A stretch of DNA of 64,000 nt from Robertmurraya dakarensis (lineage in GTDB: Bacteria; Bacillota; Bacilli; Bacillales; Cytobacillaceae), in NCBI RefSeq assembly GCF_900156875.1, contig NZ_LT707408.1:834552-898551 (forward strand), given 5' to 3'. The notes under the pieces are model-generated. The model saw only the letters and a list, made by a program, of their open reading frames with translations, made no database searches and was not told where the DNA came from. Shown piece after piece: positions 1 through 64,000 of the stretch. The position numbers and the translations under genes were made by a program. Position 1 is the first letter of the stretch, and every line of letters begins with the position of its first letter.

Positions 1-11
1 GAGCGTAGTAA

Positions 12-43
12 AAAGACACCATCAATATTTAGATGGTGTCTTT
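12..43. terminator. bidirectional intrinsic terminator
   Basis: A perfect 12-bp inverted repeat (12-23 paired with 32-43) has an 8-nt loop and is flanked by A and T runs. It lies just downstream of the minus-strand gene ending at 59, so it probably terminates that transcript and possibly one entering from the left. Confidence 0.8.
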
Positions 44-58
44 ATTCATGGTCCATTA

Positions 59-232
59 TTAATCAGCTTCATATGGCGGTGCCTCTTCTTTTGGAAGCGG
101 GGGAGCTTCTTCGATATTACTTGTTCCTTCTCGATTGTGCACAGACCCTCCAGAAAGTCCTTCGTTAATCATTCGATCGATATCGACATACCTTTCCTCA
201 CGGCCTTCATATTGTACGTCTTCCTTTTTCAT
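59..232 (-). CDS. small acidic hypothetical protein, 57 aa
   Basis: This short minus-strand ORF starts at ATG 232-230 behind a very strong GAGGAGGAGG ribosome binding site and ends at TAA 61-59. The product is 57 aa, hydrophilic and acidic, with a Pro/Glu-rich tail (motifs EEAPPLP and EEAPPY) and no membrane segment or cysteine. It lies downstream of yheE, in the same direction, and is followed at once by a terminator, so it is probably the last gene of the yhe block. I do not recognise the family. The ribosome binding site and terminator make it a credible gene rather than a chance ORF. Confidence 0.6.
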   Translation of the reverse strand: MKKEDVQYEGREERYVDIDRMINEGLSGGSVHNREGTSNIEEAPPLPKEEAPPYEAD

Positions 233-301
233 TTTGAATTCCTCCTCCTCTTCAAGGTTTTATGTTATTTTTCCTTTAAAAGAGGAATCCATTCAAAAAG
301 C

Positions 302-514
302 TTATTGATCGTAGACGTGAAAAAGCATTAATTCATGAATCTGTTTAATTAACAGTTCCTCGTCTTCTTGCAAAGGCGGTTCTGAAGTCCACTCAATTTT
401 CCCATCTGGATGATAGATGCCGCTCAATTTTTTCTTTTTAAAGTAAAAAGAAATACGCCAGCCAGGCATTTGTTTGTTGCTGTATAGCGAATTGTACTGA
501 AAATGTGTGATCAT
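302..514 (-). CDS. yheE: YheE family protein (DUF5342-like)
   Basis: A 70-aa protein resembling B. subtilis YheE. It has the N-terminal core HFQYNSL..KQMPGW, a GKIEWT motif and the C-terminal HELMLFHVY. ATG 514-512 is preceded by AGGAGGG at good spacing. No signal peptide or membrane segment is visible. It lies directly downstream of the YheC/D-type genes, as in B. subtilis where yheE neighbours yheD and yheC. Its biochemical role is unknown; the neighbourhood suggests a sporulation link, which is inference. Confidence 0.8.
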   Translation of the reverse strand: MITHFQYNSLYSNKQMPGWRISFYFKKKKLSGIYHPDGKIEWTSEPPLQEDEELLIKQIHELMLFHVYDQ

Positions 515-533
515 CGTCTATTCCCTCCTATGT

Positions 534-562
534 TCATTTTAACTCTGAAAACGTTAAAATGA
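534..562 (-). repeat. AT-rich inverted repeat between ATP-grasp gene and yheE
   Basis: A perfect 10-bp inverted repeat (534-543 with 553-562) has a 9-nt loop in the 55-bp gap. There is no following T run on the minus strand, so it is more likely an RNA-stability or partial read-through hairpin than a full terminator. Confidence 0.4.
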
Positions 563-569
563 CATCCAT

Positions 570-1760
570 TTATGAGGGATTCTTAAACCCAGCAAGGTTA
601 AAAAATAAGGTGCAAAGATTTTGGATACGGCTGGCTTCTATTTCTTCTTCATCAAAACTCATGGGTTTTGCATTGACTTCGTAGATCACATACTTTCCGG
701 TTTCTGTCATTCCAGCATCGATAGAAAATTCTCCGAAAAATCCTTTTTTATTTGATAGTAATTCCCCGCATCTATTTACAATCACTTGAAAAAAATGATC
801 ATGTTGTTGATTTTGTACTCTTGAATAAGGAACTAGTCTGCCGCCGTTTGGCAGGTGCGTAGTAATATTTTGTTTGTCAGCTTGCCTGATTCCTACTCCA
901 GTGACCAAATATTCCCCGTTCTGAAAGTGAGATAGTACTCTAAAATCGAATCGTTCGCCGTTAAGAAGTGCCGGTGATACGGCGCATTGTGCGATATAGT
1001 GTTTTTTCCTTAATATAGCAAAGCGCTCCTTCAAAAATTCATTGAGATCACGATAAGAATATTGATGGCTTAATCCAACTAAACTCAGGGAACCATCCTG
1101 TTCAACTGTTAAACGATAAATACCTTTCCCTTTTGATAAGGTGTTGGGTTTTAAGTAGACGTTTCGATGTTTACTGATAAATAATCTAAATAAAGCTTCA
1201 TCATTTATCAGAATTGTCTCTGGAAAGTATTTTCCTATATCCTCATCATTTTTAAACAGTTTATATAAATCAAATTTCTTCAGGAAAGAAGGGTTAAAAA
1301 AAGGAATTCCTTTTTCTCGAAAAATGTTGACTGCGAGTTGGAATTCCGATGTTTGTTCTGCTTGCCGAAAAGGGATTCGATTGTAAACAACGTGAGGGAA
1401 GGGGACTGTGATTTTAATCCAAGCATCTTTATCGGGTAAATAACAGAACCCTTCAATTGATTTTGTACCTAATCCCTCGGGTGTAAACACAAAGGATAAT
1501 CCTCCTTTTTGGATGACTTCCTTTTGAATATTTTTAAATAGCAGACCATTTCCAGCTAAACTTTTGTTGTTTTTTCGACTAGTCATAATCCCAATAAGTG
1601 GTCCGAGCAGGTTACCATCATGACAGGAAATCTGAAAAGAAATAGAACCCTCGTTCAGGTTTTTCTTAAAGGGGATAGCAAGCCCGGTCTTTCCAAATAC
1701 ATAATTTTCATTCGATAACTGCTGATACCACTCTTTTCTAAAAGGGTCATAGAAGATCAT
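570..1760 (-). CDS. YheC/YheD family ATP-grasp protein (fourth tandem copy)
   Basis: A 396-aa member of the YheC/D ATP-grasp family, annotated in Bacillus as endospore coat-associated. An N-terminal domain of about 180 residues includes VVYNRIPFR, matching the IYDRLPNR-type motif of its neighbours. The ATP-grasp part follows, with YLKPNTLSKGKGIY (the paralogs read GS rather than LS in the glycine-rich loop). It ends in the metal-binding YEVNAKP motif. Its ATG overlaps the stop of the upstream copy by 4 nt, so it is translationally coupled. The ligase substrate is unknown. It is the most divergent of the four copies, with a changed loop and AKP instead of SKP. ATG 1760 follows a GAGG site. Confidence 0.8.
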   Translation of the reverse strand: MIFYDPFRKEWYQQLSNENYVFGKTGLAIPFKKNLNEGSISFQISCHDGNLLGPLIGIMTSRKNNKSLAGNGLLFKNIQKEVIQKGGLSFVFTPEGLGTKSIEGFCYLPDKDAWIKITVPFPHVVYNRIPFRQAEQTSEFQLAVNIFREKGIPFFNPSFLKKFDLYKLFKNDEDIGKYFPETILINDEALFRLFISKHRNVYLKPNTLSKGKGIYRLTVEQDGSLSLVGLSHQYSYRDLNEFLKERFAILRKKHYIAQCAVSPALLNGERFDFRVLSHFQNGEYLVTGVGIRQADKQNITTHLPNGGRLVPYSRVQNQQHDHFFQVIVNRCGELLSNKKGFFGEFSIDAGMTETGKYVIYEVNAKPMSFDEEEIEASRIQNLCTLFFNLAGFKNPS

Positions 1761-3127
1761 TTGAAAATTTCCTCAGGTCTAGATATCGATTGTTCTGTGA
1801 GGAAAATAGAAAAAGCCAGAGAGAGTTTCCGAGTTAACATATCATATTCTTTTAATTGCGGGTGTTTGAAAATAGATCTGCCAGGTTTCGAGTTTGCTTC
1901 AAATAGCCATACATTTCCTTCACGATCAATGCCCAAATCGAAACCAATTTCTCCAATAATCCCGTTCATTTGGTTTTCTAAGCAAGAGCTTAGATCAAGG
2001 CAGGCTGTTTTTAGTTTAGCGATGATTTCTTCTTGCTGTGCTGCAGACTCGAAAATTTCTGGGATGGTTTTGATCTCACCACCATTTTTGACATGTGTTG
2101 TGACACTGCCGAGTCCTGCAATCTTTGCAGCAATCGCAGTGACTTTCCAATTTCCGAGAGCATCTTTATTGGTATGAACCCTGAAATCAACTGGACGCTT
2201 ATCAACCCGGAGTGAATGAATTCCCTGCTGTACGAGCATACCTGTCAACCGTTTATTTTTAAAAAGATTAGAAAACAAAGACTCTAATGTTTGATACTTG
2301 CGAAGTTTGTTGTCCCCTTGTTTATCTTGATAACGGCAATAATAATGTCCTTCTACAGCGTTATAAATAATTTGATGAATTCCGTTCCCGAGGCTGCCGT
2401 TTTTTGGCTTGAGGTATACGTGACCATAATCTGCGAGCATTCTTTCAATTAATGAAAAAGAAGTAAACGGATGGGTTTCAGGTAAATACTTTTCACACTT
2501 CTGGTCTTGCTGCAGCTTTTCGAAGATCTCTAATTTATTAAAAAAACCCGGATTATACCATGGAATTAAATAGTCATTCTGCAGGCGGTCTTTAACCTGC
2601 GCCAATCTTACTCTTTTTTCACTGCGGCGATTCGGCAGGCGGTCATAAATAACATTCGGAAAAGGAACCTCGATCGTTTCCCATCCTTTTTCTTGATAAA
2701 AAAGTCCATTAATCGTTCCATCTTCCCAATTGATATGATTTTCACCAAATATAAAGGCATGGGCGCCGATGGTCTTTTTTACAGATAGGAGCTTTGAAAA
2801 AAATAATGTGCGTTCACCTAATGGCCTCACCTTAAAAGGGGTAAACCCTGAGGTGAAAATGCCAATTAGCGGTCCGAGATATAGTGTTTTTTCATTTATA
2901 AATAGGTGAAGAGGGCCCGCAAGTTTTGGAATTTTAAGTTGTTTTGCCAATTCCTTAGTGAGAATAATCCTGTTTCTTCCCTCTGGGTGAGGCAAACATT
3001 TTGCTGTGACAGAGAAAGTACCGTAAGCAATTTGCATGTCAGTCTGCTTTACACCTTTTAGCTCGGCAGGGTAGTAAAAAGTCAATCCTTCTTCATCTAA
3101 CCATTGTATTGGGTATTGTTTATTCAT
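1757..3127 (-). CDS. YheD-like ATP-grasp protein (third tandem copy)
   Basis: A 456-aa YheC/D-family protein. The start is taken at ATG 3127-3125, 1 nt after the stop of the upstream gene and behind GAAAGGAG inside that gene; a longer in-frame reading has no ribosome binding site. The N-terminal half carries LGPLIGIFT and IYDRLPNRR, both family hallmarks. The ATP-grasp half has YLKPKNGSLGNGI and ends in FEANSKPGRS. Its length matches B. subtilis YheD. YheD is known as a mother-cell sporulation protein localising around the forespore; extending that to this copy is inference. Confidence 0.85.
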   Translation of the reverse strand: MNKQYPIQWLDEEGLTFYYPAELKGVKQTDMQIAYGTFSVTAKCLPHPEGRNRIILTKELAKQLKIPKLAGPLHLFINEKTLYLGPLIGIFTSGFTPFKVRPLGERTLFFSKLLSVKKTIGAHAFIFGENHINWEDGTINGLFYQEKGWETIEVPFPNVIYDRLPNRRSEKRVRLAQVKDRLQNDYLIPWYNPGFFNKLEIFEKLQQDQKCEKYLPETHPFTSFSLIERMLADYGHVYLKPKNGSLGNGIHQIIYNAVEGHYYCRYQDKQGDNKLRKYQTLESLFSNLFKNKRLTGMLVQQGIHSLRVDKRPVDFRVHTNKDALGNWKVTAIAAKIAGLGSVTTHVKNGGEIKTIPEIFESAAQQEEIIAKLKTACLDLSSCLENQMNGIIGEIGFDLGIDREGNVWLFEANSKPGRSIFKHPQLKEYDMLTRKLSLAFSIFLTEQSISRPEEIFK

Positions 3128-3128
3128 G

Positions 3129-4193
3129 TTAGATTGAGCTCCTTTCTGTGAGTGATTTAGCATATTGGAGAGGTGCTTCGTATAAGTCATCCGTCTTCTC
3201 CGGCTGGTCAATTAAAAGGACTTTACGACCGGGTTTGGAGTTGATATCCAGTATCCAAAGAGAACCATCGCGCGCTAGCCCAATATCAACACCGAGTTCG
3301 AATAAAGGAGGAAAGTGGGTTTCTAGGATAAGAGGGAGAGCATGTAAAATTTCATCGATTTCATTGCGGACGTAATTAGCAGATTTACCTTGAGCTTCCA
3401 GCCATATATCGTAATTTAATACAGATGCACCACCACTAAGGTTTGAAATAATCCGGTTTTCGCTGCCAACTCTTACTCCTTTACCAATGATTTTCCATTG
3501 CCCCCGTGCATTTTTTTGCAGCAATGAGCGGATATCAAATGGCTGATGAAGGTGATTAGTAAGGTGCAAGTATGGTTGTATAAGAAATTCTCTTTTCCCT
3601 AAGATCCTCGTTAACCAAGCTTGAAGTCTAGTTTCCTCCTTGAATGTATAAGATATTTGTTTATCCTTCTTATCCGTGCGTACGGTAACTGACTTCTGCT
3701 TAAATTCTAATAAGTAGATACCATTCCCCTGAGATCCATGAATTGGTTTAAGGATAATTTTTTTTGTTTTTTGAAGTTCCTTCAGAATGGCGGAAGGAGA
3801 ATCTGCCATTTTAGTAGGCGGTAAATAAGGCGCTAATTTGGTTTTTGATAATATTCGATGTAACTCAAGCTTGTTGGGAAGTCCAAAGCCCAAGAATTGA
3901 ATGTTGTCTTTAGATTTAAGCCAGTTTACAATAGCCATGCATCGTGTGGAGTGAAAGTCGCTATTGTAAAAACAGCGATCATACAGGATATTAGGTATTG
4001 GAAATTGTTCTTTTCTCCACACATGATTTTCTGCATCAAAAGCTTCCCCTTCAACCATCTCCGTTTCCGGTGTTATATTCGAAGGAATAAAACGATAGCA
4101 GCGGAAGCCAAATTTCTTTGCTCGTAATGCTATCTCAGTAAAATACGTTTCTTCATTCCTTAAATGAAGTGTTAAAAAACCAATACAATTCAT
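3129..4193 (-). CDS. yheC: YheC-like ATP-grasp protein (second tandem copy)
   Basis: A 354-aa protein close in length to B. subtilis YheC. The N-terminus (IGFLTLHLRNEETYF) is shorter than in the other copies and lacks their LGPLIGIMT domain. NILYDRCFY corresponds to the shared YDR motif. ATP-grasp motifs are ILKPIHGSQGNGIY and LDINSKPGRK. The ATG overlaps the stop of the preceding copy (ATGA, 4190-4193) with GGGTGA upstream. It forms one operon with the other three copies and is likely a cytoplasmic ligase in the mother cell; its substrate is unknown. Confidence 0.85.
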   Translation of the reverse strand: MNCIGFLTLHLRNEETYFTEIALRAKKFGFRCYRFIPSNITPETEMVEGEAFDAENHVWRKEQFPIPNILYDRCFYNSDFHSTRCMAIVNWLKSKDNIQFLGFGLPNKLELHRILSKTKLAPYLPPTKMADSPSAILKELQKTKKIILKPIHGSQGNGIYLLEFKQKSVTVRTDKKDKQISYTFKEETRLQAWLTRILGKREFLIQPYLHLTNHLHQPFDIRSLLQKNARGQWKIIGKGVRVGSENRIISNLSGGASVLNYDIWLEAQGKSANYVRNEIDEILHALPLILETHFPPLFELGVDIGLARDGSLWILDINSKPGRKVLLIDQPEKTDDLYEAPLQYAKSLTERSSI

Positions 4194-5578
4194 TTGGAAT
4201 CACCCTTATTTCTTTTATGATTGAAGGACAGTGAGCTGCTGTACTCAAAAATGGCCTTAGCAGAAGGACGTATGTTGGAAGCCTGCTTCTCAGCATCTTT
4301 AGAGGGCTTTGAATTCACTTCGATTATCCACAATTCCCCGTCTTCATCTATTCCTATATCGATTCCTAATTCTCCTATAAGTCCTGAAGAAGATTGACTC
4401 ACAATATACGCGGTCTCAAGCGCAAGTTCCTTCATTAGTGCAATTTGTTGAAAAGCTAGTTTTCTTCCAAAAAGGTCTGCTAAAGGAATGCTGGGCTTCA
4501 TCATTTCTCCGCCGCGGGCTAAATTTGAAACAAATTGTTTTTCTCCCGAGACTCTGGCGACAGTGGAAGTGATACTCCAGTTATTTTGATGGTTTCTATG
4601 ACAAAGAATACGAAAGTCTAGCGGTCTATTTTTATACGAGGCTAATGGGATTGATTGCTGAATAAGATAGGAAGTTTTTTTTATCTGTTTTTGAAACCAT
4701 TCAGAAAATTGAGCATCTGTTGAAAATTCTAGTATATCGTCTAGATGATGTGACGTAGATTGGGCTGTCAATCCATTCTGATTCTTTTTCACAGAAATGA
4801 TGTTTCTTCCTTTACTGCCGTTAACCGGTTTAATGAACACCGATTGGTACTTTTCAAGATAAGCAGTAAGCTTTTCGGCAGAGAATAACGAGGTTTTTGG
4901 CAAATACGGATGTAAATGTTCTTCTGCTTGTAAGATTTCATACACATCCCATTTGGACAAAAAGCCGTCATTAAAAAAAGGGATTTGCAGTTGATTAATT
5001 CTTGCTAAGATTTTTTGAACAGTGGAGCTGCTCTCCACTCTGCGGGAGTGAACTCGGTTATAGATGATGTCTGGCGGTACACACATCCCTTTTTGCCAAT
5101 CCCCATCTAAATAGTAATAACCTTGTATCTCAGACTCTGAAAAATTACCAATATGAAAAATATAGAAAAATCCCCCTATTGTTTCTGAGAGATGATGCAA
5201 TTCTTCGCAAAATGAATGAACAGATCGGAAGTTAGGATTTCCTTTTTTGTCATCAATTTCTGTGACCATGGCTATTATTGGTCCAATTTGCAGCGTCTTC
5301 TGCTGAAGGTCATATTGACAAAGGAAACGCATTCGTTTGATAGGCAAAGGGAATTTTGAAAGGATTGACTCACTAACATGTATTTCATTTTTTTGAACTT
5401 TTGTTGAGAGAACTACTTCAAAACTCATCGTTTTAACTCCGATGCGAAGACGTAAGAGCTCTTTGTGATTAATCCCCCAGTAGTTGATAAAGGAAGGATT
5501 TAAATAGATAAGATTGTCATGATTTTGAAACGTTTTGACAGGTACAATCGTAATAGGGATATAAGAACTAACAGTCAT
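4190..5578 (-). CDS. yheD: YheD-like ATP-grasp protein (first gene of four-copy operon)
   Basis: A 462-aa protein, first gene of the minus-strand ATP-grasp operon and diverging from yheB. ATG 5578-5576 follows GAGGAATC. The N-terminal domain has IGPIIAMVT and IIYNRVHSRR. The ATP-grasp domain has FIKPVNGSKGRNI and the magnesium-binding IIEVNSKPSKD. The length fits YheD. A sporulation promoter is expected in the 120-bp divergent region, but I found only a weak sigma-E-like match and do not list it. The family is known from spore-coat annotation; its reaction is undetermined. Confidence 0.85.
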   Translation of the reverse strand: MTVSSYIPITIVPVKTFQNHDNLIYLNPSFINYWGINHKELLRLRIGVKTMSFEVVLSTKVQKNEIHVSESILSKFPLPIKRMRFLCQYDLQQKTLQIGPIIAMVTEIDDKKGNPNFRSVHSFCEELHHLSETIGGFFYIFHIGNFSESEIQGYYYLDGDWQKGMCVPPDIIYNRVHSRRVESSSTVQKILARINQLQIPFFNDGFLSKWDVYEILQAEEHLHPYLPKTSLFSAEKLTAYLEKYQSVFIKPVNGSKGRNIISVKKNQNGLTAQSTSHHLDDILEFSTDAQFSEWFQKQIKKTSYLIQQSIPLASYKNRPLDFRILCHRNHQNNWSITSTVARVSGEKQFVSNLARGGEMMKPSIPLADLFGRKLAFQQIALMKELALETAYIVSQSSSGLIGELGIDIGIDEDGELWIIEVNSKPSKDAEKQASNIRPSAKAIFEYSSSLSFNHKRNKGDSK

Positions 5579-5702
5579 AAAGATTCCTCATTTGCTCGTA
5601 CTCTTTGCTCCATTTATAATGAAATAGGCGATAGCCTGTTATCAGTATCTTATGAGGAAAAGGATTATTGGTGCGTAATTGTTGGATGGAAGGTAGATGG
5701 AA

Positions 5703-6842
5703 ATGAATATTTTTTTTACGATTGTATTTATGGTTGTGATTGGTGCTGTAATTGGAGGCGTGACAAACTCACTGGCTATCAAAATGCTATTTCGCCCTTA
5801 TGAGCCAATCTATATTAAGGGGTGGAGGGTTCCGTTTACACCTGGACTAATTCCAAAAAGAAGAGATGAACTTGCGAAGCAGATGGGGATTATGGTCGTT
5901 AATCACTTATTAACCCCAGAGAGTATTCAAAAAAAATTCTTGAATGACAGTTTCCAAAAAGAGATGACAAAGCTATTTCAAACAGAATTGGAACAATTGC
6001 TAAGCAGGGAAGAGACTCTTCAGCAAGTGCTTGACACTATTGGTGTAAAAAATGGCCGAGAAAAACTGGAAGGACAGATGGAAGATTTACTAGAGAAGAA
6101 GTACCATCAATTAATGGATAAATATCGTGATGAACCAATCAGAAAGCTTCTATCTGATGAACTTCTAGATAAGGTTGATACAAAAATTCCTGTAGTCGCT
6201 TCTTATATTCTCCAGAAGGGGACAGATTACTTTTCAAGCGTGGAAGGTGAATTGCGAATTGATCGAATGATCGATGATTTTGTGAAGAATCGAAGCGGTG
6301 TGCTTGGTAACATGATGCAGATGTTTTTAGGAAACGTTAATCTTACAGAAAAAGTGCAGAAGGAAATTATTAAGTTCTTAAGCAGTGAGAGCACAAAGGA
6401 CTTAATTACAACACTGTTAACAAAAGAATGGGAAAAGGTATTGGACTGGAAAGCGGAAAAGGTGGAGGAACAATTTGGCCGCGAGCAGCTGATATCTACG
6501 ATTAAACAGTATGCCATGAAGCTGATTAAAGCAGAACGAATTTTTAATAGTCCTATTTCTAAACTTTCTCAGCCATTTAAGGAAGGGATTATTCAAGACG
6601 TTACTCCCCGCGTTGTGCAATTGATTAGCAATGGGCTGTCTGACCGCATTGGGGTCATTATGGAAAGACTTCGCTTAGCCGATGTTGTACGTGAGCAGGT
6701 CGAAACGTTCTCAGTCGAAAGAATAGAAGAAATGGTGTTATTAATTACAAGTAGAGAATTAAAAATGATCACCTACCTAGGGGCATTGCTTGGGGGGATG
6801 ATAGGTCTTTTCCAAGCAATTATGGTTTTGTTAACACGTTAG
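5703..6842 (+). CDS. yheB: DUF445 family membrane protein YheB
   Basis: A 379-aa DUF445 protein. The N-terminus is a hydrophobic segment followed by the family signature [16 protein letters not shown], then [11 protein letters not shown]. The central part is long, charged and probably helical, and a C-terminal membrane segment ([18 protein letters not shown]) anchors the other end. Start 5703 is preferred over ATG 5697 because GGAAGG at 5688-5693 is then 9 nt away. Both ends are probably in the membrane with the middle outside the bilayer. B. subtilis YheB is of the same size and sits at the same place; its function is unknown. Confidence 0.85.
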
Positions 6843-6910
6843 CAAATGTGCAATTCTATTCATAGTTTGTTATAGTGTAATGGATTGTTTAATAAAAGGA
6901 GTTGTAGTTA

Positions 6911-7264
6911 GTGGTAGTAAATTTACATGATGCAGCGTATGATTTAGAAAGAGTGATCAGAAACAGTAATGAGTTTCAAGATCTAAAGAAAATGTATGAA
7001 GCTGTTAATGCTGATGAAGCAGCAAAAGGAATGTTTGAAAATTTCCGTAACATCCAAATGCAGCTGCAGCAAAAGCAAATGATGGGCGAAGAAATTACGC
7101 AAGATGAAGTAGAACAAGCGCAAAAAACAGTTGCACTCGTTCAACAACATGAAACAATTGGCCGACTAATGGAAGCTGAGCAGCGAATGAGTGTAATTAT
7201 TAATGAATTAAACCAAATTATTATGAAGCCGCTTGAAGAGCTTTATGGTGCACCAGGACAATAA
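6911..7264 (+). CDS. yheA: YlbF/YmcA family protein YheA
   Basis: A 117-aa, all-helical cytoplasmic protein of the YlbF/YmcA family (DUF964), with the pattern LEKAIRNSNEFQDLK-like near the N-terminus and FRNIQMQLQQKQ in the middle. It starts with GTG at 6911, 9 nt after AGGAG. Paralogs YlbF and YmcA form the complex that controls RNase Y, biofilm formation and competence in B. subtilis; whether YheA does likewise is not known. It follows yheB and ends at a strong terminator, so yheB-yheA is probably one unit. Confidence 0.85.
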   Translation: MVVNLHDAAYDLERVIRNSNEFQDLKKMYEAVNADEAAKGMFENFRNIQMQLQQKQMMGEEITQDEVEQAQKTVALVQQHETIGRLMEAEQRMSVIINELNQIIMKPLEELYGAPGQ

Positions 7265-7285
7265 TGATTAATCTTTATACTACAG

Positions 7286-7332
7286 GAACAGAAAGAAACC
7301 CGTTCAAAATTTGAGCGGGTTTCTTTCTGTTC
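7286..7332 (+). terminator. strong terminator after yheA
   Basis: A 17-bp perfect stem (7286-7302 with 7316-7332) continues into TCAAA/TTTGA pairs across the loop. It ends the yheB-yheA unit. Confidence 0.9.
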
Positions 7333-7398
7333 TATTCGAACTGTTTTTTTCATAAAAGTGAAATAGGGACAGAAACATCATGAATAGGGGGCTTTATT

Positions 7399-8265
7399 AT
7401 GATCTACAGGCTGCTAGCTTTAAATATTGATGGTACATTACTACAATCAAACGGGAAACTTCATAAATCAACGAAGGAAGCAGTTGAATATGTGCAGGAA
7501 AAGGGAATCTACGTTACACTCGTAACTTCAAGGAACTTTTCATCGGCAAAAAAGGTAGCAAAAGCATTGAAATTAGATTCGATCCTTGTCACCCACCGCG
7601 GTGCATATATTTCAGACACATTAAACGAACCTGTCCTAGCTAGAAGAATTCCCGAGGAGATCACGTTTGAAATTGTCAGGTTTTTAGAAAGTTTTCAGTG
7701 CCAAATACGAATCGTACATGAAAAGTATTCATTAGCAAATAAATTAAAGTTAAACAACAATCTTCTCGCCAAAACAATCGTTAACTCTGGGGACCCATTA
7801 TTCTACCCTCAGCAGTTTGTTGATTCTGTTAGTGATACGATCATGGAGGATCCAACCTCTCCCCCGAATATTGAAGTGTATTTCGAGGAGAATCGAGATG
7901 CTTCTGATGCCAGGAAAGCGATTGTAAGTATGTTCTCGGAAGTGGACGTTTCTCAAAAAGATGATTATCGCTTAGATATTGTTCCTCAAGGTGCGTCTAA
8001 ATTAAATGGACTTCTTTATTTAGGTGAAAAATTAGGAATTAAGCGAAACGAGATGGTAGCAATTGGAGATTCTATTGATGATCTTGAATTGATAGACGGA
8101 GTTGGTCTAGGGGTAGCAATGGGTAACTCACCTGTAGAGCTTAAACAAGCGGCCGACTGGATTACCAGATCCAATAACCAGCAGGGTGTAGGCTACATGG
8201 TAAAAGAACATTTCCGCAAGCAGCAGCCAATTGAATTTCTTAAAAAGATGAAAATCATTAAATAA
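7399..8265 (+). CDS. yhaX: HAD superfamily protein YhaX (nucleophile Asp replaced by Asn)
   Basis: A 288-aa HAD/Cof-type protein of the same length as B. subtilis YhaX. Motif I at residues 8-12 reads NIDGT, so the first Asp of the usual DxDGT, the phosphoryl-accepting nucleophile, is Asn. Motif II (LVTSRN), the basic residue of motif III (SKLNG region) and motif IV (GDSIDDLELI) are present. Without the nucleophile it may not be an active phosphatase. ATG 7399 follows a GGGGG site. YhaX is known as a sporulation-expressed, spore-associated protein in B. subtilis. It is monocistronic, with a terminator right after it. Confidence 0.85.
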   Translation: MIYRLLALNIDGTLLQSNGKLHKSTKEAVEYVQEKGIYVTLVTSRNFSSAKKVAKALKLDSILVTHRGAYISDTLNEPVLARRIPEEITFEIVRFLESFQCQIRIVHEKYSLANKLKLNNNLLAKTIVNSGDPLFYPQQFVDSVSDTIMEDPTSPPNIEVYFEENRDASDARKAIVSMFSEVDVSQKDDYRLDIVPQGASKLNGLLYLGEKLGIKRNEMVAIGDSIDDLELIDGVGLGVAMGNSPVELKQAADWITRSNNQQGVGYMVKEHFRKQQPIEFLKKMKIIK

Positions 8266-8275
8266 CGATGGTATT

Positions 8276-8302
8276 AAGGCGGGTGAAGATAGCACCTGCT
8301 TT
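8276..8302 (+). terminator. terminator after yhaX
   Basis: A 10-bp stem with two G-T pairs (8276-8285 with 8293-8302) and a T-rich tail. Confidence 0.75.
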
Positions 8303-8422
8303 TTATTTTTTCCATGAAATTGATATTCTTGACCGTACATACCCCTTTTTGTACACTTATGAGAGCTAACTGTTTTTATGTTAGCATGCTTTAACTACAG
8401 TCAAAATGTAAAGGTGATTATT

Positions 8423-9937
8423 TTGCTTATTCAGATAAAGGGTTTATCCGATCAACGGTTTCAACGTCCGCTTGAGTTGATTGCAAATTTGTTTTTTGAA
8501 GAATCAAAAGTGGTGCTGCAAAAAGAAAGCGATATGCATCACACGATAGAGTTTAAGATTGATTACGATCAGAAGGTTTTGGTTTCTGCTTCCATGTTGA
8601 TTGAGGACGGGAGAATGTTTACAGCGAGTTTTAGCGACAGTCTTCCAGCTGAGGGGACTGAGAAAGAGAAATTTCGTATTGTAAAGCGCACCGTTTCGCA
8701 TGTGTTCTTAGAAATTCTCCAGGATTGGACAGGGATGATCCAAAAATGGGGCATTCTCACAGGAATTCGTCCAACAAAGCTTCTGCATAAACAGCTGCAG
8801 GCAGGGACAGCAAAAGAAGAAGCTCATAAGATGTTAAAGGAGAATTATTTAATATCAGAGGAAAAAATCCAATTGATGCAGGAAATCGTTGATCGGCAAT
8901 TGGCTGTTGTCCCAGATTTATACGATCTGCAAAACGAAGTAAGTATTTATATTGGAATCCCATTTTGTCCAACAAAATGTGCTTATTGCACATTCCCGGC
9001 TTATGCTATTAATGGGCGTCAAGGATCGGTCAACTCATTTCTAGGCGGTCTTCATTTCGAAATGAGAAAGATCGGACAATGGTTAAAGGAAAACGACATC
9101 AAGATTACCACGGTTTACTATGGTGGAGGGACTCCCACAAGTATTAGCGCAGAAGAGATGGACATGCTTTATGAAGAAATGTATACTTCATTCCCTGATG
9201 TTAAAAGCATTCGGGAAATTACGGTCGAAGCGGGAAGACCAGACACCATTACTTCAGAGAAATTAAAGGTACTAAATAAATGGAATATTGATCGAATTAG
9301 CATTAACCCGCAATCTTATACACAGGAAACGCTGAAGGCGATTGGGCGTCATCATACGGTCGAAGAAACGATTGATAAATTCCATCTTGCCCGGTCATTA
9401 GGTATGAACAATATTAACATGGACTTAATTATTGGTCTTCCAGGAGAAGGTACGACTGAGTTTGCTCATTCACTAAATGAGACGGAAAAACTCATGCCTG
9501 AATCGCTGACGGTCCACACCTTATCCTTTAAACGTGCATCCGAAATGACCAAAAACAAGGAAAAGTACAAGGTAGCGGACCGAAAAGAAATTGAAGAAAT
9601 GATGGACCTTGCTCAAGAATGGACAAAGGAGCGTAATTACGCACCATACTATTTATATAGACAAAAAAATATCCTTGGAAATCTGGAAAATGTCGGTTAC
9701 TCTCTACCCAATCAAGAGAGCATTTATAATATTATGATCATGGAGGAACAGCAAACCATCATTGGGCTGGGCTGTGGTGCTGCGAGCAAATTTATTGATC
9801 CAAAAACAGGGAAAATTACTCAGTTTGCTAATCCGAAGGACCCAAAAACATATAACGAAAGTTTTGAATCCTATACAATGAAGAAAATTGACATTTTAGA
9901 TGAGTTATTTAAAAACAATCATGCCCTTACAGATTAA
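8423..9937 (+). CDS. hemZ: radical SAM protein HemZ (HemN-like)
   Basis: A 504-aa radical SAM enzyme. The cluster motif CPTKCAYC (CxxxCxxC) is at about residues 183-190, followed by YYGGGTPTS and the HemN-type ITVEAGRPD and NPQSYTQETL. The N-terminal 170 residues are specific to the HemZ branch. Start TTG 8423 is chosen because AAGGTG lies 6 nt upstream and the protein then matches B. subtilis HemZ in length; an upstream ATG at 8378 lacks a site. It was named as an oxygen-independent coproporphyrinogen III dehydrogenase, but that activity is doubtful for this branch; a heme chaperone (HemW-like) or other role is possible. Confidence 0.85.
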   Translation: MLIQIKGLSDQRFQRPLELIANLFFEESKVVLQKESDMHHTIEFKIDYDQKVLVSASMLIEDGRMFTASFSDSLPAEGTEKEKFRIVKRTVSHVFLEILQDWTGMIQKWGILTGIRPTKLLHKQLQAGTAKEEAHKMLKENYLISEEKIQLMQEIVDRQLAVVPDLYDLQNEVSIYIGIPFCPTKCAYCTFPAYAINGRQGSVNSFLGGLHFEMRKIGQWLKENDIKITTVYYGGGTPTSISAEEMDMLYEEMYTSFPDVKSIREITVEAGRPDTITSEKLKVLNKWNIDRISINPQSYTQETLKAIGRHHTVEETIDKFHLARSLGMNNINMDLIIGLPGEGTTEFAHSLNETEKLMPESLTVHTLSFKRASEMTKNKEKYKVADRKEIEEMMDLAQEWTKERNYAPYYLYRQKNILGNLENVGYSLPNQESIYNIMIMEEQQTIIGLGCGAASKFIDPKTGKITQFANPKDPKTYNESFESYTMKKIDILDELFKNNHALTD

Positions 9938-9951
9938 GTAAGGGTTTTTTT
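9924..9951 (+). terminator. terminator overlapping the hemZ stop codon
   Basis: Stem CCCTTAC (9924-9930) pairs with GTAAGGG (9938-9944), followed by T7. The hemZ TAA is in the loop. Confidence 0.85.
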
Positions 9952-10017
9952 GTTGTTTAAATATTAGGAAAATTATAAAAGGAATTTTAGTAAAAATATA
10001 GAATAGAATAGGTATTA

Positions 10018-10038
10018 ATACTAGTATTTTACTAGTAT
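10018..10038. promoter_or_regulatory. 9-bp inverted repeat, candidate operator of the acyl-CoA synthetase
   Basis: Perfect arms ATACTAGTA and TACTAGTAT are separated by 3 nt. The site is 42 bp before the start codon and directly upstream of a cre match. It does not resemble the FadR box found at lcfB, so another regulator would bind. Confidence 0.5.
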
Positions 10039-10045
10039 ACCAATA

Positions 10046-10060
10046 ATGAAAGCGTTTGCT
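10046..10060 (+). promoter_or_regulatory. cre site (CcpA) upstream of acyl-CoA synthetase
   Basis: ATGAAAGCGTTTGCT matches the degenerate cre consensus WTGNAANCGNWNNCW at every position. It lies between the inverted repeat and the ribosome binding site, where CcpA would repress. Confidence 0.6.
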
Positions 10061-10079
10061 TAGAAAAAGGGGGAAGATA

Positions 10080-11693
10080 ATGATGATGGCAACACCTTTA
10101 ACAATGACGCAAATGATTAAGCGGGCAGAGAAGTACTTTCCAAAAAAACAGGTCATCTCCAGAACAGCAAACGGAATCGATCGTTTTACGTACAAGCAGA
10201 TTGCTGAAAGAACGAGGAGGCTTGCAGACAGTCTGCAAAAATTAGGGGTTCAAAAAGGGGATAAAGTTGGAACGCTAGCATGGAATCATCACAGGCATTT
10301 AGAGGCTTACTTTGCTATCCCTTGCAGTGGAGCAGTTCTTCATACAATTAATATCCGATTGGCACCACAGCATATCACTTACATAATTAATCATGCCGAA
10401 GATAAAGTGTTACTAATTGACTCAGACTTTGTTCCTCTTATCGAGCAGTGTAAGGATGAGCTATCGTCCGTAAAAGCCTATGTCATCATGACGGACGATA
10501 AGGAGCTGCCTGAAACAACCCTTTCACCTGTGTATCATTATGAACAACTGATTGAACAAGGCAGCAATGATTATCAATATCCAGAAGATATTGATGAAAA
10601 TGATCCGGCTGGAATGTGTTATACATCTGCGACCACCGGTAACCCAAAAGGGGTTGTGTATTCTCATCGCGGAATCGTGTTACACAGTATGGCATTAGGT
10701 ATGGCTGATAGTGCAGCCTTAAGCGAAAAAGACATTGCCATGGCGGTTGTACCAATGTTTCATGCGAATGCTTGGGGACTTCCGTTCGCCGGGGTATGGT
10801 TTGGAACGACGCTAGTCATGCCTGGACCAAATTTCACACCTAAAATATTGGCAGAACTAATACAACAGGAAAAGGTTACATTTACAGCAGGGGTGCCGAC
10901 CATCTGGTTAGGAATGCTAAAAGAATTAGAAGAAAAAGAGTATGACATCAGCAGTTTAAGAGCCGTTCTCTGCGGAGGATCTGCCGCGCCAAAAGCAGTC
11001 ATAAGGGCGTTTGAGCAGAAGTATAATATTCCATTCATGCATGGTTATGGGATGACAGAGACAAGTCCGCTAGTTGTCATTTCGACGTTGAAGAGTTATC
11101 AAGAGGACCTTCCTTATGAAGAAAGACTTGATATTCGAGCAAAGCAAGGAATTCTCGTTCCGGGTCTTGATATTAAAGTTGTAGGTAAAGATGGAGAGGT
11201 TCCGTGGGATGGCAAGGAAATGGGTGAACTCGCGATAAGGGGACCATGGATTGCCTCGGAATATTATAAAGATGAACGAACCAAAGACGCTTTCCGCGAT
11301 GGCTGGCTATATACTGGAGACGTCGTAACAATTGATGAAGAAGGCTTTATCAAAATCGTTGACCGTACAAAGGATTTAATTAAGAGTGGCGGAGAGTGGA
11401 TTTCATCTGTCGATCTCGAAAATGCCTTAATGGCACATGAAGCAGTATTTGAAGCGGCGGTTGTAGCGATTCCTCATGAGAAATGGCAGGAACGTCCGGT
11501 AGCCTGTGTGGTACTGAAACAAAAGGGTCAAGTAACCAAAGAGGAATTAATGGAATTCTTAACGCCGCAATTTGCGAAATGGTGGCTTCCGGATGATATT
11601 TTATTCTTGGATGAAATTCCGAAGACGTCTGTTGGGAAGTTTTTAAAACGAGCTTTAAGGGATGAGGTGCAAGTAAAACTGCAAAAGAATTAA
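10080..11693 (+). CDS. long/medium-chain fatty-acid-CoA ligase (AMP-forming)
   Basis: A 537-aa ANL-superfamily acyl-CoA synthetase. The ATP-binding loop reads [11 protein letters not shown] (Ala where Gly is usual), followed by YSHR. Other motifs are [30 protein letters not shown] and the C-terminal catalytic lysine in [10 protein letters not shown]. The sequence resembles AlkK-type medium/long-chain enzymes. Three consecutive ATGs follow AGGGGG; the first (10080) is used. It activates fatty acids for beta-oxidation in the cytoplasm. It is followed by yhaR, a crotonase, but a terminator separates them. A cre and an inverted repeat upstream suggest catabolite and specific control. Confidence 0.85.
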
Positions 11694-11700
11694 AAGATTT

Positions 11701-11738
11701 AGGATGGCTGATCCCGATGGGGAGAGTCATCCTTTTTT
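11701..11738 (+). terminator. terminator after acyl-CoA synthetase
   Basis: A 9-bp stem (11701-11709 with 11725-11733, one G-T pair) with a nested CCC/GGG pair and six T residues. Confidence 0.75.
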
Positions 11739-11810
11739 GCGGCAAGACAAATTTCTACAAAAAATTCATAATAATGCGGAAAAAGGTTTTATTATCTTAT
11801 CGTTCCTTTA

Positions 11811-11816
11811 TATAAT
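11811..11816 (+). promoter_or_regulatory. probable -10 box of yhaR
   Basis: A perfect TATAAT lies 29 bp before the yhaR start, after the upstream terminator. The -35 region (TTTATT at 17 bp) is poor. Confidence 0.4.
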
Positions 11817-11844
11817 AGAGTTAGAAAAGAGGGAGGGGATGGAA

Positions 11845-12636
11845 ATGACCATCGAATATAAGCCGAAGACCTTGAATGTTACTGTCAAAGGGAAGGTAGC
11901 GACCATTCAATTAAATCGACCTGAAAGTTTAAATTCAATTGACGCAGAAATGATTAAAGAATTAGTACTTTGTTTAAAAGAGATCAGCATTTCTGATGAC
12001 ATTTTTATCGTTGTTTTAACAGGGAATGAGAGAGCGTTTTCTGCCGGCGGCGATTTAAAAACGATGCTTAGTCAGGATAATGATGAAAGCGATTTCCAAT
12101 CTATTATGGACAATGTCAGCGAGCTTGTCGCAACAATGTATAATATGCCAATGCTCACAATCAGTGCTGTTTCTGGAGCTGCAGCAGGATTGGGACTAAG
12201 TCTGGCACTCGCTACCGACTACATAATTGCGGATGAAAATAGTAAATTAGCAATGAATTTTATTGGTGTTGGTCTTATTCCAGATGGGGGAGCTCACTTC
12301 TTTTTAGAAAGAAAATTAGGGGAAGACAAGGCTAAGCAACTGATTTGGGAAGGGAAAATGATGAAGGCTTCTGAAGCTTATGAAATGAACTTGGTTCATG
12401 AATTAACCACGAATTATAAAGAGGCACTGGATGCTAAGCTTGAAGAATGGCTGAACAAACCGATTCAGGCCATGATCAAAACAAAGAAAATCCTCGCTGA
12501 AAAAAACAGACCTCAGCTTTTAAAAATTTTAGAGTTAGAAAAACATGGCCAGCTTAAAATGAGAGAGACCAAGGATCACAGAGAAGGCGTAAATGCTTTT
12601 ATTGAAAAGAGAAAACCAAAATTCATTGGGGAATAA
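11845..12636 (+). CDS. yhaR: enoyl-CoA hydratase/isomerase family protein YhaR
   Basis: A 263-aa crotonase-fold protein. The oxyanion-hole segments are ERAFSAGGDLKTM and SAVSGAAAGLGLSLALATDY, the latter followed by GVGLIPDGG. Start 11845 is 8 nt from GGGAGG; ATG 11839 would be too close. The family hydrates or isomerises enoyl-CoA thioesters; in B. subtilis YhaR is listed with the phenylacetate/fatty-acid crotonases, but its substrate is unproven. It stands alone between two terminators, next to a fatty-acyl-CoA ligase, which supports a role in acyl-CoA breakdown. Confidence 0.85.
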   Translation: MTIEYKPKTLNVTVKGKVATIQLNRPESLNSIDAEMIKELVLCLKEISISDDIFIVVLTGNERAFSAGGDLKTMLSQDNDESDFQSIMDNVSELVATMYNMPMLTISAVSGAAAGLGLSLALATDYIIADENSKLAMNFIGVGLIPDGGAHFFLERKLGEDKAKQLIWEGKMMKASEAYEMNLVHELTTNYKEALDAKLEEWLNKPIQAMIKTKKILAEKNRPQLLKILELEKHGQLKMRETKDHREGVNAFIEKRKPKFIGE

Positions 12637-12647
12637 GCTGTAATAAA

Positions 12648-12681
12648 AAAGGACTTGTTCGTTTTGATGAATAAGTCCTTT
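12648..12681. terminator. bidirectional terminator between yhaR and yhzD
   Basis: A 13-bp stem with one mismatch (12648-12660 with 12669-12681), flanked by A6 and T-rich DNA, between convergent genes. Confidence 0.85.
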
Positions 12682-12712
12682 CTTTGGTTAAGCGCATATA
12701 AATGCTTTTTTA

Positions 12713-12898
12713 TTATGAACGAAATAACAAAAGCTGTGCATCAGGTGATATACAGCGATGAGCTTTTTCAAGAGCATTATTTTCTTTAAGAATTTCTTCT
12801 GCACGAACTTTTGCTTCTTGATCATCTTTTGCTTCAAATGTTTCATCAAGGATTTTTTCTCCGCTAGATTCAAAAGCTGTAATTTTATAGGCCTTCAT
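12713..12898 (-). CDS. yhzD: YhzD-like small protein
   Basis: A 61-aa protein of the YhzD family, with MKAYKITAFESSGEKILDETF at the start shortened here to its key pattern (KxYxxTAxxxxGxxxxDETFEA) and THR/HRCxSP before the C-terminal LLLF. AGGAGG lies 9 nt upstream of ATG 12898. It is small, charged and probably cytoplasmic, and its function is unknown. It is transcribed alone, with the bidirectional terminator shared with yhaR downstream. Confidence 0.8.
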   Translation of the reverse strand: MKAYKITAFESSGEKILDETFEAKDDQEAKVRAEEILKENNALEKAHRCISPDAQLLLFRS

Positions 12899-13000
12899 TT
12901 ATATTTCCTCCTATTTATAATATTCTGATAGTTACTATTATTTTTGCATAGTTTTCATAATTGTGCAAAGGATATTTTCACTATTATTTGAGGTCATCAT

Positions 13001-13055
13001 TAAAAAGAAAAAAGGCTAAAACCATGAGACAGGTTTTGGCCTTTTTTCTTTTTAA
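13001..13055 (-). terminator. terminator of manganese catalase gene
   Basis: A long imperfect stem (about 23 bp) pairs 13001-13023 with 13032-13055, with A/T-rich flanks. It overlaps the stop codon of the catalase gene. Confidence 0.8.
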
Positions 13056-13927
13056 TGAAGATTGGTTTGATCGGTATAATTCGCTTGGTCAGTCTGTGGA
13101 GGAGTAGTGCCTGGGATCGGGCTATTATGAATATAGGCTGGTGCCGGCTTTAATTCAGGTACCTGTCCCATTGCTTCAGGATTAGCGATATACTCAAAAC
13201 TAGATTGCCCGTCCATACTTGGACCGCTGGCCCATCTCCCTTGTGAGCTCTCTTCTCCTTTGGAAAAATTCATGAATGAATAGGAGACTTGCTGCTTTTC
13301 GAGATCCTGCGGGAAGGTGCTGGGGACAATTGCTTTTTGGGTTAATTCTAGTTCTTCAATGGCTGCCATCCACTGATTTTGATGCATCGTATCCCGTGCA
13401 ATCAAAAAGGATAGCATATCTCTCACACCAGGATCAGTTGTTGATTCATACAGCCTTACCACTTGAAGCCGGCCTTGTGACTCTGCATTTAAGTTTGCTC
13501 GGAAGTCAGCAAGCAGGTTTCCACTAGCAATCATGTAACGGGCATTCCATGGATAACCGACGCTATCGGTAGGTGTAGCACCTAACCCTGAAACAATCGC
13601 ATGCTGCGGATTCATTCCGCCGAGAACAGCCTCAATCACGGGGTCTTTTGCAGCTTCTTCTTGGTCTTGAACAGGAGCTCCATCAAGTAATTGGGCGATC
13701 ATGGTCGCGATCATTTCTACATGAGCAATTTCTTCTGTACCGATATCTAAGAGCATATCTCGATACTTTTGTTCACCCCTGCAGTTCCAGCCTTGAAATA
13801 GATATTGCAGCATCACCGTGATTTCTCCAAACTGTCCGCCAAGAATTTCTTGTAGTTTTTTCGCATAGACAGGATCAGGTTTATCAGGTTTTGCATTATA
13901 TTGTAATTCTTTAATATGATAAAACAT
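13052..13927 (-). CDS. manganese (non-heme) catalase
   Basis: A 291-aa dimanganese catalase. With ATG 13927 as start (behind GAAAGGAGAG) the metal ligands fall at the family positions: Glu35 (FGEITVMLQY), Glu66 and His69 (TEEIAHVE). A later Glu lies in NAESQGRLQV and a His in DTMHQNQW. It decomposes hydrogen peroxide in the cytoplasm or spore. The C-terminal tail from about residue 240 is Pro/Thr/Gln-rich, as in YdbD/YjqC-type proteins and unlike the shorter coat protein CotJC. A Fur-type box lies 24 bp upstream of the start. The 29 residues of the longer in-frame reading lack a ribosome binding site. Confidence 0.9.
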   Translation of the reverse strand: MFYHIKELQYNAKPDKPDPVYAKKLQEILGGQFGEITVMLQYLFQGWNCRGEQKYRDMLLDIGTEEIAHVEMIATMIAQLLDGAPVQDQEEAAKDPVIEAVLGGMNPQHAIVSGLGATPTDSVGYPWNARYMIASGNLLADFRANLNAESQGRLQVVRLYESTTDPGVRDMLSFLIARDTMHQNQWMAAIEELELTQKAIVPSTFPQDLEKQQVSYSFMNFSKGEESSQGRWASGPSMDGQSSFEYIANPEAMGQVPELKPAPAYIHNSPIPGTTPPQTDQANYTDQTNLH

Positions 13928-13950
13928 TGTTTTCTCTCCTTTCTCATAAT

Positions 13951-13965
13951 AGATAATGTTTATCA
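13951..13965. promoter_or_regulatory. Fur/PerR-type box upstream of manganese catalase
   Basis: AGATAATGTTTATCA matches the Bacillus Fur 7-1-7 consensus TGATAATnATTATCA at 12 of 14 defined positions. G2 and C14 favour Fur over PerR. It is 24 bp upstream of the catalase start. Confidence 0.45.
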
Positions 13966-14088
13966 TTCCAACGATCGCATGAAATATTCGCGATGTGAAG
14001 TCCGTGCAGAACAAAAGAAAGGTAATGGGGAATTTTTACTTTTAAGTAATTTTTGAGATAAACCTTGCTTTTTTATTTATGGTTTGTT

Positions 14089-14103
14089 ATTCTTAATAAG
14101 AAT
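14089..14103. repeat. 7-1-7 inverted repeat between catalase and csp genes
   Basis: Perfect ATTCTTA-A-TAAGAAT in the divergent region upstream of the cold shock gene. It is a candidate operator, with no known regulator matched. Confidence 0.35.
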
Positions 14104-14175
14104 TATTTTTGTTCAGATATTTAAGGGAAGAATAATTATATTTTCGCCTGGAAGAGCAAGAATAGTAATACATTT

Positions 14176-14197
14176 GTGCGCTGATCGCACTAGGAGG
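14176..14197 (+). promoter_or_regulatory. hairpin next to the csp ribosome binding site
   Basis: GTGCG (14176-14180) pairs with CGCAC (14186-14190) over a 5-nt loop and ends 1 nt before AGGAGG (14192-14197). It is the last element of a long A/T-rich 5' leader and could influence temperature-dependent translation. Confidence 0.4.
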
Positions 14198-14205
14198 CAA
14201 CAAAA

Positions 14206-14406
14206 ATGGAAAATGGTAAAGTAAAATGGTTTAATGCAGAAAAAGGTTTCGGATTTATCGAGCGCGAAGGCGGAGATGATGTATTCGTTCATTTCTCAGC
14301 TATCCAAGGCGAAGGTTTCAAAACTCTTGAAGAAGGTCAATCAGTAACTTTTGACGTTGAGCAAGGTGCTCGTGGACCTCAAGCAGCTAACGTAAACAAA
14401 GCTTAA
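14206..14406 (+). CDS. cspD: cold shock protein (CspD/CspB type)
   Basis: A 66-aa single cold-shock domain. RNA-binding motifs RNP1 (KGFGFI, residues 13-18) and RNP2 (VFVHF, 26-30) are intact, and NGKVKWFN precedes them. It is a cytoplasmic RNA chaperone binding single-stranded nucleic acid. It looks closest to B. subtilis CspD, but the three Bacillus paralogs are hard to separate. ATG 14206 follows AGGAGG and the GTGCG hairpin. The upstream non-coding leader is long, as is usual for csp genes. A terminator follows. Confidence 0.9.
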
Positions 14407-14423
14407 TTATAATCCAACCATAC

Positions 14424-14449
14424 AAGCAGACTCTCTACAGAGTCTGCTT
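14424..14449 (+). terminator. terminator after csp gene
   Basis: A perfect 11-bp stem AAGCAGACTCT/AGAGTCTGCTT with a 4-nt loop and a T run. Confidence 0.9.
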
Positions 14450-14490
14450 TTTCAATTCCCCTAAACTCCCCTCATTTTTATTCAAAACAA

Positions 14491-14531
14491 TTCACATATA
14501 ATCTCAATATGATATAGAGAACGTGCATTCG
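14491..14531 (+). promoter_or_regulatory. yhaO promoter with LexA-like box
   Basis: TTCACA (14491-14496), 16 bp, TATAGA (14513-14518). AGAACGTGCATTCG at 14518-14531 matches the Bacillus LexA box on its complementary strand at 12 of 14 positions. In B. subtilis the yhaONM operon is reported as LexA-controlled. Confidence 0.45.
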
Positions 14532-14579
14532 CTTTTTGGTGATGTTAAAATAGAAAAAAAGGGTTTGCGAGGAATTTTT

Positions 14580-15800
14580 ATGAAAAAGTTAAAGTTTATT
14601 CATGCTGCGGATCTCCATTTGGACAGTCCGATGATTGGGTTAAGGCGCCTTCCTCGAAAAATATTTAACAGACTTCAGGAAAGTACTTTTGCTGCACTTC
14701 GAAATTTAGTCGATGCAGCCATTCATCACAGTGTTGATTTTGTAATAGTAGCCGGCGATGCATTTGATCATGAGAACCGGAGTTTGAGGGCCCAGGTTCG
14801 TCTAAAAAAAGAATTTGTACGGTTAGAGGAAGCGGGCATTCAGGTCTATCTTGTTCATGGAAATCATGACCATCTGCAAGGCATTACAATGAGTATTGAA
14901 CTGCCGAAAAATGTTCATATCTTTGGTGATCATGTAGAGGTCAAAAAATATAAAAATAGCCTGGGGACAACTGTTCATCTTTATGGATTTAGTTATCCTG
15001 TGAGGCATGTGACAGAACGGAAAATAGAAAATTATCAAAAACTAGCTGATGCTGATTTTCATATAGGAATCCTCCATGGGAACCTTGAGGGAAATTCAGA
15101 ACATGGTAACTATGCGCCTTTTCAATTAAACGAACTGATTGAAAAAGATTTTGATTATTGGGCGTTGGGGCATATCCATAAAAGGATGATTCTTAATGAG
15201 GAACCGCCAGTTGTTTATTCGGGGAATATTCAAGGCAGAAATAAAAAAGAAATGGGGCCTAAGGGCTGTTATTTAGTAAGCATGGATCAATCGCAGCCTG
15301 AACTTACATTTATCGAAACCAATGATGTAGTGTGGAAGGAAGTTATAATTGATGGTTCAGCTTTAGAATCGATACATGATTTATTTTATGGAACAAAGGA
15401 TGTTATAGAAAGCGAAAGAATAGAGGGGAAAGCTAAGTTAGTACAGCTTAGACTTAATAACCTTGATTTTAGCAGGAATGATATTACGTTAGAAGCCATA
15501 CAACAATTTCTCGAAACATTACAGGAGGAAGAACTGGAAGAAGCGTCTTTTGTATGGCCTATTGATATCGAGATAGATGAAAAAATCAGCTACGACAAAG
15601 AATCATTAGCTGCCCATTCTGATTTTTATAGCGAACTTTTCCATACCATCGACGATTGGGGGAACTTAGAGAAAAGTCTGGAACCACTATACAAGCACTC
15701 TGGTGCGAGAAAATTCCTGTCCCCGCTTACGAAGGATGAGCTTGAAGATATAAAGCAGCAAGCAGAAGAATTTCTATTGCAAAAATTATTGAATCGTTAA
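14580..15800 (+). CDS. yhaO: metallophosphoesterase / DNA exonuclease YhaO (SbcD-like)
   Basis: A 406-aa SbcD/Mre11-type calcineurin-fold protein. Metal-binding motifs are HAADLHLDS (10-18), VAGDAFDH, HGNHDH, GILHGN and GHIHK. The C-terminal part (about 290-406) would be the capping/dimer domain. ATG 14580 follows GCGAGGA; a 19-residue in-frame extension lacks a site. It is expected to form a nuclease with the ATPase YhaN, encoded 23 bp downstream, analogous to SbcD with SbcC or Mre11 with Rad50. A LexA-like box upstream fits a DNA damage role. Confidence 0.9.
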   Translation: MKKLKFIHAADLHLDSPMIGLRRLPRKIFNRLQESTFAALRNLVDAAIHHSVDFVIVAGDAFDHENRSLRAQVRLKKEFVRLEEAGIQVYLVHGNHDHLQGITMSIELPKNVHIFGDHVEVKKYKNSLGTTVHLYGFSYPVRHVTERKIENYQKLADADFHIGILHGNLEGNSEHGNYAPFQLNELIEKDFDYWALGHIHKRMILNEEPPVVYSGNIQGRNKKEMGPKGCYLVSMDQSQPELTFIETNDVVWKEVIIDGSALESIHDLFYGTKDVIESERIEGKAKLVQLRLNNLDFSRNDITLEAIQQFLETLQEEELEEASFVWPIDIEIDEKISYDKESLAAHSDFYSELFHTIDDWGNLEKSLEPLYKHSGARKFLSPLTKDELEDIKQQAEEFLLQKLLNR

Positions 15801-15823
15801 AAGTGAAGAGTAGGTGTGGAGAA

Positions 15824-18814
15824 ATGAAGATTGAAGAAATTCATATATATGGGTATGGCAAGCTCGAAAATGTGGTCATTCGTGAATTAGGGGATAGCAG
15901 TGTTTTTTACGGCCATAACGAAGCTGGCAAATCGACGATTATGTCTTTTATACATAGTATTCTATTTGGATTTCCTACAAAACAGCAATCTGAGTTAAGG
16001 TATGAACCCAAAAAGGGAGGAAAGTACGGCGGGCAGCTCATTGTCAGCTTTGAGGATAGAGGCAGGGCAATTATTGAACGAATTAAGGGAAGAGCTGTCG
16101 GTGACGTTTCGGTACGTTTAGAGGATGGAACCGGCGGGGGAGAGGAGCTGCTAAAGGAACTTCTCTTTTCTATAGATAAAACGCTTTTTCAGTCGATTTT
16201 CTCTTTTAATCTTCATGGATTACAAAATGTGCACCATTTGAAAAGTGAGGATCTCGGAAAGTTTTTATTTTCCACCGGTGCTATTGGGTCAGATCGCCTT
16301 TTGATGGTTGAGCAGCAGCTTCAAAAGGAACTTGAAATGCGTTTTAAACCAAATGGAAAAAAGCCTTACTTAAATGAAAAACTGATAGAGTTAAAAGACG
16401 CTTATGCAGAGCTAAAAAAGGCTGAACAGCAGAATGAACAATACAATACTCTTATTGAAAATAAAGGCAGCCTTGCTGCAAATATAATGGAAAAACGGAA
16501 AAGGGAGTCATTCTTAAAAAACAGACTACAGAAGGTCGAGGAATGGAAGACTGCTTATTTAATCGTGAAAGAAAGAGAGATGCTTGAGGAAGAGTTAAAT
16601 GGGCTTGTGGAAGGCAGTTTTCCTGTTGATGGGATTTCACGTCTAGAGCAGCTTATTGGCTTAATTAAACCTTTAGAAGGGCAATTGGAGGGACTGGAGG
16701 AAAAACTAGAAATATTAAAAAATGAGTACAAGGAACTCCCCGTTAATTATGAATTGATTAAAAGAGAGGTCGAGATCAATCAAACATTAGAAAAAATGGC
16801 ATTATTCGATATTCTGGTTGAAGAGAAAAACGAATGGCGGAATAAAGCAGCTAAAATCAAAAGTGAAATAGATGAAATAAAGGAAAGACTTCATCTTTCG
16901 TTGGAAGATGAACATGTGTTGAACACGAATATTAGTCTGGTGATGAAGGAAAAAACGGCAGAGGCACAACAAAAACAGCAGCAGCTGAAGGTAAAGAAGT
17001 CAGAATTAGATCAAAAGTTTCTTGAAGAAAAGGAAAGTCTTGAAAGGATCGAACTTCAAATTAAGCAGCTGCAGTCTGAACTACTGCAGCCGAAGGAACG
17101 TTCACTTAAAAAACAGCAGTTAGAAAATAGTAAAAATAAAGGGATGGTTGAAAAAGAATTAATAAATGTTCAGGATAAGCTTCGTATTCTAGATTCAACA
17201 AAACAAAGTGAGAAAGAAAGGGCAAAACAATTCCGGCTTCAAATGAATGTTTTTACTCTGTTATTTCTTGTTTTATTCGGCTGGGCTATTTGGAATTCAC
17301 AATATATTCTTGCTGTCTTAATCCTGATAGGTGTAACCGTTACTTTCATCTTATTCTCGCAAAAAAGTAAGAAAAGCGTCTCTGCTGAATTAGGTGAGGA
17401 GATTTTAAAGCTAAAGGAGCAAGAACGGAAGTTACAGTCTGTACAAACGACGATATCACCCATGGAAGTGGAGCTGCTTGAGGAGCAGCTGCTAAAGGAT
17501 GATGAATTGCAAAAAAGATACGGTGTACTAAAAATAAAATGGGAACAGCAAAATGGACAGTATGAAAGGGTGCTTGAAGCATATGAAAACTGGGAAAGAA
17601 GTGTTAAAGAGCATAATCAACTATTGAAAGACATAGGCAATGAACTTTCTCTTCCTGAGGATGTGGCGATGCATTTTGTCCATGATGCCTTCTTGCTTCT
17701 TGTCCAATTAAAAGAAAAGTTAAGGGATTACCAATATCAACTCTCCCAAATTGAAAAAAAGAACGAAGCAATTAATGAGATAAAAGATCGTATTATGCAA
17801 TTGAATCATGAGTTCCTACACAACCAGTCGTTATCTATTCAAGAAACAGCCGTTATTTTAAAGAGTAAACTAAAAGCAGAAATCGAAAGCAGCTTGAAGA
17901 AGGTTGATCTAGAAGCTAGGATGAAGGATTCAAAGGCAATTTTAGAAGAAGTGAGAAAGGAACGTAATTATCTTCACAAAGAGATGCAAACGTTATTTCA
18001 GTTGGCTGGGGTTTCTACAGAAGAGGAATTTAGAAGTGCCGGTAAGTTGGAAGAGAAAAGGCTTAATTTATTAAAACGAGTCGAGGAATTAACAAAGCGG
18101 ATAAAACTGACCAGATTAACTGAAGATGAAATAGATGCATTTTTGGAGATAACTGACGTAGATGCCGAGATACACATGTTAAAGGAAAGGATAGACGATA
18201 TTATACAAAGTATCCAGGAGGATCAGCAAGCTTTAGCAGAGGTAAAGCATCGTATTGATGTGTTAGAAAGCGGCGGTATTTATACTGATTTATTGCATCA
18301 ATACAAAGCGATGCAATCAGAGTTTGAGCAGGAAGCAAAAGTATGGGCAAAAATTGAAATGGCTAAAGAGATGCTTAGAAAAACTGTTGATGTCTTTAAA
18401 TATGAGAGACTTCCGCAATTATTGGTTAAAGCTGAGGAGTATTTGAGTTATTTAACAGAGGGGAATTATTGCCGTATTATCCCTAAAGAAGATAGCAATG
18501 GATTTGTTATAGAAAGAAAGGATTATACCCGCTTTGATGCTAATGAATTAAGTCAAGCAACAACGGAACAAGTGTATGTGGCTCTACGGCTTGCTTTGGC
18601 AACAACGATTTATAAAAAATACTCTTTTCCGATTATTATAGATGACAGTTTTGTTAACTTTGATCATAATCGTACACAAAGGGTGATAAAATTGCTAAGG
18701 AATCTAGAAGGAAATCAAGTTCTCTTTTTTACATGCCATCAGCATTTACTGAAACATTTTGATAAAAATCAAATTATCTTTATGAACGAACAATTTCCTC
18801 CGGTTGTGATTTAA
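15824..18814 (+). CDS. yhaN: Rad50/SbcC-like ATPase YhaN with central membrane segments
   Basis: A 996-aa SMC-like ABC ATPase. Walker A is GHNEAGKST at about residues 28-36; the C-terminal ATPase half has NELSQATTEQVYVALRLALA (signature region) and PIIIDDSFVNFD (Walker B). Coiled coils fill about 180-470 and 515-900. In place of a zinc hook, two hydrophobic segments lie at about residues 474-512 and form a hairpin into the membrane, with a KKSKK-type positive stretch after them. The start is ATG 15824, with GGAG and AGGTG just upstream. It probably works with YhaO in DNA end processing at the membrane. Confidence 0.88.
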   Translation: MKIEEIHIYGYGKLENVVIRELGDSSVFYGHNEAGKSTIMSFIHSILFGFPTKQQSELRYEPKKGGKYGGQLIVSFEDRGRAIIERIKGRAVGDVSVRLEDGTGGGEELLKELLFSIDKTLFQSIFSFNLHGLQNVHHLKSEDLGKFLFSTGAIGSDRLLMVEQQLQKELEMRFKPNGKKPYLNEKLIELKDAYAELKKAEQQNEQYNTLIENKGSLAANIMEKRKRESFLKNRLQKVEEWKTAYLIVKEREMLEEELNGLVEGSFPVDGISRLEQLIGLIKPLEGQLEGLEEKLEILKNEYKELPVNYELIKREVEINQTLEKMALFDILVEEKNEWRNKAAKIKSEIDEIKERLHLSLEDEHVLNTNISLVMKEKTAEAQQKQQQLKVKKSELDQKFLEEKESLERIELQIKQLQSELLQPKERSLKKQQLENSKNKGMVEKELINVQDKLRILDSTKQSEKERAKQFRLQMNVFTLLFLVLFGWAIWNSQYILAVLILIGVTVTFILFSQKSKKSVSAELGEEILKLKEQERKLQSVQTTISPMEVELLEEQLLKDDELQKRYGVLKIKWEQQNGQYERVLEAYENWERSVKEHNQLLKDIGNELSLPEDVAMHFVHDAFLLLVQLKEKLRDYQYQLSQIEKKNEAINEIKDRIMQLNHEFLHNQSLSIQETAVILKSKLKAEIESSLKKVDLEARMKDSKAILEEVRKERNYLHKEMQTLFQLAGVSTEEEFRSAGKLEEKRLNLLKRVEELTKRIKLTRLTEDEIDAFLEITDVDAEIHMLKERIDDIIQSIQEDQQALAEVKHRIDVLESGGIYTDLLHQYKAMQSEFEQEAKVWAKIEMAKEMLRKTVDVFKYERLPQLLVKAEEYLSYLTEGNYCRIIPKEDSNGFVIERKDYTRFDANELSQATTEQVYVALRLALATTIYKKYSFPIIIDDSFVNFDHNRTQRVIKLLRNLEGNQVLFFTCHQHLLKHFDKNQIIFMNEQFPPVVI

Positions 18815-18888
18815 AAAGATAAAGAGCTGCTTATTGGTACTGCGGGAGTTCTTGGTATTTTTTGGAACGTAGGTTATCTATTTTATGC

Positions 18889-18894
18889 TATACT
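18889..18894 (+). promoter_or_regulatory. extended -10 promoter of yhaM
   Basis: TGCTATACT (TGnTATACT extended -10) lies 30 bp before the yhaM start. No good -35 is at the usual distance. It would give yhaM a promoter of its own within the yhaO-N-M cluster. Confidence 0.4.
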
Positions 18895-18924
18895 AGGGTC
18901 ATAGAAGGGAGAGTCTGTATACAT

Positions 18925-19869
18925 ATGAGTAAAGGTATACTTCATCATGAAGTGGGAGATCAAGTAGATCTTTTTATGTTAATCAAAAGCTCCACCAAAG
19001 GAACAGCTAGCAACGGTAAGCCATTCTTATCGATTGTTTTTCAGGATCAAACTGGAGAGATCGAAGCTAAGCTTTGGGATGCTTCTGACGAAGATGAGAA
19101 GATGTATTGTGCGGAGAAGATTGTAAAGATATTAGGTGATGTGCAAAATTACAGAGGAAGAACGCAGTTGCGGCTCAAGCAGATTCGTCCAGCCTCTTCA
19201 ACAGACACAGTAACCATTTCAGATTTCCTTGCAACCGCTCCTGTAAGCAAGGAAGAAATGATGGATAAAATAACGCAATATATCTTTGAAATGAAAAATG
19301 CAAATATCCAGAGAATTACTCGTCATCTGCTAAAGAAATATCAAAATGCATTTTTTGAATACCCTGCCGCTACAAAAAACCACCATGAATTTGTTTCGGG
19401 ATTGGCTTACCATGTTGTCAGCATGCTGGATTTGGCAAAGGCAATTGCTGGACTGTATCCAAGTTTGGATAAGGATTTGCTCTATGCGGGGATTATGCTT
19501 CATGATTTAGGAAAAGTTATGGAACTTTCCGGTCCAATCTCGACATCGTACACGGTAGAAGGTAATTTAATTGGGCATATTTCGATTATGGTGAATGAAA
19601 TAGGAAAAGCGGCTGAAGAACTTTCTATAAATGGAGAAGAGATAATGGTTCTAAAGCATTTGGTGCTGTCACATCATGGGAAAGCGGAATGGGGGAGTCC
19701 AAAGCCTCCTTTAATAAAAGAAGCGGAAATACTCCATTATATTGATAATATTGATGCAAAAATGAATATGCTTGACCGGGCGTTAGAAAGAGTCAAGCCA
19801 GGGGAATTTACGGAAAGAGTTTTTGCGCTCGACAATCGGTCGTTTTATAAGCCAACTTTCCATAAATAA
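18925..19869 (+). CDS. yhaM: 3'-5' exoribonuclease YhaM
   Basis: A 314-aa protein identical in length to B. subtilis YhaM. The N-terminal OB fold (about 12-90) includes [16 protein letters not shown] and [10 protein letters not shown]. The HD domain has [12 protein letters not shown], the metal-binding HDLGK and LVLSHHG. It degrades RNA and single-stranded DNA from the 3' end with Mn2+ or Co2+. Start ATG 18925 gives the conserved N-terminus [11 protein letters not shown]; the AGGGAG site is somewhat distant. It follows yhaN and ends at a strong terminator. Confidence 0.92.
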
Positions 19870-19871
19870 AT

Positions 19872-19906
19872 GAAAAAAACATCTTCAATTTGAAGATGTT
19901 TTTTTC
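19872..19906 (+). terminator. terminator after yhaM
   Basis: A perfect 15-bp stem (19872-19886 with 19892-19906) whose 3' arm carries T7. Confidence 0.9.
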
Positions 19907-19990
19907 GTTCAGAGATCATCATAATTTTAATGCATCGAGCATAAATTGAAAGAAAAAGCTTGTACACCTAAAAAAAGTGGAGGTAATTGT

Positions 19991-20176
19991 ATGGAAACCC
20001 CATTATGGATTTTTTTAATAGTCGGAGGCATTATCATGAGTGCCTTTATGGCATTGAAAACAGGCAAGGAAGAAAGAAGAATCGAATTCGAACAAATTGA
20101 AAGGGAAGGCGAAGTATACATGGAACGTCTTCAGAAGGAAAGGGCAGAGAGGGCAGAAAGAAGGTCATTCGGATAA
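19991..20176 (+). CDS. yhaL: sporulation-associated membrane protein YhaL
   Basis: A 61-aa protein: N-terminal membrane segment WIFLIVGGIIMSAFMAL, then a charged Glu/Arg-rich helix ending in RAERRSFG. It begins at ATG 19991 behind GTGGAGG; the longer in-frame reading has no site. It matches YhaL of B. subtilis in position (between yhaM and prsA), topology and the EGEVYMERLQKERAER-type tail. YhaL is annotated as a sporulation protein; its mechanism is unknown. It shares a bidirectional terminator with convergent prsA. Confidence 0.8.
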   Translation: METPLWIFLIVGGIIMSAFMALKTGKEERRIEFEQIEREGEVYMERLQKERAERAERRSFG

Positions 20177-20208
20177 AAAAATGGGTTCCAAATTGGAACC
20201 CATTTTTT
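20176..20208. terminator. bidirectional terminator between yhaL and prsA
   Basis: A 14-bp perfect stem (20176-20189 with 20195-20208) with A and T runs on both sides. Confidence 0.9.
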
Positions 20209-21114
20209 TTACTTTTCTTCAGTTTCTTTTGTATCGTCAGCTCCATCAGCTTGTTCCTCTGCTGGAGCATCTTCTTGTAGAATCCCTTTCAGGTCAGCAT
20301 CATTCACTTTAACATCTGCTGCTTTAAGTTCCTTTTGAAGCGTACTGCTTAAAGTAGCAGTGTCAATTTTTGCTACTTTTACATCATGCTCGATTTCTTC
20401 TTTCATTTCCTCGAAACTTTTCTTCTCTTTTTTATCTGTTACTTGAATAATATGGTAGCCAAATTGGGACTGAACTGGTTCGCTAATTTCATTAATTTCA
20501 AGCGCATAAGCTGTTTCCTCAAATTCAGGCACCATTGCTCCAGCACCGAACCAGCCGAGATCGCCACCGTTAGCTGCTGTGCCAGTATCTGTTGAATATT
20601 CTGTAGCCAGATCCTCGAACTTTGATCCAGAATCAAGCTTCGATTTAACCTCTTTCGCAGTAGCTTCATCAGCAACTAAAATGTGTCGAGCTTTAATTTC
20701 AGGCTTGTAGTTATCGTAGTATTCTTGAAGTTCTTCGTCCGTTGCCTCAATGTCAGCGATTGCTGCCTTTTCAACAAGCAAGTCCAATTTTAGGCTTTCT
20801 TTAAAAGATTCTTCAGTCATTCCATATTGCATTAACGCCATTTGGAAATTAGAACCGAGTTGATCTTTTGTTTCAGTAAACTTTTCTTCTACTTCTTCAT
20901 CAGTTAATTCATATTTATCTGAAAGAACCTTTGTATACAGAAGTTGCTGCAGTGTTTGTTGACCATAACTTTCCTTCATTGCTTCATATAGCTCGTCCTT
21001 TGTGATGTTTCCAGCACTTGTTTCTGCCACTGCTTCCGAATCTCCGCCGTTATTGCAGGCAGCAAGTGTCGTGATCCCCAAGATTAATGACAGGGAAAGA
21101 ATCCACTTTTTCAT
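20209..21114 (-). CDS. prsA: foldase lipoprotein PrsA
   Basis: A 301-aa lipoprotein with signal peptide and lipobox LAAC (Cys at residue 20). The N-domain includes TKDELYEAMKE. The parvulin (PpiC) domain at about 130-225 includes ARHILVADEATA and GGDLGWFGAG..MVPEFEE. The tail is acidic (EEQADGADD). It is anchored outside the membrane and folds secreted proteins after Sec export. ATG 21114 has GGGAG 8 nt upstream; a TTG start 5 codons earlier would overlap that site. It is monocistronic and convergent with yhaL. Confidence 0.93.
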   Translation of the reverse strand: MKKWILSLSLILGITTLAACNNGGDSEAVAETSAGNITKDELYEAMKESYGQQTLQQLLYTKVLSDKYELTDEEVEEKFTETKDQLGSNFQMALMQYGMTEESFKESLKLDLLVEKAAIADIEATDEELQEYYDNYKPEIKARHILVADEATAKEVKSKLDSGSKFEDLATEYSTDTGTAANGGDLGWFGAGAMVPEFEETAYALEINEISEPVQSQFGYHIIQVTDKKEKKSFEEMKEEIEHDVKVAKIDTATLSSTLQKELKAADVKVNDADLKGILQEDAPAEEQADGADDTKETEEK

Positions 21115-21164
21115 ATAAACAACTCCCAAATATAATTTTCAATTATGTATATGTCACAAACAAT

Positions 21165-21173
21165 ACTATAACA
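21165..21173 (-). promoter_or_regulatory. candidate prsA promoter (extended -10)
   Basis: The minus strand reads TGTTATAGT, an extended -10, about 50 bp upstream of prsA. The -35 (TTAAGC at 16 bp) is weak. Confidence 0.35.
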
Positions 21174-21234
21174 TAACTTACAGTCAGCTTAAAAGCTTAT
21201 CCACTTCATTTTAAAAAAATAGGCATATGTTCTA

Positions 21235-21364
21235 TCCCAAAAGCTGGGACTACTACATAGGATATAGGGAAAACACCAAGTGGTGTTCTTCTACTTGAAA
21301 AGCCAGCTGCTTAAGCAGTGCGGAGAGTGATGAAGTTTAGATAGATGCTGTGGAAGGGGGTGTT
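21235..21364 (+). promoter_or_regulatory. hairpin-rich leader upstream of YjcZ-type gene
   Basis: Three stems precede the 28-codon gene. TCCCA/TGGGA is at 21235-21249, AACACC/GGTGTT at 21272-21287 (extendable with one mismatch) and the 12-bp palindrome CTGCTTAAGCAG at 21307-21318. CATAGGATA at 21256-21264 fits the sigma-K/sigma-E -10 form CATAnnnTA, but no convincing -35 is present. Confidence 0.35.
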
Positions 21365-21451
21365 ATGATGGGTCACGGATACGGTGGAGGATTCGCGTTG
21401 ATCGTAGTGCTGTTCATCTTATTAATCATTGTTGGAGCTGCATGGTTCTAA
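21365..21451 (+). CDS. YjcZ family sporulation protein
   Basis: A 28-aa protein with a Gly-rich start (GHGYGGGFA) followed by a single hydrophobic segment built of ALIVVLFILLIIVGA and ending in WF. This is the hallmark of the very short YjcZ/SscA-type sporulation proteins, which occur in many copies in Bacillus and are often missed in annotation. The ribosome binding site GGAAGGGGG (21352-21360) allows ATG 21365 or 21368. A 15-bp terminator follows. It probably sits in a spore membrane or coat layer; that is inferred from the family. Confidence 0.85.
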   Translation: MMGHGYGGGFALIVVLFILLIIVGAAWF

Positions 21452-21470
21452 TTTAGACTAATGCAGGGAC

Positions 21471-21485
21471 GAGGGAAGCACCCTC
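21471..21485 (+). repeat. small hairpin after YjcZ-type gene
   Basis: GAGGG pairs with CCCTC over a 5-nt loop, just before the main terminator; it may stabilise the short mRNA. Confidence 0.35.
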
Positions 21486-21493
21486 TAAACTTA

Positions 21494-21527
21494 AGAAAGC
21501 GCTGGAACGAAGGTTCCAGCGCTTTCT
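21494..21527 (+). terminator. terminator after YjcZ-type gene
   Basis: A perfect 15-bp stem (21494-21508 with 21513-21527), GC-rich core GCGCTGGAAC, loop GAAG. Confidence 0.85.
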
Positions 21528-21544
21528 CTATGTAAATTTCTTAT

Positions 21545-21727
21545 TTACGCAAATAAAATCTCAATGTAGGAGGATATAAGAAGGATGGTAACCAAGATGT
21601 TAATGGTACGAAAAACTTTTGGCTGCCTGTCTTCTGGTATCTCCTTTTGCAAACATAGGGAATTTGTTAATTTATTAATATTAAATAATATAACCATCGC
21701 AAAGATTATAAAGGCGGAGATGATCAC
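21545..21727 (-). CDS. small two-segment membrane protein, 60 aa
   Basis: This 60-aa protein starts with GTG 21727 behind a strong AGGGAGGG site. Two hydrophobic segments (about 2-16 and 40-58) flank a short polar loop (QKEIPEDRQPKVFR). The loop with EDRQPK before the second segment looks like a cytoplasmic or external turn. I do not recognise the family. It lies between the YjcZ-type gene (convergent) and the yhaJ-like gene (same strand), where B. subtilis also has small uncharacterised membrane genes. Confidence 0.6.
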   Translation of the reverse strand: MIISAFIIFAMVILFNINKLTNSLCLQKEIPEDRQPKVFRTINILVTILLISSYIEILFA

Positions 21728-21844
21728 CGAATCCCTCCCTTAACGTTCAATTTCTCTTAACCTACCATAACAAAATTTTTAGTAAAAAGATAGGGGAATA
21801 TAAAACCATAAATTTTATGCTTTTAAGTTTTATAGATAAGAAAA

Positions 21845-21865
21845 GGGCACCGGTAATTGATGCCC
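21845..21865 (-). terminator. terminator after DUF3267 gene
   Basis: A 7-bp stem with one G-T pair (21845-21851 with 21859-21865). The minus strand continues into TTTTC. Confidence 0.6.
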
Positions 21866-21873
21866 TATATTCA

Positions 21874-22416
21874 TTAAGAATTTGAGACTAGAATTTCGAA
21901 ACCTTCATCGTTTTCTTCAATATATGCATGCTTTGGTGCGGAAAGAATACTCTTACCACAAATAATGTCAGGTACAGAAAGCCCAATGTGAAAAGCTATT
22001 AATATTGTAAAATAGTGACCGTAGTTTGGGAAAATAAAGCATCCGATCATCAATGAAGCTGTTATAAAAAAGAACGGTAAAAACAATGCAAATAAGAATA
22101 ATTGTTTATTAATCGGTTCATCAACTCTTATATTAATGATTGGATAAAACCCAAACTTCCAATCTAAGTGCTTTTTAACTTTTGAACCAGTATGCGCAAG
22201 GGGTAAATAATGCAAGAATTTGTGCAGTGGATACATTAGGCCCAACCCACATACAAACATGATAAAATGGTTATCATAAAAGGATGTAGGTACTAAAAAA
22301 TAAGCAATTGGTATATAAAGTAAAATAAATGTAATCAACATTGTCATTGAAGATATAAAAAGCAATCTCTGTGAACCATACTGTTTAGTAAAATTGACTG
22401 TTTTCCAGCAATTCAA
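21874..22416 (-). CDS. yhaJ: DUF3267 membrane protein (YhaJ-like)
   Basis: A 180-aa DUF3267 protein with about four hydrophobic segments. The family pattern HKFLHYLP lies between segments 2 and 3, where related metalloprotease-like members have HExxH; Lys replaces the catalytic Glu here, so protease activity is unlikely. SVPDIICGK and the C-terminal SAPKHAYIEENDEGFEI also fit the family. TTG 22416 is taken as start because GGGAGG is 8 nt before it; a GTG at 22425 would touch that site. Position and family match B. subtilis YhaJ. Its function is unknown. Confidence 0.75.
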   Translation of the reverse strand: MNCWKTVNFTKQYGSQRLLFISSMTMLITFILLYIPIAYFLVPTSFYDNHFIMFVCGLGLMYPLHKFLHYLPLAHTGSKVKKHLDWKFGFYPIINIRVDEPINKQLFLFALFLPFFFITASLMIGCFIFPNYGHYFTILIAFHIGLSVPDIICGKSILSAPKHAYIEENDEGFEILVSNS

Positions 22417-22629
22417 AAGTATCACCCTCCCAAAGGAGATTCAATGCTATCAGTTAAGGAAAAATATATTTTCTTAAACTTACTAAGATACTTTACGATG
22501 AAAAAATAAAAAAATCAATAGGTATTTTTATTTCAATTTTTCCATCTTTTTTGTAAAATAATAGCATTAATGACACTCGTGATAATAAGGAAGTTTACAT
22601 CAATTTTCTAAACTGAAAGAGGGTTGACA

Positions 22630-22965
22630 ATGAATGATGAGAACCTGTACGACAGATTGAATAAGTTAGAGTTTCATCAATCTCTGCTATTGAGAATGAT
22701 TCAGAATACTGATAAACATTTCTTTCGATTAGTGGTCGAAAAGTCGTTGACTGAACAAGAGGTAACAGAATTCTACAAACAATGTGAATCTATGAGCAAA
22801 GAGCTTGAAGAACAGAAAGCGGAGGGGTTCGTATACTTTCATCCGCTTTATAAGAAGTTTTCATCTGAATTACACCCGAGTTTAGAAGCAGAAGAGGTTA
22901 TCCAAGCTTGTCTTTGTCAGAAATTGTTTCTGCCTTTAATGCAAGAGTTGAAAAAATACTTATAA
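22630..22965 (+). CDS. yhaI: DUF1878 family protein YhaI
   Basis: A 111-aa, mostly helical soluble protein corresponding to B. subtilis YhaI, with the pattern LYDRLNKLEFHQSLLLRMI at the start (first ten residues NDENLYDRLN) and EGFVYFHPLYKKF in the middle. ATG 22630 is preceded by AGAGGG; TTG 22624 is an alternative. It converges with scoC, only 2 nt apart and with no terminator hairpin between. The structural family is known, but its function is not. The neighbourhood (scoC, yhaH) suggests stationary phase or sporulation, which is inference. Confidence 0.8.
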   Translation: MNDENLYDRLNKLEFHQSLLLRMIQNTDKHFFRLVVEKSLTEQEVTEFYKQCESMSKELEEQKAEGFVYFHPLYKKFSSELHPSLEAEEVIQACLCQKLFLPLMQELKKYL

Positions 22966-22967
22966 TT

Positions 22968-23540
22968 CTATATCCGTTCTTCAGATGGATCTTTTTTGCG
23001 AAGCTTTCCATCTACTTCAGTGAACTCACTTTCGATATTTTTGAAGGATTTTTCAAAGATCTCCATAAAGTCATCCCCATAAATATTTCGGACAATCGCC
23101 ATGACTTCGACGATTTCTGGAAATTTCCCATATAAACTTGTTAAGGGCATTGCTCCTAAATAGGCTGCATTTTTATTAGGATCATAGGTTTTCATTAAAT
23201 CTAGTAAAATTTGTTCTCCTTCGTCTGTTAATTCGATGTAAGTATTTCGTTTATCGCTTTCCTTTTTTGAAAATTTAAGCAAGCCCCTTTCTTCTAATTT
23301 CTTGGAAAAGTTAAATGCCGTTGAAACATGCATGACTCCGAACTTAGCAACATCCGAAATTGATGCTCCATTTAAATGATAGGCAATCCACAGGATATGA
23401 TGTTCATTAATATTTAAGTCAAACGGCTTTATCCATTGCTGCCAATCCTTTTCGATGGATTTCCACAAAGCTTTACTTAACTGTGCAATTCTCTGCGTAA
23501 AAATCATTGCTTCCTTCATAGAATTTTGTTGTTCTGACAT
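22968..23540 (-). CDS. scoC: transition-state regulator ScoC (Hpr), MarR family
   Basis: A 190-aa MarR-type winged-helix repressor. The DNA-binding core runs from [14 protein letters not shown] through [14 protein letters not shown] to [16 protein letters not shown] (wing). It has the C-terminal extension typical of ScoC/Hpr. It represses extracellular protease genes (aprE, nprE), sinI and peptide transporters in B. subtilis and delays sporulation. ATG 23540 is preferred over TTG 23546. The 270-bp upstream region is A/T-rich with no clear promoter to my eye. The gene faces yhaI tail to tail. Confidence 0.9.
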
Positions 23541-23803
23541 CCCCAATATTCACCCACTTTAAATTTCTATATTATCATTATGCCAATAAAACAAAAATTA
23601 ATAAAGATAAAAATTTACTAAATTTTTAGAAATCAAATCTTGCAGTTATCGTGATAAGTAGAATTCAAGCTTTCTTAAAAAGTTTTTTCTTATTTTATAG
23701 AAAATTAGCATTTTTATAGTATATTACTTTTCTGTTTTTACTGCCCGAAATCCTTCTTTATTTGATAAATTTTTTTACAAGAATGATGAAATGATTATTA
23801 ATG

Positions 23804-23815
23804 GTAAACGTTTAC
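23804..23815. repeat. 12-bp perfect palindrome at the yhaH stop codon
   Basis: GTAAACGTTTAC overlaps the yhaH TAA. The surrounding GGTAAACGTTTACA differs from a strong cre sequence only at its first base. It is 264 bp upstream of scoC, so a role there is uncertain. Confidence 0.35.
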
Positions 23816-24177
23816 ACTTTTTTCTTGTCATTTACTTCAGCTTCAAGTTCCTCTAAGGAAAGCTGGATAGACTCAATTTCACTCATGAGCTTTTCTTGAT
23901 GCGGCTCAATTTCTTTTTGCCAATCAGCAATTAAAGACTTTATTTCTTGAACAAAAAAATTAATGTTTTCTTTGCTCTCGGTAGTTGCAGTTTTGATAGA
24001 ATTTTTCATTTCAACTATGGCATCTTTTACATCTTCTAACTGTATTTTCCAATTGTTAACAAATTGTTGAAGGTTCCTTGTAGTATCTTTTCCTGAACTA
24101 GGCGCTGATAATAGAACAGCAATACCTGAAGTTATGCCTCCTGCAATCATACCCAAAAGAATGGATTTAGCTTTCAT
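23812..24177 (-). CDS. yhaH: YtxH-domain membrane protein YhaH
   Basis: A 121-aa protein with one N-terminal membrane segment of the YtxH/gas-vesicle type (SILLGMIAGGITSGIAVLLSAP) followed by SSGKDTTRNL, the usual YtxH continuation. A long amphipathic/coiled-coil helix with many Glu and Lys ends in KKKV. Start ATG 24177 lies 6 nt after GAGGTG; the GTG three codons earlier is part of that site. It matches B. subtilis YhaH in size and position next to scoC. Its function is unknown; it may be a stress or stationary-phase membrane protein. Confidence 0.85.
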   Translation of the reverse strand: MKAKSILLGMIAGGITSGIAVLLSAPSSGKDTTRNLQQFVNNWKIQLEDVKDAIVEMKNSIKTATTESKENINFFVQEIKSLIADWQKEIEPHQEKLMSEIESIQLSLEELEAEVNDKKKV

Positions 24178-24343
24178 AATGGTCACCTCGTGATCGGTTT
24201 ATGTGAACATGACTGGATATGCTTTTATTAAGTCGCTATATCAGCCATAAAGAGGTAATCGAGCTCTTTCATATGGCGGTATTTTGCAACATATATATGT
24301 ATTATACCCATTTTTTAAATTGCGCTTAAAGGAGTGAAGGAGC

Positions 24344-24535
24344 TTGGCCGGTTTAACATTCGGTTTATTTGCATTTAGTACCGTGTTATTTTTAGGTGCC
24401 TTTTATCATATAATTTCCATCACAAAACCGGGATTTTATCCACCTAAGAAAATTTTAAAAAAAAGAGCTGGCGGGCTTGCGTTCGGTGGAGTCATATTCT
24501 TTGCAATCGGCATAGCGTTTTCGAGTTTTTTATAA
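24344..24535 (+). CDS. small membrane protein with two hydrophobic segments, 63 aa
   Basis: A 63-aa protein starting with TTG 24344, 9 nt after AAAGGAG. Segment 1 (about 4-27) and segment 2 (about 44-62) are separated by a basic loop KPGFYPPKKILKKR, which would face the cytoplasm. I do not recognise the family. It lies alone between yhaH (divergent) and trpP (convergent) and ends at a hairpin terminator. The ribosome binding site and terminator make it a likely real gene. Confidence 0.6.
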   Translation: MAGLTFGLFAFSTVLFLGAFYHIISITKPGFYPPKKILKKRAGGLAFGGVIFFAIGIAFSSFL

Positions 24536-24540
24536 TAAAA

Positions 24541-24559
24541 AGAACCCATAGAGGGTTCT
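24541..24559. terminator. bidirectional terminator between small membrane gene and trpP
   Basis: A 7-bp stem AGAACCC/GGGTTCT with a 5-nt loop, A-rich before and T-rich after. Confidence 0.7.
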
Positions 24560-24564
24560 CTTTA

Positions 24565-25092
24565 TTAGCCGTTGACTGTCTGGTCTGAAAGCTTTGTCCT
24601 TTTCACAATGGTAAGTGCGATAGGATAAAGGACTACCATTGCAATGGTATTGACCAAAGTTGCTGGCAGTACCACTCCAGCAAATAAAGCTGCAAATGGT
24701 CCGGGTAAACCAACGATCAAATAGGCAGACCCTAAGAATACAACCCCAGAGATCAGTGTACCAACAGCTGTCAGCACTCCCACGCTAACAATACTGGAGC
24801 GGAATTTATTCAGAGCTAAGTATAGTCCGAAAAATACGAATGCAGTCACAGCTTTGTCGATAATATTTGGAAAAAGTCCGCCTGGGAAAGTAGTGGTTAA
24901 TCCTGAGATAATCCCAGTTACTAACGCTAATAGAAGGACGCTTTTCCGATCAGGAAATAAAATAATCCCTAAGAACATCATCGTTAACATCATATCGGGT
25001 TTCATTCCAAAAACGATCCCCGGCACGACTGCATGCAACACTGCACCCATTCCCACCAATAAAGCTAGTGCAACAAGATTTTTTGTATTCAT
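24565..25092 (-). CDS. trpP: tryptophan transporter TrpP
   Basis: A 175-aa integral membrane protein with five to six hydrophobic segments, including the motifs GMKPDMMLTMMFLGI and TTTFPGGLFPNIIDK that mark the TrpP (YhaG) family. It is the putative tryptophan permease of Bacillus. ATG 25092 is embedded in a striking run of UAG and GAG triplets that covers the ribosome binding site. This matches the known TRAP control of trpP translation in B. subtilis. The gene is monocistronic and convergent with the 63-aa gene. Confidence 0.9.
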   Translation of the reverse strand: MNTKNLVALALLVGMGAVLHAVVPGIVFGMKPDMMLTMMFLGIILFPDRKSVLLLALVTGIISGLTTTFPGGLFPNIIDKAVTAFVFFGLYLALNKFRSSIVSVGVLTAVGTLISGVVFLGSAYLIVGLPGPFAALFAGVVLPATLVNTIAMVVLYPIALTIVKRTKLSDQTVNG

Positions 25093-25094
25093 TT

Positions 25095-25131
25095 CTCTTC
25101 TCTCCTCTGCTAATCTAAGCTAATTTTCCTC
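25095..25131 (-). promoter_or_regulatory. TRAP binding site over the trpP ribosome binding site
   Basis: Read toward the start codon on the minus strand, there are three UAG triplets (25122-25120, 25117-25115, 25112-25110). Three GAG triplets follow (25107-25105, 25102-25100, 25097-25095). All are separated by exactly 2 nt, and the last ends 2 nt before ATG. One more GAG is at 25131-25129. Tryptophan-bound TRAP would cover the Shine-Dalgarno sequence and block translation. Confidence 0.75.
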
Positions 25132-25249
25132 TTCCTGCAGTGCACTTGTTGCCTGCAGCGAAAAGATTTAGTTTTATTATTATAGCATACTTCTACATTG
25201 ATTAAAAGTTAATCTATTCTGAAAATAATGCCAGCTTAATAGAAGAAAA

Positions 25250-25280
25250 AGGCCAACCGCAAATAGAATGCGATTGGCCT
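25250..25280 (-). terminator. terminator after serC
   Basis: A 12-bp stem with one mismatch (25250-25261 with 25269-25280). The minus strand continues TTTTTCTTC. Confidence 0.85.
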
Positions 25281-25295
25281 GATATGACAAAGAGA

Positions 25296-26372
25296 TTATT
25301 TTGATTTAAAAGACTTCATGAATTCAGCCAGTTTCTCAATATTCTCTAGAGGAACAGCATTGTAAATTGAAGCTCTGCAGCCCCCAACAGAACGGTGACC
25401 ATTTAGACCCACAAATCCTTGTTCCTTAGCAGTGCTTAAGAATTTGGCCGTATCTTCGTCACTTGGCAATGTGAAGGTAACGTTCATGTTTGAACGGCTG
25501 TCTTTTTCAGCATGCCCTTTGTAAAAACCTTCACTCTCATCGATTACGTCATAAAGCACCTTTGCTTTTTGATTGTTGCGATTTGCAATAACTTCAATGC
25601 CGCCTTCGGATTGGACCCAATCTAAAACAAGCTTTAATAGATAAATCGCAAATGTTGGCGGTGTGTTATAAAGAGAGTTATTCTTTGCGTAAGTTTGGTA
25701 ATTCAGCATAGTTGGCAAGTGATCAAGATTACGATCCAATAAGCTTTTCTTAACAATTACGACGGTTACTCCTGAAGGACCTAGGTTCTTTTGCGCTCCA
25801 GCATAAATAAGTCCAAATTTTTCAATGTTCAATGGCTTACATAAGATATCACTAGACATATCTGCAACTAGTGGTACAGACACTTCAGGGAATTCCTGCC
25901 ATTGTGTTCCATAGATCGTATTATTGCTCGTTATATGAAGGTATGATGCATCATCCTTGATTTCATCCAAGTTTAACGTCGGAATAGACTTGTAATTTTC
26001 TTCCTTTGTGGAAGCAAGTACAGTCGTTCTTCCTGCCTTTTTAGCTTCTTTTAAGGCTTTTTCAGACCATGATCCTGAAAGTGCGTAGTAACCAACGCCA
26101 TCTTCAGTTAAAAGGTTCATCGGAACCATAGAAAATTGCAGGCTGGCACCGCCTTGAAGGAAAAGAACTTCATAGTCATCAGGGATATTAAGAATATTTC
26201 TTAAATTTGCTTTCGCCCCTTCGTGAACAGCTTCATAATCCTTGCTTCGGTGGCTAAGTTCCATAACAGACATTCCAGAGTTATTGAAATTCAAAAGATG
26301 TTTTTGTGCTTCTTGTAGAACTGCTTCTGGTAATGCTGCAGGACCTGCATTAAAGTTTAACGCTCGTTTCAT
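25296..26372 (-). CDS. serC: phosphoserine aminotransferase SerC
   Basis: A 358-aa class V PLP aminotransferase. NFNAGPAALP opens the protein, HRSKDYEAVHE and FLQGGASLQFSM form the cofactor/substrate site, GAQKNLGPSG carries the PLP lysine and NGHRSVGGCRASIYNA ends it. It converts 3-phosphohydroxypyruvate and glutamate to phosphoserine in serine synthesis (and acts in the pyridoxine route of some bacteria). ATG 26372 follows GTGAGG. The leader contains a branched inverted-repeat element and no recognisable T-box. Confidence 0.95.
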   Translation of the reverse strand: MKRALNFNAGPAALPEAVLQEAQKHLLNFNNSGMSVMELSHRSKDYEAVHEGAKANLRNILNIPDDYEVLFLQGGASLQFSMVPMNLLTEDGVGYYALSGSWSEKALKEAKKAGRTTVLASTKEENYKSIPTLNLDEIKDDASYLHITSNNTIYGTQWQEFPEVSVPLVADMSSDILCKPLNIEKFGLIYAGAQKNLGPSGVTVVIVKKSLLDRNLDHLPTMLNYQTYAKNNSLYNTPPTFAIYLLKLVLDWVQSEGGIEVIANRNNQKAKVLYDVIDESEGFYKGHAEKDSRSNMNVTFTLPSDEDTAKFLSTAKEQGFVGLNGHRSVGGCRASIYNAVPLENIEKLAEFMKSFKSK

Positions 26373-26409
26373 TAAGAAAACCTCACTTTAAATGTTTTTT
26401 GCTGTGTCT

Positions 26410-26457
26410 AGCTCCCTGCGGCAACAGCTGAAATAAGCTGTTATGAGAGCAGGTGCT
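26410..26457. repeat. branched inverted-repeat element in serC leader
   Basis: The outer stem pairs AGC..CCTGC (26410-26419) with GCAGG.GCT (26449-26457); the inner stem is AACAGCT/AGCTGTT (26423-26429 with 26436-26442). The start TGTCTAGCTCC and end GCTTTTG recall an interspersed repeat that is common in Bacillus relatives. Only one copy is seen in this window. Confidence 0.45.
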
Positions 26458-26616
26458 TTTGTTGCTGTAATGAATGAAAGAACTATATTTATTACAATCG
26501 TATCAAAAAATGACGAAGTGTAAATATGAAAATTCAAACATTCACAAATTTTTTTATACTTTCGTTAAGTTTAACTTCTTTTAAGGATTAAATGATAAGA
26601 AATATCTTACAATAAC

Positions 26617-26648
26617 AAAAAGCTTTTCAAAAGGTTGAAAAGCTTTTT
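26617..26648. terminator. terminator after hit
   Basis: A perfect 14-bp stem (26617-26630 with 26635-26648) with A/T-rich arms, usable in both directions. Confidence 0.85.
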
Positions 26649-26653
26649 GCTTA

Positions 26654-27073
26654 TTATAGGTTATGATTGATTTCATTAGCCATCTTTTGAAAATCTTCTG
26701 GTGAATAATCACTTTGATTCGACTTCCATACCGCACCGAAGCCATCTCCTTGACCGTAGCGGGGGATCAAGTGGACATGGTAATGGAAGACGGTTTGACC
26801 AGCTTTTTCACCATTATTATTCACTATGTTCATACCGACTGGATTGTATGTAGTTTTAAGAGCATTTGCGATTTTGGGAACGACTTCGAATATTTGCTGG
26901 GCAATTTCTGGTGTTAGTTCAAAAACATTTTCCTTATGCACTTTTGGAATAACTAAAGTATGGCCCTTCGTAACCTGGCTGATATCCAGGAATGCCACTA
27001 CATTTTCATTTTCAAATACTTTTGCAGATGGTATTTCACCATTCACAATTTTACAAAAAATACAGTCACTCAT
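26654..27073 (-). CDS. hit: HIT family hydrolase (Hit)
   Basis: A 139-aa histidine-triad protein. The N-terminal CIFCKIVNGEIP carries two Cys of a possible zinc site. The catalytic triad motif is FHYHVHLIPR at about residues 97-106. The family hydrolyses nucleoside phosphoramidates and adenylates. ATG 27073 has GAGAGGAGC upstream. It lies beside ecsA, divergently, as in B. subtilis. Its 3' end shares a strong hairpin terminator. It is cytoplasmic, with no signal sequence. Confidence 0.93.
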   Translation of the reverse strand: MSDCIFCKIVNGEIPSAKVFENENVVAFLDISQVTKGHTLVIPKVHKENVFELTPEIAQQIFEVVPKIANALKTTYNPVGMNIVNNNGEKAGQTVFHYHVHLIPRYGQGDGFGAVWKSNQSDYSPEDFQKMANEINHNL

Positions 27074-27149
27074 ATCGTTGCTCCTCTCAAATTAAAATGT
27101 CCTTGTCCATATTTTACCACAAATAAATCTAACGAAGAAAGAATATAAA

Positions 27150-27582
27150 TAAAAGGCAGGATCCGCGTGGAATCCTGCCTCTCGTGAAGGGGAAGCTTCT
27201 TCTAGTAAACGTCCTTTAATTCGGGTACCTTCTCTTTGATAAACACCTCATTTTTTTAATGAATGTTATCTAATGAGAAATCGATCTATAGTTCAAGCGT
27301 ACCATCCCCTTATCTTCTTTATATGTTTCTCAACGTATAAAGCTCGGGTATAGTCTTTGGTAAACACCTCATTTATTTTAAAATGTGTGTTTTACAGATC
27401 TTAGATTGAATGCAAAGTGTTGCAATACAATCATCCCCTTATTTGGATCGTTTGAAGCGGCTTATATTGAAATTAAATAGTCTGCGACAGACACCTCATT
27501 TCAATTTTTAGATGACCGTTTGTTAATCATCTATTTGTTTTCCCCTTCGAATATTATGATATCCACCTCATAAAGAAATATA
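27150..27582 (-). ncRNA. candidate non-coding RNA with alternating Shine-Dalgarno-like motifs
   Basis: The 600-bp hit-ecsA gap has no gene but carries a predicted minus-strand transcription unit. The promoter is TTGAAA (27606-27601), 18 bp, TATATT (27582-27577); transcription would start near 27570. The intrinsic terminator is at 27180-27154, followed by TTTTATTTATA. In between, the motif ATGAGGTG occurs four times (ending at 27564, 27492, 27365, 27244). AAGGGGATG or AAGGGGA occurs three times (27547, 27440, 27311) and alternates with it. Several copies lie in hairpin arms. I recognise no Rfam family. Each ATGAGGTG also opens a 5-17 codon reading frame, but none has a ribosome binding site. 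Confidence 0.55.
27154..27180 (-). terminator. minus-strand terminator in the hit-ecsA gap
   Basis: AGGCAGGAT/ATCCTGCCT (27154-27162 with 27172-27180) plus CC/GG, followed on the minus strand by TTTTATTTATA. The plus strand has no T run here, so it serves a minus-strand transcript. Confidence 0.75.
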
Positions 27583-27606
27583 CAATTGTTTATAAAAAAA
27601 TTTCAA
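27577..27606 (-). promoter_or_regulatory. sigma-A promoter of the candidate ncRNA
   Basis: TTGAAA (27606-27601), 18-bp spacer, TATATT (27582-27577) on the minus strand, diverging from ecsA. Confidence 0.5.
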
Positions 27607-27640
27607 AAGTGGGCTTTTCTATTTTTTACTAATACTTTTT

Positions 27641-27648
27641 GCTAAAAT
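27641..27648 (+). promoter_or_regulatory. extended -10 of the ecsAB promoter
   Basis: TTGCTAAAAT contains TGnTAAAAT, an extended -10, 31 bp before the ecsA start. No good -35 is visible. Confidence 0.4.
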
Positions 27649-27678
27649 GAGACTATCTACTTTTAGGAGTTGTTGTGG

Positions 27679-28419
27679 ATGAAGTTGCTGCAGATTAAAG
27701 AGGTTACGGGCGGGTATACACGGAACCCAGTATTGAAGGATGTTTCCTTCGACGTTGACCGAAACGAGATTGTAGGGTTAATTGGTCTGAACGGTGCGGG
27801 GAAAAGTACAACCATTAAGCATGTGATTGGGCTGATGGAGCCGCATAAAGGAGAAATAACGATTAATGGAAAGACCTTTATTGATAATAAAGAAGCGTAT
27901 CGCAAGGAGTTTACGTTTGTACCAGAAACACCCATTCTCTATGATGAACTGACATTAGATGAACACTTAAGGCTGACAGCTATGGCATACGGGATTGATG
28001 AACAACTATTTAAACAAAGAAAAGAGCAATTGCTGAATGAATTTCGAATGAGCAAGCGCTTAAAATGGTTTCCTGCCCATTTCTCTAAAGGAATGAAGCA
28101 AAAGGTTATGATTATGTGTGCTTTTTTAGTTCAGCCAAGTCTATATATCGTAGATGAACCATTTGTTGGTCTTGACCCGCTTGGCATTCAGTCGCTGCTT
28201 GATTTAATGAAGAAAATGAAGGAGAATGGCGCTGGTATCCTAATGTCAACTCATATTTTAGCTACGGCTGAACGGTATTGCGATCGTTTTGTCATTTTGC
28301 ATGAAGGTTCGGTAAGGGCGAAAGGTACATTAAAAGAGCTGCAGGATCAATTTGCCATGCCGGATGCCACATTGGATGATTTGTATATTAGATTAACAAA
28401 GGAAGAAGACTATGTTTGA
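27679..28419 (+). CDS. ecsA: ABC transporter ATPase EcsA
   Basis: A 246-aa ABC ATPase. Walker A GLNGAGKST is at about residues 38-46, the signature segment is SKGMKQK (SxGxxQ form) and Walker B is LYIVDEP. ATG 27679 is 9 nt after AGGAG; in-frame TTGs upstream touch the site. With EcsB it forms the Ecs transporter, needed in B. subtilis for secretion, competence and sporulation and for activity of the membrane protease RasP. The substrate is not settled; peptides are suspected. It overlaps ecsB by 8 nt. Confidence 0.95.
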   Translation: MKLLQIKEVTGGYTRNPVLKDVSFDVDRNEIVGLIGLNGAGKSTTIKHVIGLMEPHKGEITINGKTFIDNKEAYRKEFTFVPETPILYDELTLDEHLRLTAMAYGIDEQLFKQRKEQLLNEFRMSKRLKWFPAHFSKGMKQKVMIMCAFLVQPSLYIVDEPFVGLDPLGIQSLLDLMKKMKENGAGILMSTHILATAERYCDRFVILHEGSVRAKGTLKELQDQFAMPDATLDDLYIRLTKEEDYV

Positions 28420-29623
28420 TGAGCATAAGCTTTGGAAGGAACGACTTGGTACAACAAGCAAGGAGCTTGGAAAGTACTTCCGATACATATTCAATGGCCA
28501 TATTGTTCTTGTCCTTTTATTTCTAATTGGAACAGCTGCTTTTTATTATCAAGAATGGGTAAAAACATTAAGCCCGGATTTTCCGGTTGCCTTGATTATG
28601 GCAGTACTGCTTGCCATTGTGTTGACATATAGTCCCATTTATACGTTTTTTATGGAAGCAGACAGGATTTTTCTATTGCCTTTAGAAGACAAATTAAATT
28701 TCTACTTTAGAAAAAGTATTATTCTAAGTTTGATACTGCAGATTTATATTCTTGTGGTTGGTTTGGCTGTCTTTATGCCGATGTATGCAGCTGTAAACAA
28801 TGGGAACTTTAAAGTGTTCTTCCCGTTCTTAATACTGTTAAGCTTAGCAAAATTAGTAAATATGTTAATTCGCTGGAGAGTTCAGTACTTTGTCGAAAAA
28901 AATGTACATAATACTGACTCGTTTGTACGCTTTTGTGTGAATGGAGTGTTTCTTTATTTCCTTTTTTCTAACGCGAATATTCTTTTCTTTATCCCGGTCG
29001 TGGTGATCTATATAGCGATTTACAGAGTGTACTTTAAACAATCAAAGAAAAAAGGACTAAAGTGGGAATTCTTAATTGATCAAGAAGAAAAACGAATGAT
29101 GTCTTTCTATCGGTTAGCAAATTTATTTACGGATGTCCCGAAGTTGAAAAACAGTGTAAAACGCAGAAAATACTTAGATTGGATCTCAGAGAAGCTGCCA
29201 TATCATCATAACAGTGTCTATACGCACATCTATGTGCAAACATTTATTCGCGGCGGAGACTATTTTGGTCTTTACTTAAGATTAACAGTTATTGGGGCAG
29301 CAGTTTTATATTGGATTACATTTGGATACGGGCAAATTTTATTTCTTGTTTTATTTTTATTTATGACGGGGTTTCAACTATTGCCGCTTTGGAATCATCA
29401 TCAAAATAAAATATGGATTAGGTTATACCCCGTACAAGAAAGCATGAAAAGAAAATCTTTTCAGAAACTCCTTTCAATCATTCTCATCGTACAAGCAGTT
29501 GTCCTGTCCATCCCGATCATCTTTAAAGGGGAAGTGATGACAGCAGGTCTTGCGATTGCAGCAGGAATTGTTTTTAGCTATATGTTTGTTTATGTATATA
29601 GCAGCAAAAAGTTGAAAAATTAA
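28412..29623 (+). CDS. ecsB: ABC transporter membrane subunit EcsB
   Basis: A 403-aa polytopic membrane protein with about eight hydrophobic segments in pairs (about 25-75, 100-145, 165-200, 285-330, 350-395). A basic cytoplasmic loop lies in the middle (KQSKKKGLKWEFL to RRKYLDWISEK). It is the permease partner of EcsA; its start ATG lies inside the last codons of ecsA, so the two are translationally coupled. Length agrees with B. subtilis EcsB. A short GC-rich terminator follows, separating it from ecsC. Confidence 0.93.
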   Translation: MFDEHKLWKERLGTTSKELGKYFRYIFNGHIVLVLLFLIGTAAFYYQEWVKTLSPDFPVALIMAVLLAIVLTYSPIYTFFMEADRIFLLPLEDKLNFYFRKSIILSLILQIYILVVGLAVFMPMYAAVNNGNFKVFFPFLILLSLAKLVNMLIRWRVQYFVEKNVHNTDSFVRFCVNGVFLYFLFSNANILFFIPVVVIYIAIYRVYFKQSKKKGLKWEFLIDQEEKRMMSFYRLANLFTDVPKLKNSVKRRKYLDWISEKLPYHHNSVYTHIYVQTFIRGGDYFGLYLRLTVIGAAVLYWITFGYGQILFLVLFLFMTGFQLLPLWNHHQNKIWIRLYPVQESMKRKSFQKLLSIILIVQAVVLSIPIIFKGEVMTAGLAIAAGIVFSYMFVYVYSSKKLKN

Positions 29624-29629
29624 TGGAAT

Positions 29630-29650
29630 CCCTCCTAGGAGGGGTTTTTT
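29630..29650 (+). terminator. terminator after ecsB
   Basis: CCCTC/GAGGG stem over a CTAG loop (29630-29643), followed by T6. Confidence 0.8.
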
Positions 29651-29719
29651 ATTCTGAAACTATAATAAGGGGTAATACGTATGCTAATTATAGAAACCAG
29701 CATAAAGGAATGTTGATGA

Positions 29720-30442
29720 ATGAATGAATACGAAAGTAAAGCATATGAAGAAATATTGGAATGGAAAAGAAAAATATTGAAGCGTTCGAGTTTGATTAAC
29801 CGCATGTCTAAAAAAGCACAAGTCAAAATCAATGAATTGATACCGGAGAAGGCTCACCAAATTATAACGGACAGTATAAGAAATATGGTAAAGGCAACGT
29901 TAGTCGGTTCGAATATCACGACCAATATGGATAGAAGCGTAAGGACATTAGAAGAACGGGATCAGAAGCTTAAGGAAAAGATGAATGTCTATCGTAAAAC
30001 GGCAGCGATTGAAGGGGCTGGAACAGGTGCAGGAGGGATTCTATTAGGGTTGGCTGATTTTCCTCTCTTGCTCTCCATAAAGATGAAGTTCCTGTTTGAG
30101 GCGTCAGCAATTTATGGTTATGATACAAGGGAGTATGAAGAACGCCTTTTCATTCTCCATGTCTTTAAGCTGGCTTTTTCAAGTGATGAGAAAAGAAAAG
30201 AAACCTTTTACCTCATAGAAAATTGGGAGGAAAACAAACAAGAATTAATGGAATTAGATTGGCGCGAATTTCAGCAGGAATATCGCGACTATATTGATTT
30301 TGTTAAAATGCTTCAGCTGATACCGGGAATTGGTGCGGTAGTGGGTGCATATGCAAATTATAATTTGCTGGAGCATCTAGGAGAGGTGGCCATAAATAGC
30401 TACCGATTACGGATATTAAAATCTGCCCCAAAGCTGTATTAA
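29720..30442 (+). CDS. ecsC: EcsC family protein
   Basis: A 240-aa protein of the EcsC family. The mid-part carries AIEGAGTGAGGILLGLADFPLLLSI reduced here to its core GAGTGAGG..LADFPLL, a weakly hydrophobic Gly-rich segment, and the C-terminal part has GIGAVVGAYANYNLL. ATG 29720 follows AAAGGAA at 10 nt. In B. subtilis ecsC lies after ecsAB but is not needed for transporter function; its role is unknown. It ends at a terminator that overlaps its stop codon. Confidence 0.9.
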   Translation: MNEYESKAYEEILEWKRKILKRSSLINRMSKKAQVKINELIPEKAHQIITDSIRNMVKATLVGSNITTNMDRSVRTLEERDQKLKEKMNVYRKTAAIEGAGTGAGGILLGLADFPLLLSIKMKFLFEASAIYGYDTREYEERLFILHVFKLAFSSDEKRKETFYLIENWEENKQELMELDWREFQQEYRDYIDFVKMLQLIPGIGAVVGAYANYNLLEHLGEVAINSYRLRILKSAPKLY

Positions 30443-30453
30443 TGGCTTTGGGG
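30426..30453 (+). terminator. terminator overlapping the ecsC stop
   Basis: CCCCAAAGC (30426-30434) pairs with GCTTTGGGG (30445-30453), followed by TTTTGG. Confidence 0.8.
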
Positions 30454-30460
30454 TTTTGGT

Positions 30461-31627
30461 TTAATATTTCAATGCTGCTATCCCAAGTGTTTTAGCAGCA
30501 ATTAGCATTGCTTTCTCATTTATATCGAATTTCGGGTGGTGGTGTGGATAAGCAGTTGCGACACCTTCTGGTTTTGCTCCTGTAAAGAAGAAGGTACCTT
30601 TTACATGCTGAAGATAGTAAGAAAAATCTTCTCCAGTCATCTGGGGTTCTGACTCTTCTAATTCAATAGGTTCAGGCAAATCTTGAACGCATTCTATTAA
30701 GAAGTCTGTCTCCTCCTCATGGTTAACGACAGCGGGATAACCTCTGAAATATTCAAACTCGTATTCTGTATCTGTTGTAAGACATGTACCTTTGACGATT
30801 CGTTGTATTTCTTTTTCAATAGAAGTACGTGTATCTTCATTAAAAGTACGAACAGTGCCAATCAGCGTTGCTTTGTCCGCGATGATATTAAATGCATTTT
30901 CTGATAAAAAGGATCCTACCGTGACAACAGCTGAATCAACAGGATTGACTTTTCTGCTGACAATTTGCTGAAGGTTGATGACAAGCTGTGAAGCTGTGAC
31001 GATGGCATCCTTTGTTTTGTGTGGCTGTGCCCCGTGACCACCCTGGCCTTTAATAGTAATTTCGAAGCGGTCGGCAGCGGCCATAATCGGACCTTTCCGA
31101 TATTGAATTACACCTGTCGGCTCCGTTGCCCATAAATGAGTGCCGAAAATGGCGTCAACTCCTTCAAGACAGCCGTCCTCGATCATCGAAATTGCCCCTC
31201 CAGGAGCATATTCCTCTGCATGCTGGTGGATCATCACATAAGTTCCTTGCAGTTCATCACGCAATTCATGAAGAGCTTTAGCGAGAACTAGCAATGTAGC
31301 TGTGTGACCATCGTGCCCGCAAGCATGCATGACACCTGGTACTAGTGACTTGTAAGGAACATCTTTCTCATCTTGAATGGGCAGGGCATCAAAATCAGCT
31401 CGAAGTGCAATCGTTTTACCTGGTTTTACACCATATATTTTCGCGACAACACCATTGCCGCCGACGTTTCCTCTCACTTCAATTCCAAGATCCTCATAGT
31501 ATTTTTTAATATAGCCAGCAGTGTTTATCTCTTGAAAAGAAAGTTCAGGATGCTTGTGCAGATATCGGCGAATATCTACCATTTCTTCGTAGCCTGCCTC
31601 TAATTTTTGAAATAGTTTATTGATCAT
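30461..31627 (-). CDS. yhaA: M20 family amidohydrolase YhaA
   Basis: A 388-aa M20D-type metallo-aminoacylase/carboxypeptidase. Family motifs are RRYLHKHPELSFQE, MHACGHDGHT (metal Cys and His), HQHAEEYAPGG (catalytic Glu pair), GGHGAQPH in the dimerisation domain and PHHHPKFDINE near the end. It removes acyl groups from N-acyl amino acids; the exact substrate is unknown. ATG 31627 has GAGGGAGAG upstream. It faces ecsC tail to tail with the terminator between, as in B. subtilis. Confidence 0.92.
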   Translation of the reverse strand: MINKLFQKLEAGYEEMVDIRRYLHKHPELSFQEINTAGYIKKYYEDLGIEVRGNVGGNGVVAKIYGVKPGKTIALRADFDALPIQDEKDVPYKSLVPGVMHACGHDGHTATLLVLAKALHELRDELQGTYVMIHQHAEEYAPGGAISMIEDGCLEGVDAIFGTHLWATEPTGVIQYRKGPIMAAADRFEITIKGQGGHGAQPHKTKDAIVTASQLVINLQQIVSRKVNPVDSAVVTVGSFLSENAFNIIADKATLIGTVRTFNEDTRTSIEKEIQRIVKGTCLTTDTEYEFEYFRGYPAVVNHEEETDFLIECVQDLPEPIELEESEPQMTGEDFSYYLQHVKGTFFFTGAKPEGVATAYPHHHPKFDINEKAMLIAAKTLGIAALKY

Positions 31628-31748
31628 GGCCTTCTCTCCCTCTTGCTTTTATTTTATTATATCATTCGTTCTTTAGTGGAAATATCCTCTCCATTACAAT
31701 TGTATTCTGATAATATAGTTAATAGATTTAGAGAATGGAGGTTAAGGA

Positions 31749-32396
31749 GTGGTGTTTGGGAGATCTCGAATTGCTATTATTAGTGCTGCAGTATCTTTGC
31801 TGATTTCCATTTTGATCATTAATGCTGTTATAGACGGATCAATAGAACGTCTTGATGCATGGGGGTCTGCAGTGGCTGCAAAAATCGTTCCTGATGGAGC
31901 AGCCCCGTTTTTTGAAATGATCAGTGGATTTGGGTCAACGATGGGAATCGGAGTTATTGGTATTTTATTTCTTGCTGTTCTTTGGTGGAAAAAACGGGAT
32001 TATCTTGGCATGGCGGTCTTTGTGTTTGCTGTTGCCATCGGAAATGAGGTGAATAAATGGATAAAAGAGATGGCGGGGAGGCCTCGCCCGGTTACGGCTC
32101 CGTCAACAGATCTGCATAGTTTAAGCTTTCCAAGCGGACATGCCATGGTCGGTCTTACCGTATATATGCTTATTGCTTATTTTTTAATAAAGGATAGCAA
32201 GGTAAAGTCATTAAAGTGGCTGGTTGGAATCCTTGCTGGTCTATTAATCCTGCTTGTCGGAATAAGCAGAAATGTTCTCGGTGCGCATTATCCATCTGAT
32301 GTATGGGGAGGATTTTTTCTAGGATACGTCTGGACGTATCTTTTTATTACATTATATGAAGTGGTTAATAAGAAACTAAAGAGAAAGCCGGTATAG
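31749..32396 (+). CDS. PAP2 family lipid phosphatase (PgpB-like)
   Basis: A 215-aa integral membrane phosphatase with six hydrophobic segments. The three PAP2 signatures are KEMAGRPRP (about 113-121), FPSGHAM (about 135-141) and SRNVLGAHYPSDV (about 180-192), carrying the catalytic His residues. It probably dephosphorylates undecaprenyl pyrophosphate, phosphatidylglycerol phosphate or a similar lipid at the outer membrane face. GTG 31749 is used (GGAGG 7 nt before); the next GTG is possible. It is convergent with a lactonase-like gene. Confidence 0.9.
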   Translation: MVFGRSRIAIISAAVSLLISILIINAVIDGSIERLDAWGSAVAAKIVPDGAAPFFEMISGFGSTMGIGVIGILFLAVLWWKKRDYLGMAVFVFAVAIGNEVNKWIKEMAGRPRPVTAPSTDLHSLSFPSGHAMVGLTVYMLIAYFLIKDSKVKSLKWLVGILAGLLILLVGISRNVLGAHYPSDVWGGFFLGYVWTYLFITLYEVVNKKLKRKPV

Positions 32397-32423
32397 GTGG
32401 AAACATCTAAATCGGCTTTCTCT
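32380..32423. terminator. terminator after PAP2 phosphatase
   Basis: An 11-bp perfect stem AGAGAAAGCCG/CGGCTTTCTCT (32380-32390 with 32413-32423) with a smaller hairpin in the loop and TTTTA after. Confidence 0.8.
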
Positions 32424-32445
32424 TTTAGTGAATTTTCACCTGACC

Positions 32446-33507
32446 CTAGGCATGCAGAAACTTTACACAAACTGGGTGTGGGACAGCAATATCGGCTGTT
32501 AAAAGCGTTAATTTACCACTGTCAGTGTCTCTAGAATATAAAACAAGATTGCCTGATTCCTGATTTGATGCAAGCAGGAACGTTTCTGATGGATCTAATG
32601 CAAAATCACGCGGCCAATCTCCTTCTGTGGAGATACGTTCCACAAATTGAAGCTTTCCAGTCTGTTCATCAACAGAGAACACTGCAATGCTGTTGTGCCC
32701 GCGATTGCCGGCATAGACGAATCTTCCGTCAGAAGAAATATGAATCGCACTGCCTTGATTATTTTCTTTAAAATCATCCGGTAAGGTAGACAGTGATTGG
32801 AGCTCTGTAAAGCTGCCATCTTCACTGCGGTAGGATAGAACAATAACCTTTGAACTGAACTCAGTCATAACATAGGCGTATTTCCCATTTGGATGAAAAG
32901 TAAGATGACGCGGCCCGCTTCCAGGAGCAACAGATAGAGAGTTCGCTTCTTTAAGGATTCCGTCGTTTACCTCATATGTATAGATTTTGTCAGTGCCTAA
33001 CTCGGCTACTGCTACATACTTTTCATCTGGAGTAAGGGCCGAATAATGTGTGTGAGGCTTTTCTTGTCTAGGATCTGGCCCTGAGCCAGAATGTTCGATA
33101 ACAGATGAAACGGAATGTATATTTCCGCCGTTTTCTCCCAGCGGGTAACTTTCAACTGTTCCTTTATGATAATTGGCTGTAAAGAGATACTGATTTTGCG
33201 GGCTTACACTCACATAACATGGTGGTGCTCCTGGGCTCAGCTGGCGGTTCAATTCAGTTAACATATCTGTGTCTTCCTCAATGGTAAAAGCCGCAACGCC
33301 GCCTTGATCGCCGTCTTTTACGACAGAATAAAGATGTTGGTTGTCAGCGCTAATAGATAAATAGGTAGGATTCTCCAACTCGGCTGCTAATTTTAGGTCA
33401 GAAACTGCTGCATTTTTCACATCTAGTGTAAAGGAATAAATCCCTTTGCTATCCCCTTTTGTGTAGGTACCGATATAGCCTTTATATTTGTGTTCAGTCA
33501 CAATCAT
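32446..33507 (-). CDS. lactonase family beta-propeller (6-phosphogluconolactonase-like)
   Basis: A 353-aa seven-bladed beta-propeller of the lactonase family (PF10282), like B. subtilis YkgB (Pgl). Typical blades read GYIGTYTKGDSKGIY at the start, NPTYLSISADNQHLYSV, SGPDPRQEKPHTHYS, GPRHLTFHPNGKYAYV and WPRDFALDPSETFLL. It may hydrolyse 6-phosphogluconolactone in the pentose phosphate path. ATG 33507 follows CTGGAGGA; the longer in-frame reading lacks a site. It is not at this place in B. subtilis. Confidence 0.88.
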   Translation of the reverse strand: MIVTEHKYKGYIGTYTKGDSKGIYSFTLDVKNAAVSDLKLAAELENPTYLSISADNQHLYSVVKDGDQGGVAAFTIEEDTDMLTELNRQLSPGAPPCYVSVSPQNQYLFTANYHKGTVESYPLGENGGNIHSVSSVIEHSGSGPDPRQEKPHTHYSALTPDEKYVAVAELGTDKIYTYEVNDGILKEANSLSVAPGSGPRHLTFHPNGKYAYVMTEFSSKVIVLSYRSEDGSFTELQSLSTLPDDFKENNQGSAIHISSDGRFVYAGNRGHNSIAVFSVDEQTGKLQFVERISTEGDWPRDFALDPSETFLLASNQESGNLVLYSRDTDSGKLTLLTADIAVPHPVCVKFLHA

Positions 33508-33610
33508 ATTCCTCCAGTCTAACTTCAAGATTTACCAAAGAGTATATACCATTATTGGAGGAACTTACAAAACATCCGATGACAGGCGGGGAATTTAAAA
33601 AAACAAAAAA

Positions 33611-33628
33611 GATCCCATCATAGGGATC
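33611..33628 (-). terminator. terminator after phaC
   Basis: GATCCC/GGGATC stem with a 6-nt loop; the minus strand runs into TTTTTTGTTTTTTT. Confidence 0.8.
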
Positions 33629-33637
33629 CTCTCTAAA

Positions 33638-34654
33638 TCATGTTCTGCTCTCCAGCCAATCTGTTAGGAAATCGGGGATGCCGCCTTTAATAGCAAGTGT
33701 GACATGTCCGCCTTTAACACGTTTATAAGTCTTATCCTTGGAACCGACCTTGTCCATTAATGGACGAATCATCTCCTCTGGAATTAACTGGTCTCCTTCA
33801 GTTGATACAACAAATAGATTAGCCTTTATTTTCTTGAGGTTGACTTTGTTCTTACGGATCACCAGCTTGTTTTTGATCAATTTATTGGCGATTACAAGAT
33901 CATGAATAAGCTCCTTTAATGCAGTACCCGCAAATGGAACATGGTCTTTCACCCATTTATCAAACCTTCTCCATCTTTCTACATATTTTTGATCATCACT
34001 TCTTCCAAGTAGAGCTAAATAGGGAGAAACATTAACAGGACCAGTGACTATTCGGAAAAATAATTCCATTACTCTTGCAGGTACAACTCCATATTCATCA
34101 ATGAGTTCATCTACTTTTAAGTCACCTTCTTTAAGAGCCTTGTGCCAGTTGTCCATATAAGGAACTTTACTGAAATCAATAGGAGCTGCGAATAAAACTA
34201 GATTCTTAATAGGTTCATTTGCCAGGGCTGCGTACATTACTGCGAGTGTACCTCCGAGACAGTAGCCAATGACGGTAATTTCTGCCGCAGATGAATGAGT
34301 AAGGGCCCTTTGTACTCCAGTTTGAATATAGTCTATTACATAGTGTCCGAGTGTAAGGTGTTTGTCCTCGTACCTTGGGCTGCCAAAATCGAGCATGTAC
34401 ACATCGTAGCCTTGTTTCGTAAAGCCTTCAATCATACTGGAGCCTGGTCCAAGGTCTAATATATATGCTTGATTGACAAGAGAATAAACAAGAAAGAGAG
34501 GAGTTTGGTGTTTTTTACTTTTAGCAGCGGCTGGATAATACCAAAGGGTTGCTTTATTTCTTTTCCAAATAGCTGATCTGGGCGTCTGTCCAACTTTTAG
34601 ATCATCTTTATTCCAAAGTGAACGAAAATTTAGCTTACGAGGAATGTTTGTCAC
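33638..34654 (-). CDS. phaC: polyhydroxyalkanoate synthase PhaC (class IV-like)
   Basis: A 338-aa alpha/beta hydrolase of the PhaC type. The lipase-like box is GYCLGG with Cys as nucleophile. Other motifs are the family LVYSLVNQAYILDL, the acid-bearing STEGDQLIP and the C-terminal His in KGGHVTLAI. Start GTG 34654 has AAGGAG 8 nt upstream inside the preceding gene; its reading frame overlaps that gene by 20 nt. The N-terminus is about 20 residues shorter than in B. megaterium PhaC. With the PhaR-like partner it would polymerise hydroxyacyl-CoA into storage granules. Confidence 0.85.
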   Translation of the reverse strand: MTNIPRKLNFRSLWNKDDLKVGQTPRSAIWKRNKATLWYYPAAAKSKKHQTPLFLVYSLVNQAYILDLGPGSSMIEGFTKQGYDVYMLDFGSPRYEDKHLTLGHYVIDYIQTGVQRALTHSSAAEITVIGYCLGGTLAVMYAALANEPIKNLVLFAAPIDFSKVPYMDNWHKALKEGDLKVDELIDEYGVVPARVMELFFRIVTGPVNVSPYLALLGRSDDQKYVERWRRFDKWVKDHVPFAGTALKELIHDLVIANKLIKNKLVIRKNKVNLKKIKANLFVVSTEGDQLIPEEMIRPLMDKVGSKDKTYKRVKGGHVTLAIKGGIPDFLTDWLESRT

Positions 34655-35195
34655 GATTATTTCTCCTTCTTTGGAGGATATCTTCAAGAGCACGTACATA
34701 TTGTTCATTACCAGTTGGAACAAGAGGATTTGCTAATAGTGCATAAAGTGCTTTCTTCTTACCTGAATTTTCTGTTTCTGTTTCTACTTCTGCTGCTTCT
34801 CCATTATTTTCATTCTGAGGGTTATTTTTTTGCTTGTGAAATTTTTTGCTATCTTTATGTTTTTTCTTTTTCTTTTCCTTTTTCTTTTTTGTCCTGCCTT
34901 CTTCAAGGAGTTTCGAAAGCTGAGCGTCCATTTTATCCAGTTTTTCTTCGAGCTGCATGTTTAGTTTTGCGACATTCGCGATATCCTCTTTCGTTGGAAG
35001 ATTTAATGCTTGAGCAGCGTCTTCATTTAACTGACGAAGATGCCTCAGTATTTTTACATGATTTTTCATTTCTGAATTAGCAAAATCAATCACGGAATGA
35101 TTGTTAAGCTTGTCCTTTATAAGTTCATTTAGCTTTTTTTCGTATCTGCCTCCAAGTACTGCTAAATTTCTTAGATTCAAAGGCTTCTTCTTCAT
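34635..35195 (-). CDS. phaR: PhaR-like PHA synthase subunit
   Basis: A 186-aa basic protein. Residues 1-100 are helical and end in a coiled coil (NMQLEEKLDKMDAQLSKLLEE). They are followed by an extreme lysine-rich linker (about 103-128), an acidic stretch (GEAAEVETETENSG) and a C-terminal helix. The gene is directly upstream of and overlapping phaC, as in class IV synthases of Bacillus, where PhaR is the essential second subunit. Sequence similarity is hard to judge by eye, so the call rests largely on position, size and coiled coil. ATG 35195 follows GGAAGGAG. Confidence 0.6.
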   Translation of the reverse strand: MKKKPLNLRNLAVLGGRYEKKLNELIKDKLNNHSVIDFANSEMKNHVKILRHLRQLNEDAAQALNLPTKEDIANVAKLNMQLEEKLDKMDAQLSKLLEEGRTKKKKEKKKKKHKDSKKFHKQKNNPQNENNGEAAEVETETENSGKKKALYALLANPLVPTGNEQYVRALEDILQRRRNNRDKHSS

Positions 35196-35328
35196 ATATC
35201 TCCTTCCTTTCCAAAATTTCACTTACTATATCTTATACGCCGCAATGTGAAGCGTGCTTAAAATGGTGCAGTTAACTATTCTATTGATTGCTATTGGTTT
35301 TTACAAAATGAGGAAGATATTCGCCCAT

Positions 35329-35352
35329 CCCGCTCACCTTAAAAAGGGCGGG
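35329..35352 (+). terminator. orphan plus-strand terminator between phaR and P450
   Basis: CCCGC/GCGGG outer stem with inner CCTT/AAGG (35329-35333, 35337-35340, 35344-35347, 35348-35352), then GGTTCTTTT. It has the right shape for the plus strand although no plus-strand gene precedes it here. Confidence 0.55.
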
Positions 35353-35455
35353 GGTTCTTTTATCATTTTTTACACTTATTATGGAGGATTTAATTAATAT
35401 ATAACGAGTATGTCTTCCTGTTTACGTAAAACAGGTGTGGAAGGAGGAAAGATTT

Positions 35456-36841
35456 TTGATAGATTCATTTTCTAAGAGAAACATTCCGCAAGCGCCCGGG
35501 GGTTCAATCTTTTCTGGTCGTTTAAAGGAATTCCAGCGCGATCCATTATCTTTTATGCAAAAACTTTCAAGAAATTATGGACAGGTTGTTCGCTTTAAAC
35601 TTGGTCCATCACAGAAAGTAATACTGCTATCAGATCCAGAATTAATAAAGGAAGTTCTTGTAACTAAACAAAAAAACTTTATTAAATCTAGTGATATACG
35701 ATCACTCAAAGCGCTTCTTGGTGAAGGGCTTTTGACTAGTGAGAAAGATGTACACATGCGTCAGAGGAGGTTGATTCAGCCTGCGTTTAAGAAGACACAT
35801 GTAGCGTCATACGGTCAGGATATGATAGATGTTGCTCAGCATTATGTACAAATGTGGAAACACGGAATGGAAACTGAGATTACGGAAGAGATGATGAATA
35901 TTACGCTGGGAGTTATCAGCAAAACGATGTTCAGCATGGACTTAAAAGAAGGTTATGAATTGGTGGGGGAAGCAGTAGAAAAAGTGATGAAGCTGGCCAT
36001 TAAGCGAATGAGAAGGGCGATTCCACTTCCGTTATGGTTACCATCTAAATCAAACCGCGAATTCAAACAAGCCGCAAAAGTGCTGGATGCAGTCCTTTTT
36101 AATATTATCGACCAGAGAAGGAGAGGGGGGATACAAAAAGAAGATTTGCTGGGGATGATCATGGCTGCACGAGATGATGAAAATGGGACAGGCATGACAG
36201 ACAAACAAATCCGTGATGAACTGATGACGATATTTTTGGCCGGGCATGAGACGACGGCAAATGCTTTGTCTTGGACGCTGTATTTGCTGGCACAGCACCC
36301 AGATAAAGAAGCAAAGATGCATGCTGAAATAGATTCCGTTATTAGAGGAAAAACAATTAGACCAGAACACTTTTCAAGCTTGAAGTATACACAGAACGTA
36401 ATCTGGGAATCACTTCGCTTATTTCCCCCAGCCTATGTAATTGGCAGAGAAGTGGACAAGACCGTGGAAATTGGCGGGTATCTTTTTAAAAAAGGGGAAA
36501 CTGTCCTCATGAGTCAGTATGTAATGCACCGCAGTCCTGAATACTTTGAAAAAGCAGATGAATTTAACCCAGAGAGATTTGATAATGATCTGCTAAAGAA
36601 GCTGCCAGCTTACGCATACTTCCCATTTGGCGGTGGACCGCGGGTATGCATTGGAAATCATTTTTCTTTTATGGAAATGGTCCTTGTCTTGGCCTGTTTA
36701 GCCAGCCGCTATCAGTTTAGGTTAACCACTGAGCAAGAAAAAGTAAAAACGCAGCCGTTGATTACGTTAAGGCCAAAGCCGGGAATCAGAATGATCCTGC
36801 ATGAACGAGAAACAGAAAAAAGTAATCCTGATTCAGTGTAG
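35456..36841 (+). CDS. cytochrome P450
   Basis: A 461-aa P450. The I-helix oxygen-binding motif is LAGHETTA (about 260-267), the K-helix ExxR motif is ESLRLFP and the heme ligand loop is FPFGGGPRVCIG. No reductase domain is attached, so it needs a separate redox partner, not seen in this window. The type resembles fatty-acid/terpene hydroxylases of the CYP102/CYP110-like branch. TTG 35456 is chosen because GGAGG is 8 nt before it; GTG 35435 lacks a site. It is monocistronic with a strong terminator. The substrate is unknown. Confidence 0.88.
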   Translation: MIDSFSKRNIPQAPGGSIFSGRLKEFQRDPLSFMQKLSRNYGQVVRFKLGPSQKVILLSDPELIKEVLVTKQKNFIKSSDIRSLKALLGEGLLTSEKDVHMRQRRLIQPAFKKTHVASYGQDMIDVAQHYVQMWKHGMETEITEEMMNITLGVISKTMFSMDLKEGYELVGEAVEKVMKLAIKRMRRAIPLPLWLPSKSNREFKQAAKVLDAVLFNIIDQRRRGGIQKEDLLGMIMAARDDENGTGMTDKQIRDELMTIFLAGHETTANALSWTLYLLAQHPDKEAKMHAEIDSVIRGKTIRPEHFSSLKYTQNVIWESLRLFPPAYVIGREVDKTVEIGGYLFKKGETVLMSQYVMHRSPEYFEKADEFNPERFDNDLLKKLPAYAYFPFGGGPRVCIGNHFSFMEMVLVLACLASRYQFRLTTEQEKVKTQPLITLRPKPGIRMILHERETEKSNPDSV

Positions 36842-36880
36842 AATGTTTCGGTTTTATTGTGACTTTTGTGCATAGTTGAG

Positions 36881-36909
36881 AGGGTGACCAAATTCCTTTT
36901 GGTCACCCT
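36881..36909 (+). terminator. terminator after P450 gene
   Basis: A 12-bp perfect stem (36881-36892 with 36898-36909) followed by T5. Confidence 0.9.
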
Positions 36910-36950
36910 TTTTGGATTTAAATAGATTAACCTATGCAATGCTATATCAA

Positions 36951-36979
36951 TTGTATTGAGATGGAAAGAACATTATAAT
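36951..36979 (+). promoter_or_regulatory. sigma-A promoter of the ABC exporter operon
   Basis: TTGTAT (36951-36956), 17 bp, TATAAT (36974-36979), 60 bp before the start codon. Confidence 0.65.
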
Positions 36980-37038
36980 TTATCCGAACCTCTGGGCTGG
37001 GGGCTATATATATTTTAAAAGGGAAAGAAGGAAAAGAG

Positions 37039-38808
37039 ATGTCATCCCTGGTAAAGTTACTTCGGTATTTAAAACCATATAAACTCTTTGCGGTTTTAGG
37101 GCCAGTTTTTATGTTAATTGAGGTATCCATGGACTTGGTTCAACCGATGATATTACAGCTCATTGTTGATGAGGGAATTGCGAAAGGTGATTCTTCCTAC
37201 GTCATTAAAATGGGGCTGATTATGATTGGAGCTGCCATTATTGGTTTAGGAGGCGGTATTGGTTCTTCTGTATACAGCACAAAGGCAGCTGTCAATTTTG
37301 CTGCAGATATTAGGCAGGATGTTTTTCGGAAAGTTGAAAGATTCTCTGGGAAAGATGCAGATTGCTTTGGAACCGGAAAGCTCATTACGATATCCACTAA
37401 TGATATTACATCCGTTCAAATGGCGGTCATGTCAACTTTAAGAGTACTAGTGAGAAATCCGCTTCTTTTTATAGGAAGTGTCGTGATTGTGTTCATCTCA
37501 GCAAGAGAGTTTTTTCCAATACTGCTAGTGTTAATTCCGCTTCTAGTTTTATTTAATTGGTTTTTTATCAATAAAGCTGGAAGAATGTTCAAAAAGGTAC
37601 AAGAAGCAATTGATAAAGTGAATACAAAATTGCAGGAAAATTTAGCAGGTGTAAGAGTAGTAAAAGCTTTTGGAAGACAAGAATATGAAAAAAAGAACTT
37701 CTCGCAAGTGAATGAGGACTTAACAACGGTCAATACAGGTGCCAGCCAAACGATGATGGCTTTAATGCCGGTCATGCTTTTTGTTGTGAATATCGGAATC
37801 GTCGCAGCACTATGGATGGGTGTCATAAAAGTGGATCAAGGCACCACGCAGGTAGGAGTTATTTTGGCCTTTATTAACTATTTAAATATTACATTAACAG
37901 CTTTAATTGGCAGCAGCCATGTACTGATGGCGATTACAAGAGCTTTCCCTTCAGCAGATCGAATTACCCAAGTATTAACAAGGAAATTGGAGATAGAAGA
38001 AGCGGCCCATCCTCACCGCCCTGAAAAAATCTTAGGAGATGTTGAATTCCAGCATGTTGGATTCAGCTATAGCAAAAATGGAGAGCTTGTCCTGAAAGAT
38101 ATTACCTTCAAGGTAAAAAGCGGAGAGAAAATTGGGATCATTGGATCAATTGGCAGTGGAAAATCTACAATGATTAAACTTATATCGCGTTTGTATGATG
38201 TGGATTCAGGACGAATTTTGCTTGATGGAAGAGATATTAGGGAGTATGATCTGCAAATTTTAAGAGCATCGATTGGATTTGTACCTCAAAAACCAATTCT
38301 TTTTTCTGGAAGCATCAAGGAAAATATCACATTTGGCAGCGAATCCGCTAGCAGTACTGAAATAGAGCAGACAGCGGCTAGTGCAAATGCTGTGGAATTT
38401 ATTGAAAATCTGGAAGAAGGATACGAGCACAAACTGACGCAAGGAGGGAGCAATCTTTCTGGCGGTCAAAAACAGCGGTTGTCAATTGCCCGTGCTCTTT
38501 TAAGAAGACCTGCTATCCTCATCTTAGACGATTCAACCTCGGCTGTTGATGCATTATCCGAAAAAGCAATTCAAAAGGCGTTACATACTGATTTTCACGA
38601 AACAACCACATTTATGATTGCGAGCAAAATTTCTTCTATTATCAATATGGATCAAATCTTGGTTATGGAGGATGGAAATATGGTGGGAATCGGCACCCAT
38701 CAGGAACTGCTGAGAAATTGCTCAGTTTACCAAGAAATATATCTAACTCAGGGTGGAAAGGAGGAGATTCTTCATGAGTCAGCAAGCGGCAAAACTTCCT
38801 CCTTCTAA
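37039..38808 (+). CDS. heterodimeric ABC exporter, subunit with degenerate ATP site
   Basis: A 589-aa half transporter: membrane domain with six segments (about 15-310) and ABC domain. Walker A is GSIGSGKST and the signature LSGGQ is canonical. After Walker B it reads ILDDSTSAVD, with Asp in place of the catalytic Glu, and the H-loop position reads IASKIS instead of a histidine. This is the degenerate partner of a heterodimer, like TM287 or B. subtilis YfiB. It overlaps its partner by 35 nt. It likely exports drugs or lipids. ATG 37039 follows AAGGAAAAG. Confidence 0.9.
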   Translation: MSSLVKLLRYLKPYKLFAVLGPVFMLIEVSMDLVQPMILQLIVDEGIAKGDSSYVIKMGLIMIGAAIIGLGGGIGSSVYSTKAAVNFAADIRQDVFRKVERFSGKDADCFGTGKLITISTNDITSVQMAVMSTLRVLVRNPLLFIGSVVIVFISAREFFPILLVLIPLLVLFNWFFINKAGRMFKKVQEAIDKVNTKLQENLAGVRVVKAFGRQEYEKKNFSQVNEDLTTVNTGASQTMMALMPVMLFVVNIGIVAALWMGVIKVDQGTTQVGVILAFINYLNITLTALIGSSHVLMAITRAFPSADRITQVLTRKLEIEEAAHPHRPEKILGDVEFQHVGFSYSKNGELVLKDITFKVKSGEKIGIIGSIGSGKSTMIKLISRLYDVDSGRILLDGRDIREYDLQILRASIGFVPQKPILFSGSIKENITFGSESASSTEIEQTAASANAVEFIENLEEGYEHKLTQGGSNLSGGQKQRLSIARALLRRPAILILDDSTSAVDALSEKAIQKALHTDFHETTTFMIASKISSIINMDQILVMEDGNMVGIGTHQELLRNCSVYQEIYLTQGGKEEILHESASGKTSSF

Positions 38809-40606
38809 TTCTCCAGGAGGATTCGGCGGGCACCCGCATGGGAGGGGAAGATTAGGAGGTCCGATCGTAAAAGCAAAAGACAGCAAGGGTACGTTAAAGC
38901 GGATATGGCAGTACATGAAAAAACAAAAGACGGCTCTAATTTCTGCAATTGTAATCGTTTTTGTTACAACTTTGCTTGGTTTGCTGGGGCCTTATTTTAT
39001 TGGCATCATTGTTGATGATTACATTATTCCAAAAAACGTTAGCGGGACGATGAAAATGGCTGGCCTCCTGGCTGTTATTTATATTGCTTTTTCCTTTTTT
39101 ACGTGGATGCAATCGTACTTAATGATTAATATCTCGCTTTTAACCATCAAAAACCTAAGACAAGATCTGTTCAACCAATTTCAAGCACTTTCGATTAAAT
39201 TCTTTGATAAGCGTACACATGGAGAATTAATGAGCAGGGTTACCAATGACATTGATCAGCTGAATAATGCGCTGAGTCAAAGTGTGGTTCAAATATTTTC
39301 GACCATATTGACGGTTATTGGTGTGTTAATTGCGATGTTTTATCTAAATCCAATCTTGGCTTTTGTCTCACTTGTAATAGTTCCACTGATCTTTTTTTCA
39401 ACAAAGTTCATTATAAAATATAGTAGAAGTAATTTTATTAAGAGACAAAGAGACCTAGGTGAGCTTGGCGGAATAGTAGAAGAGTCGATATCAGGTCTTG
39501 AGGTGATCACTTTATTTGGTAACGAAGAAAAAGTATTTCGAAAGTTTTCTCATGTAAATGAAAGATTAAGAAATTCCTCAACTCAAGCTGAAATTCTATC
39601 AGGCACACTTGGGCCAGTAAATAACTTTATTAATAACTTAGGATTAGGATTAATCATTGCTGTTGGGGCACTGTTAACTTTAAATGAGATGGCGACAATC
39701 GGGGTGATTGCAGCTTTTGTAACGTATTCTCGTCAGTTTTTTAGGCCTATTAATCAAATGTCTACTTTATTGAATACCTTTCAAGCAGCGATAGCAGGGG
39801 CGGAGAGAGTGTTTGAGATTATGGATGAAGTTCCTGATTTGTGTGATTCAGAGAAAGCAGTTAGAGTAGACTCTTTCAATGGGGAGGTAGCATTCAGTCA
39901 TGTCTTTTTTGGTTATGAAAAAGACAAACCTGTACTAAAGGATATTAATTTGCAGGTGAAACGAGGGCAGACTGTTGCGATTGTTGGTCCAACAGGGTCC
40001 GGGAAAACGACGGTTATCAATTTATTAACAAGATTTTATGATGTGGATTCTGGTGAAATCACCATTGATGGAAGAAATATAAAGCAATATAAAATTAATG
40101 ATTTACGTAAAAATATTGGAATGGTCTTGCAGGATACCTATCTATTTTCAGGGACCATCATGGAAAATATTCGCTATGGAAGGCTTGAGGCGTCAGATGA
40201 AGAAGTGATTGAAGCAGCGAAAACTGCGTCTGCTCATCGTTTTATAAAACATTTGCCGTTAAAATACAAAACGATGATTTCACCAGGGGGGACTAATTTA
40301 AGTCAAGGTCAGAAACAACTTATTGCTATTGCCAGGGCAATTCTTTCTAATTCGGATATTTTAATCTTGGATGAAGCGACATCCAGTATCGATACAAAAA
40401 CAGAAGTGGAGATCCAAACAGGCTTAACGAATCTAATGAAAGGCCGAACCAGCTTTGTAATCGCTCATCGATTAAAAACGATTGAAGATGCTGATGTGAT
40501 ATTGGTCATTCATGATGGAGTGATTATCGAAAGAGGGAATCATCAAGAATTAATGGATTGCCGAGGCTTTTATTATCAATCATATGTCAATCAATTTTCG
40601 TTATAA
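38774..40606 (+). CDS. heterodimeric ABC exporter, catalytic subunit
   Basis: A 610-aa half transporter with a Gly/His-rich N-terminal tail (GGFGGHPHGRGRLGG) as in YfiC/TM288-type proteins and six membrane segments (about 45-325). The ABC domain has Walker A GPTGSGKTT, signature LSQGQ, Walker B ILDEATSSID (catalytic Glu present) and the H-loop IAHRLK. With the preceding gene it makes an asymmetric exporter: one good ATP site (its own Walker motifs with the partner's LSGGQ) and one degenerate. ATG 38774 follows AAAGGAGG within the upstream gene. Confidence 0.9.
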   Translation: MSQQAAKLPPSNSPGGFGGHPHGRGRLGGPIVKAKDSKGTLKRIWQYMKKQKTALISAIVIVFVTTLLGLLGPYFIGIIVDDYIIPKNVSGTMKMAGLLAVIYIAFSFFTWMQSYLMINISLLTIKNLRQDLFNQFQALSIKFFDKRTHGELMSRVTNDIDQLNNALSQSVVQIFSTILTVIGVLIAMFYLNPILAFVSLVIVPLIFFSTKFIIKYSRSNFIKRQRDLGELGGIVEESISGLEVITLFGNEEKVFRKFSHVNERLRNSSTQAEILSGTLGPVNNFINNLGLGLIIAVGALLTLNEMATIGVIAAFVTYSRQFFRPINQMSTLLNTFQAAIAGAERVFEIMDEVPDLCDSEKAVRVDSFNGEVAFSHVFFGYEKDKPVLKDINLQVKRGQTVAIVGPTGSGKTTVINLLTRFYDVDSGEITIDGRNIKQYKINDLRKNIGMVLQDTYLFSGTIMENIRYGRLEASDEEVIEAAKTASAHRFIKHLPLKYKTMISPGGTNLSQGQKQLIAIARAILSNSDILILDEATSSIDTKTEVEIQTGLTNLMKGRTSFVIAHRLKTIEDADVILVIHDGVIIERGNHQELMDCRGFYYQSYVNQFSL

Positions 40607-40660
40607 AAGAGTAAATAAATTCATTTGATCAAGTAACACTATTATAAATACGACTATTTT

Positions 40661-40689
40661 TTGACAGATCTAGCGGTATGCTGTACAAC
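40661..40689 (+). promoter_or_regulatory. promoter of the hemEHY operon
   Basis: Perfect TTGACA (40661-40666), 17 bp, TACAAC (40684-40689, two mismatches to TATAAT), 110 bp before hemE. Confidence 0.5.
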
Positions 40690-40799
40690 TTCATGTTCAG
40701 AGGCTATATTAGAATAAGTATAAAAAACTTTAATAAATAATGGATATTCCTATAAGTAATAATTTGGATTGGATTGTCTTGAAAGGTGGACTTGTTTTC

Positions 40800-41846
40800 A
40801 TGGTGAAAGAAATAAACGATACATTTTTAAGAGCTGCCAGAGGGGAAAAAACAGACTATGTTCCTGTTTGGTATATGAGGCAAGCAGGCAGATCGCAGCC
40901 CGAATATCGTGAGATCAAGAAGAAATATTCTCTTTTTGAAATAACACACCAGCCTGAACTCTGCGCGTATGTGACCAGGCTCCCGGTTGAACAATATAAT
41001 GTCGATGCAGCAATACTGTATAAAGATATCATGTCGCCGCTGCCAGCAATCGGGGTTGATGTCGAAATAAAAGCGGGCATTGGTCCGGTTATCTCGAATC
41101 CAATTCGTTCCTTCAATGATGTTGAAAGCTTAGGAGAAATACAACCTGAAAGAGATGTTCCGTATGTGCTTGATACGATTAAGTTATTGACGGAAGAACA
41201 ACTCTCAGTCCCTTTAATTGGATTTGCCGGGGCACCATTTACATTAGCAAGTTATATGATCGAAGGAGGGCCGTCGAAGAATTACAATAAAACGAAGGCT
41301 CTTATGTATGCTCAGCCAGATACATGGTTTGCTTTGATGGATAAGCTTGCTGAAACAACGATCACGTACGTGAAGTCGCAGATTAAAGCTGGTGCCAAGG
41401 CGGTACAAATCTTTGATTCGTGGGTAGGGGCGTTAAATGTAGAAGACTATCGTTATTTTATTAAACCAATCATGCATCGAATCTTTACGGAGCTGCGTAC
41501 AGAAAATGTGCCGCTTATTATGTTTGGTGTTGGTGCTAGTCATCTTGCTCTGGAATGGCATGACCTTCCCTTAGATGTTGTCGGTCTTGACTGGCGTCTT
41601 CCAATTAGCCGAGCGCGTGAGATGGGGATCACAAAGACGGTTCAAGGAAATCTTGACCCTGCAATTCTGTTAGCTCCATGGGAGGTTATCGAGGAAAGAG
41701 CAAAAGTTATCCTTGATCAAGGAATGGGATGTCCTGGCTATATTTTCAATTTAGGTCATGGTGTATTCCCTGATGTAAATCCTGAGACGTTAAAGAAATT
41801 AACGAAATTTGTCCATGAGTATTCAGCTGGAAAACTAGGGCAATAA
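40800..41846 (+). CDS. hemE: uroporphyrinogen decarboxylase HemE
   Basis: A 348-aa TIM-barrel enzyme. Signatures are [16 protein letters not shown] and the second motif region [18 protein letters not shown]. Catalytic Asp/Tyr residues lie in LYKDIMSP and IFDSWVGAL, and [11 protein letters not shown] and [13 protein letters not shown] end the barrel. It removes four carboxyl groups from uroporphyrinogen III to give coproporphyrinogen III. ATG 40800 follows AAAGGTGG; a longer reading has no site. It is the first gene of hemEHY. Confidence 0.95.
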
Positions 41847-41936
41847 CACCTCGCATAGAGCATTTCCTTTGAAAAAACATCAGGCTTTTTGGCATTATTA
41901 ATTTTTGAAGATAAAAAATCGAGGTGGAAAAACACT

Positions 41937-42869
41937 ATGAAAAAGCAAATGGGTCTGCTCGTAATGGCATACGGCACTCCATATAAAGAAGAAGATATTG
42001 AGCCATATTATACACATATTCGGCATGGGAGAAAGCCGTCGCCAGAGATGTTAGAGGACTTGAAAAACCGCTACGAAGCAATTGGGGGCACATCTCCTCT
42101 TGCTGAAATTACCGTAAATCAGGCAAAACAATTAGAAAAGCATTTAAACGATGTTCAAGATGAAATTGAATTTAAAATGTACATTGGTTTAAAACATATT
42201 GCTCCTTTTATTGAGGATGCTGTAAAACAAATGCATGATGACGGTATTGAAGAAGCGGTAAGTATTGTGCTTGCACCGCATTTTTCTACTTTTAGCATCA
42301 AGTCCTATAACGGCCGTGCAGCCGAGGAAGCTGAAAAATTAGGCGGGCCGGCAATAAAATCAGTAGAGAGCTGGTACAAAGAACCGAAATTTATACAATT
42401 CTGGGTAGAACAAGTGAAAGATACGTTTGAAAAAATGCCAGCAGAGGAAAGAGAACAGGCTGCATTAATTGTTTCTGCACATAGTTTACCTGAAAAAATA
42501 TTGCAATTAGGTGACCCATATCCACAACAGCTAAAAGAAACTGCTGATCTGATCGCAGAAGGTGCTGGGATAAACCATGTATTTTTAGGATGGCAAAGTG
42601 CTGGAAACACTCCAGAGCCATGGTTAGGACCAGATGTTCAAGACCTAACTAGAGAACTGTACGAAAAGCATGGTTTTAGAGCGTTTGTATACACGCCGGT
42701 TGGTTTCGTAGCTGATCATTTAGAGGTGCTGTACGACAATGATTACGAATGTAAGGTTGTCACAGAAGAACTAGGAGTAGGCTACTACAGACCTGAAATG
42801 CCTAATACAAACCCGCTATTTATAGAAGCAATGGGAACTGTGATTTTAGATTTGCTGTCTAAAAAGTAA
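41937..42869 (+). CDS. hemH: coproporphyrin III ferrochelatase HemH (CpfC)
   Basis: A 310-aa ferrochelatase, the same length as B. subtilis Hem[21 protein letters not shown] is reduced here to [13 protein letters not shown]; the metal-site His is in [12 protein letters not shown] and [27 protein letters not shown] and [14 protein letters not shown] complete the site. In Firmicutes it inserts iron into coproporphyrin III. ATG 41937 follows GAGGTGG. It is 90 bp after hemE and 29 bp before hemY. Confidence 0.95.
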
Positions 42870-42898
42870 TTGAATCTAAGATAAAGAGGCGATAAAAA

Positions 42899-44314
42899 GT
42901 GTCCGAGGGAAAGAAACGGGTTGTAATTCTTGGGGGAGGAATTACGGGACTCACAGCAGCTTTCTATTTACAGAAAGAAGCAAGGGAGAAAAAACTACCG
43001 CTTGAGGTTTTATTAATCGAGGCATCGCATCGATTAGGGGGAAAAATCCAAACTGTAGTTAAGGACGGTTATGTGATTGAAAAGGGGCCAGATTCTTTTT
43101 TAGCGAGAAAACAAAGTGCTTCTAGACTTGCCAAACAAGTAGGAATTGAGGATACACTGGTGAGCAACACCGCTGGGAAATCCTTTGTGCTGGCAAGGAA
43201 CCGGCTGCATCCAATGCCTGGAGGGTCCATTATGGGTATTCCTACTCAAATCCTCCCCTTTGTTACAACAGGTTTATTTTCCTTCTCAGGTAAAATGAGA
43301 GCTGCGGGTGACTTTGTTATGCCTAGGTCAGAACCTGCTGAAGACCAATCACTTGGGAAGTTCTTTCGCCGCAGGTTAGGTGATGAAGTGGTAGAGAATT
43401 TAATTGAGCCGTTATTATCAGGTATTTATGCTGGTGATATTGATCAAATGAGCTTAATGTCAACTTTTCCACAATTTTACCAAGCTGAACAAAAATATCG
43501 AAGTCTCGTCTTAGGGATGAAAAAGATGGCTCCTGCACCTAAAAAAAGCGGGGCACAAAAAGAAAAGAAAATGGGGATGTTTTTAACTCCAAGAAATGGA
43601 TTGCAGTCCCTTATTGAAGCTGTTGAGAATAAACTTGAAGATCACACAGTCTTAAAAGGTCATCGTGTTGAACAAGTATGGAAAGACCAAGAGCGCTACT
43701 GCCTGAAATTCAACAATAATGAAGTGATTCAGGCGGACTCTGTGATTTCTGCCGTACCGCACCATGTTCTTAAAGACATTTTCCGGGACTACTCATTTTT
43801 TCAAGTGTTTGAAAAAATGCCGGCTACGTCAGTGGCAAATGTTGCATTAGCTTTTCCAAAAGAAGCAATCAAGAAAGATATTGATGGAACGGGATTTGTT
43901 GTATCAAGAAACAGTGACTATTCGATTACAGCTTGTACATGGCTTCATAAAAAATGGCCTCATTCATGTCCTGAAGATAAGGTACTGCTTCGATGTTTTG
44001 TTGGCCGAGCAGGTCATGATACGATCGTTGATTTATCTGATGATCAAATTATAAAACTGGTGTTAGAAGATATGAATAAAACAATGAATATTACGATGGA
44101 ACCTGAATATGCGGTCATCTCGAGATGGAAAGATGCGATGCCTCAATATACGGTAGGACATAAGCAAAGAATATCCTATTGTTTAGAACAGACAGAAAAG
44201 GAATTACCTGGAGTCTTTTTGGCAGGCAGTTCTTTTGAAGGTTTGGGAGTGCCTGATTGTATTGACCAAGGGGAAGCGGCCGTTACTAAGGTATTAAATT
44301 ATTTAGCATTATAA
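42899..44314 (+). CDS. hemY: coproporphyrinogen III oxidase HemY (CgoX)
   Basis: A 471-aa flavoprotein. The dinucleotide fold VVILGGGITGLTAAFYL is at residues 8-24; EASHRLGGKIQT and GYVIEKGPDSFL follow, and the C-terminal FAD motif is GVFLAGSSFEGLGVPDCI. In Firmicutes it oxidises coproporphyrinogen III to coproporphyrin III with oxygen. It starts with GTG 42899 behind AAAGAGGCG. A terminator ends the operon here; the yhgD/yhgE genes that follow in B. subtilis are absent. Confidence 0.95.
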   Translation: MSEGKKRVVILGGGITGLTAAFYLQKEAREKKLPLEVLLIEASHRLGGKIQTVVKDGYVIEKGPDSFLARKQSASRLAKQVGIEDTLVSNTAGKSFVLARNRLHPMPGGSIMGIPTQILPFVTTGLFSFSGKMRAAGDFVMPRSEPAEDQSLGKFFRRRLGDEVVENLIEPLLSGIYAGDIDQMSLMSTFPQFYQAEQKYRSLVLGMKKMAPAPKKSGAQKEKKMGMFLTPRNGLQSLIEAVENKLEDHTVLKGHRVEQVWKDQERYCLKFNNNEVIQADSVISAVPHHVLKDIFRDYSFFQVFEKMPATSVANVALAFPKEAIKKDIDGTGFVVSRNSDYSITACTWLHKKWPHSCPEDKVLLRCFVGRAGHDTIVDLSDDQIIKLVLEDMNKTMNITMEPEYAVISRWKDAMPQYTVGHKQRISYCLEQTEKELPGVFLAGSSFEGLGVPDCIDQGEAAVTKVLNYLAL

Positions 44315-44318
44315 CCTT

Positions 44319-44349
44319 AAAAAGAAGGTCTTAAAAAGATCTTCTTTTT
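44319..44349 (+). terminator. terminator of hemEHY
   Basis: A 14-bp stem with one G-T pair (44319-44332 with 44336-44349) and a T5 3' arm. Confidence 0.8.
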
Positions 44350-44473
44350 ATACTTTAAAAGAGTGTGACGTCTCTAAAGGATTTAAAGGATAAGAAAAAA
44401 AGACGATTTCTGCCATTCTTAGCGGCGGCAAATGGTGTTTTTTAAACTGTTACATAACAAGAACATAAAAAAG

Positions 44474-44500
44474 ACCAGCTATCTGGATAGGATAGCTGGT
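44474..44500 (-). terminator. terminator of yhfH
   Basis: ACCAGCTATC/GATAGCTGGT 10-bp stem. The minus strand continues CTTTTTTATG, so it serves the yhfH transcript, 100 nt after its stop. Confidence 0.75.
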
Positions 44501-44599
44501 TCAAACTTGGAAGGGATTATGGAGCAAAACGCAATATCAGGCATTCTGAATCCACAAACATGTAATTATAAAACCTATGAAAATAGGAATTTAACAAAA

Positions 44600-44734
44600 T
44601 TAAAGGTTTGTTACGTGTAAGCAGTTGTCACACTTGTTGCTGTAGCATTCATGCTGTTCTTCGATTTTGTTTCCACACTCAGCACACTCTTTTGCAGGTA
44701 AGTTTTTAAAGAATTCTACGATGCTTTCAATCAT
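44600..44734 (-). CDS. yhfH: YhfH-like zinc-ribbon microprotein
   Basis: A 44-aa protein with CxxC (residues 17-20) and a second CxxC (35-38) 14 residues later, plus Cys30, forming a small zinc ribbon: ECAECGNKIEEQ and YSNKCDNCL. ATG 44734 has AAGGAGGC at ideal distance. B. subtilis has the same microprotein beside yhfI. It is too short for most gene callers. It lies divergent to yhfI with its own terminator. Its function is unknown; it could bind metal or RNA. Confidence 0.82.
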   Translation of the reverse strand: MIESIVEFFKNLPAKECAECGNKIEEQHECYSNKCDNCLHVTNL

Positions 44735-44934
44735 TGAAAATAGCCTCCTTATAATTTGGGTGTGTAGTACAGATAGTATTATTTTTAATTTGTAATATAA
44801 CAGTTAACTTGTTTTTATTGTATTATAACAGATTAATAAAGTCAACGATTGTTTTAATTATTTTTTGACAATTTTGCGAATGACTCAATAATTATTTATG
44901 CACAGGTGTAATCTATTCATAAGGAGGCGAATTT

Positions 44935-45669
44935 ATGAAATTAACGATCATTGGATTTTGGGGAGGATATCCTAAAAAAGATGGGGCGAGCTCTGGATAT
45001 TTGCTAGAACACAACGGCTTTCATATCATGATTGACTTTGGAAGTGCGGTATTATCGAAGCTGCAAAATTTTTTGAAACCAGAGAAAATTGATGCTGTCC
45101 TTCTTTCTCATTATCATCCAGATCATATCGCTGACATTGGGGTGTTACAACACGCACGATACATTCAAGGATTCTTAGGAAAAAAACCTGAACGCTTGCC
45201 AGTATATGGCCACAGGCTGGATGAACAGGAGTTCCTAAAGCTGACTTATAAAGAAGTAACAAAGGGTGTAGAATATGACCCATCTCTTCCATTACAGGTT
45301 GGACCTTTTAAGGTGACTTTCTTAAGGACAAACCACCCTGCAGCATGTTTTGCCATGAGATTTGAAGCAGATGGAAAATCTATTGTATATACAGCCGATA
45401 CATCATTCAAAGATGAACTTGTTGATTTTAGTGCAGATTGTGACCTTCTTATCTGTGAGTGTAACTTTTACAGCGGGCAGGATGGAAAAAATGCGGGTCA
45501 TATGAACAGTATTGATGCTGGCACATTAGCTGAAAACGCAAAGTCAAGACAACTTCTCTTAACTCATTTACCACATCATGGTGATATTGAGAATCTTGTA
45601 AACGAAGCAGGTCAGAAATATAAAGGTCCGATTACATTAGCGGAATATGGGAAAGTGATTAACATTTAA
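44935..45669 (+). CDS. yhfI: MBL-fold metallohydrolase YhfI
   Basis: A 244-aa metallo-beta-lactamase-fold protein. The metal-binding motif SHYHPDH is at about residues 58-64; further ligands lie in TNHPAACF, YTADTSF and LLTHLPHH. The N-terminus GFWGGYPKKDGASSGYLLE is like RNase Z-type/YhfI proteins. It is cytoplasmic and probably a phosphodiesterase or esterase of unknown substrate. ATG 44935 follows AAGGAGGCG. lplJ starts 14 bp after its stop, so the two form an operon as in B. subtilis. Confidence 0.9.
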   Translation: MKLTIIGFWGGYPKKDGASSGYLLEHNGFHIMIDFGSAVLSKLQNFLKPEKIDAVLLSHYHPDHIADIGVLQHARYIQGFLGKKPERLPVYGHRLDEQEFLKLTYKEVTKGVEYDPSLPLQVGPFKVTFLRTNHPAACFAMRFEADGKSIVYTADTSFKDELVDFSADCDLLICECNFYSGQDGKNAGHMNSIDAGTLAENAKSRQLLLTHLPHHGDIENLVNEAGQKYKGPITLAEYGKVINI

Positions 45670-45683
45670 AAGGAGAAAAGATC

Positions 45684-46673
45684 ATGCTATTTATAGATAA
45701 TAAAGGGATTACAGATCCAAGTATTAACCTTGCTATTGAAGAACATGCGGTAAAAAATCTGGACATTAATGAAAATTATCTTCTTTTCTACATAAATGGC
45801 CCTTCCATTATCATTGGTAAAAACCAAAACACTATTGAAGAAATAAATACTGAATATGTAGAAGATAACAATATTAAAGTGGTAAGGCGGCTTTCTGGTG
45901 GCGGGGCAGTTTACCATGATTTAGGGAATTTGAATTATAGTTTTATTACTAAAGATGATGGCGATAGTTTCCATAACTTTAAGAAGTTCACAGAGCCTGT
46001 TATCAAGACATTAAAGCAGCTTGGTGTTGAAGCTGAACTTAGCGGCCGCAACGATATTGTTGTGGAAGGAAGAAAGATCTCTGGAAATGCTCAGTTTTCT
46101 ACTAAAGGAAGAATGTTCAGTCATGGTACTCTAATGTTAGATTCAGAAATTGAAAATGTTGTATCAGCTCTAAAGGTGAAGAAAGATAAGATTGAATCAA
46201 AGGGTATTAAATCAATCCGCAGCAGAGTGGCCAATATTTCAGAATTTCTCAAAGAAAAAATTTCGATTGAAGATTTTAGAATGATTTTATTAGAAGGGAT
46301 TTTTGGTGGGAAGGAACATATACAGGAAAATGTACTAACGGAAGATGATTGGGATTCTATTCATAGGATCTCGAAAGAACGTTATCAAAATTGGGATTGG
46401 AATTATGGGAAATCACCTAAATTCAATTATCAAAATTCGCACCGCTTCCCGGTAGGGCAAATTGATGTCCGTCTCGAGGTAAATAAAGGAGTTATTGAAA
46501 ATTGTAAAATATTTGGCGATTTTTTTGGTGTAGGAGACGTTGCGGACCTTGAACAAAAATTAGTCGGCATCCGCTATGAAAAGGGTGAAATAGACCGCAT
46601 AGTAGAAGGTATTGACATAAAACATTATTTTGGAAATATTACGAAAGAGGATTTTGCGAACTTACTTTACTAA
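45684..46673 (+). CDS. lplJ: lipoate-protein ligase LplJ
   Basis: A 329-aa biotin/lipoate ligase-fold protein. Motifs are VVRRLSGGGAVYHDLGNLNYSF and GRNDIVVEGRKISGNAQ, with the adenylate-binding Lys in the latter, and SHGTLMLD. The C-terminal accessory domain starts near residue 250. It activates free lipoate with ATP and attaches it to lipoyl domains. ATG 45684 follows AAAAGGAG. It is encoded with yhfI and closed by a terminator at its stop codon. Confidence 0.95.
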   Translation: MLFIDNKGITDPSINLAIEEHAVKNLDINENYLLFYINGPSIIIGKNQNTIEEINTEYVEDNNIKVVRRLSGGGAVYHDLGNLNYSFITKDDGDSFHNFKKFTEPVIKTLKQLGVEAELSGRNDIVVEGRKISGNAQFSTKGRMFSHGTLMLDSEIENVVSALKVKKDKIESKGIKSIRSRVANISEFLKEKISIEDFRMILLEGIFGGKEHIQENVLTEDDWDSIHRISKERYQNWDWNYGKSPKFNYQNSHRFPVGQIDVRLEVNKGVIENCKIFGDFFGVGDVADLEQKLVGIRYEKGEIDRIVEGIDIKHYFGNITKEDFANLLY

Positions 46674-46700
46674 CGATGTCTTATGGCATCGTTGTTTTTT
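46672..46700 (+). terminator. terminator overlapping lplJ stop
   Basis: AACGATG (46672-46678) pairs with CATCGTT (46687-46693), followed by G and T7. Confidence 0.8.
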
Positions 46701-46751
46701 TGAGTTTTAGTACAGAATTTTTCGAAAATTCTTGTATGTATACGGTTTCAC

Positions 46752-46780
46752 TTGTATAGACAGACTTTTTCTAATATAAT
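46752..46780 (+). promoter_or_regulatory. sigma-A promoter of lcfB
   Basis: TTGTAT (46752-46757), 17 bp, TATAAT (46775-46780). Confidence 0.65.
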
Positions 46781-46812
46781 TTATTTATGAAATTTTTTTA
46801 AAAAACGTACTA

Positions 46813-46830
46813 TGAATGACTATTCATTCA
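46813..46830. promoter_or_regulatory. FadR operator of lcfB
   Basis: TGAATGACTATTCATTCA is a full match to the B. subtilis FadR box (TGAATGAnTAnTCATTCA). It lies about 33 bp downstream of the -10 box and 20 bp before the start codon. Long-chain acyl-CoA releases FadR. Confidence 0.88.
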
Positions 46831-46850
46831 GAAGTAAAGGGGATGGAGAA

Positions 46851-48404
46851 ATGGATTTATCTTCGCAATTGCATGAAACTGCAAAAAGGCTTCCTGAAAA
46901 ACCGGCGTATCACTTCATGGATCAATGGAGTACATATGCTGAATTAGATGGTGCTATTACGAAATTTGCTTCAGGGTTAGAAAGTCTCGGGGTAAAAAAA
47001 GGAGATCACGTTGGTTTGATTTTGGGGAACTCTCCTTTTTTTGTAATAGGAATGTATGGTGCCCTTCGTCTTGGGGCAACGGTGATTCCTATCAATCCGA
47101 TCTATACACCAGATGAGATTGGCTATATTTTAAACAATGGTGATGTAAAAGCGATTATTGCATTGGATTTATTAGTTCCTCTAGCAGAAAAAATGCATAA
47201 TATGCTGCCTAAGGTTGAGCATTACATTATCTGCGAAACACCACAGGGAAAGGAAAGCAATCTTGATATCACACAGCTATCTGTTTATCCAAAACTGAAA
47301 AAATTTACAGATGTTGTCGCAACTGGCGAGCTAAGTTATCAAGGACCAGATTTGCAAGAGGATGAGACTGCTGTCATTTTATATACTTCGGGAACGACGG
47401 GTAAGCCAAAAGGAGCCATGCTAACACATAAAAACCTTTATTCTAATGCTAGTGATGTGGGTAGTTATTTACGTATGAATGAAGAGGATCGGGTGATTAC
47501 CACATTGCCAATGTTCCATGTGTTCTGTATGACAGTGGCTCTTAATGCTCCGCTTTTGTGTGGAGCAACGATTTTAATCGATCCAAAGTTCAGTCCGAAA
47601 GAAATTTTCAGATTAGGAAAAGAATATCGGCCTACTGTATTTGCTGGTGTTCCGACTATGTATAACTTCCTTTTTCAATACCCAGAGGGAGATCCACAGG
47701 ACCTGCAGTCTTTGAGGCTCTGCATTTCAGGCGGAGCAGCCATGCCTGTAGCGTTGCTTAAAAATTTCGAGAAAAAGTTTAATGTGAGAATTTCCGAAGG
47801 GTATGGATTATCAGAAGCCTCACCAGTTACCTGTTTCAACCCGTTAGACAGACCTAGAAAACCAGGATCGATTGGACAATCGATTGTTAACGTAGAAAAT
47901 AAGGTTGTGAACGAATTAGGTGAAGAAGTGCCGGTTGGGACAGCAGGAGAGCTTATTGTTCGCGGACCAAATGTAATGAAAGGGTATTATAAAATGCCGG
48001 AGGAAACGCAAGCGGCAATCAGGGATGGCTGGCTTTATACTGGAGATATTGCAACAATGGATGAAGAAGGTTATTTTTATATCGTTGACCGCAAAAAAGA
48101 TATTGTCTTAGTTGGGGGATACAATGTATATCCACGTGAAATTGAAGAGGTGCTTTATCAGCATCCAGACATTGTAGAAGCAGCAGTGCTCGGGGTACCT
48201 GATCCTAATTTAGGTGAAGTGGTTAAAAGCTATGTAGTCAGTAAAAACCCTGACTTAACAGAAACTGACGTGCTGAATTACTGCAGTGAGCATTTAGCTA
48301 AATACAAAATTCCTTCATCCGTGGATTTTTTAGAAGAGCTGCCTAAAAATACAACTGGTAAAATCTTAAGAAGAGCATTGAAAGAACAAGTAGTGAGCAG
48401 TTAA
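46851..48404 (+). CDS. lcfB: long-chain fatty-acid-CoA ligase LcfB
   Basis: A 517-aa AMP-forming acyl-CoA synthetase. Motifs are [18 protein letters not shown] (P-loop), [33 protein letters not shown] and the C-terminal lysine motif GKILRRALK. It activates long-chain fatty acids for beta-oxidation. ATG 46851 follows AAGGGGATGGAG; an upstream in-frame ATG lies within the FadR operator and is not used. The perfect FadR box and synteny after lplJ identify it as LcfB (YhfL). Confidence 0.93.
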
Positions 48405-48416
48405 TGAAATATCTTG

Positions 48417-48446
48417 AGAGGGCATAAACATTGTTTTTTGCCCTCT
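48417..48446 (+). terminator. hairpin after lcfB
   Basis: AGAGGGCA/TGCCCTCT stem (48417-48424 with 48439-48446), weak T tail. Confidence 0.55.
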
Positions 48447-48567
48447 TCTGTTTGGTTACTTAACAAAATTCACGAATCTGCCACCCAATTAATTGGTAGA
48501 ATCACAAATTTCTGTATCCTTATTATCTATTAAATTCTCTCTATTCAAGGTAAACGAGTTGAATTGT

Positions 48568-48595
48568 CTTTTAGAGTAATCTAAAGGGTTTTTTT
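48568..48595 (+). terminator. orphan terminator upstream of trpX-like gene
   Basis: CTTTTAGA/TCTAAAGG stem (one T-G pair, loop GTAA) followed by G and T7. It may end lcfB read-through or a small upstream RNA. Confidence 0.6.
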
Positions 48596-48703
48596 ATATG
48601 ATTTTAATGGTAAAAAGTTACAATATTACTTTTCTGGAAAAATATCAGATTGTCCTATTTCAAAAGTTATTGTCGAAAAATTTTAAACTTTATGCGAAAA
48701 TAC

Positions 48704-48733
48704 TTGAAATATACTAGTGAATAATTATATAAT
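48704..48733 (+). promoter_or_regulatory. sigma-A promoter of the TrpXYZ-like operon
   Basis: TTGAAA (48704-48709), 18 bp, TATAAT (48728-48733). Confidence 0.65.
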
Positions 48734-48807
48734 TCTAGATAATTATTATTATTTTAGTACACAAAAGCATAAAAGCGACAAAGAGAAAAATTAGGGGGAT
48801 AAATACA

Positions 48808-49818
48808 ATGTTGAAGAATGTAAAATCAATAGCTGCTTTTGGTTTAATGAGTGCGCTTTTCTTAAGCGGATGTGGATCGACAGAAGAACCTGAAAATCAG
48901 GAATCAACTACATCTGGCGGTGAGGAAAAAACAGAAGCTTATACGGTAGGAATTACTCAGATTGTTGAGCATCCTTCGCTTGATGCAGCAACGGAAGGAT
49001 TTCAAAAGGCTTTAGAAGAAGCTGGGTTAGAAGTGGAATTTGATATCCAAAACGCTCAGAATGATCAAAATAATGCCGCAACTATTGCCAACAACTTTGT
49101 TGGAGACAATGTAGATTTGATATTTGCTAATTCTACGCCAAGTGCACTAAGTGCACTGAACGCAACGAAAGAAATTCCCATTGTTTTTACTTCAGTAACA
49201 GATGCAGTTGGAGCCGGTCTTGTAACAGCAATGGATGAACCAGGGGAAAATATTACAGGAACTCTTGATAACCATCCTGAAGCTATTCCAAACACGGTTA
49301 AATTTATCGATGAACAACTTGGGGCTAAGACAATTGGTGTTGTTTATAATTCAGGTGAACAAAACTCAAATTCACAAATCGATCTTATTAAGAAAGCGAT
49401 GGAAGGAACGGATTTAGAATTAGCTGAAGCAACTGTTTCGACTTCTGCAGAAGTAAAGCAGGCTGCTGAATCCTTAATTGGAAAAGCAGACGTTTTTTAT
49501 ATTATTACGGATAACACAGTGGTTTCTGCTTTAGAATCAGTAGTGCAGGTTGCTAATGATAATGATATGCCGTTATTTGTTGGTGAGCTTGACTCTGTCG
49601 ATAGAGGCGGATTCGCAGCTTACGGATTTAATTATGAAGATATTGGCTATGAAGCAGGGCAGATGGCCGTTCAAATCTTAAAGGGTGAAAAGACGACTGC
49701 TGATCTTCCAGTTCAATATCCGCAAAACTTAAAGCTTCTTATTAATAAAAAAGCAGCAGAGGAAATGAATGTTGAATTGAAAGATGAGTGGAACGATATA
49801 GCTGAATTTATTGAGTAA
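48808..49818 (+). CDS. ABC transporter substrate-binding lipoprotein (TrpX-like)
   Basis: A 336-aa lipoprotein: signal peptide with lipobox LSGC (Cys22), an acidic linker, then a periplasmic-binding fold of the ABC_sub_bind type (AYTVGITQIVEHPSLDAA at its start shortened to GITQIVEHPSLD; VGDNVDLIFANSTPSA; IVFTSVTDA; GVVYNSGEQNS). Such proteins are annotated as tryptophan/tyrosine-binding TrpX in Firmicutes. No Trp T-box is present here, so the substrate remains uncertain. The ribosome binding site is AGGGGG. A hairpin after it probably raises its level over the permease genes. Confidence 0.8.
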   Translation: MLKNVKSIAAFGLMSALFLSGCGSTEEPENQESTTSGGEEKTEAYTVGITQIVEHPSLDAATEGFQKALEEAGLEVEFDIQNAQNDQNNAATIANNFVGDNVDLIFANSTPSALSALNATKEIPIVFTSVTDAVGAGLVTAMDEPGENITGTLDNHPEAIPNTVKFIDEQLGAKTIGVVYNSGEQNSNSQIDLIKKAMEGTDLELAEATVSTSAEVKQAAESLIGKADVFYIITDNTVVSALESVVQVANDNDMPLFVGELDSVDRGGFAAYGFNYEDIGYEAGQMAVQILKGEKTTADLPVQYPQNLKLLINKKAAEEMNVELKDEWNDIAEFIE

Positions 49819-49824
49819 AACAAA

Positions 49825-49856
49825 AAGGGCTTCTAAAATGATGTTCAGAAGCCCTT
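49825..49856 (+). terminator. intercistronic hairpin after the binding-protein gene
   Basis: AAGGGCTTCT/AGAAGCCCTT (49825-49834 with 49847-49856), T-poor tail. It is typical of partial termination between an ABC binding protein and its membrane genes. Confidence 0.65.
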
Positions 49857-49911
49857 CATTCTACTCTTAACAGTTATTTTCTACTGAAGTTTTTATAGAA
49901 AGGAAGATACG

Positions 49912-50946
49912 ATGTTTACTGCGATTTTTGGCTCCTTAGAAGCCGGTGCTATATATGCATTAATGGCTCTAGGTGTTTACTTATCATTTAGAATACTAGA
50001 TTTTCCGGATTTAACAGTAGATGGAAGCTTTGTAACAGGTGCCGCTGTAGCATCTATCCTAATTGTTGGCGGAACGAACCCGTTTCTTGCTACGATTGCT
50101 GCGATGATTGCTGGTTTTATTGCCGGATGTTTTACAGGACTACTGCATACAAAAGGAAAGATTAACCCATTGCTATCAGGGATCCTGATGATGATTGCTC
50201 TTTATTCTATTAATCTTCGTATTATGGGTAAATCAAATGTTCCTTTGTTACAGGAATCAACGGTTATTACAATGATCACAGATTTCTGGAAAGGGCTAAA
50301 GATTGATGAAGGAATCTCATCTTTATTTACTTCTATCGGCTTAGCTGGTTTTATTCCTAAGACTTGGGGAATTCTTATCTTTATGCTTGTTCTTGCATTT
50401 GCTATTAAGTTCGCGATTGATTTCTTCTTGAAGACAGATATTGGGTTGGCGATCAGAGCTACTGGTGACAATGAAACAATGATCAAAAGCTTTTCAGCAG
50501 ATACAGATAACTTAAAAATTCTTGGTCTAGGTCTTTCTAACGGTTTAGTTGCTCTTTCTGGAGGACTAATTGCACAGTTTGGCGGATTTGCAGATGTTGG
50601 AATGGGAATCGGGATGATTGTTACAGGTCTTGCTTCCGTTATTATTGGTGAAGCTGTCTTTGGAGCAAAGAATATTATTAGAGCTACTCTAGCTGTTATT
50701 GGCGGAGCGATCCTTTACCGAATTATTATTACATTGGCGTTACGAGTAGAATTCTTAGAAACAGGCGATATGAAATTAATCACAGCATTCATTGTGGTCT
50801 GTGCACTTGTTATTCCTAGAATTATTGATTTTCAGCGTGAAAAACAAAGAAAGAAAAAGAGAATGGTATCTTTCAAACAAAGCGTAAACGAAAAAGCTAA
50901 CGAGAAAAGTGGTGAAAATCTTGCTACAGTTAAATCAGATTTATAA
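49912..50946 (+). CDS. ABC transporter permease (TrpY-like)
   Basis: A 344-aa permease with about nine hydrophobic segments. GSLEAGAIYALMALGVYLSFRILDFPDLTVDGS at its start (core RILDFPDLTVDG) and GLALSGGLIAQFGGFADVGMG-like (core ALSGGLIAQFGG) mark the family of branched-chain/TrpY-type permeases acting with ABC_sub_bind proteins. The tail is basic and cytoplasmic (EKQRKKKR). ATG 49912 follows GAAAGGAAG. The ATPase gene overlaps its last codons. Confidence 0.85.
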   Translation: MFTAIFGSLEAGAIYALMALGVYLSFRILDFPDLTVDGSFVTGAAVASILIVGGTNPFLATIAAMIAGFIAGCFTGLLHTKGKINPLLSGILMMIALYSINLRIMGKSNVPLLQESTVITMITDFWKGLKIDEGISSLFTSIGLAGFIPKTWGILIFMLVLAFAIKFAIDFFLKTDIGLAIRATGDNETMIKSFSADTDNLKILGLGLSNGLVALSGGLIAQFGGFADVGMGIGMIVTGLASVIIGEAVFGAKNIIRATLAVIGGAILYRIIITLALRVEFLETGDMKLITAFIVVCALVIPRIIDFQREKQRKKKRMVSFKQSVNEKANEKSGENLATVKSDL

Positions 50947-51715
50947 AGTTTTTAATGAGGGAACACCTGACGAGAAGATTGCGCTTGATCATGTCAATTT
51001 AGCGCTTGAACCAGGGGATTTTGTAACCGTCATTGGAAGTAACGGGGCAGGGAAGTCCACTTTAATGAACATGATATCTGGAAAACTCACTCCTGATATC
51101 GGTGAAGTGAAAATTGACGGAAATGATGTAACAAATATTAAAGAACATAAAAGATCCAGATTGATTGGGCGAGTATTTCAGGATCCAATGGCAGGAACAG
51201 CTCCATCGATGACCATTGAGGAAAATTTGGCGATTGCTTATGCTAGAACAGAATCGAGAGGACTTGGAAAAGGAGTCTCCAAAAAGAAACGCGATTTTTT
51301 CAAGGAAAAGCTAGAAATGCTCCATCTAAATCTTGAAAATCGTCTCCAAGCAAAGGTAGGGCTTCTTTCAGGAGGGGAACGTCAAGCGTTGTCATTATTA
51401 ATGGCGACTTTTACTGAACCTAAAATCCTTCTTTTGGATGAACATACTGCAGCATTAGACCCTTCTAGAGCTGAGCTAATAACGCATTTAACGAAGGAAA
51501 TCGTTAAAGAGTACCAATTAACCACACTAATGGTTACACATAATATGCAGCAAGCATTGGACCTTGGGAACCGCTTAATTATGATGGACAAAGGACAGAT
51601 TATTTTCCAAGCCAATGAAGGACAAAAACGGCAATTAACGGTTGAAAAGCTGTTAGAAGAGTTCCAGCGAATTCGTGGAGAGAAAATGAACAGCGATCGG
51701 GCTGTGTTGATTTAA
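50921..51715 (+). CDS. ABC transporter ATPase (TrpZ-like)
   Basis: A 264-aa ATPase. Walker A is GSNGAGKST, signature LSGGERQ, Walker B ILLLDEHTAALDP and H-loop MVTHN. TTG 50921 is taken as start because GTGGTG lies 6 nt upstream and the N-terminus (LLQLNQIYKVFNEGT) then fits the family; GTG 50909 is possible. It overlaps the permease gene by 26 nt. With the two preceding genes it forms a complete importer, probably for an aromatic amino acid or related compound. Confidence 0.85.
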   Translation: MLQLNQIYKVFNEGTPDEKIALDHVNLALEPGDFVTVIGSNGAGKSTLMNMISGKLTPDIGEVKIDGNDVTNIKEHKRSRLIGRVFQDPMAGTAPSMTIEENLAIAYARTESRGLGKGVSKKKRDFFKEKLEMLHLNLENRLQAKVGLLSGGERQALSLLMATFTEPKILLLDEHTAALDPSRAELITHLTKEIVKEYQLTTLMVTHNMQQALDLGNRLIMMDKGQIIFQANEGQKRQLTVEKLLEEFQRIRGEKMNSDRAVLI

Positions 51716-51745
51716 ATTACTTTTTTATTAAAAAGTTGGTCATTC

Positions 51746-51769
51746 AAACACATGGTTTTCCATGTGTTT
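51746..51769 (+). terminator. terminator of the TrpXYZ-like operon
   Basis: AAACACATGG/CCATGTGTTT 10-bp perfect stem, TTTT loop, then TCTTTT. Confidence 0.85.
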
Positions 51770-51790
51770 TCTTTTAATGCTAAATTATGG

Positions 51791-51818
51791 TTGATATTTT
51801 CTATAAGATTACTATACT
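51791..51818 (+). promoter_or_regulatory. promoter of azlCD
   Basis: TTGATA (51791-51796), 16 bp, TATACT (51813-51818), 58 bp before the azlC start. Confidence 0.5.
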
Positions 51819-51876
51819 ATTATTTATTGGGGATTTTTTACATATTATTTAATGAAACGAATGAGGTGATGCGACC

Positions 51877-52608
51877 ATGTCTGAAATGATTCTGCAAAAA
51901 TCGGCTACTGAATTCCGGAGAGGCTTTCAATCAGGAATCAGCATTGGAATTGGCTACTTTCCAGTGGCGATAACCTTTGGTTTATTAGCAAAAACAACGG
52001 GACTATCTATTGGGGAAACCCTGCTAATGAGCCTTGCTGTTTATGCTGGTGCGGCACAGTATATGAGCTTAAGTCTGCTGGCCCTTGGAACAGGGATCTT
52101 TGAAATTATTCTCAGTACATTTATTGTAAATATACGGCATTTCCTTATGTCTGCATCCTTAAATGAAAAAACAGAAGACGATAAACCGTTCGTAAAGGCG
52201 CTGTATGCGTTCGGGATAACGGATGAGACCTTTTCTGTTGCTGCCGTTAAAGAAGGAACCATTTCAACCGGTTATATGTTTGGTCTTAATTTGGTTGCAT
52301 ATGCGAGCTGGGGGATCTTTTCAGGTGTAGGCTTTTTAATCGGTTCCAGTTTGCCTCAAACTTTGCAGGAAAGTATGTCTGTTGCTTTATACGCGATGTT
52401 CATTGGTTTGTTAGTCCCTTCTATGAAGAAAAGCATGAAAGTCGTTTTTTTAGCTGTGTTAGCAGCATGTTTCAATATTATATTTATGAGTACTGAACTC
52501 CTTTCCAGCGGATGGGCGATTGTTCTTTCCACCTTGCTGTCAGCTATTATAGTAGAGATGATTGTGACAATGAGACATAAAGAAAGGGGGAGTGGTCATG
52601 AAGCCTGA
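51877..52608 (+). CDS. azlC: AzlC family branched-chain amino acid exporter subunit
   Basis: A 243-aa membrane protein with several hydrophobic segments. The AzlC signature is present: FRRGFQSGISIGIGYFPVAITFGLL (core GISIGIGYFPVAITFG), then LAVYAGAAQYMSL and IVNIRHFLMSASL. AzlC with AzlD exports branched-chain amino acids such as leucine and valine. ATG 51877 follows GAGGTGAT. azlD overlaps its last 11 nt. In B. subtilis the azl genes lie elsewhere, so this is a different arrangement or a paralog pair. Confidence 0.88.
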   Translation: MSEMILQKSATEFRRGFQSGISIGIGYFPVAITFGLLAKTTGLSIGETLLMSLAVYAGAAQYMSLSLLALGTGIFEIILSTFIVNIRHFLMSASLNEKTEDDKPFVKALYAFGITDETFSVAAVKEGTISTGYMFGLNLVAYASWGIFSGVGFLIGSSLPQTLQESMSVALYAMFIGLLVPSMKKSMKVVFLAVLAACFNIIFMSTELLSSGWAIVLSTLLSAIIVEMIVTMRHKERGSGHEA

Positions 52609-52903
52609 GATAGTGTGGATGATCGCAGGGATGGCTGTTGTTACATACATTCCAAGAATGCTTCCTTTCGTGTTATTTAAAGGTAAGGAATTACCAGCCT
52701 TTTTACAGGGGATTTTAAAAAATGTTCCTTACGCTACATTAGGTGCATTGATATTTCCAGGTATTTTTTTTATCCAAGAAGATATTTGGTACGGGATTCT
52801 TGGAGCTGCAGCGGCATTTATTGCTGCTTTTCTTGGTGCAAATATTATTGTAGTCATCCTAGGGGCGATCGCCGTATTATCGGTGTATTCTTACTTTTTC
52901 TAA
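52598..52903 (+). CDS. azlD: AzlD family protein
   Basis: A 101-aa membrane protein with three to four hydrophobic segments, typical of AzlD. GMAVVTYIPRMLPFVLF (core TYIPRMLPF) and LKNVPYATLGALIFPG are family landmarks. ATG 52598 has AAAGGGGGAG before it; GTG 52592 is too close to that site. It is coupled to azlC by overlap and is its small partner subunit. A strong terminator follows. Confidence 0.88.
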   Translation: MKPEIVWMIAGMAVVTYIPRMLPFVLFKGKELPAFLQGILKNVPYATLGALIFPGIFFIQEDIWYGILGAAAAFIAAFLGANIIVVILGAIAVLSVYSYFF

Positions 52904-52914
52904 TACCTGCATGG

Positions 52915-52939
52915 AGCTGGTTCTCACAGAGAACCAGCT
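52915..52939 (+). terminator. terminator after azlD
   Basis: AGCTGGTTCTC/GAGAACCAGCT 11-bp perfect stem, 3-nt loop, then TTTTT. Confidence 0.9.
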
Positions 52940-53046
52940 TTTTGTTTACTAATGTTAATTTTAAGAGATGCTAACATATAGTTCTAAATAGATGGGATAC
53001 TTACTAAAATGGATATAGAGGTTGTACAACAAGGAGGGGGAGTGAA

Positions 53047-54321
53047 ATGGCAAGAAAAATTGGTCTATATGGAATTTTAGCATATGTCATTTACGGACTA
53101 TTTTTTTATTGGTATTTGTTTTTCTTTGCAGATTCTAGTCTGCCTTTTGAATACACAGGGTCAAAAGCAGACCCAGAGACTTTCTTGAATGAACGAGAGC
53201 TCATGCTGAGTGAAGAGTATTCTAAATATCGGAATTTCTTGTTTTTCATTAGTACACCGTTTGAGTGGATTTTTTATGTGTTGATTTTGGTGACAGGCTT
53301 ATCCTCTGCATTTAAGCGGTGGTCTGAGCAGTCTTCAAAATATAAGCTTGTAAGAACTGCAATCTATGTCGTTTGGTTATCCTTTTTTGCTTTTATTGCA
53401 ACATTTCCTTTGAGTTATATCGGGTATTCATTATCGAAATCCTATAACATTTCAACTCAAACTTTTGCATCATGGATGAAAGATGAATTAATTGACTTTT
53501 GGATAAATTTTGGAACGATGTTTATTATTGTGGCTGTTCTTTATTGGCTGATGAACAAAAGTACAAAAAGATGGTGGCTTTATGCATGGCTGTTATCGGT
53601 TCCATTCACTTTATTTATGATGTTTCTTCAGCCCGTTGTTATCGATCCGCTTTACAATGATTTTTATCCATTAAAGGACAAGGAGTTAGAGACGAAAATT
53701 TTAGAACTTGCCAGCACTGCTGATATTCCAGCTGAGCATGTTTTTGAAGTGAATATGGCGGAAAAAACGAATGCGTTGAACGCCTATGTAACCGGAATTG
53801 GAGCAAATTCCCGGATTGTGTTATGGGATACGACTTTGAATAGATTAACCGACGATCAAATTCTTTTTATCATGGCCCACGAGATGGCCCATTATGTCGA
53901 GAAACATCTGTATATAGGAATAGGAGGCTATCTTCTTTTATCCTTAGTTGGTCTTTACTTAACATCACGATTTATGAATCTTATCATTCATAAGTGGGGA
54001 AAGGCATTAAAAATCCCTGCAGTTAACGACATTCGCTCTTTACCGCTGTTCCTCATGATTTTGTCAATGCTTTTGTTTGTATCAAGTCCTCTTTCGAATT
54101 TTGTTTCGCGGTATCAGGAGACGAGAGCAGATCGTTATGCTATTGAAATGACCGAGAATTCAGAGGCAGGGATAGCCACATTCCAAGAACTTACAAAAGC
54201 TGGCTTAAGTCAGGTGAATCCCCCGCTTTTAGTCAAGATCTTTCGATATGGTCATCCAACCATGTTAGAACGTATTTCGATGATTGAGGAATACGAAATT
54301 GAAAAAAGAAATCAAGAGTAA
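53047..54321 (+). CDS. yhfN: M48 family CAAX-type metalloprotease YhfN
   Basis: A 424-aa Ste24-type membrane protease with about six or seven hydrophobic segments. The zinc motif HEMAH (in MAHEMAHYVEKH) is at about residues 278-282; the third ligand Glu is in YQETRADRYAIEM. EKTNALNAYVTGIG and RIVLWDTTL are typical M48 flanks. It matches B. subtilis YhfN in length and position. It probably degrades or processes membrane proteins or peptides. ATG 53047 follows AAGGAGGGGGAG. A terminator follows. Confidence 0.92.
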   Translation: MARKIGLYGILAYVIYGLFFYWYLFFFADSSLPFEYTGSKADPETFLNERELMLSEEYSKYRNFLFFISTPFEWIFYVLILVTGLSSAFKRWSEQSSKYKLVRTAIYVVWLSFFAFIATFPLSYIGYSLSKSYNISTQTFASWMKDELIDFWINFGTMFIIVAVLYWLMNKSTKRWWLYAWLLSVPFTLFMMFLQPVVIDPLYNDFYPLKDKELETKILELASTADIPAEHVFEVNMAEKTNALNAYVTGIGANSRIVLWDTTLNRLTDDQILFIMAHEMAHYVEKHLYIGIGGYLLLSLVGLYLTSRFMNLIIHKWGKALKIPAVNDIRSLPLFLMILSMLLFVSSPLSNFVSRYQETRADRYAIEMTENSEAGIATFQELTKAGLSQVNPPLLVKIFRYGHPTMLERISMIEEYEIEKRNQE

Positions 54322-54323
54322 GC

Positions 54324-54342
54324 AAGGTCCATTTTGGGCCTT
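54324..54342 (+). terminator. terminator after yhfN
   Basis: AAGGTCC/GGGCCTT 7-bp stem (one T-G pair), ATTTT loop, T-rich tail. Confidence 0.7.
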
Positions 54343-54370
54343 TTTCCTTTTTATGAGCGGTATGGTTCAC

Positions 54371-54410
54371 GTGAAGAAGTCCCTGCCGCAATAGGCAGGG
54401 ACTTCTTCAC
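54371..54410. repeat. 17-bp perfect inverted repeat without T run
   Basis: 54371-54387 pairs perfectly with 54394-54410 (core AAGTCCCTGCC/GGCAGGGACTT) over a 6-nt loop, between convergent yhfN and yhzC. Neither strand has the T run of a normal terminator. Confidence 0.6.
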
Positions 54411-54428
54411 ATTGTCGATATAGTAATT

Positions 54429-54665
54429 CTACGTTCCAAACCTTTTGTTAAGTTCTTTAAATTGAGAGGACAACTGAAGAAATGCTTTTTTGTCTCTGTT
54501 ATCAATGGCTTGATCAATGCGTCTAGTCAACTTTTCTTTTTCAGTGTTTAACAATGCCTCAGACAAAATCATGTCAATGTAAAGATTTAAAACATACGCT
54601 TCCTTTTCCTTCTTGCGATTCATTGCACCGGATTTCATTAATTCAGAATAAGATTTTTCTTTCAT
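54429..54665 (-). CDS. yhzC: IDEAL domain protein YhzC
   Basis: A 78-aa protein. The C-terminal half is an IDEAL-type helical domain (LNLYIDMILSEALLNTEKEKL; core YIDMILSEALL, then RRIDQAIDNRDKKAF). The N-terminus is basic (KEKSYSELMKSGAMNRKKEKE). Start ATG 54665 lies after GAGGTGATTTCG; the GTG three codons earlier is part of that site. B. subtilis also has yhzC next to comK. Its function is unknown. A good promoter upstream carries a CodY-box match in its spacer. Confidence 0.88.
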   Translation of the reverse strand: MKEKSYSELMKSGAMNRKKEKEAYVLNLYIDMILSEALLNTEKEKLTRRIDQAIDNRDKKAFLQLSSQFKELNKRFGT

Positions 54666-54691
54666 CGAAATCACCTCGGATGCTTTTTTAT

Positions 54692-54720
54692 ATTATATGG
54701 AATTTTCAGAAAATAATCAA
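54692..54720 (-). promoter_or_regulatory. yhzC promoter with CodY box in the spacer
   Basis: The minus strand has TTGATT (54720-54715), 17 bp, TATAAT (54697-54692). AATTTTCAGAAAATA at 54701-54715 matches the CodY consensus AATTTTCWGAAAATT at 14 of 15 positions. It fills the spacer and touches the -35. Confidence 0.65.
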
Positions 54721-54859
54721 CAGAATTTTTAAAAAATTTAGAAAAGTTATTAAGTGAAATTTTGAATTATTTTTGAATAATTTTAAAAAAACATAAAAAA
54801 AAAATAAATTACTGATATGATAGGATAGGTTAGAAATAATTTTCACAGGAGATGAAAAA

Positions 54860-55414
54860 ATGGACCAAACGCATCATTTAGTTGATAAATATGAAATTAA
54901 TTCCTCTACTATGACCGTAATGCCATTATCATACGGCAGTAAGGTGTATTCAAAGATTTTTGAGTTTGAAGCAGAGTTTATTTCTCCTTTTAAACCACTC
55001 GAGATTATAAAAGAAAGCTGTGGGTTTTTTGGAAGTAGTTTCGAAGGCAGGAAAGAGGGAACGCGTAAGCTCACTGGAGTTACACATAAGGTCCCAATTG
55101 CAATTTCCCCTTCAAACTTTATCTACTTTTTCCCAACGAGTTCACCTGAAAATATGGACTGTATTTGGATTGCATATCATCATATATTTGATTATAAAAA
55201 AGGGGAGCAGAACAGTACCATCATAAAGTTCAAGAATAATCAATTCCTGCAAGTCCCAATTTCAACGAGTTCATTTCAAAATCAGCTTGTAAGAACAGTC
55301 ATGTTAAAGTCGAAACTGACCCAGCATATTGACGAAACCAATCAACACTCCAATTTTAAAAATTATTTAAGGATATCAACTTCTGCAGAGAAATCTAATC
55401 AATACAAACTGTAA
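54860..55414 (+). CDS. comK: competence transcription factor ComK
   Basis: A 184-aa ComK protein. Conserved pieces are YEINSSTMTVMPL at the start, PLEIIKESCGFFGSSFEGRKEGT (core CGFFGSSFEGRK), THKVPIAISPSNFIYFFPT and LPIS-type VPISTSSFQNQL. ComK activates DNA-uptake genes by binding AT-rich K-boxes in the minor groove. The upstream 140 bp is extremely A/T-rich with long A runs, as expected for autoregulation, but I could not place exact K-boxes. ATG 54860 follows ACAGGAGATG. A CodY-box match lies 145 bp upstream. Confidence 0.93.
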   Translation: MDQTHHLVDKYEINSSTMTVMPLSYGSKVYSKIFEFEAEFISPFKPLEIIKESCGFFGSSFEGRKEGTRKLTGVTHKVPIAISPSNFIYFFPTSSPENMDCIWIAYHHIFDYKKGEQNSTIIKFKNNQFLQVPISTSSFQNQLVRTVMLKSKLTQHIDETNQHSNFKNYLRISTSAEKSNQYKL

Positions 55415-55444
55415 GCGCTTTATATAACGTTAGTCTCCGAAATA

Positions 55445-55837
55445 TTAGCAGGAGTTATTTTGATTTTGAGAAGGATTTGCCCTATTGTGATTGGCAAAGT
55501 AGTAATCTAATAATTCCTGTACCTTATTTCGTATCCTTGGATTAAAGTAATTATGATGTTCTTCGTAGCCTTTATAAAAGAATGTATACATGGTGAAGGC
55601 TTCATCTCGATTTTTTTCATATACTTTCAGATTATGTTTGTTCATATACCTCTTCACTTCTGTAAGTTCCGCTTGAACCATTTTCATCGTTTTTTCGATT
55701 AGATTCAGGTAAGGTTGTTTTAGTTTGAATGGACCGTTATTAATAATGACCAAATCTTTATTTAAGATCGTGAGAAGCATTGGCAAATAAATCGCTTTTT
55801 CAATGATATCTCTATCTTCATCGGGGATTCGAGTCAT
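55445..55837 (-). CDS. yhjD: YhjD-like protein
   Basis: A 130-aa soluble helical protein resembling B. subtilis YhjD in size and position. Landmarks are IYLPMLLTILNKDL, PYLNLIEKTMKMVQAEL and YTFFYKGYEEHHNYFNPRIRNKVQELL (core KGYEEHHNYFNP). The tail is Asn/Gln-rich and ends in Cys. ATG 55837 follows GAAGGAGATAGG. It has its own sigma-A promoter with a LexA-like box just downstream, suggesting DNA-damage induction. Its function is unknown. It faces comK tail to tail, 30 bp apart. Confidence 0.8.
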   Translation of the reverse strand: MTRIPDEDRDIIEKAIYLPMLLTILNKDLVIINNGPFKLKQPYLNLIEKTMKMVQAELTEVKRYMNKHNLKVYEKNRDEAFTMYTFFYKGYEEHHNYFNPRIRNKVQELLDYYFANHNRANPSQNQNNSC

Positions 55838-55865
55838 AATCCTATCTCCTTCAGTATTTTTGTTA

Positions 55866-55916
55866 AGAACAAATGTTCGTGTTGTTAATTTTATAAAAAA
55901 ATGATCACTTTTGCAA
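55866..55916 (-). promoter_or_regulatory. yhjD promoter with LexA-like box
   Basis: The minus strand has TTGCAA (55916-55911), 17 bp, TAAAAT (55893-55888). CGAACATTTGTTCT (55879-55866) has perfect GAAC-N4-GTTC symmetry and matches 12 of 14 positions of the Bacillus LexA box, at about +3 to +16. Confidence 0.6.
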
Positions 55917-55959
55917 GTACTGTACAGTTAGACCATCACGATAAATTTAAAAAATGACC

Positions 55960-55996
55960 GCACCTTTTTTGTAATAAAAGGTGCAGTTTTATTTTT
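55960..55996 (+). terminator. terminator in the yhjD-LCP gap
   Basis: GCACCTTTT/AAAAGGTGC (55960-55968 with 55976-55984), then AGTTTTATTTTT. It is oriented for the plus strand, so it may stop comK read-through antisense to yhjD. Confidence 0.7.
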
Positions 55997-56045
55997 AAGG
56001 GTCAAGTAAATATTCCTAAATAAAATTAGAAATACAAGTTCACGT

Positions 56046-56075
56046 TTGATACCCTTAATACAAAAGTATTAATAT
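56046..56075 (+). promoter_or_regulatory. promoter of the LCP gene
   Basis: TTGATA (56046-56051), 18 bp, TAATAT (56070-56075), about 92 bp before the start codon. Confidence 0.45.
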
Positions 56076-56166
56076 GAAAGATAATAAAGAGAAACTTCTT
56101 TTAAAAAAATCAGTCATATATATAGATTGGAATGATATTATTTTTCAGAACGGAAGGTAAAAGCCA

Positions 56167-57099
56167 ATGAGATATGAACGACATAAACAAAAAAAGAAAA
56201 GAAAATGGAAGTTTTTCTTATTGATACTCTTAGTAATGATCGCGGGTGTGTTTATATATAGTTATTCCCAGTATAATCAAGGGGTTTCACAATCATTAGA
56301 GAATACTGGCGTTCCGGTAAAACAGGAAAAGTATGAGTTTAATGGGAAAAAGGATCAATACGGTGGAATAAACATTCTGCTGCTCGGAAGTGATTCAAGA
56401 GGGGAAGACAAGGCTAGGACGGATACAATCATGATTGCAAGGTACCATCCTGGCTCGGCAACATACAAGTTAATTTCGATCATGAGGGATACTTTTGTAG
56501 AGATTCCAGGTTACGGAAAAGGCAGGATTAATACTGCGTTTGCAAATGGCGGCCCTGAATTATTAAGAGAAACGATTAAGGAAAATTTTGATTTAGAAAT
56601 TCAGTATTATGCCATTGTGGATTTTGAAGGTTTTGTCCAGTTAATTGATGAGGCTTTTCCAGAAGGAGTAGAAGTAAATGTGGAGAAAAAAATGTCTCAT
56701 AATATCGGCGTTACGATTGAACCAGGACTGCAGCGTTTAGATGGTGAGCATCTTCTAGGTTATGTTCGCTTTCGGCATGATGCTATTGGAGATTTCGGAA
56801 GGGTTCAAAGGCAGCAAGAGGTTGTCCAGGAAATTGGGGACCAGCTTACAAGTCTGCAGACAATACCTAAGCTGCCAAAGTTGATTGGAGTTGTGACCCC
56901 TTTTATTAATACGAATATGAGTACCGGTGATATTTTATATATAGGGAAGGACTTTTTATCAAAAGAAAATCGCAGTATTGATACATTGAGAATACCTGTT
57001 GATGGTTCATGGGACGATGCACCAGTAAATGGGGCCTCTGTGTTGTCAATTGACCTTGAAGCAAATAAAGCAGCACTGGGTGAGTTTCTTTCTGAATAG
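56167..57099 (+). CDS. LytR-CpsA-Psr (LCP) family glycopolymer transferase
   Basis: A 310-aa LCP enzyme. A basic N-terminus (RHKQKKKRKWK) and one membrane segment (about 17-35) anchor it, with the catalytic domain outside. Signature residues are LLLGSDSRGEDKARTDTIM, SIMRDTFVEIPGYGKGRIN, and YVRFRHDAIGDFGRVQRQQ, the Arg/Asp residues that bind the pyrophosphate lipid. It attaches teichoic acid or another anionic polymer from undecaprenyl carrier to peptidoglycan, like TagT/U/V. The exact paralog cannot be assigned. ATG 56167 follows GGAAGG. Confidence 0.9.
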   Translation: MRYERHKQKKKRKWKFFLLILLVMIAGVFIYSYSQYNQGVSQSLENTGVPVKQEKYEFNGKKDQYGGINILLLGSDSRGEDKARTDTIMIARYHPGSATYKLISIMRDTFVEIPGYGKGRINTAFANGGPELLRETIKENFDLEIQYYAIVDFEGFVQLIDEAFPEGVEVNVEKKMSHNIGVTIEPGLQRLDGEHLLGYVRFRHDAIGDFGRVQRQQEVVQEIGDQLTSLQTIPKLPKLIGVVTPFINTNMSTGDILYIGKDFLSKENRSIDTLRIPVDGSWDDAPVNGASVLSIDLEANKAALGEFLSE

Positions 57100-57203
57100 A
57101 AGCTTCCATATGTTCTTGTTATAAGAAAAAAGTGTACAATAATTATTAGAAACTACTATACGGAGCAGGTCGTTTGTGCTTTTTCGTAAAAGGAGTTATT
57201 TAG

Positions 57204-57824
57204 GTGGACGTAGAATTACTGAAAGAATGGTTTACACTAGAGAATATTATGGAGTTAATCGCAGAATATCGATCATTAGGGCCTATTCCCGGAATCTTGC
57301 TTCCTTTGTTAGAGGCTTTTCTCCCCTTTTTACCATTAGTATTATTCGTAATGGCTAACGCTAACGCATTCGGATTATGGTTCGGCTTCCTTTTCTCTTG
57401 GATTGGAGCGTCGCTTGGGGCATTATTAGTATTTTTACTGATCCGTAAATACGGACAAAAAAAGTTTTTAAATGTCTTGAAAAAGCATCAAAAAGTTGAA
57501 AAGCTTATGTTATGGGTTGAAAGCCATGGGTTTGGTCCATTATTTCTGTTATTATGCTTTCCTTTTACACCATCAGCGATTGTGAATATTGTAGCCGGAT
57601 TATCGAAAATAAGCATTGCGCAGTATATGCTCGCGGTATTGACAGGAAAAATGGTTATGATTTTTACGATTAGTTTTGTTGGTCATGATGTAAGATCACT
57701 TATTACACAACCGACCCGAACCATCATTGTCGGAGTCGTTATCTTTATTTTATGGCTGGTCGGAAAACAAATTGAGAGCAGGTTAAATCAGCATCCTCAA
57801 AAAGAAAAACAAAAAAGCAACTAA
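57204..57824 (+). CDS. yhjE: TVP38/TMEM64 (DedA-like) membrane protein YhjE
   Basis: A 206-aa membrane protein of the VTT/TVP38 family with four or five hydrophobic segments. PLLEAFLPFLPLVLFVMANANAFG (core EAFLPFLPLVLF), FSWIGASLGALLVFLLIRKYG and LLLCFPFTPSAIVNIVAGLS (core FPFTPSAIVN) are family landmarks. GTG 57204 is 8 nt after AAGGAG. Position (before sipV) and size match B. subtilis YhjE. The family may move lipids across membranes. The signal peptidase gene follows after 15 bp, likely co-transcribed. Confidence 0.88.
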   Translation: MDVELLKEWFTLENIMELIAEYRSLGPIPGILLPLLEAFLPFLPLVLFVMANANAFGLWFGFLFSWIGASLGALLVFLLIRKYGQKKFLNVLKKHQKVEKLMLWVESHGFGPLFLLLCFPFTPSAIVNIVAGLSKISIAQYMLAVLTGKMVMIFTISFVGHDVRSLITQPTRTIIVGVVIFILWLVGKQIESRLNQHPQKEKQKSN

Positions 57825-57839
57825 TGATTGGAGGTGTCC

Positions 57840-58397
57840 ATGATGAATGAGGAGATAAAAAAAGAGGGCTTGGAATGGGTTAAAGCACTAGGAATTGGTT
57901 TAATTATTATCCTTTTTATACGCGTCTTTTTTTTCTCGAATTATCAGGTTGAAGGAGAATCCATGATGCCGACACTTAAAGATGGTAATTTATTGGTTGT
58001 CAACAAGATTGGCTATCAAATCAGTGACCTCGAAAGATTTGATGTTATTGTTTTTCACGCTAATAAAGATGAGGATTATGTGAAGCGTATCATTGGTTTG
58101 CCTGGCGACCGAATACAATATAAGGACGATCAATTAATAGTCAATGGCGAAAAGGTCGCAGAACCGTTCTTGGAGAAATACCGCAGTCAAACTATCATTG
58201 GAAGGCTTACAGGAGACTTCACGTTATCAGAGATTACCGGGGTTGAAACGGTGCCAGAGGGAAAACTGTTTGTATTAGGGGACAATCGTTTAGGCAGCTG
58301 GGATAGCCGCCACTTTGGATTTATTTCAGCAGATGAAGTGGTCGGTAAGGTCAATCTTCGTTACTGGCCGATAGATGAAGTAGATGTTTCGTTTTAA
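57840..58397 (+). CDS. sipV: type I signal peptidase (SipV-like)
   Basis: A 185-aa S26 peptidase. One N-terminal membrane segment (about 18-36) is followed by the catalytic Ser in VEGESMMPTL (box B), the Lys in EDYVKRIIGLPGDRI (box D) and GDNRLGSWDSRHFG (box E). It cleaves signal peptides on the outer face. Position after yhjE equals sipV of B. subtilis, but the sequence between boxes D and E is longer than in SipV and resembles SipS/SipT, so the paralog name is tentative. ATG 57840 or 57843 follows GGAGG. Confidence 0.88.
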   Translation: MMNEEIKKEGLEWVKALGIGLIIILFIRVFFFSNYQVEGESMMPTLKDGNLLVVNKIGYQISDLERFDVIVFHANKDEDYVKRIIGLPGDRIQYKDDQLIVNGEKVAEPFLEKYRSQTIIGRLTGDFTLSEITGVETVPEGKLFVLGDNRLGSWDSRHFGFISADEVVGKVNLRYWPIDEVDVSF

Positions 58398-58400
58398 TGC

Positions 58401-58448
58401 TAGACAAAGGAGGGTGAGTTTTTACTCGCTCCCCTTTGTCTATTTTTT
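58401..58448. terminator. strong terminator between sip gene and MFS gene
   Basis: An 18-bp stem with few mismatches (58401-58418 with 58425-58442, core TAGACAAAGG/CCTTTGTCTA), then TTTTTTG. It lies between convergent genes. Confidence 0.85.
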
Positions 58449-58454
58449 GTACCG

Positions 58455-59612
58455 TTAAATAGGATAATTCCACTTAGCTTTGAGCTCTTTTGAAATCAAA
58501 TATCCTGAGATCATATTAAAGAAAAAGAACACGGCTAAAAGCAGCAGGAGAACTTGAAAGTTAAGGACCATGGCAACTGGCGGGGCCACGCTGGCACCAA
58601 TCAGTAAAATGAAGGAGTATAAGGAAAGAGCTTTTGCACGATGAAGAGCCCCTAACATCCCGATTAAACTAATAATGGTAGGAATGAGAAGAGAAATGGA
58701 AGCAACGAATAGGACTGAAAAGAACATAAGGGCATATAAGCTTTGGAAAACAACCATTAACACTATACTAGTCACACTGAGAGTTAAACCCGCAAACAAC
58801 GTTTTGTCTGTACCAAACTTGTCAATTAATTTACCTGTAAAGAGAGATAGTATTGCTCCAGTTAAGCCCACAGCCCGAAGGACGAATAATTCTTCAGTTG
58901 TTCCATCGTAAAACCGGCTGAACCCCTCGTAAAGAGCTACAAATGAAAATAAAAGTGTAAAAGTAATCCCATAACATTTTAAGAGGCTCTTGTTCTTCAA
59001 TAGCCTAATCATAATCATGACCACAGATTTTTTTTCAAATTCTGGCTGCTGCGCTTTAGGGAAAATAATAAATGCTGAGATAAATAGAAGGAAGTAGCAA
59101 ATTGCAAAAAAGTAAAACACATATTCCCATTGAAAATGGATCGAGAGTGTTGAGCTTATTAACTGTCCAATAATACCAGCCATTAGAAAGCCAGTATTAA
59201 TAAAAACAAGTAATAAGGTTCTTTTTCGATGGGAAAATAAATCGAAGGAATAGGCAAAAGCAACTGGTGCGAAGCTGCCAAGGGTCAGACCCTGTATCGA
59301 TCGGGAAACCAACAGGCTTACCAGACTATCTGAAAGCCCAACTGCTAACGTAGAGATAGCAGAGGCGAGTAGTCCAACTACTATTACTTTTTTTCTCCCG
59401 TATCGATCAGAGGCGGGGCCGAAATACAATAACCCAATGGCATAAAATACTGTAAATAAACTTCCTGCGAGAACAACTTGAGTTTCCTTGATCTGCAAGG
59501 ATTGTGAAATTGCCCCGTAGAGCGGGATTAATGTGTAAATATTGCTAGCTACAAAAACCCCTATTACCGTTAAGAACAATGCAGTAAGCTTTAGAAAAGT
59601 ATTTGAAACCAT
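58455..59612 (-). CDS. MFS transporter
   Basis: A 385-aa major facilitator with 12 predicted membrane segments. Motif A between segments 2 and 3 reads GPASDRYGRKK; GKLIDKFGTDK is its second-half counterpart, and QGLTLGSFAPVAFAY lies in segment 4. It is a drug or small-molecule exporter type (DHA1-like); the substrate is unknown. ATG 59612 is taken, with GGTGG 8 nt upstream; a GTG four codons earlier is an alternative. No regulator gene is adjacent. In B. subtilis other genes lie between sipV and addB. Confidence 0.85.
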   Translation of the reverse strand: MVSNTFLKLTALFLTVIGVFVASNIYTLIPLYGAISQSLQIKETQVVLAGSLFTVFYAIGLLYFGPASDRYGRKKVIVVGLLASAISTLAVGLSDSLVSLLVSRSIQGLTLGSFAPVAFAYSFDLFSHRKRTLLLVFINTGFLMAGIIGQLISSTLSIHFQWEYVFYFFAICYFLLFISAFIIFPKAQQPEFEKKSVVMIMIRLLKNKSLLKCYGITFTLLFSFVALYEGFSRFYDGTTEELFVLRAVGLTGAILSLFTGKLIDKFGTDKTLFAGLTLSVTSIVLMVVFQSLYALMFFSVLFVASISLLIPTIISLIGMLGALHRAKALSLYSFILLIGASVAPPVAMVLNFQVLLLLLAVFFFFNMISGYLISKELKAKWNYPI

Positions 59613-59700
59613 TGCTAACACCACCCACCATATATTATATGCTCAGGGCGTACTGTTGGCAGGTTGTATATATGTAGATGGTTCTAGCCGATTTAACGTA

Positions 59701-59985
59701 TTACTTTGCGGCTTTTAGTTTCTTGACCATATACTGAATCAAATCTAAATTATTATCAATAAAATTCAACCGATCATGTGCAAGCTGGGACCACTCAGAA
59801 TCGCGGTTCATAGCTGAAGTAATATGCTTTATTCCAAAGGTATACCTTTTAAAGAGTTCTGTAACGATGTAGCTTTCTCTAATAGGTGATTCTGTTTTAT
59901 TCATTATATTTTCAAGGTCTTCAGATAGCCAATCAGGGGCATTTACGATCGCTTTTTCAATTAATACTTCAAAATCATTGTTCAT
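59701..59985 (-). CDS. hypothetical helical protein, 94 aa
   Basis: A 94-aa soluble protein, mostly helical, with the pattern NAPDWLSEDLENIM and a C-terminal IQYMVKKLKAAK. ATG 59985 has AAAAGGTGA upstream at about 9 nt. I do not recognise the family. It is monocistronic, minus strand, between the MFS gene and divergent addB. There are no cysteines, membrane segments or metal motifs. Ribosome binding site and codon use look normal, so it is probably a real gene. Confidence 0.6.
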   Translation of the reverse strand: MNNDFEVLIEKAIVNAPDWLSEDLENIMNKTESPIRESYIVTELFKRYTFGIKHITSAMNRDSEWSQLAHDRLNFIDNNLDLIQYMVKKLKAAK

Positions 59986-60194
59986 TTGTTCGTCACCTTT
60001 TTAAGAAATTTTTTAGTTATAGAGAAAGTATAGTCTTTATAATTGTGTTTTAGCAAATATATAAAATACCTTTTATAGATTACCTCAATTTAAGAAAAAT
60101 ATGATAAGACTGTCTAATGATAATTTGACCATTTTCTGTGTTAAGATGTTTAAGTGAAAAACAAAAGGTCAGAAATGATAAAGGAGGTTCACAA

Positions 60195-63100
60195 ATGTCA
60201 ATCCGATTACTAATTGGACGAGCTGGTACGGGGAAAACAACAGTATGCTTGAATGAACTGCAAAATCATATGCTTCATGAACCAGACGGTCATCCATTAA
60301 TCTATTTAGTTCCTGATCAAATGACCTTTTTATCGGAATATAAATTAGTCTCAGCCTCCGGATTAAGTGGAATGATTCGTACGCAAGTGTATAGCTTCTC
60401 CAGACTTGCCTGGAGGATATTGCAGGAAACAGGCGGTATCAGCAGATATCATTTAAATAATGTAGGGATCAGCATGCTGATTCAAAAAATTATTGATGAC
60501 AAAAAAGATGAACTAAAGCTTTTTGAAAAAGCATCAGATAAAAATGGGTTTATTCAACAAATGGAACAAATCTTAGTTGAATTTAAACGATATTGCATCC
60601 GTCCTGAAGAGCTCGCTGAAAAACAGCATTTTCTATCTGAGCAGGATAGTGCAGAAAGAGTACTGCAGGATAAGCTGCATGACCTGGAATTGATCTACCA
60701 GGCTTTTGAAGAAGCTTTATTTGGTAAATATATAGATACAGAAGATTATTTAAAGCTGCTGGCAGAAAAGATTAGCCAGTCACAATATTTAAAAAGTGCG
60801 GAGATTTATATTGACGGTTTCCATAGTTTTACGCCGCAAGAATATATGATTGTAGAACAACTTATGAATCATTGCAGACGTGTTACCATTGCTTTGACAC
60901 TAGATAAGCCATTTTATGAACAGTCTCCTGATGAACTTCATCTTTTTCGTATGTCAGGTGAAACATGTCAGACAATTTATGAGATTGCTAGAATAAATGG
61001 TATTGAAGTGGAAGAGTTCGTGCTGCATGAACAAATGAGGATGGCTCATGACTCTTTACAGCATTTAGAAACTCATTTTGACAGCCGTCCAGCGGTTGCT
61101 TACACAAAGGAACCATTGATTCATTTAGGACAAGCTGTAAATAGGAGAGCAGAAATTGAAGGGATTAGCCGTACAATCCGGAAGCTTGTTAGAGAAGAAG
61201 GCTATCGTTACCGTGATATCGCCCTTTTAATGAGGAATGGGCATGACTACCACGACACGATTGAGACGGTCTTTGAAGATTATGAAATACCTGTTTTTAT
61301 CGATCAAAAACGAACAATGCTGAACCACCCGCTCATGGAACTAATCCGTTCTAGTCTAGAAATCATTAATGGATTTTGGAGATATGAGCCTGTCTTTAGG
61401 GCTGTTAAAACAGAATTATTGTTTCCAGTAGAAGCAAATCGTACCCTTATCAGAGAAAAAATGGATGTGCTGGAGAACTATGTGCTCGCCTATGGAATTC
61501 AAGGTGAAAAGTGGACAAAGCGCGATCGTTTTAAGTATAAGCGGTTTCGAGGTCTTGAATTTGAATCTACCGTCCAAACCGATGAGGAATTAAAGATGGA
61601 GAACGAATTGAATGAACTGAGAACAATGATTACTTCGCCTATTCTGAGGTTATCGAGAAGGCTGAAAAAGGCTGAAGTGGGCCGGGAGTACTGTGAAGCA
61701 CTTTATTTATTTTTAGAAGAAATCGAGATTCCAACCAAACTTGAATCTTGGAAACAAGCTGAAGAAGAAAAGGGAAATCTAATTAAGGCAAGGGAACATG
61801 ATCAAGCATGGAATGCGGTGATGGAGCTCTTAGACCAGTTTGTAGAAATGCTTGGTGATGAGCAGCTATCGATGAAAAAATTCGCTTCCATTTTAGATGC
61901 AGGCTTGGAATCTTTTAGGTTTTCACTTGTTCCGCCGGCAATGGACCAAGTATTGGCAGCAGATTTAGAAAAATCGCGTTTAGATGATGTGAAAATTGCT
62001 TTTGTCATTGGATTAAATGAAGGGGTGTTACCTGCAAAGTTTTCTGATGATGGAATATTGGCGGATGAAGATAGGGAAAACTTGTTAATGAAAGGGCTAA
62101 AGATATCAGCGAGCAGTACTATAAAGCTTTTGGATGAAGAGTTTATTGCCTACACGGCCTTTACGACACCGTCAGACAGGCTGTATATCAGTTATCCTTT
62201 AGCTAATGAAGAAGGAAAGGCGCTGCTGCCCTCACCTTATATTAAAAGAATTACATCTTTATTTCCTAATGTTCTTCATCATGTCTATATGACAGAACCG
62301 TCAGAGATGAGTGAAGTCGAACAGCTCGATTTTATTTCTAATGAATTAACGGCAATTTCCTTTTTAACGGCACAGCTGCAGCTAAAGAAGCGCAATTACC
62401 CAATACATGATATTTGGTGGGATGTATATAATCATTACTTGCATTCACCCAATTGGCGTGAAAAGACTAAGAAAATATTATCTAGTTTAAATTATAAAAA
62501 TCAATCCACGCCGCTTTCACCTGAAACAACCGAGGATTTATATGGAGACAGTATTCAAGCAAGTGTTTCAAGAATGGAATTATTTAATAGCTGTCCGTTC
62601 TCCCATTTTGCGCAGCATGGATTAAAGCTTCGCGAAAGACAGGTATTTCGATTAGAAGCTCCCGATATAGGCGAACTGTTTCATGGCGCATTGAAGTATA
62701 TCGTGGAAACGGTGATGGTCAGCAAAACTTCATGGAATGAGATGACAAAGGAAGAAATTGAAAAGCTGGCAAAAGAAGCCGTTGAATTATTGGCTCCGAA
62801 ATTGCAGCATGAAATTCTACTTAGCTCGAACCGTCATCATTATATTAAAAGAAAGCTTCAGCAAATCATTAGCAGAGCTTCAAATGTGTTAAAAGAGCAT
62901 GCGGTCGCTAGTGATTTTGTACCTGTTGGACTTGAAATTCCGTTTGGGCCGAAACAAAAACTTCCTGCGATGAAGTTCTCATTGAAAAATGGAACAAAGA
63001 TGGAGTTGATCGGAAGAATTGACCGAGTTGATAAGGCAGAGGACAATAATTCGGTGTTTTTAAGAATTATAGATTATAAATCAAGTGAGAGAGATTTAAA

Positions 63101-63707
63101 CATTAATGAAGTTTATTATGGCCTTGCCCTGCAAATGTTAACCTATCTAGATATTATTCTCGAAAACTCTTTCGCGTTAGTAGGAAAACAAGCTGACCCC
63201 GCTGGAGTTCTTTATTTTCACGTGCATAATCCGATTGTTAATAGCACAAAGATACTTTCATTAGATGAAATTGAGAAGGAGCTCCTGAAGAAATTTAAAA
63301 TGAATGGCCTTATGCTGGGTGATGAAAGAGTCATTAAACTGATGGATAATACGCTGGAATCCGGAGATTCGCAGATCATATCTGCAGGAATAAAGAAGGA
63401 TGGTACACTTTCGCAGCGTTCTAAGGTGGCAAAAAAAGAAGAGTTTAACGAACTAAGAAGTTTTGTGCGAAGTAAGTATGTTCAAACGGGAAATGCAATC
63501 GTGGACGGGAAGGTGGAAATTTCACCTTATAAAATGAAGGACCGATCTCCTTGTACTTTTTGTTCGTATAAAACAGTTTGTCAATTCGATGAATCAATGG
63601 AAGGAAATCAGTATCGTAAGCTATTGATACAACCGAAGGAACGTATTATGGAGCTAATTAGAAAGGAGGAGGAACATGACGAGAATGATCCTGCCACCGA
63701 AGCCTGA
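60195..63707 (+). CDS. addB: ATP-dependent helicase/nuclease subunit AddB
   Basis: A 1170-aa subunit matching B. subtilis AddB in length. The N-terminal ATP site is GRAGTGKT (residues 8-15). The C-terminal nuclease domain has IIDYKSS (catalytic Asp and Lys). It also holds the four Cys of the iron-sulfur cluster: one in NSCPFSHF and three in [10 protein letters not shown] near the end. AddAB processes double-strand breaks to Chi sites and loads RecA. ATG 60195 follows AAAGGAGG; the longer in-frame reading lacks a site. It overlaps addA by 32 nt. Confidence 0.95.
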
Positions 63708-64000
63708 AGGGGCAACATGGACGGATGATCAATGGAAAGCAATCACTGCAAGCGGACAGGATATCCTCGTTGCTGCTGCAGCGGGGTCAGGAAAAACGGC
63801 TGTACTTGTAGAGAGAATTATTAAGAAAATTATTTCTTCACACGACCCCATTAACGTAGATCAATTATTGGTCGTGACGTTTACTAATGCATCAGCCGCA
63901 GAAATGAAACACCGTATTGGAGAAGCATTGGAAAAAGCGATTAACGAAAATCCATCATCCAAGCATCTAAGGAAGCAATTGACTCTTTTAAATAGAGCGT
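63676..64000 (+). CDS. addA: ATP-dependent helicase/nuclease subunit AddA (5' part)
   Basis: Only the first 108 codons are in the window; the frame is open to its right edge. It starts at ATG 63676, 6 nt after AAAGGAGG, inside the last codons of addB. The UvrD-type helicase N-terminus is clear: WTDDQWKAI (Q motif), [13 protein letters not shown] (Walker A), [18 protein letters not shown] (motif Ia). It is the helicase and second nuclease subunit of AddAB, and its translation is coupled to addB. Confidence 0.95.

Follow-up and report, generated by a model that had tools for sequence, protein, structure and literature searches.

A predicted minus-strand RNA between hit and ecsA

We analysed a 64,000-nucleotide stretch of the Robertmurraya dakarensis genome (the window), in which a gap at 27074-27669 is flanked by hit on one side (minus strand, 26654-27073) and by ecsA on the other (plus strand, open reading frame 27670-28419). 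A first-pass annotation had proposed that this gap encodes an undescribed minus-strand non-coding RNA with Shine-Dalgarno-like repeats. Conservation, promoter, terminator and covariation strongly support such an RNA (Table 1), but the word undescribed was wrong for the RNA family, because S357/ncr1670 of B. subtilis and Bvs196 of B. velezensis occupy the same locus. It is nearly certain that the gap RNA corresponds to these RNAs in both position and structure. An Rfam covariance-model search of the window returned nothing at gathering score; the two matches in the gap lay far under their own gathering scores, with E values of 0.94 and 1.2.

Table 1 Features of the predicted RNA and its promoter, in transcript order (positions in the window)
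Feature	Position	Strand	Remark
-35 element GTATA, sigF/sigG-type	27579-27583	minus	GYATA-like...GGNNATNNTA in relatives
ATGAGGTG in promoter spacer	27564-27571	minus	outside the predicted RNA and not conserved; relatives differ there in the alignment
-10 element GGATATCATAAT	27553-27564	minus	kept in relatives
Predicted transcript	27147-27550	minus	about 400 nt, from promoter and terminator; start placed a few nt past the -10 element
P1 5' arm GAAGGGGAA	27540-27548	minus	pairs with 27186-27194
P2 helix TTGAAA/TTTCAA around U1	27467-27504	minus	arms 27504-27499 and 27472-27467
U1 motif ATGAGGTG	27492-27499	minus	followed by GTCTGTCGCAGAC (27480-27492), able to form a small hairpin
G1 module AAGGGGATG	27432-27440	minus	from the alignments
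U2 motif ATGAGGTG	27365-27372	minus	
P4 hairpin CTTTATACGTT..AACATATAAAG	27317-27342	minus	
G2 module AAGGGGATGG	27302-27311	minus	10-nt perfect complement of RoxS CCATCCCCTT
U3 motif ATGAGGTG	27244-27251	minus	its GTGTTT can pair upstream
P1 3' arm TTCCCCTTC	27186-27194	minus	
Intrinsic terminator GGCAGGATTCC...GGATCCTGCC with T tail	27151-27183	minus	

The repeats themselves are largely as first described. On the minus strand, ATGAGGTG occurs four times and AAGGGGA three times (27547-27541, 27440-27434 and 27311-27305) in strict alternation. The starts of the three longest copies lie 121 and 127 nt apart, in agreement with the proposed spacing of about 120-130 nt, and the copies of 25 nt at 27233 and 27354 share 92% of their bases. 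Two details had to be amended: the extension of AAGGGGA by TG is found in two copies, whereas the third is the 5' arm of the closing helix, and the most upstream of the four ATGAGGTG copies, all of which are present, falls between the -35 and -10 elements of the sigF/sigG-type promoter. None of 1,000 dinucleotide shuffles of 27150-27606 contained three copies of ATGAGGTG, and 15 of 1,000 contained any 8-mer four times or more. The whole window has seven copies of ATGAGGTG against 1.6 expected. The terminator with its T tail and the CTTTATA/TATAAAG hairpin (P4) are both where they had been noted.

The promoter had been placed elsewhere. Its string, TTGAAA-18-TATATT, is present, but the arrangement TTGAAA/TATANT recurs in only 2 of 82 related loci, and the assignment is probably wrong. 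By contrast, a GYATA-like element followed by GGNNATNNTA lies upstream of the RNA in 52 of the 82 loci and on the opposite strand in none of the 82; the count of 52 is a lower bound, because it located the first U motif by pattern and at least six of the 30 misses (L003, L005, L014, L027, L056 and L059) had the promoter. The -10 element alone was found in 67 of 82 loci, compared with 4 of 82 on the opposite strand. This conservation supports a promoter whose elements resemble the sigF/sigG consensus, and such a promoter would drive the window RNA. A generic promoter scan of 26500-28000 gave six promoter-like sites where 6.1 were expected.

A conserved unit built around a near-invariant element

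Searching with the gap DNA at E values of 0.01 or better, we found matches in 6 of 7 genomes of the genus Robertmurraya and in 189 of 193 genomes of the family Cytobacillaceae, the window's own genome being included in both counts. By eye, two matches (G006:C11 and G002:C61) looked like coding sequence and not like copies of the RNA, and they were rejected. Two alignments, one of 25 oriented loci (14 of them printed) and one of 34 sequences thinned from 42 by removing near-identical ones and made without L055, revealed a single conserved minus-strand unit: promoter, GAAGGGGAA, U1, G1, U2, hairpin, G2, U3, TTCCCCTTC and terminator. Beyond the family, we searched 398 genomes of the class by pattern and obtained matches in 111, but a reversed control also matched in many genomes, so that single pattern matches mean little. 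On the basis of this search 20 loci were fetched, from 20 of the 35 sampled genomes of the same order outside the family, and 16 of these loci sit between ecsA and hit. The other four (L109, L110, L116 and L118) have neither gene beside them, and three of the four share the promoter type. The same four loci carry U-like motifs together with a AAATGGGGTG..GGCTTTGGAC element that resembles a mixture of the U and G modules. In 8 of the remaining 15 genomes the pattern search gave no match at all.

The repeated motifs at this locus are kept in related genomes. The U motif, AUGRGGUG, is present in 2-4 copies per RNA and is near-invariant over 237 instances: position 1 is A in 237, position 2 T in 235, position 3 G in 237, position 4 A or G in 237, position 5 G in 235, position 6 G in 236, position 7 T in 235 and position 8 G in 236. 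These counts are biased by the search pattern and by the filter, which allowed at most one core mismatch and removed 12 of 249 candidates; at least 5 of the 237 kept are not true copies (L047 1636, L066 1343, L078 1359, L106 1152 and L118 1701). The full element reads AAAUGRGGUG followed by a looser UYU...AGA part, and base conservation drops to about 0.5-0.6 past position 20. Six RNAs (L003, L005, L006, L014, L114 and L115) have G in place of A at position 4 in two or more of their copies. A GGGGAUGG module (the G module) alternates with the U motif in the host family; it is absent from the B. subtilis-group sequences that were read and altered in others, and is thus not essential to the RNA family.

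Copy number varies around this plan, with two U motifs in L060-L063, three in most loci, four in L101 and L107, and more in L041-L043. L060, L061, L062 and L063 (about 2930-3270 on the RNA strand) are second, shorter copies with two U motifs and one G module and without hit or ecsA beside them; resolvase-like open reading frames lie near the copy in L061. L041, L042 and L043, at hit-ecsA, are tandem or extended copies with extra U and G units. L064 and L065 have in common an insertion of several dozen nucleotides between G1 and U2 that looks hairpin-like by eye.

We next consider the fold, written by hand as P1, a variable hairpin (Pv), P2, P4 and the terminator. In the alignment of 34 sequences 88.7% of its cells are paired. 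Across the 34 sequences the closing helix P1 is 93.8% paired, 3 of its 9 pairs show a both-side change, and minimum-energy folding recovers it for 42 of 43 RNAs; by eye, its sequence changes across families while its complementarity is kept. In the window RNA the arms of P1 span 363 nt. P2 is 81.9% paired (both-side change in 2 of 6 pairs), P4 is 90.9% paired, with C-G replaced by U-A in 7 of 33 and U-A by C-G in 3 of 34 sequences, and the terminator is 99.6% paired in the 34 sequences. Pv is weak, at 59%. Cells changed on both sides numbered 27, compared with 9.4 +/- 2.3 in shuffles (0 of 500 as high), nine pairs had a both-side change (8 of 500 shuffles as high), and the covariation score exceeded those of all 500 shuffles and all slid versions, in a comparison that favours the structure because it was written from the same 34 sequences. 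Further pair types in this test were not above shuffles (443 of 500). A ranking of column pairs by covariation consisted mostly of couplings between non-pairing columns, and was used as a hint only.

Pairing of the U motif within the molecule differs by copy: U1 pairs downstream, U2 is mixed and U3 pairs upstream. In 31 of 39 RNAs all six pairs can form between the GUGUUU of U3 and an AAACAC-like stretch upstream of it; the other eight reach five of six, as does the window's own U3. A small hairpin within the U element (GUYU/AGAC) gave no convincing double changes, and we therefore do not regard it as proven. The mean predicted unpaired fraction was 0.21 for U and 0.25 for G motifs, compared with 0.36 for control 8-mers; the motifs are thus predicted to be paired more often, which counts against a simple open sponge.

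Published counterparts and competing explanations

Bvs196 is a 294-nt sRNA of B. velezensis, encoded in the 490 bp between hinT and ecsA; it is homologous to B. subtilis S357, forespore-specific and dependent on sigF/sigG, its transcription start was reported 4 nt downstream of its promoter, and its loss reduced spore resistance to heat and UV, according to the text of PMC9147052. As described there, proposed mRNA targets are spo0A and sspN-tlp, with pairing sites at nt 74-131 and 109-124. A 256-nt RNA from the B. subtilis hinT-ecsA interval, ncr1670, was listed among Hfq-associated RNAs in the text of PMC3574147, and that of PMC4410918 states that an earlier study found it affected by hfq inactivation. 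The text of PMC12456014 does no more than cite Bvs196. In a literature search that left most subscription journals outside its reach, we found no further study of the S357/Bvs196 RNA.

The same locus of B. velezensis NRRL B-41580 (L129) has a GCATA..GGACATCATAAT promoter, three U motifs, a closing 5'/3' helix and about 300 nt from promoter to T-run, features that fit Bvs196 (294 nt, hinT-ecsA, sigF/sigG); relatives of B. velezensis in named records have the same promoter and three U motifs at that place. Window RNA and Bvs196/S357 are thus alike in their hinT/hit-ecsA interval, orientation towards hit, sigF/sigG-type promoter, closing helix, three U motifs and terminator. They differ in length (about 400 nt in the window, 294 nt for Bvs196), in the GGGGAUGG modules that the window RNA adds and in their spacers. 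Local alignment of the window and B. velezensis RNAs scored 42, a value that 300 shuffles never approached beyond 30, and spans one U motif only. The closing helix is present in both, the B. velezensis arms pairing at -18.9 kcal/mol.

It has been proposed for Bvs196 that it acts on mRNAs by base pairing through its spacers, and the repeats would then only build the fold. The published work on this point includes binding measured in vitro by MST and mRNA changes upon deletion of the sRNA (text of PMC9147052). On L129, which is another strain and for which we assumed the start, the published sites fall between the estimated U1 (about nt 31-50) and U2 (about nt 148-167), and so leave the repeats unexplained. 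The spacer that holds them lacks conservation in the host family, whereas the U motif is near-invariant, and a shared fold alone does not explain that invariance because the pairing of U1, U2 and U3 differs. We therefore consider this account unlikely for the window RNA. A sponge of RoxS working through the G modules, like RosA, is about equally doubtful. G2 perfectly complements 10 nt of the RoxS C-rich region, this CCATCCCCTT site is unchanged in 29 of 30 aligned RoxS sequences, and AAGGGGATGG or AAAGGGGATG is the longest RoxS complement in at least 11 of 30 genomes, a lower bound since some RNAs (for example those of G006 and G002) were taken too short; RosA itself is a proven sponge with G-rich regions (text of PMC8216469). 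Set against this, the RoxS match is borderline, since dinucleotide shuffling of the window RNA gave an equally good one in 5 of 100 cases; five genomes (G349, G370, G244, G106 and G191) have no G-module complement longer than 7 nt though their RoxS site is unchanged; in G116 the site is missing one C, a loss that the G modules do not mirror; and for the U motif, which is the part found throughout, pairing with RoxS and CsfG does not exceed that of shuffled sequence. FsrA was not found in the host genome. Pairing of RoxS with the window RNA is possible, and these matches argue for it weakly. The host genome has a second RsaE/RoxS-like locus with ACCCCCTTT, below the family cut-off: L132 (G000:C10:424550-424659). 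CsfG was rejected as a partner: for each of the six elements, between 28% and 92% of 200 shuffles paired equally well; its C-rich loops are identical in 7 of 7 genus genomes, whereas A4 of the U motif varies in some lineages. A search for the complement ACACCTCATT gave, in all seven genus genomes, more matches than its reversed control; the excess in the window's own genome is about the three copies in the window RNA, and GAGGTG, read on the opposite strand, is a frequent Shine-Dalgarno sequence.

The repeats might instead act on the ribosome, as a decoy for the 16S anti-Shine-Dalgarno end that would hold 30S subunits and help to shut down translation in the maturing spore. GAGGUG is complementary to that end, and duplex energies with the 16S tail were -15.3, -11.2 and -10.0 kcal/mol for U1, U2 and U3, values reached by 1.0%, 2.5% and 4.0% of 200 shuffles (G1, 4.5%; G2, 20%). 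A standing mismatch argues the other way: of the 237 instances, in which the filter allowed one mismatch, 235 have T/U at position 2, where pairing with the anti-Shine-Dalgarno end calls for G. The motifs are also mostly paired by prediction. A plain ribosome decoy thus fits poorly, and we hold it to be improbable. Searching CsfG, RoxS and the 16S anti-Shine-Dalgarno end for a partner of the U motif established none. In favour of the earlier idea of a chain of tiny open reading frames opening with Met-Arg, most AUG frames begin MRCL, then S or L, then K or Q. Constraint at the protein level is lacking: 12 of 235 AUG frames stop within 7 codons, ATG is missing in 2 of 237 instances and conservation falls off beyond the element, which makes coding very improbable. 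An sRNA from the plus strand, raised as the main alternative, is likewise disfavoured, because promoter and terminator lie on the minus strand and the G-U pairs of the helices would be A-C on the other.

Proposed role and comparison with known RNAs

Considering that an invariant element repeats in a variable scaffold, we suggest that the window RNA is a multivalent platform or sponge for a forespore partner, a reading to which we give a probability of roughly 50%. The RNA would be made in the forespore by sigF/sigG RNA polymerase, as expression data of others indicate for B. velezensis (text of PMC9147052). It would fold into a closed ring of hairpins (P1, P2, P4 and the terminator) carrying 2-4 copies of the near-invariant U element, more in tandem arrays, and the repeated element may titrate or gather a trans-acting partner in the developing spore, through which any effect on spores would arise. 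A known C-rich sRNA is a less likely partner of the U motif than a protein that binds RNA or a component of the ribosome, and the G modules may be a lineage-specific addition that could also soak up RoxS. A fuller version, which we put forward tentatively, is that S357/Bvs196 is a widely conserved, modular forespore RNA in which the repeated, near-invariant AUGRGGUG does the work as a multivalent sponge; its target would be either 30S subunits or an RNA-binding protein specific to sporulation, and extra modules of particular lineages would trap RoxS as well. The present analysis shows what the RNA is, its promoter type, its structure and the conservation of its motif; the binding, the partner and the consequence for spores are in each case inferred.

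To our knowledge, sporulation-specific sRNAs are many and a mechanism is in hand for few. The window RNA belongs to a known sporulation sRNA that is unusual in its repeated invariant element, and the element itself is directly testable for binding and for spore resistance. The recurrence and near-invariance of AUGRGGUG are new here: the published work on Bvs196 targets leaves the element aside in its main text, where the words motif, GAGGUG, GAGGTG, Shine and sponge are absent (main text of PMC9147052). The range of the RNA, described there in 253 Bacillus genomes, is widened to further families, with module number changing.

RosA, the B. subtilis sponge of RoxS and FsrA, is, like the window RNA, a free-standing RNA whose G-rich stretches complement the C-rich region of RoxS; it differs in its sigma-A promoter, control by CcpA, length of about 225 nt and locus (S345), and the U motif is unmentioned in the text on RosA (PMC8216469). 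CsfG shares sigF/sigG control and restriction to the forespore, as that text describes (PMC8216469). It is C-rich and not G-rich, lies at another locus and has no special complementarity to the window RNA. Protein sponges of the CsrB/RsmZ type likewise repeat a short motif on a hairpin scaffold that varies; the window RNA differs from them in that its U motif is without GGA.
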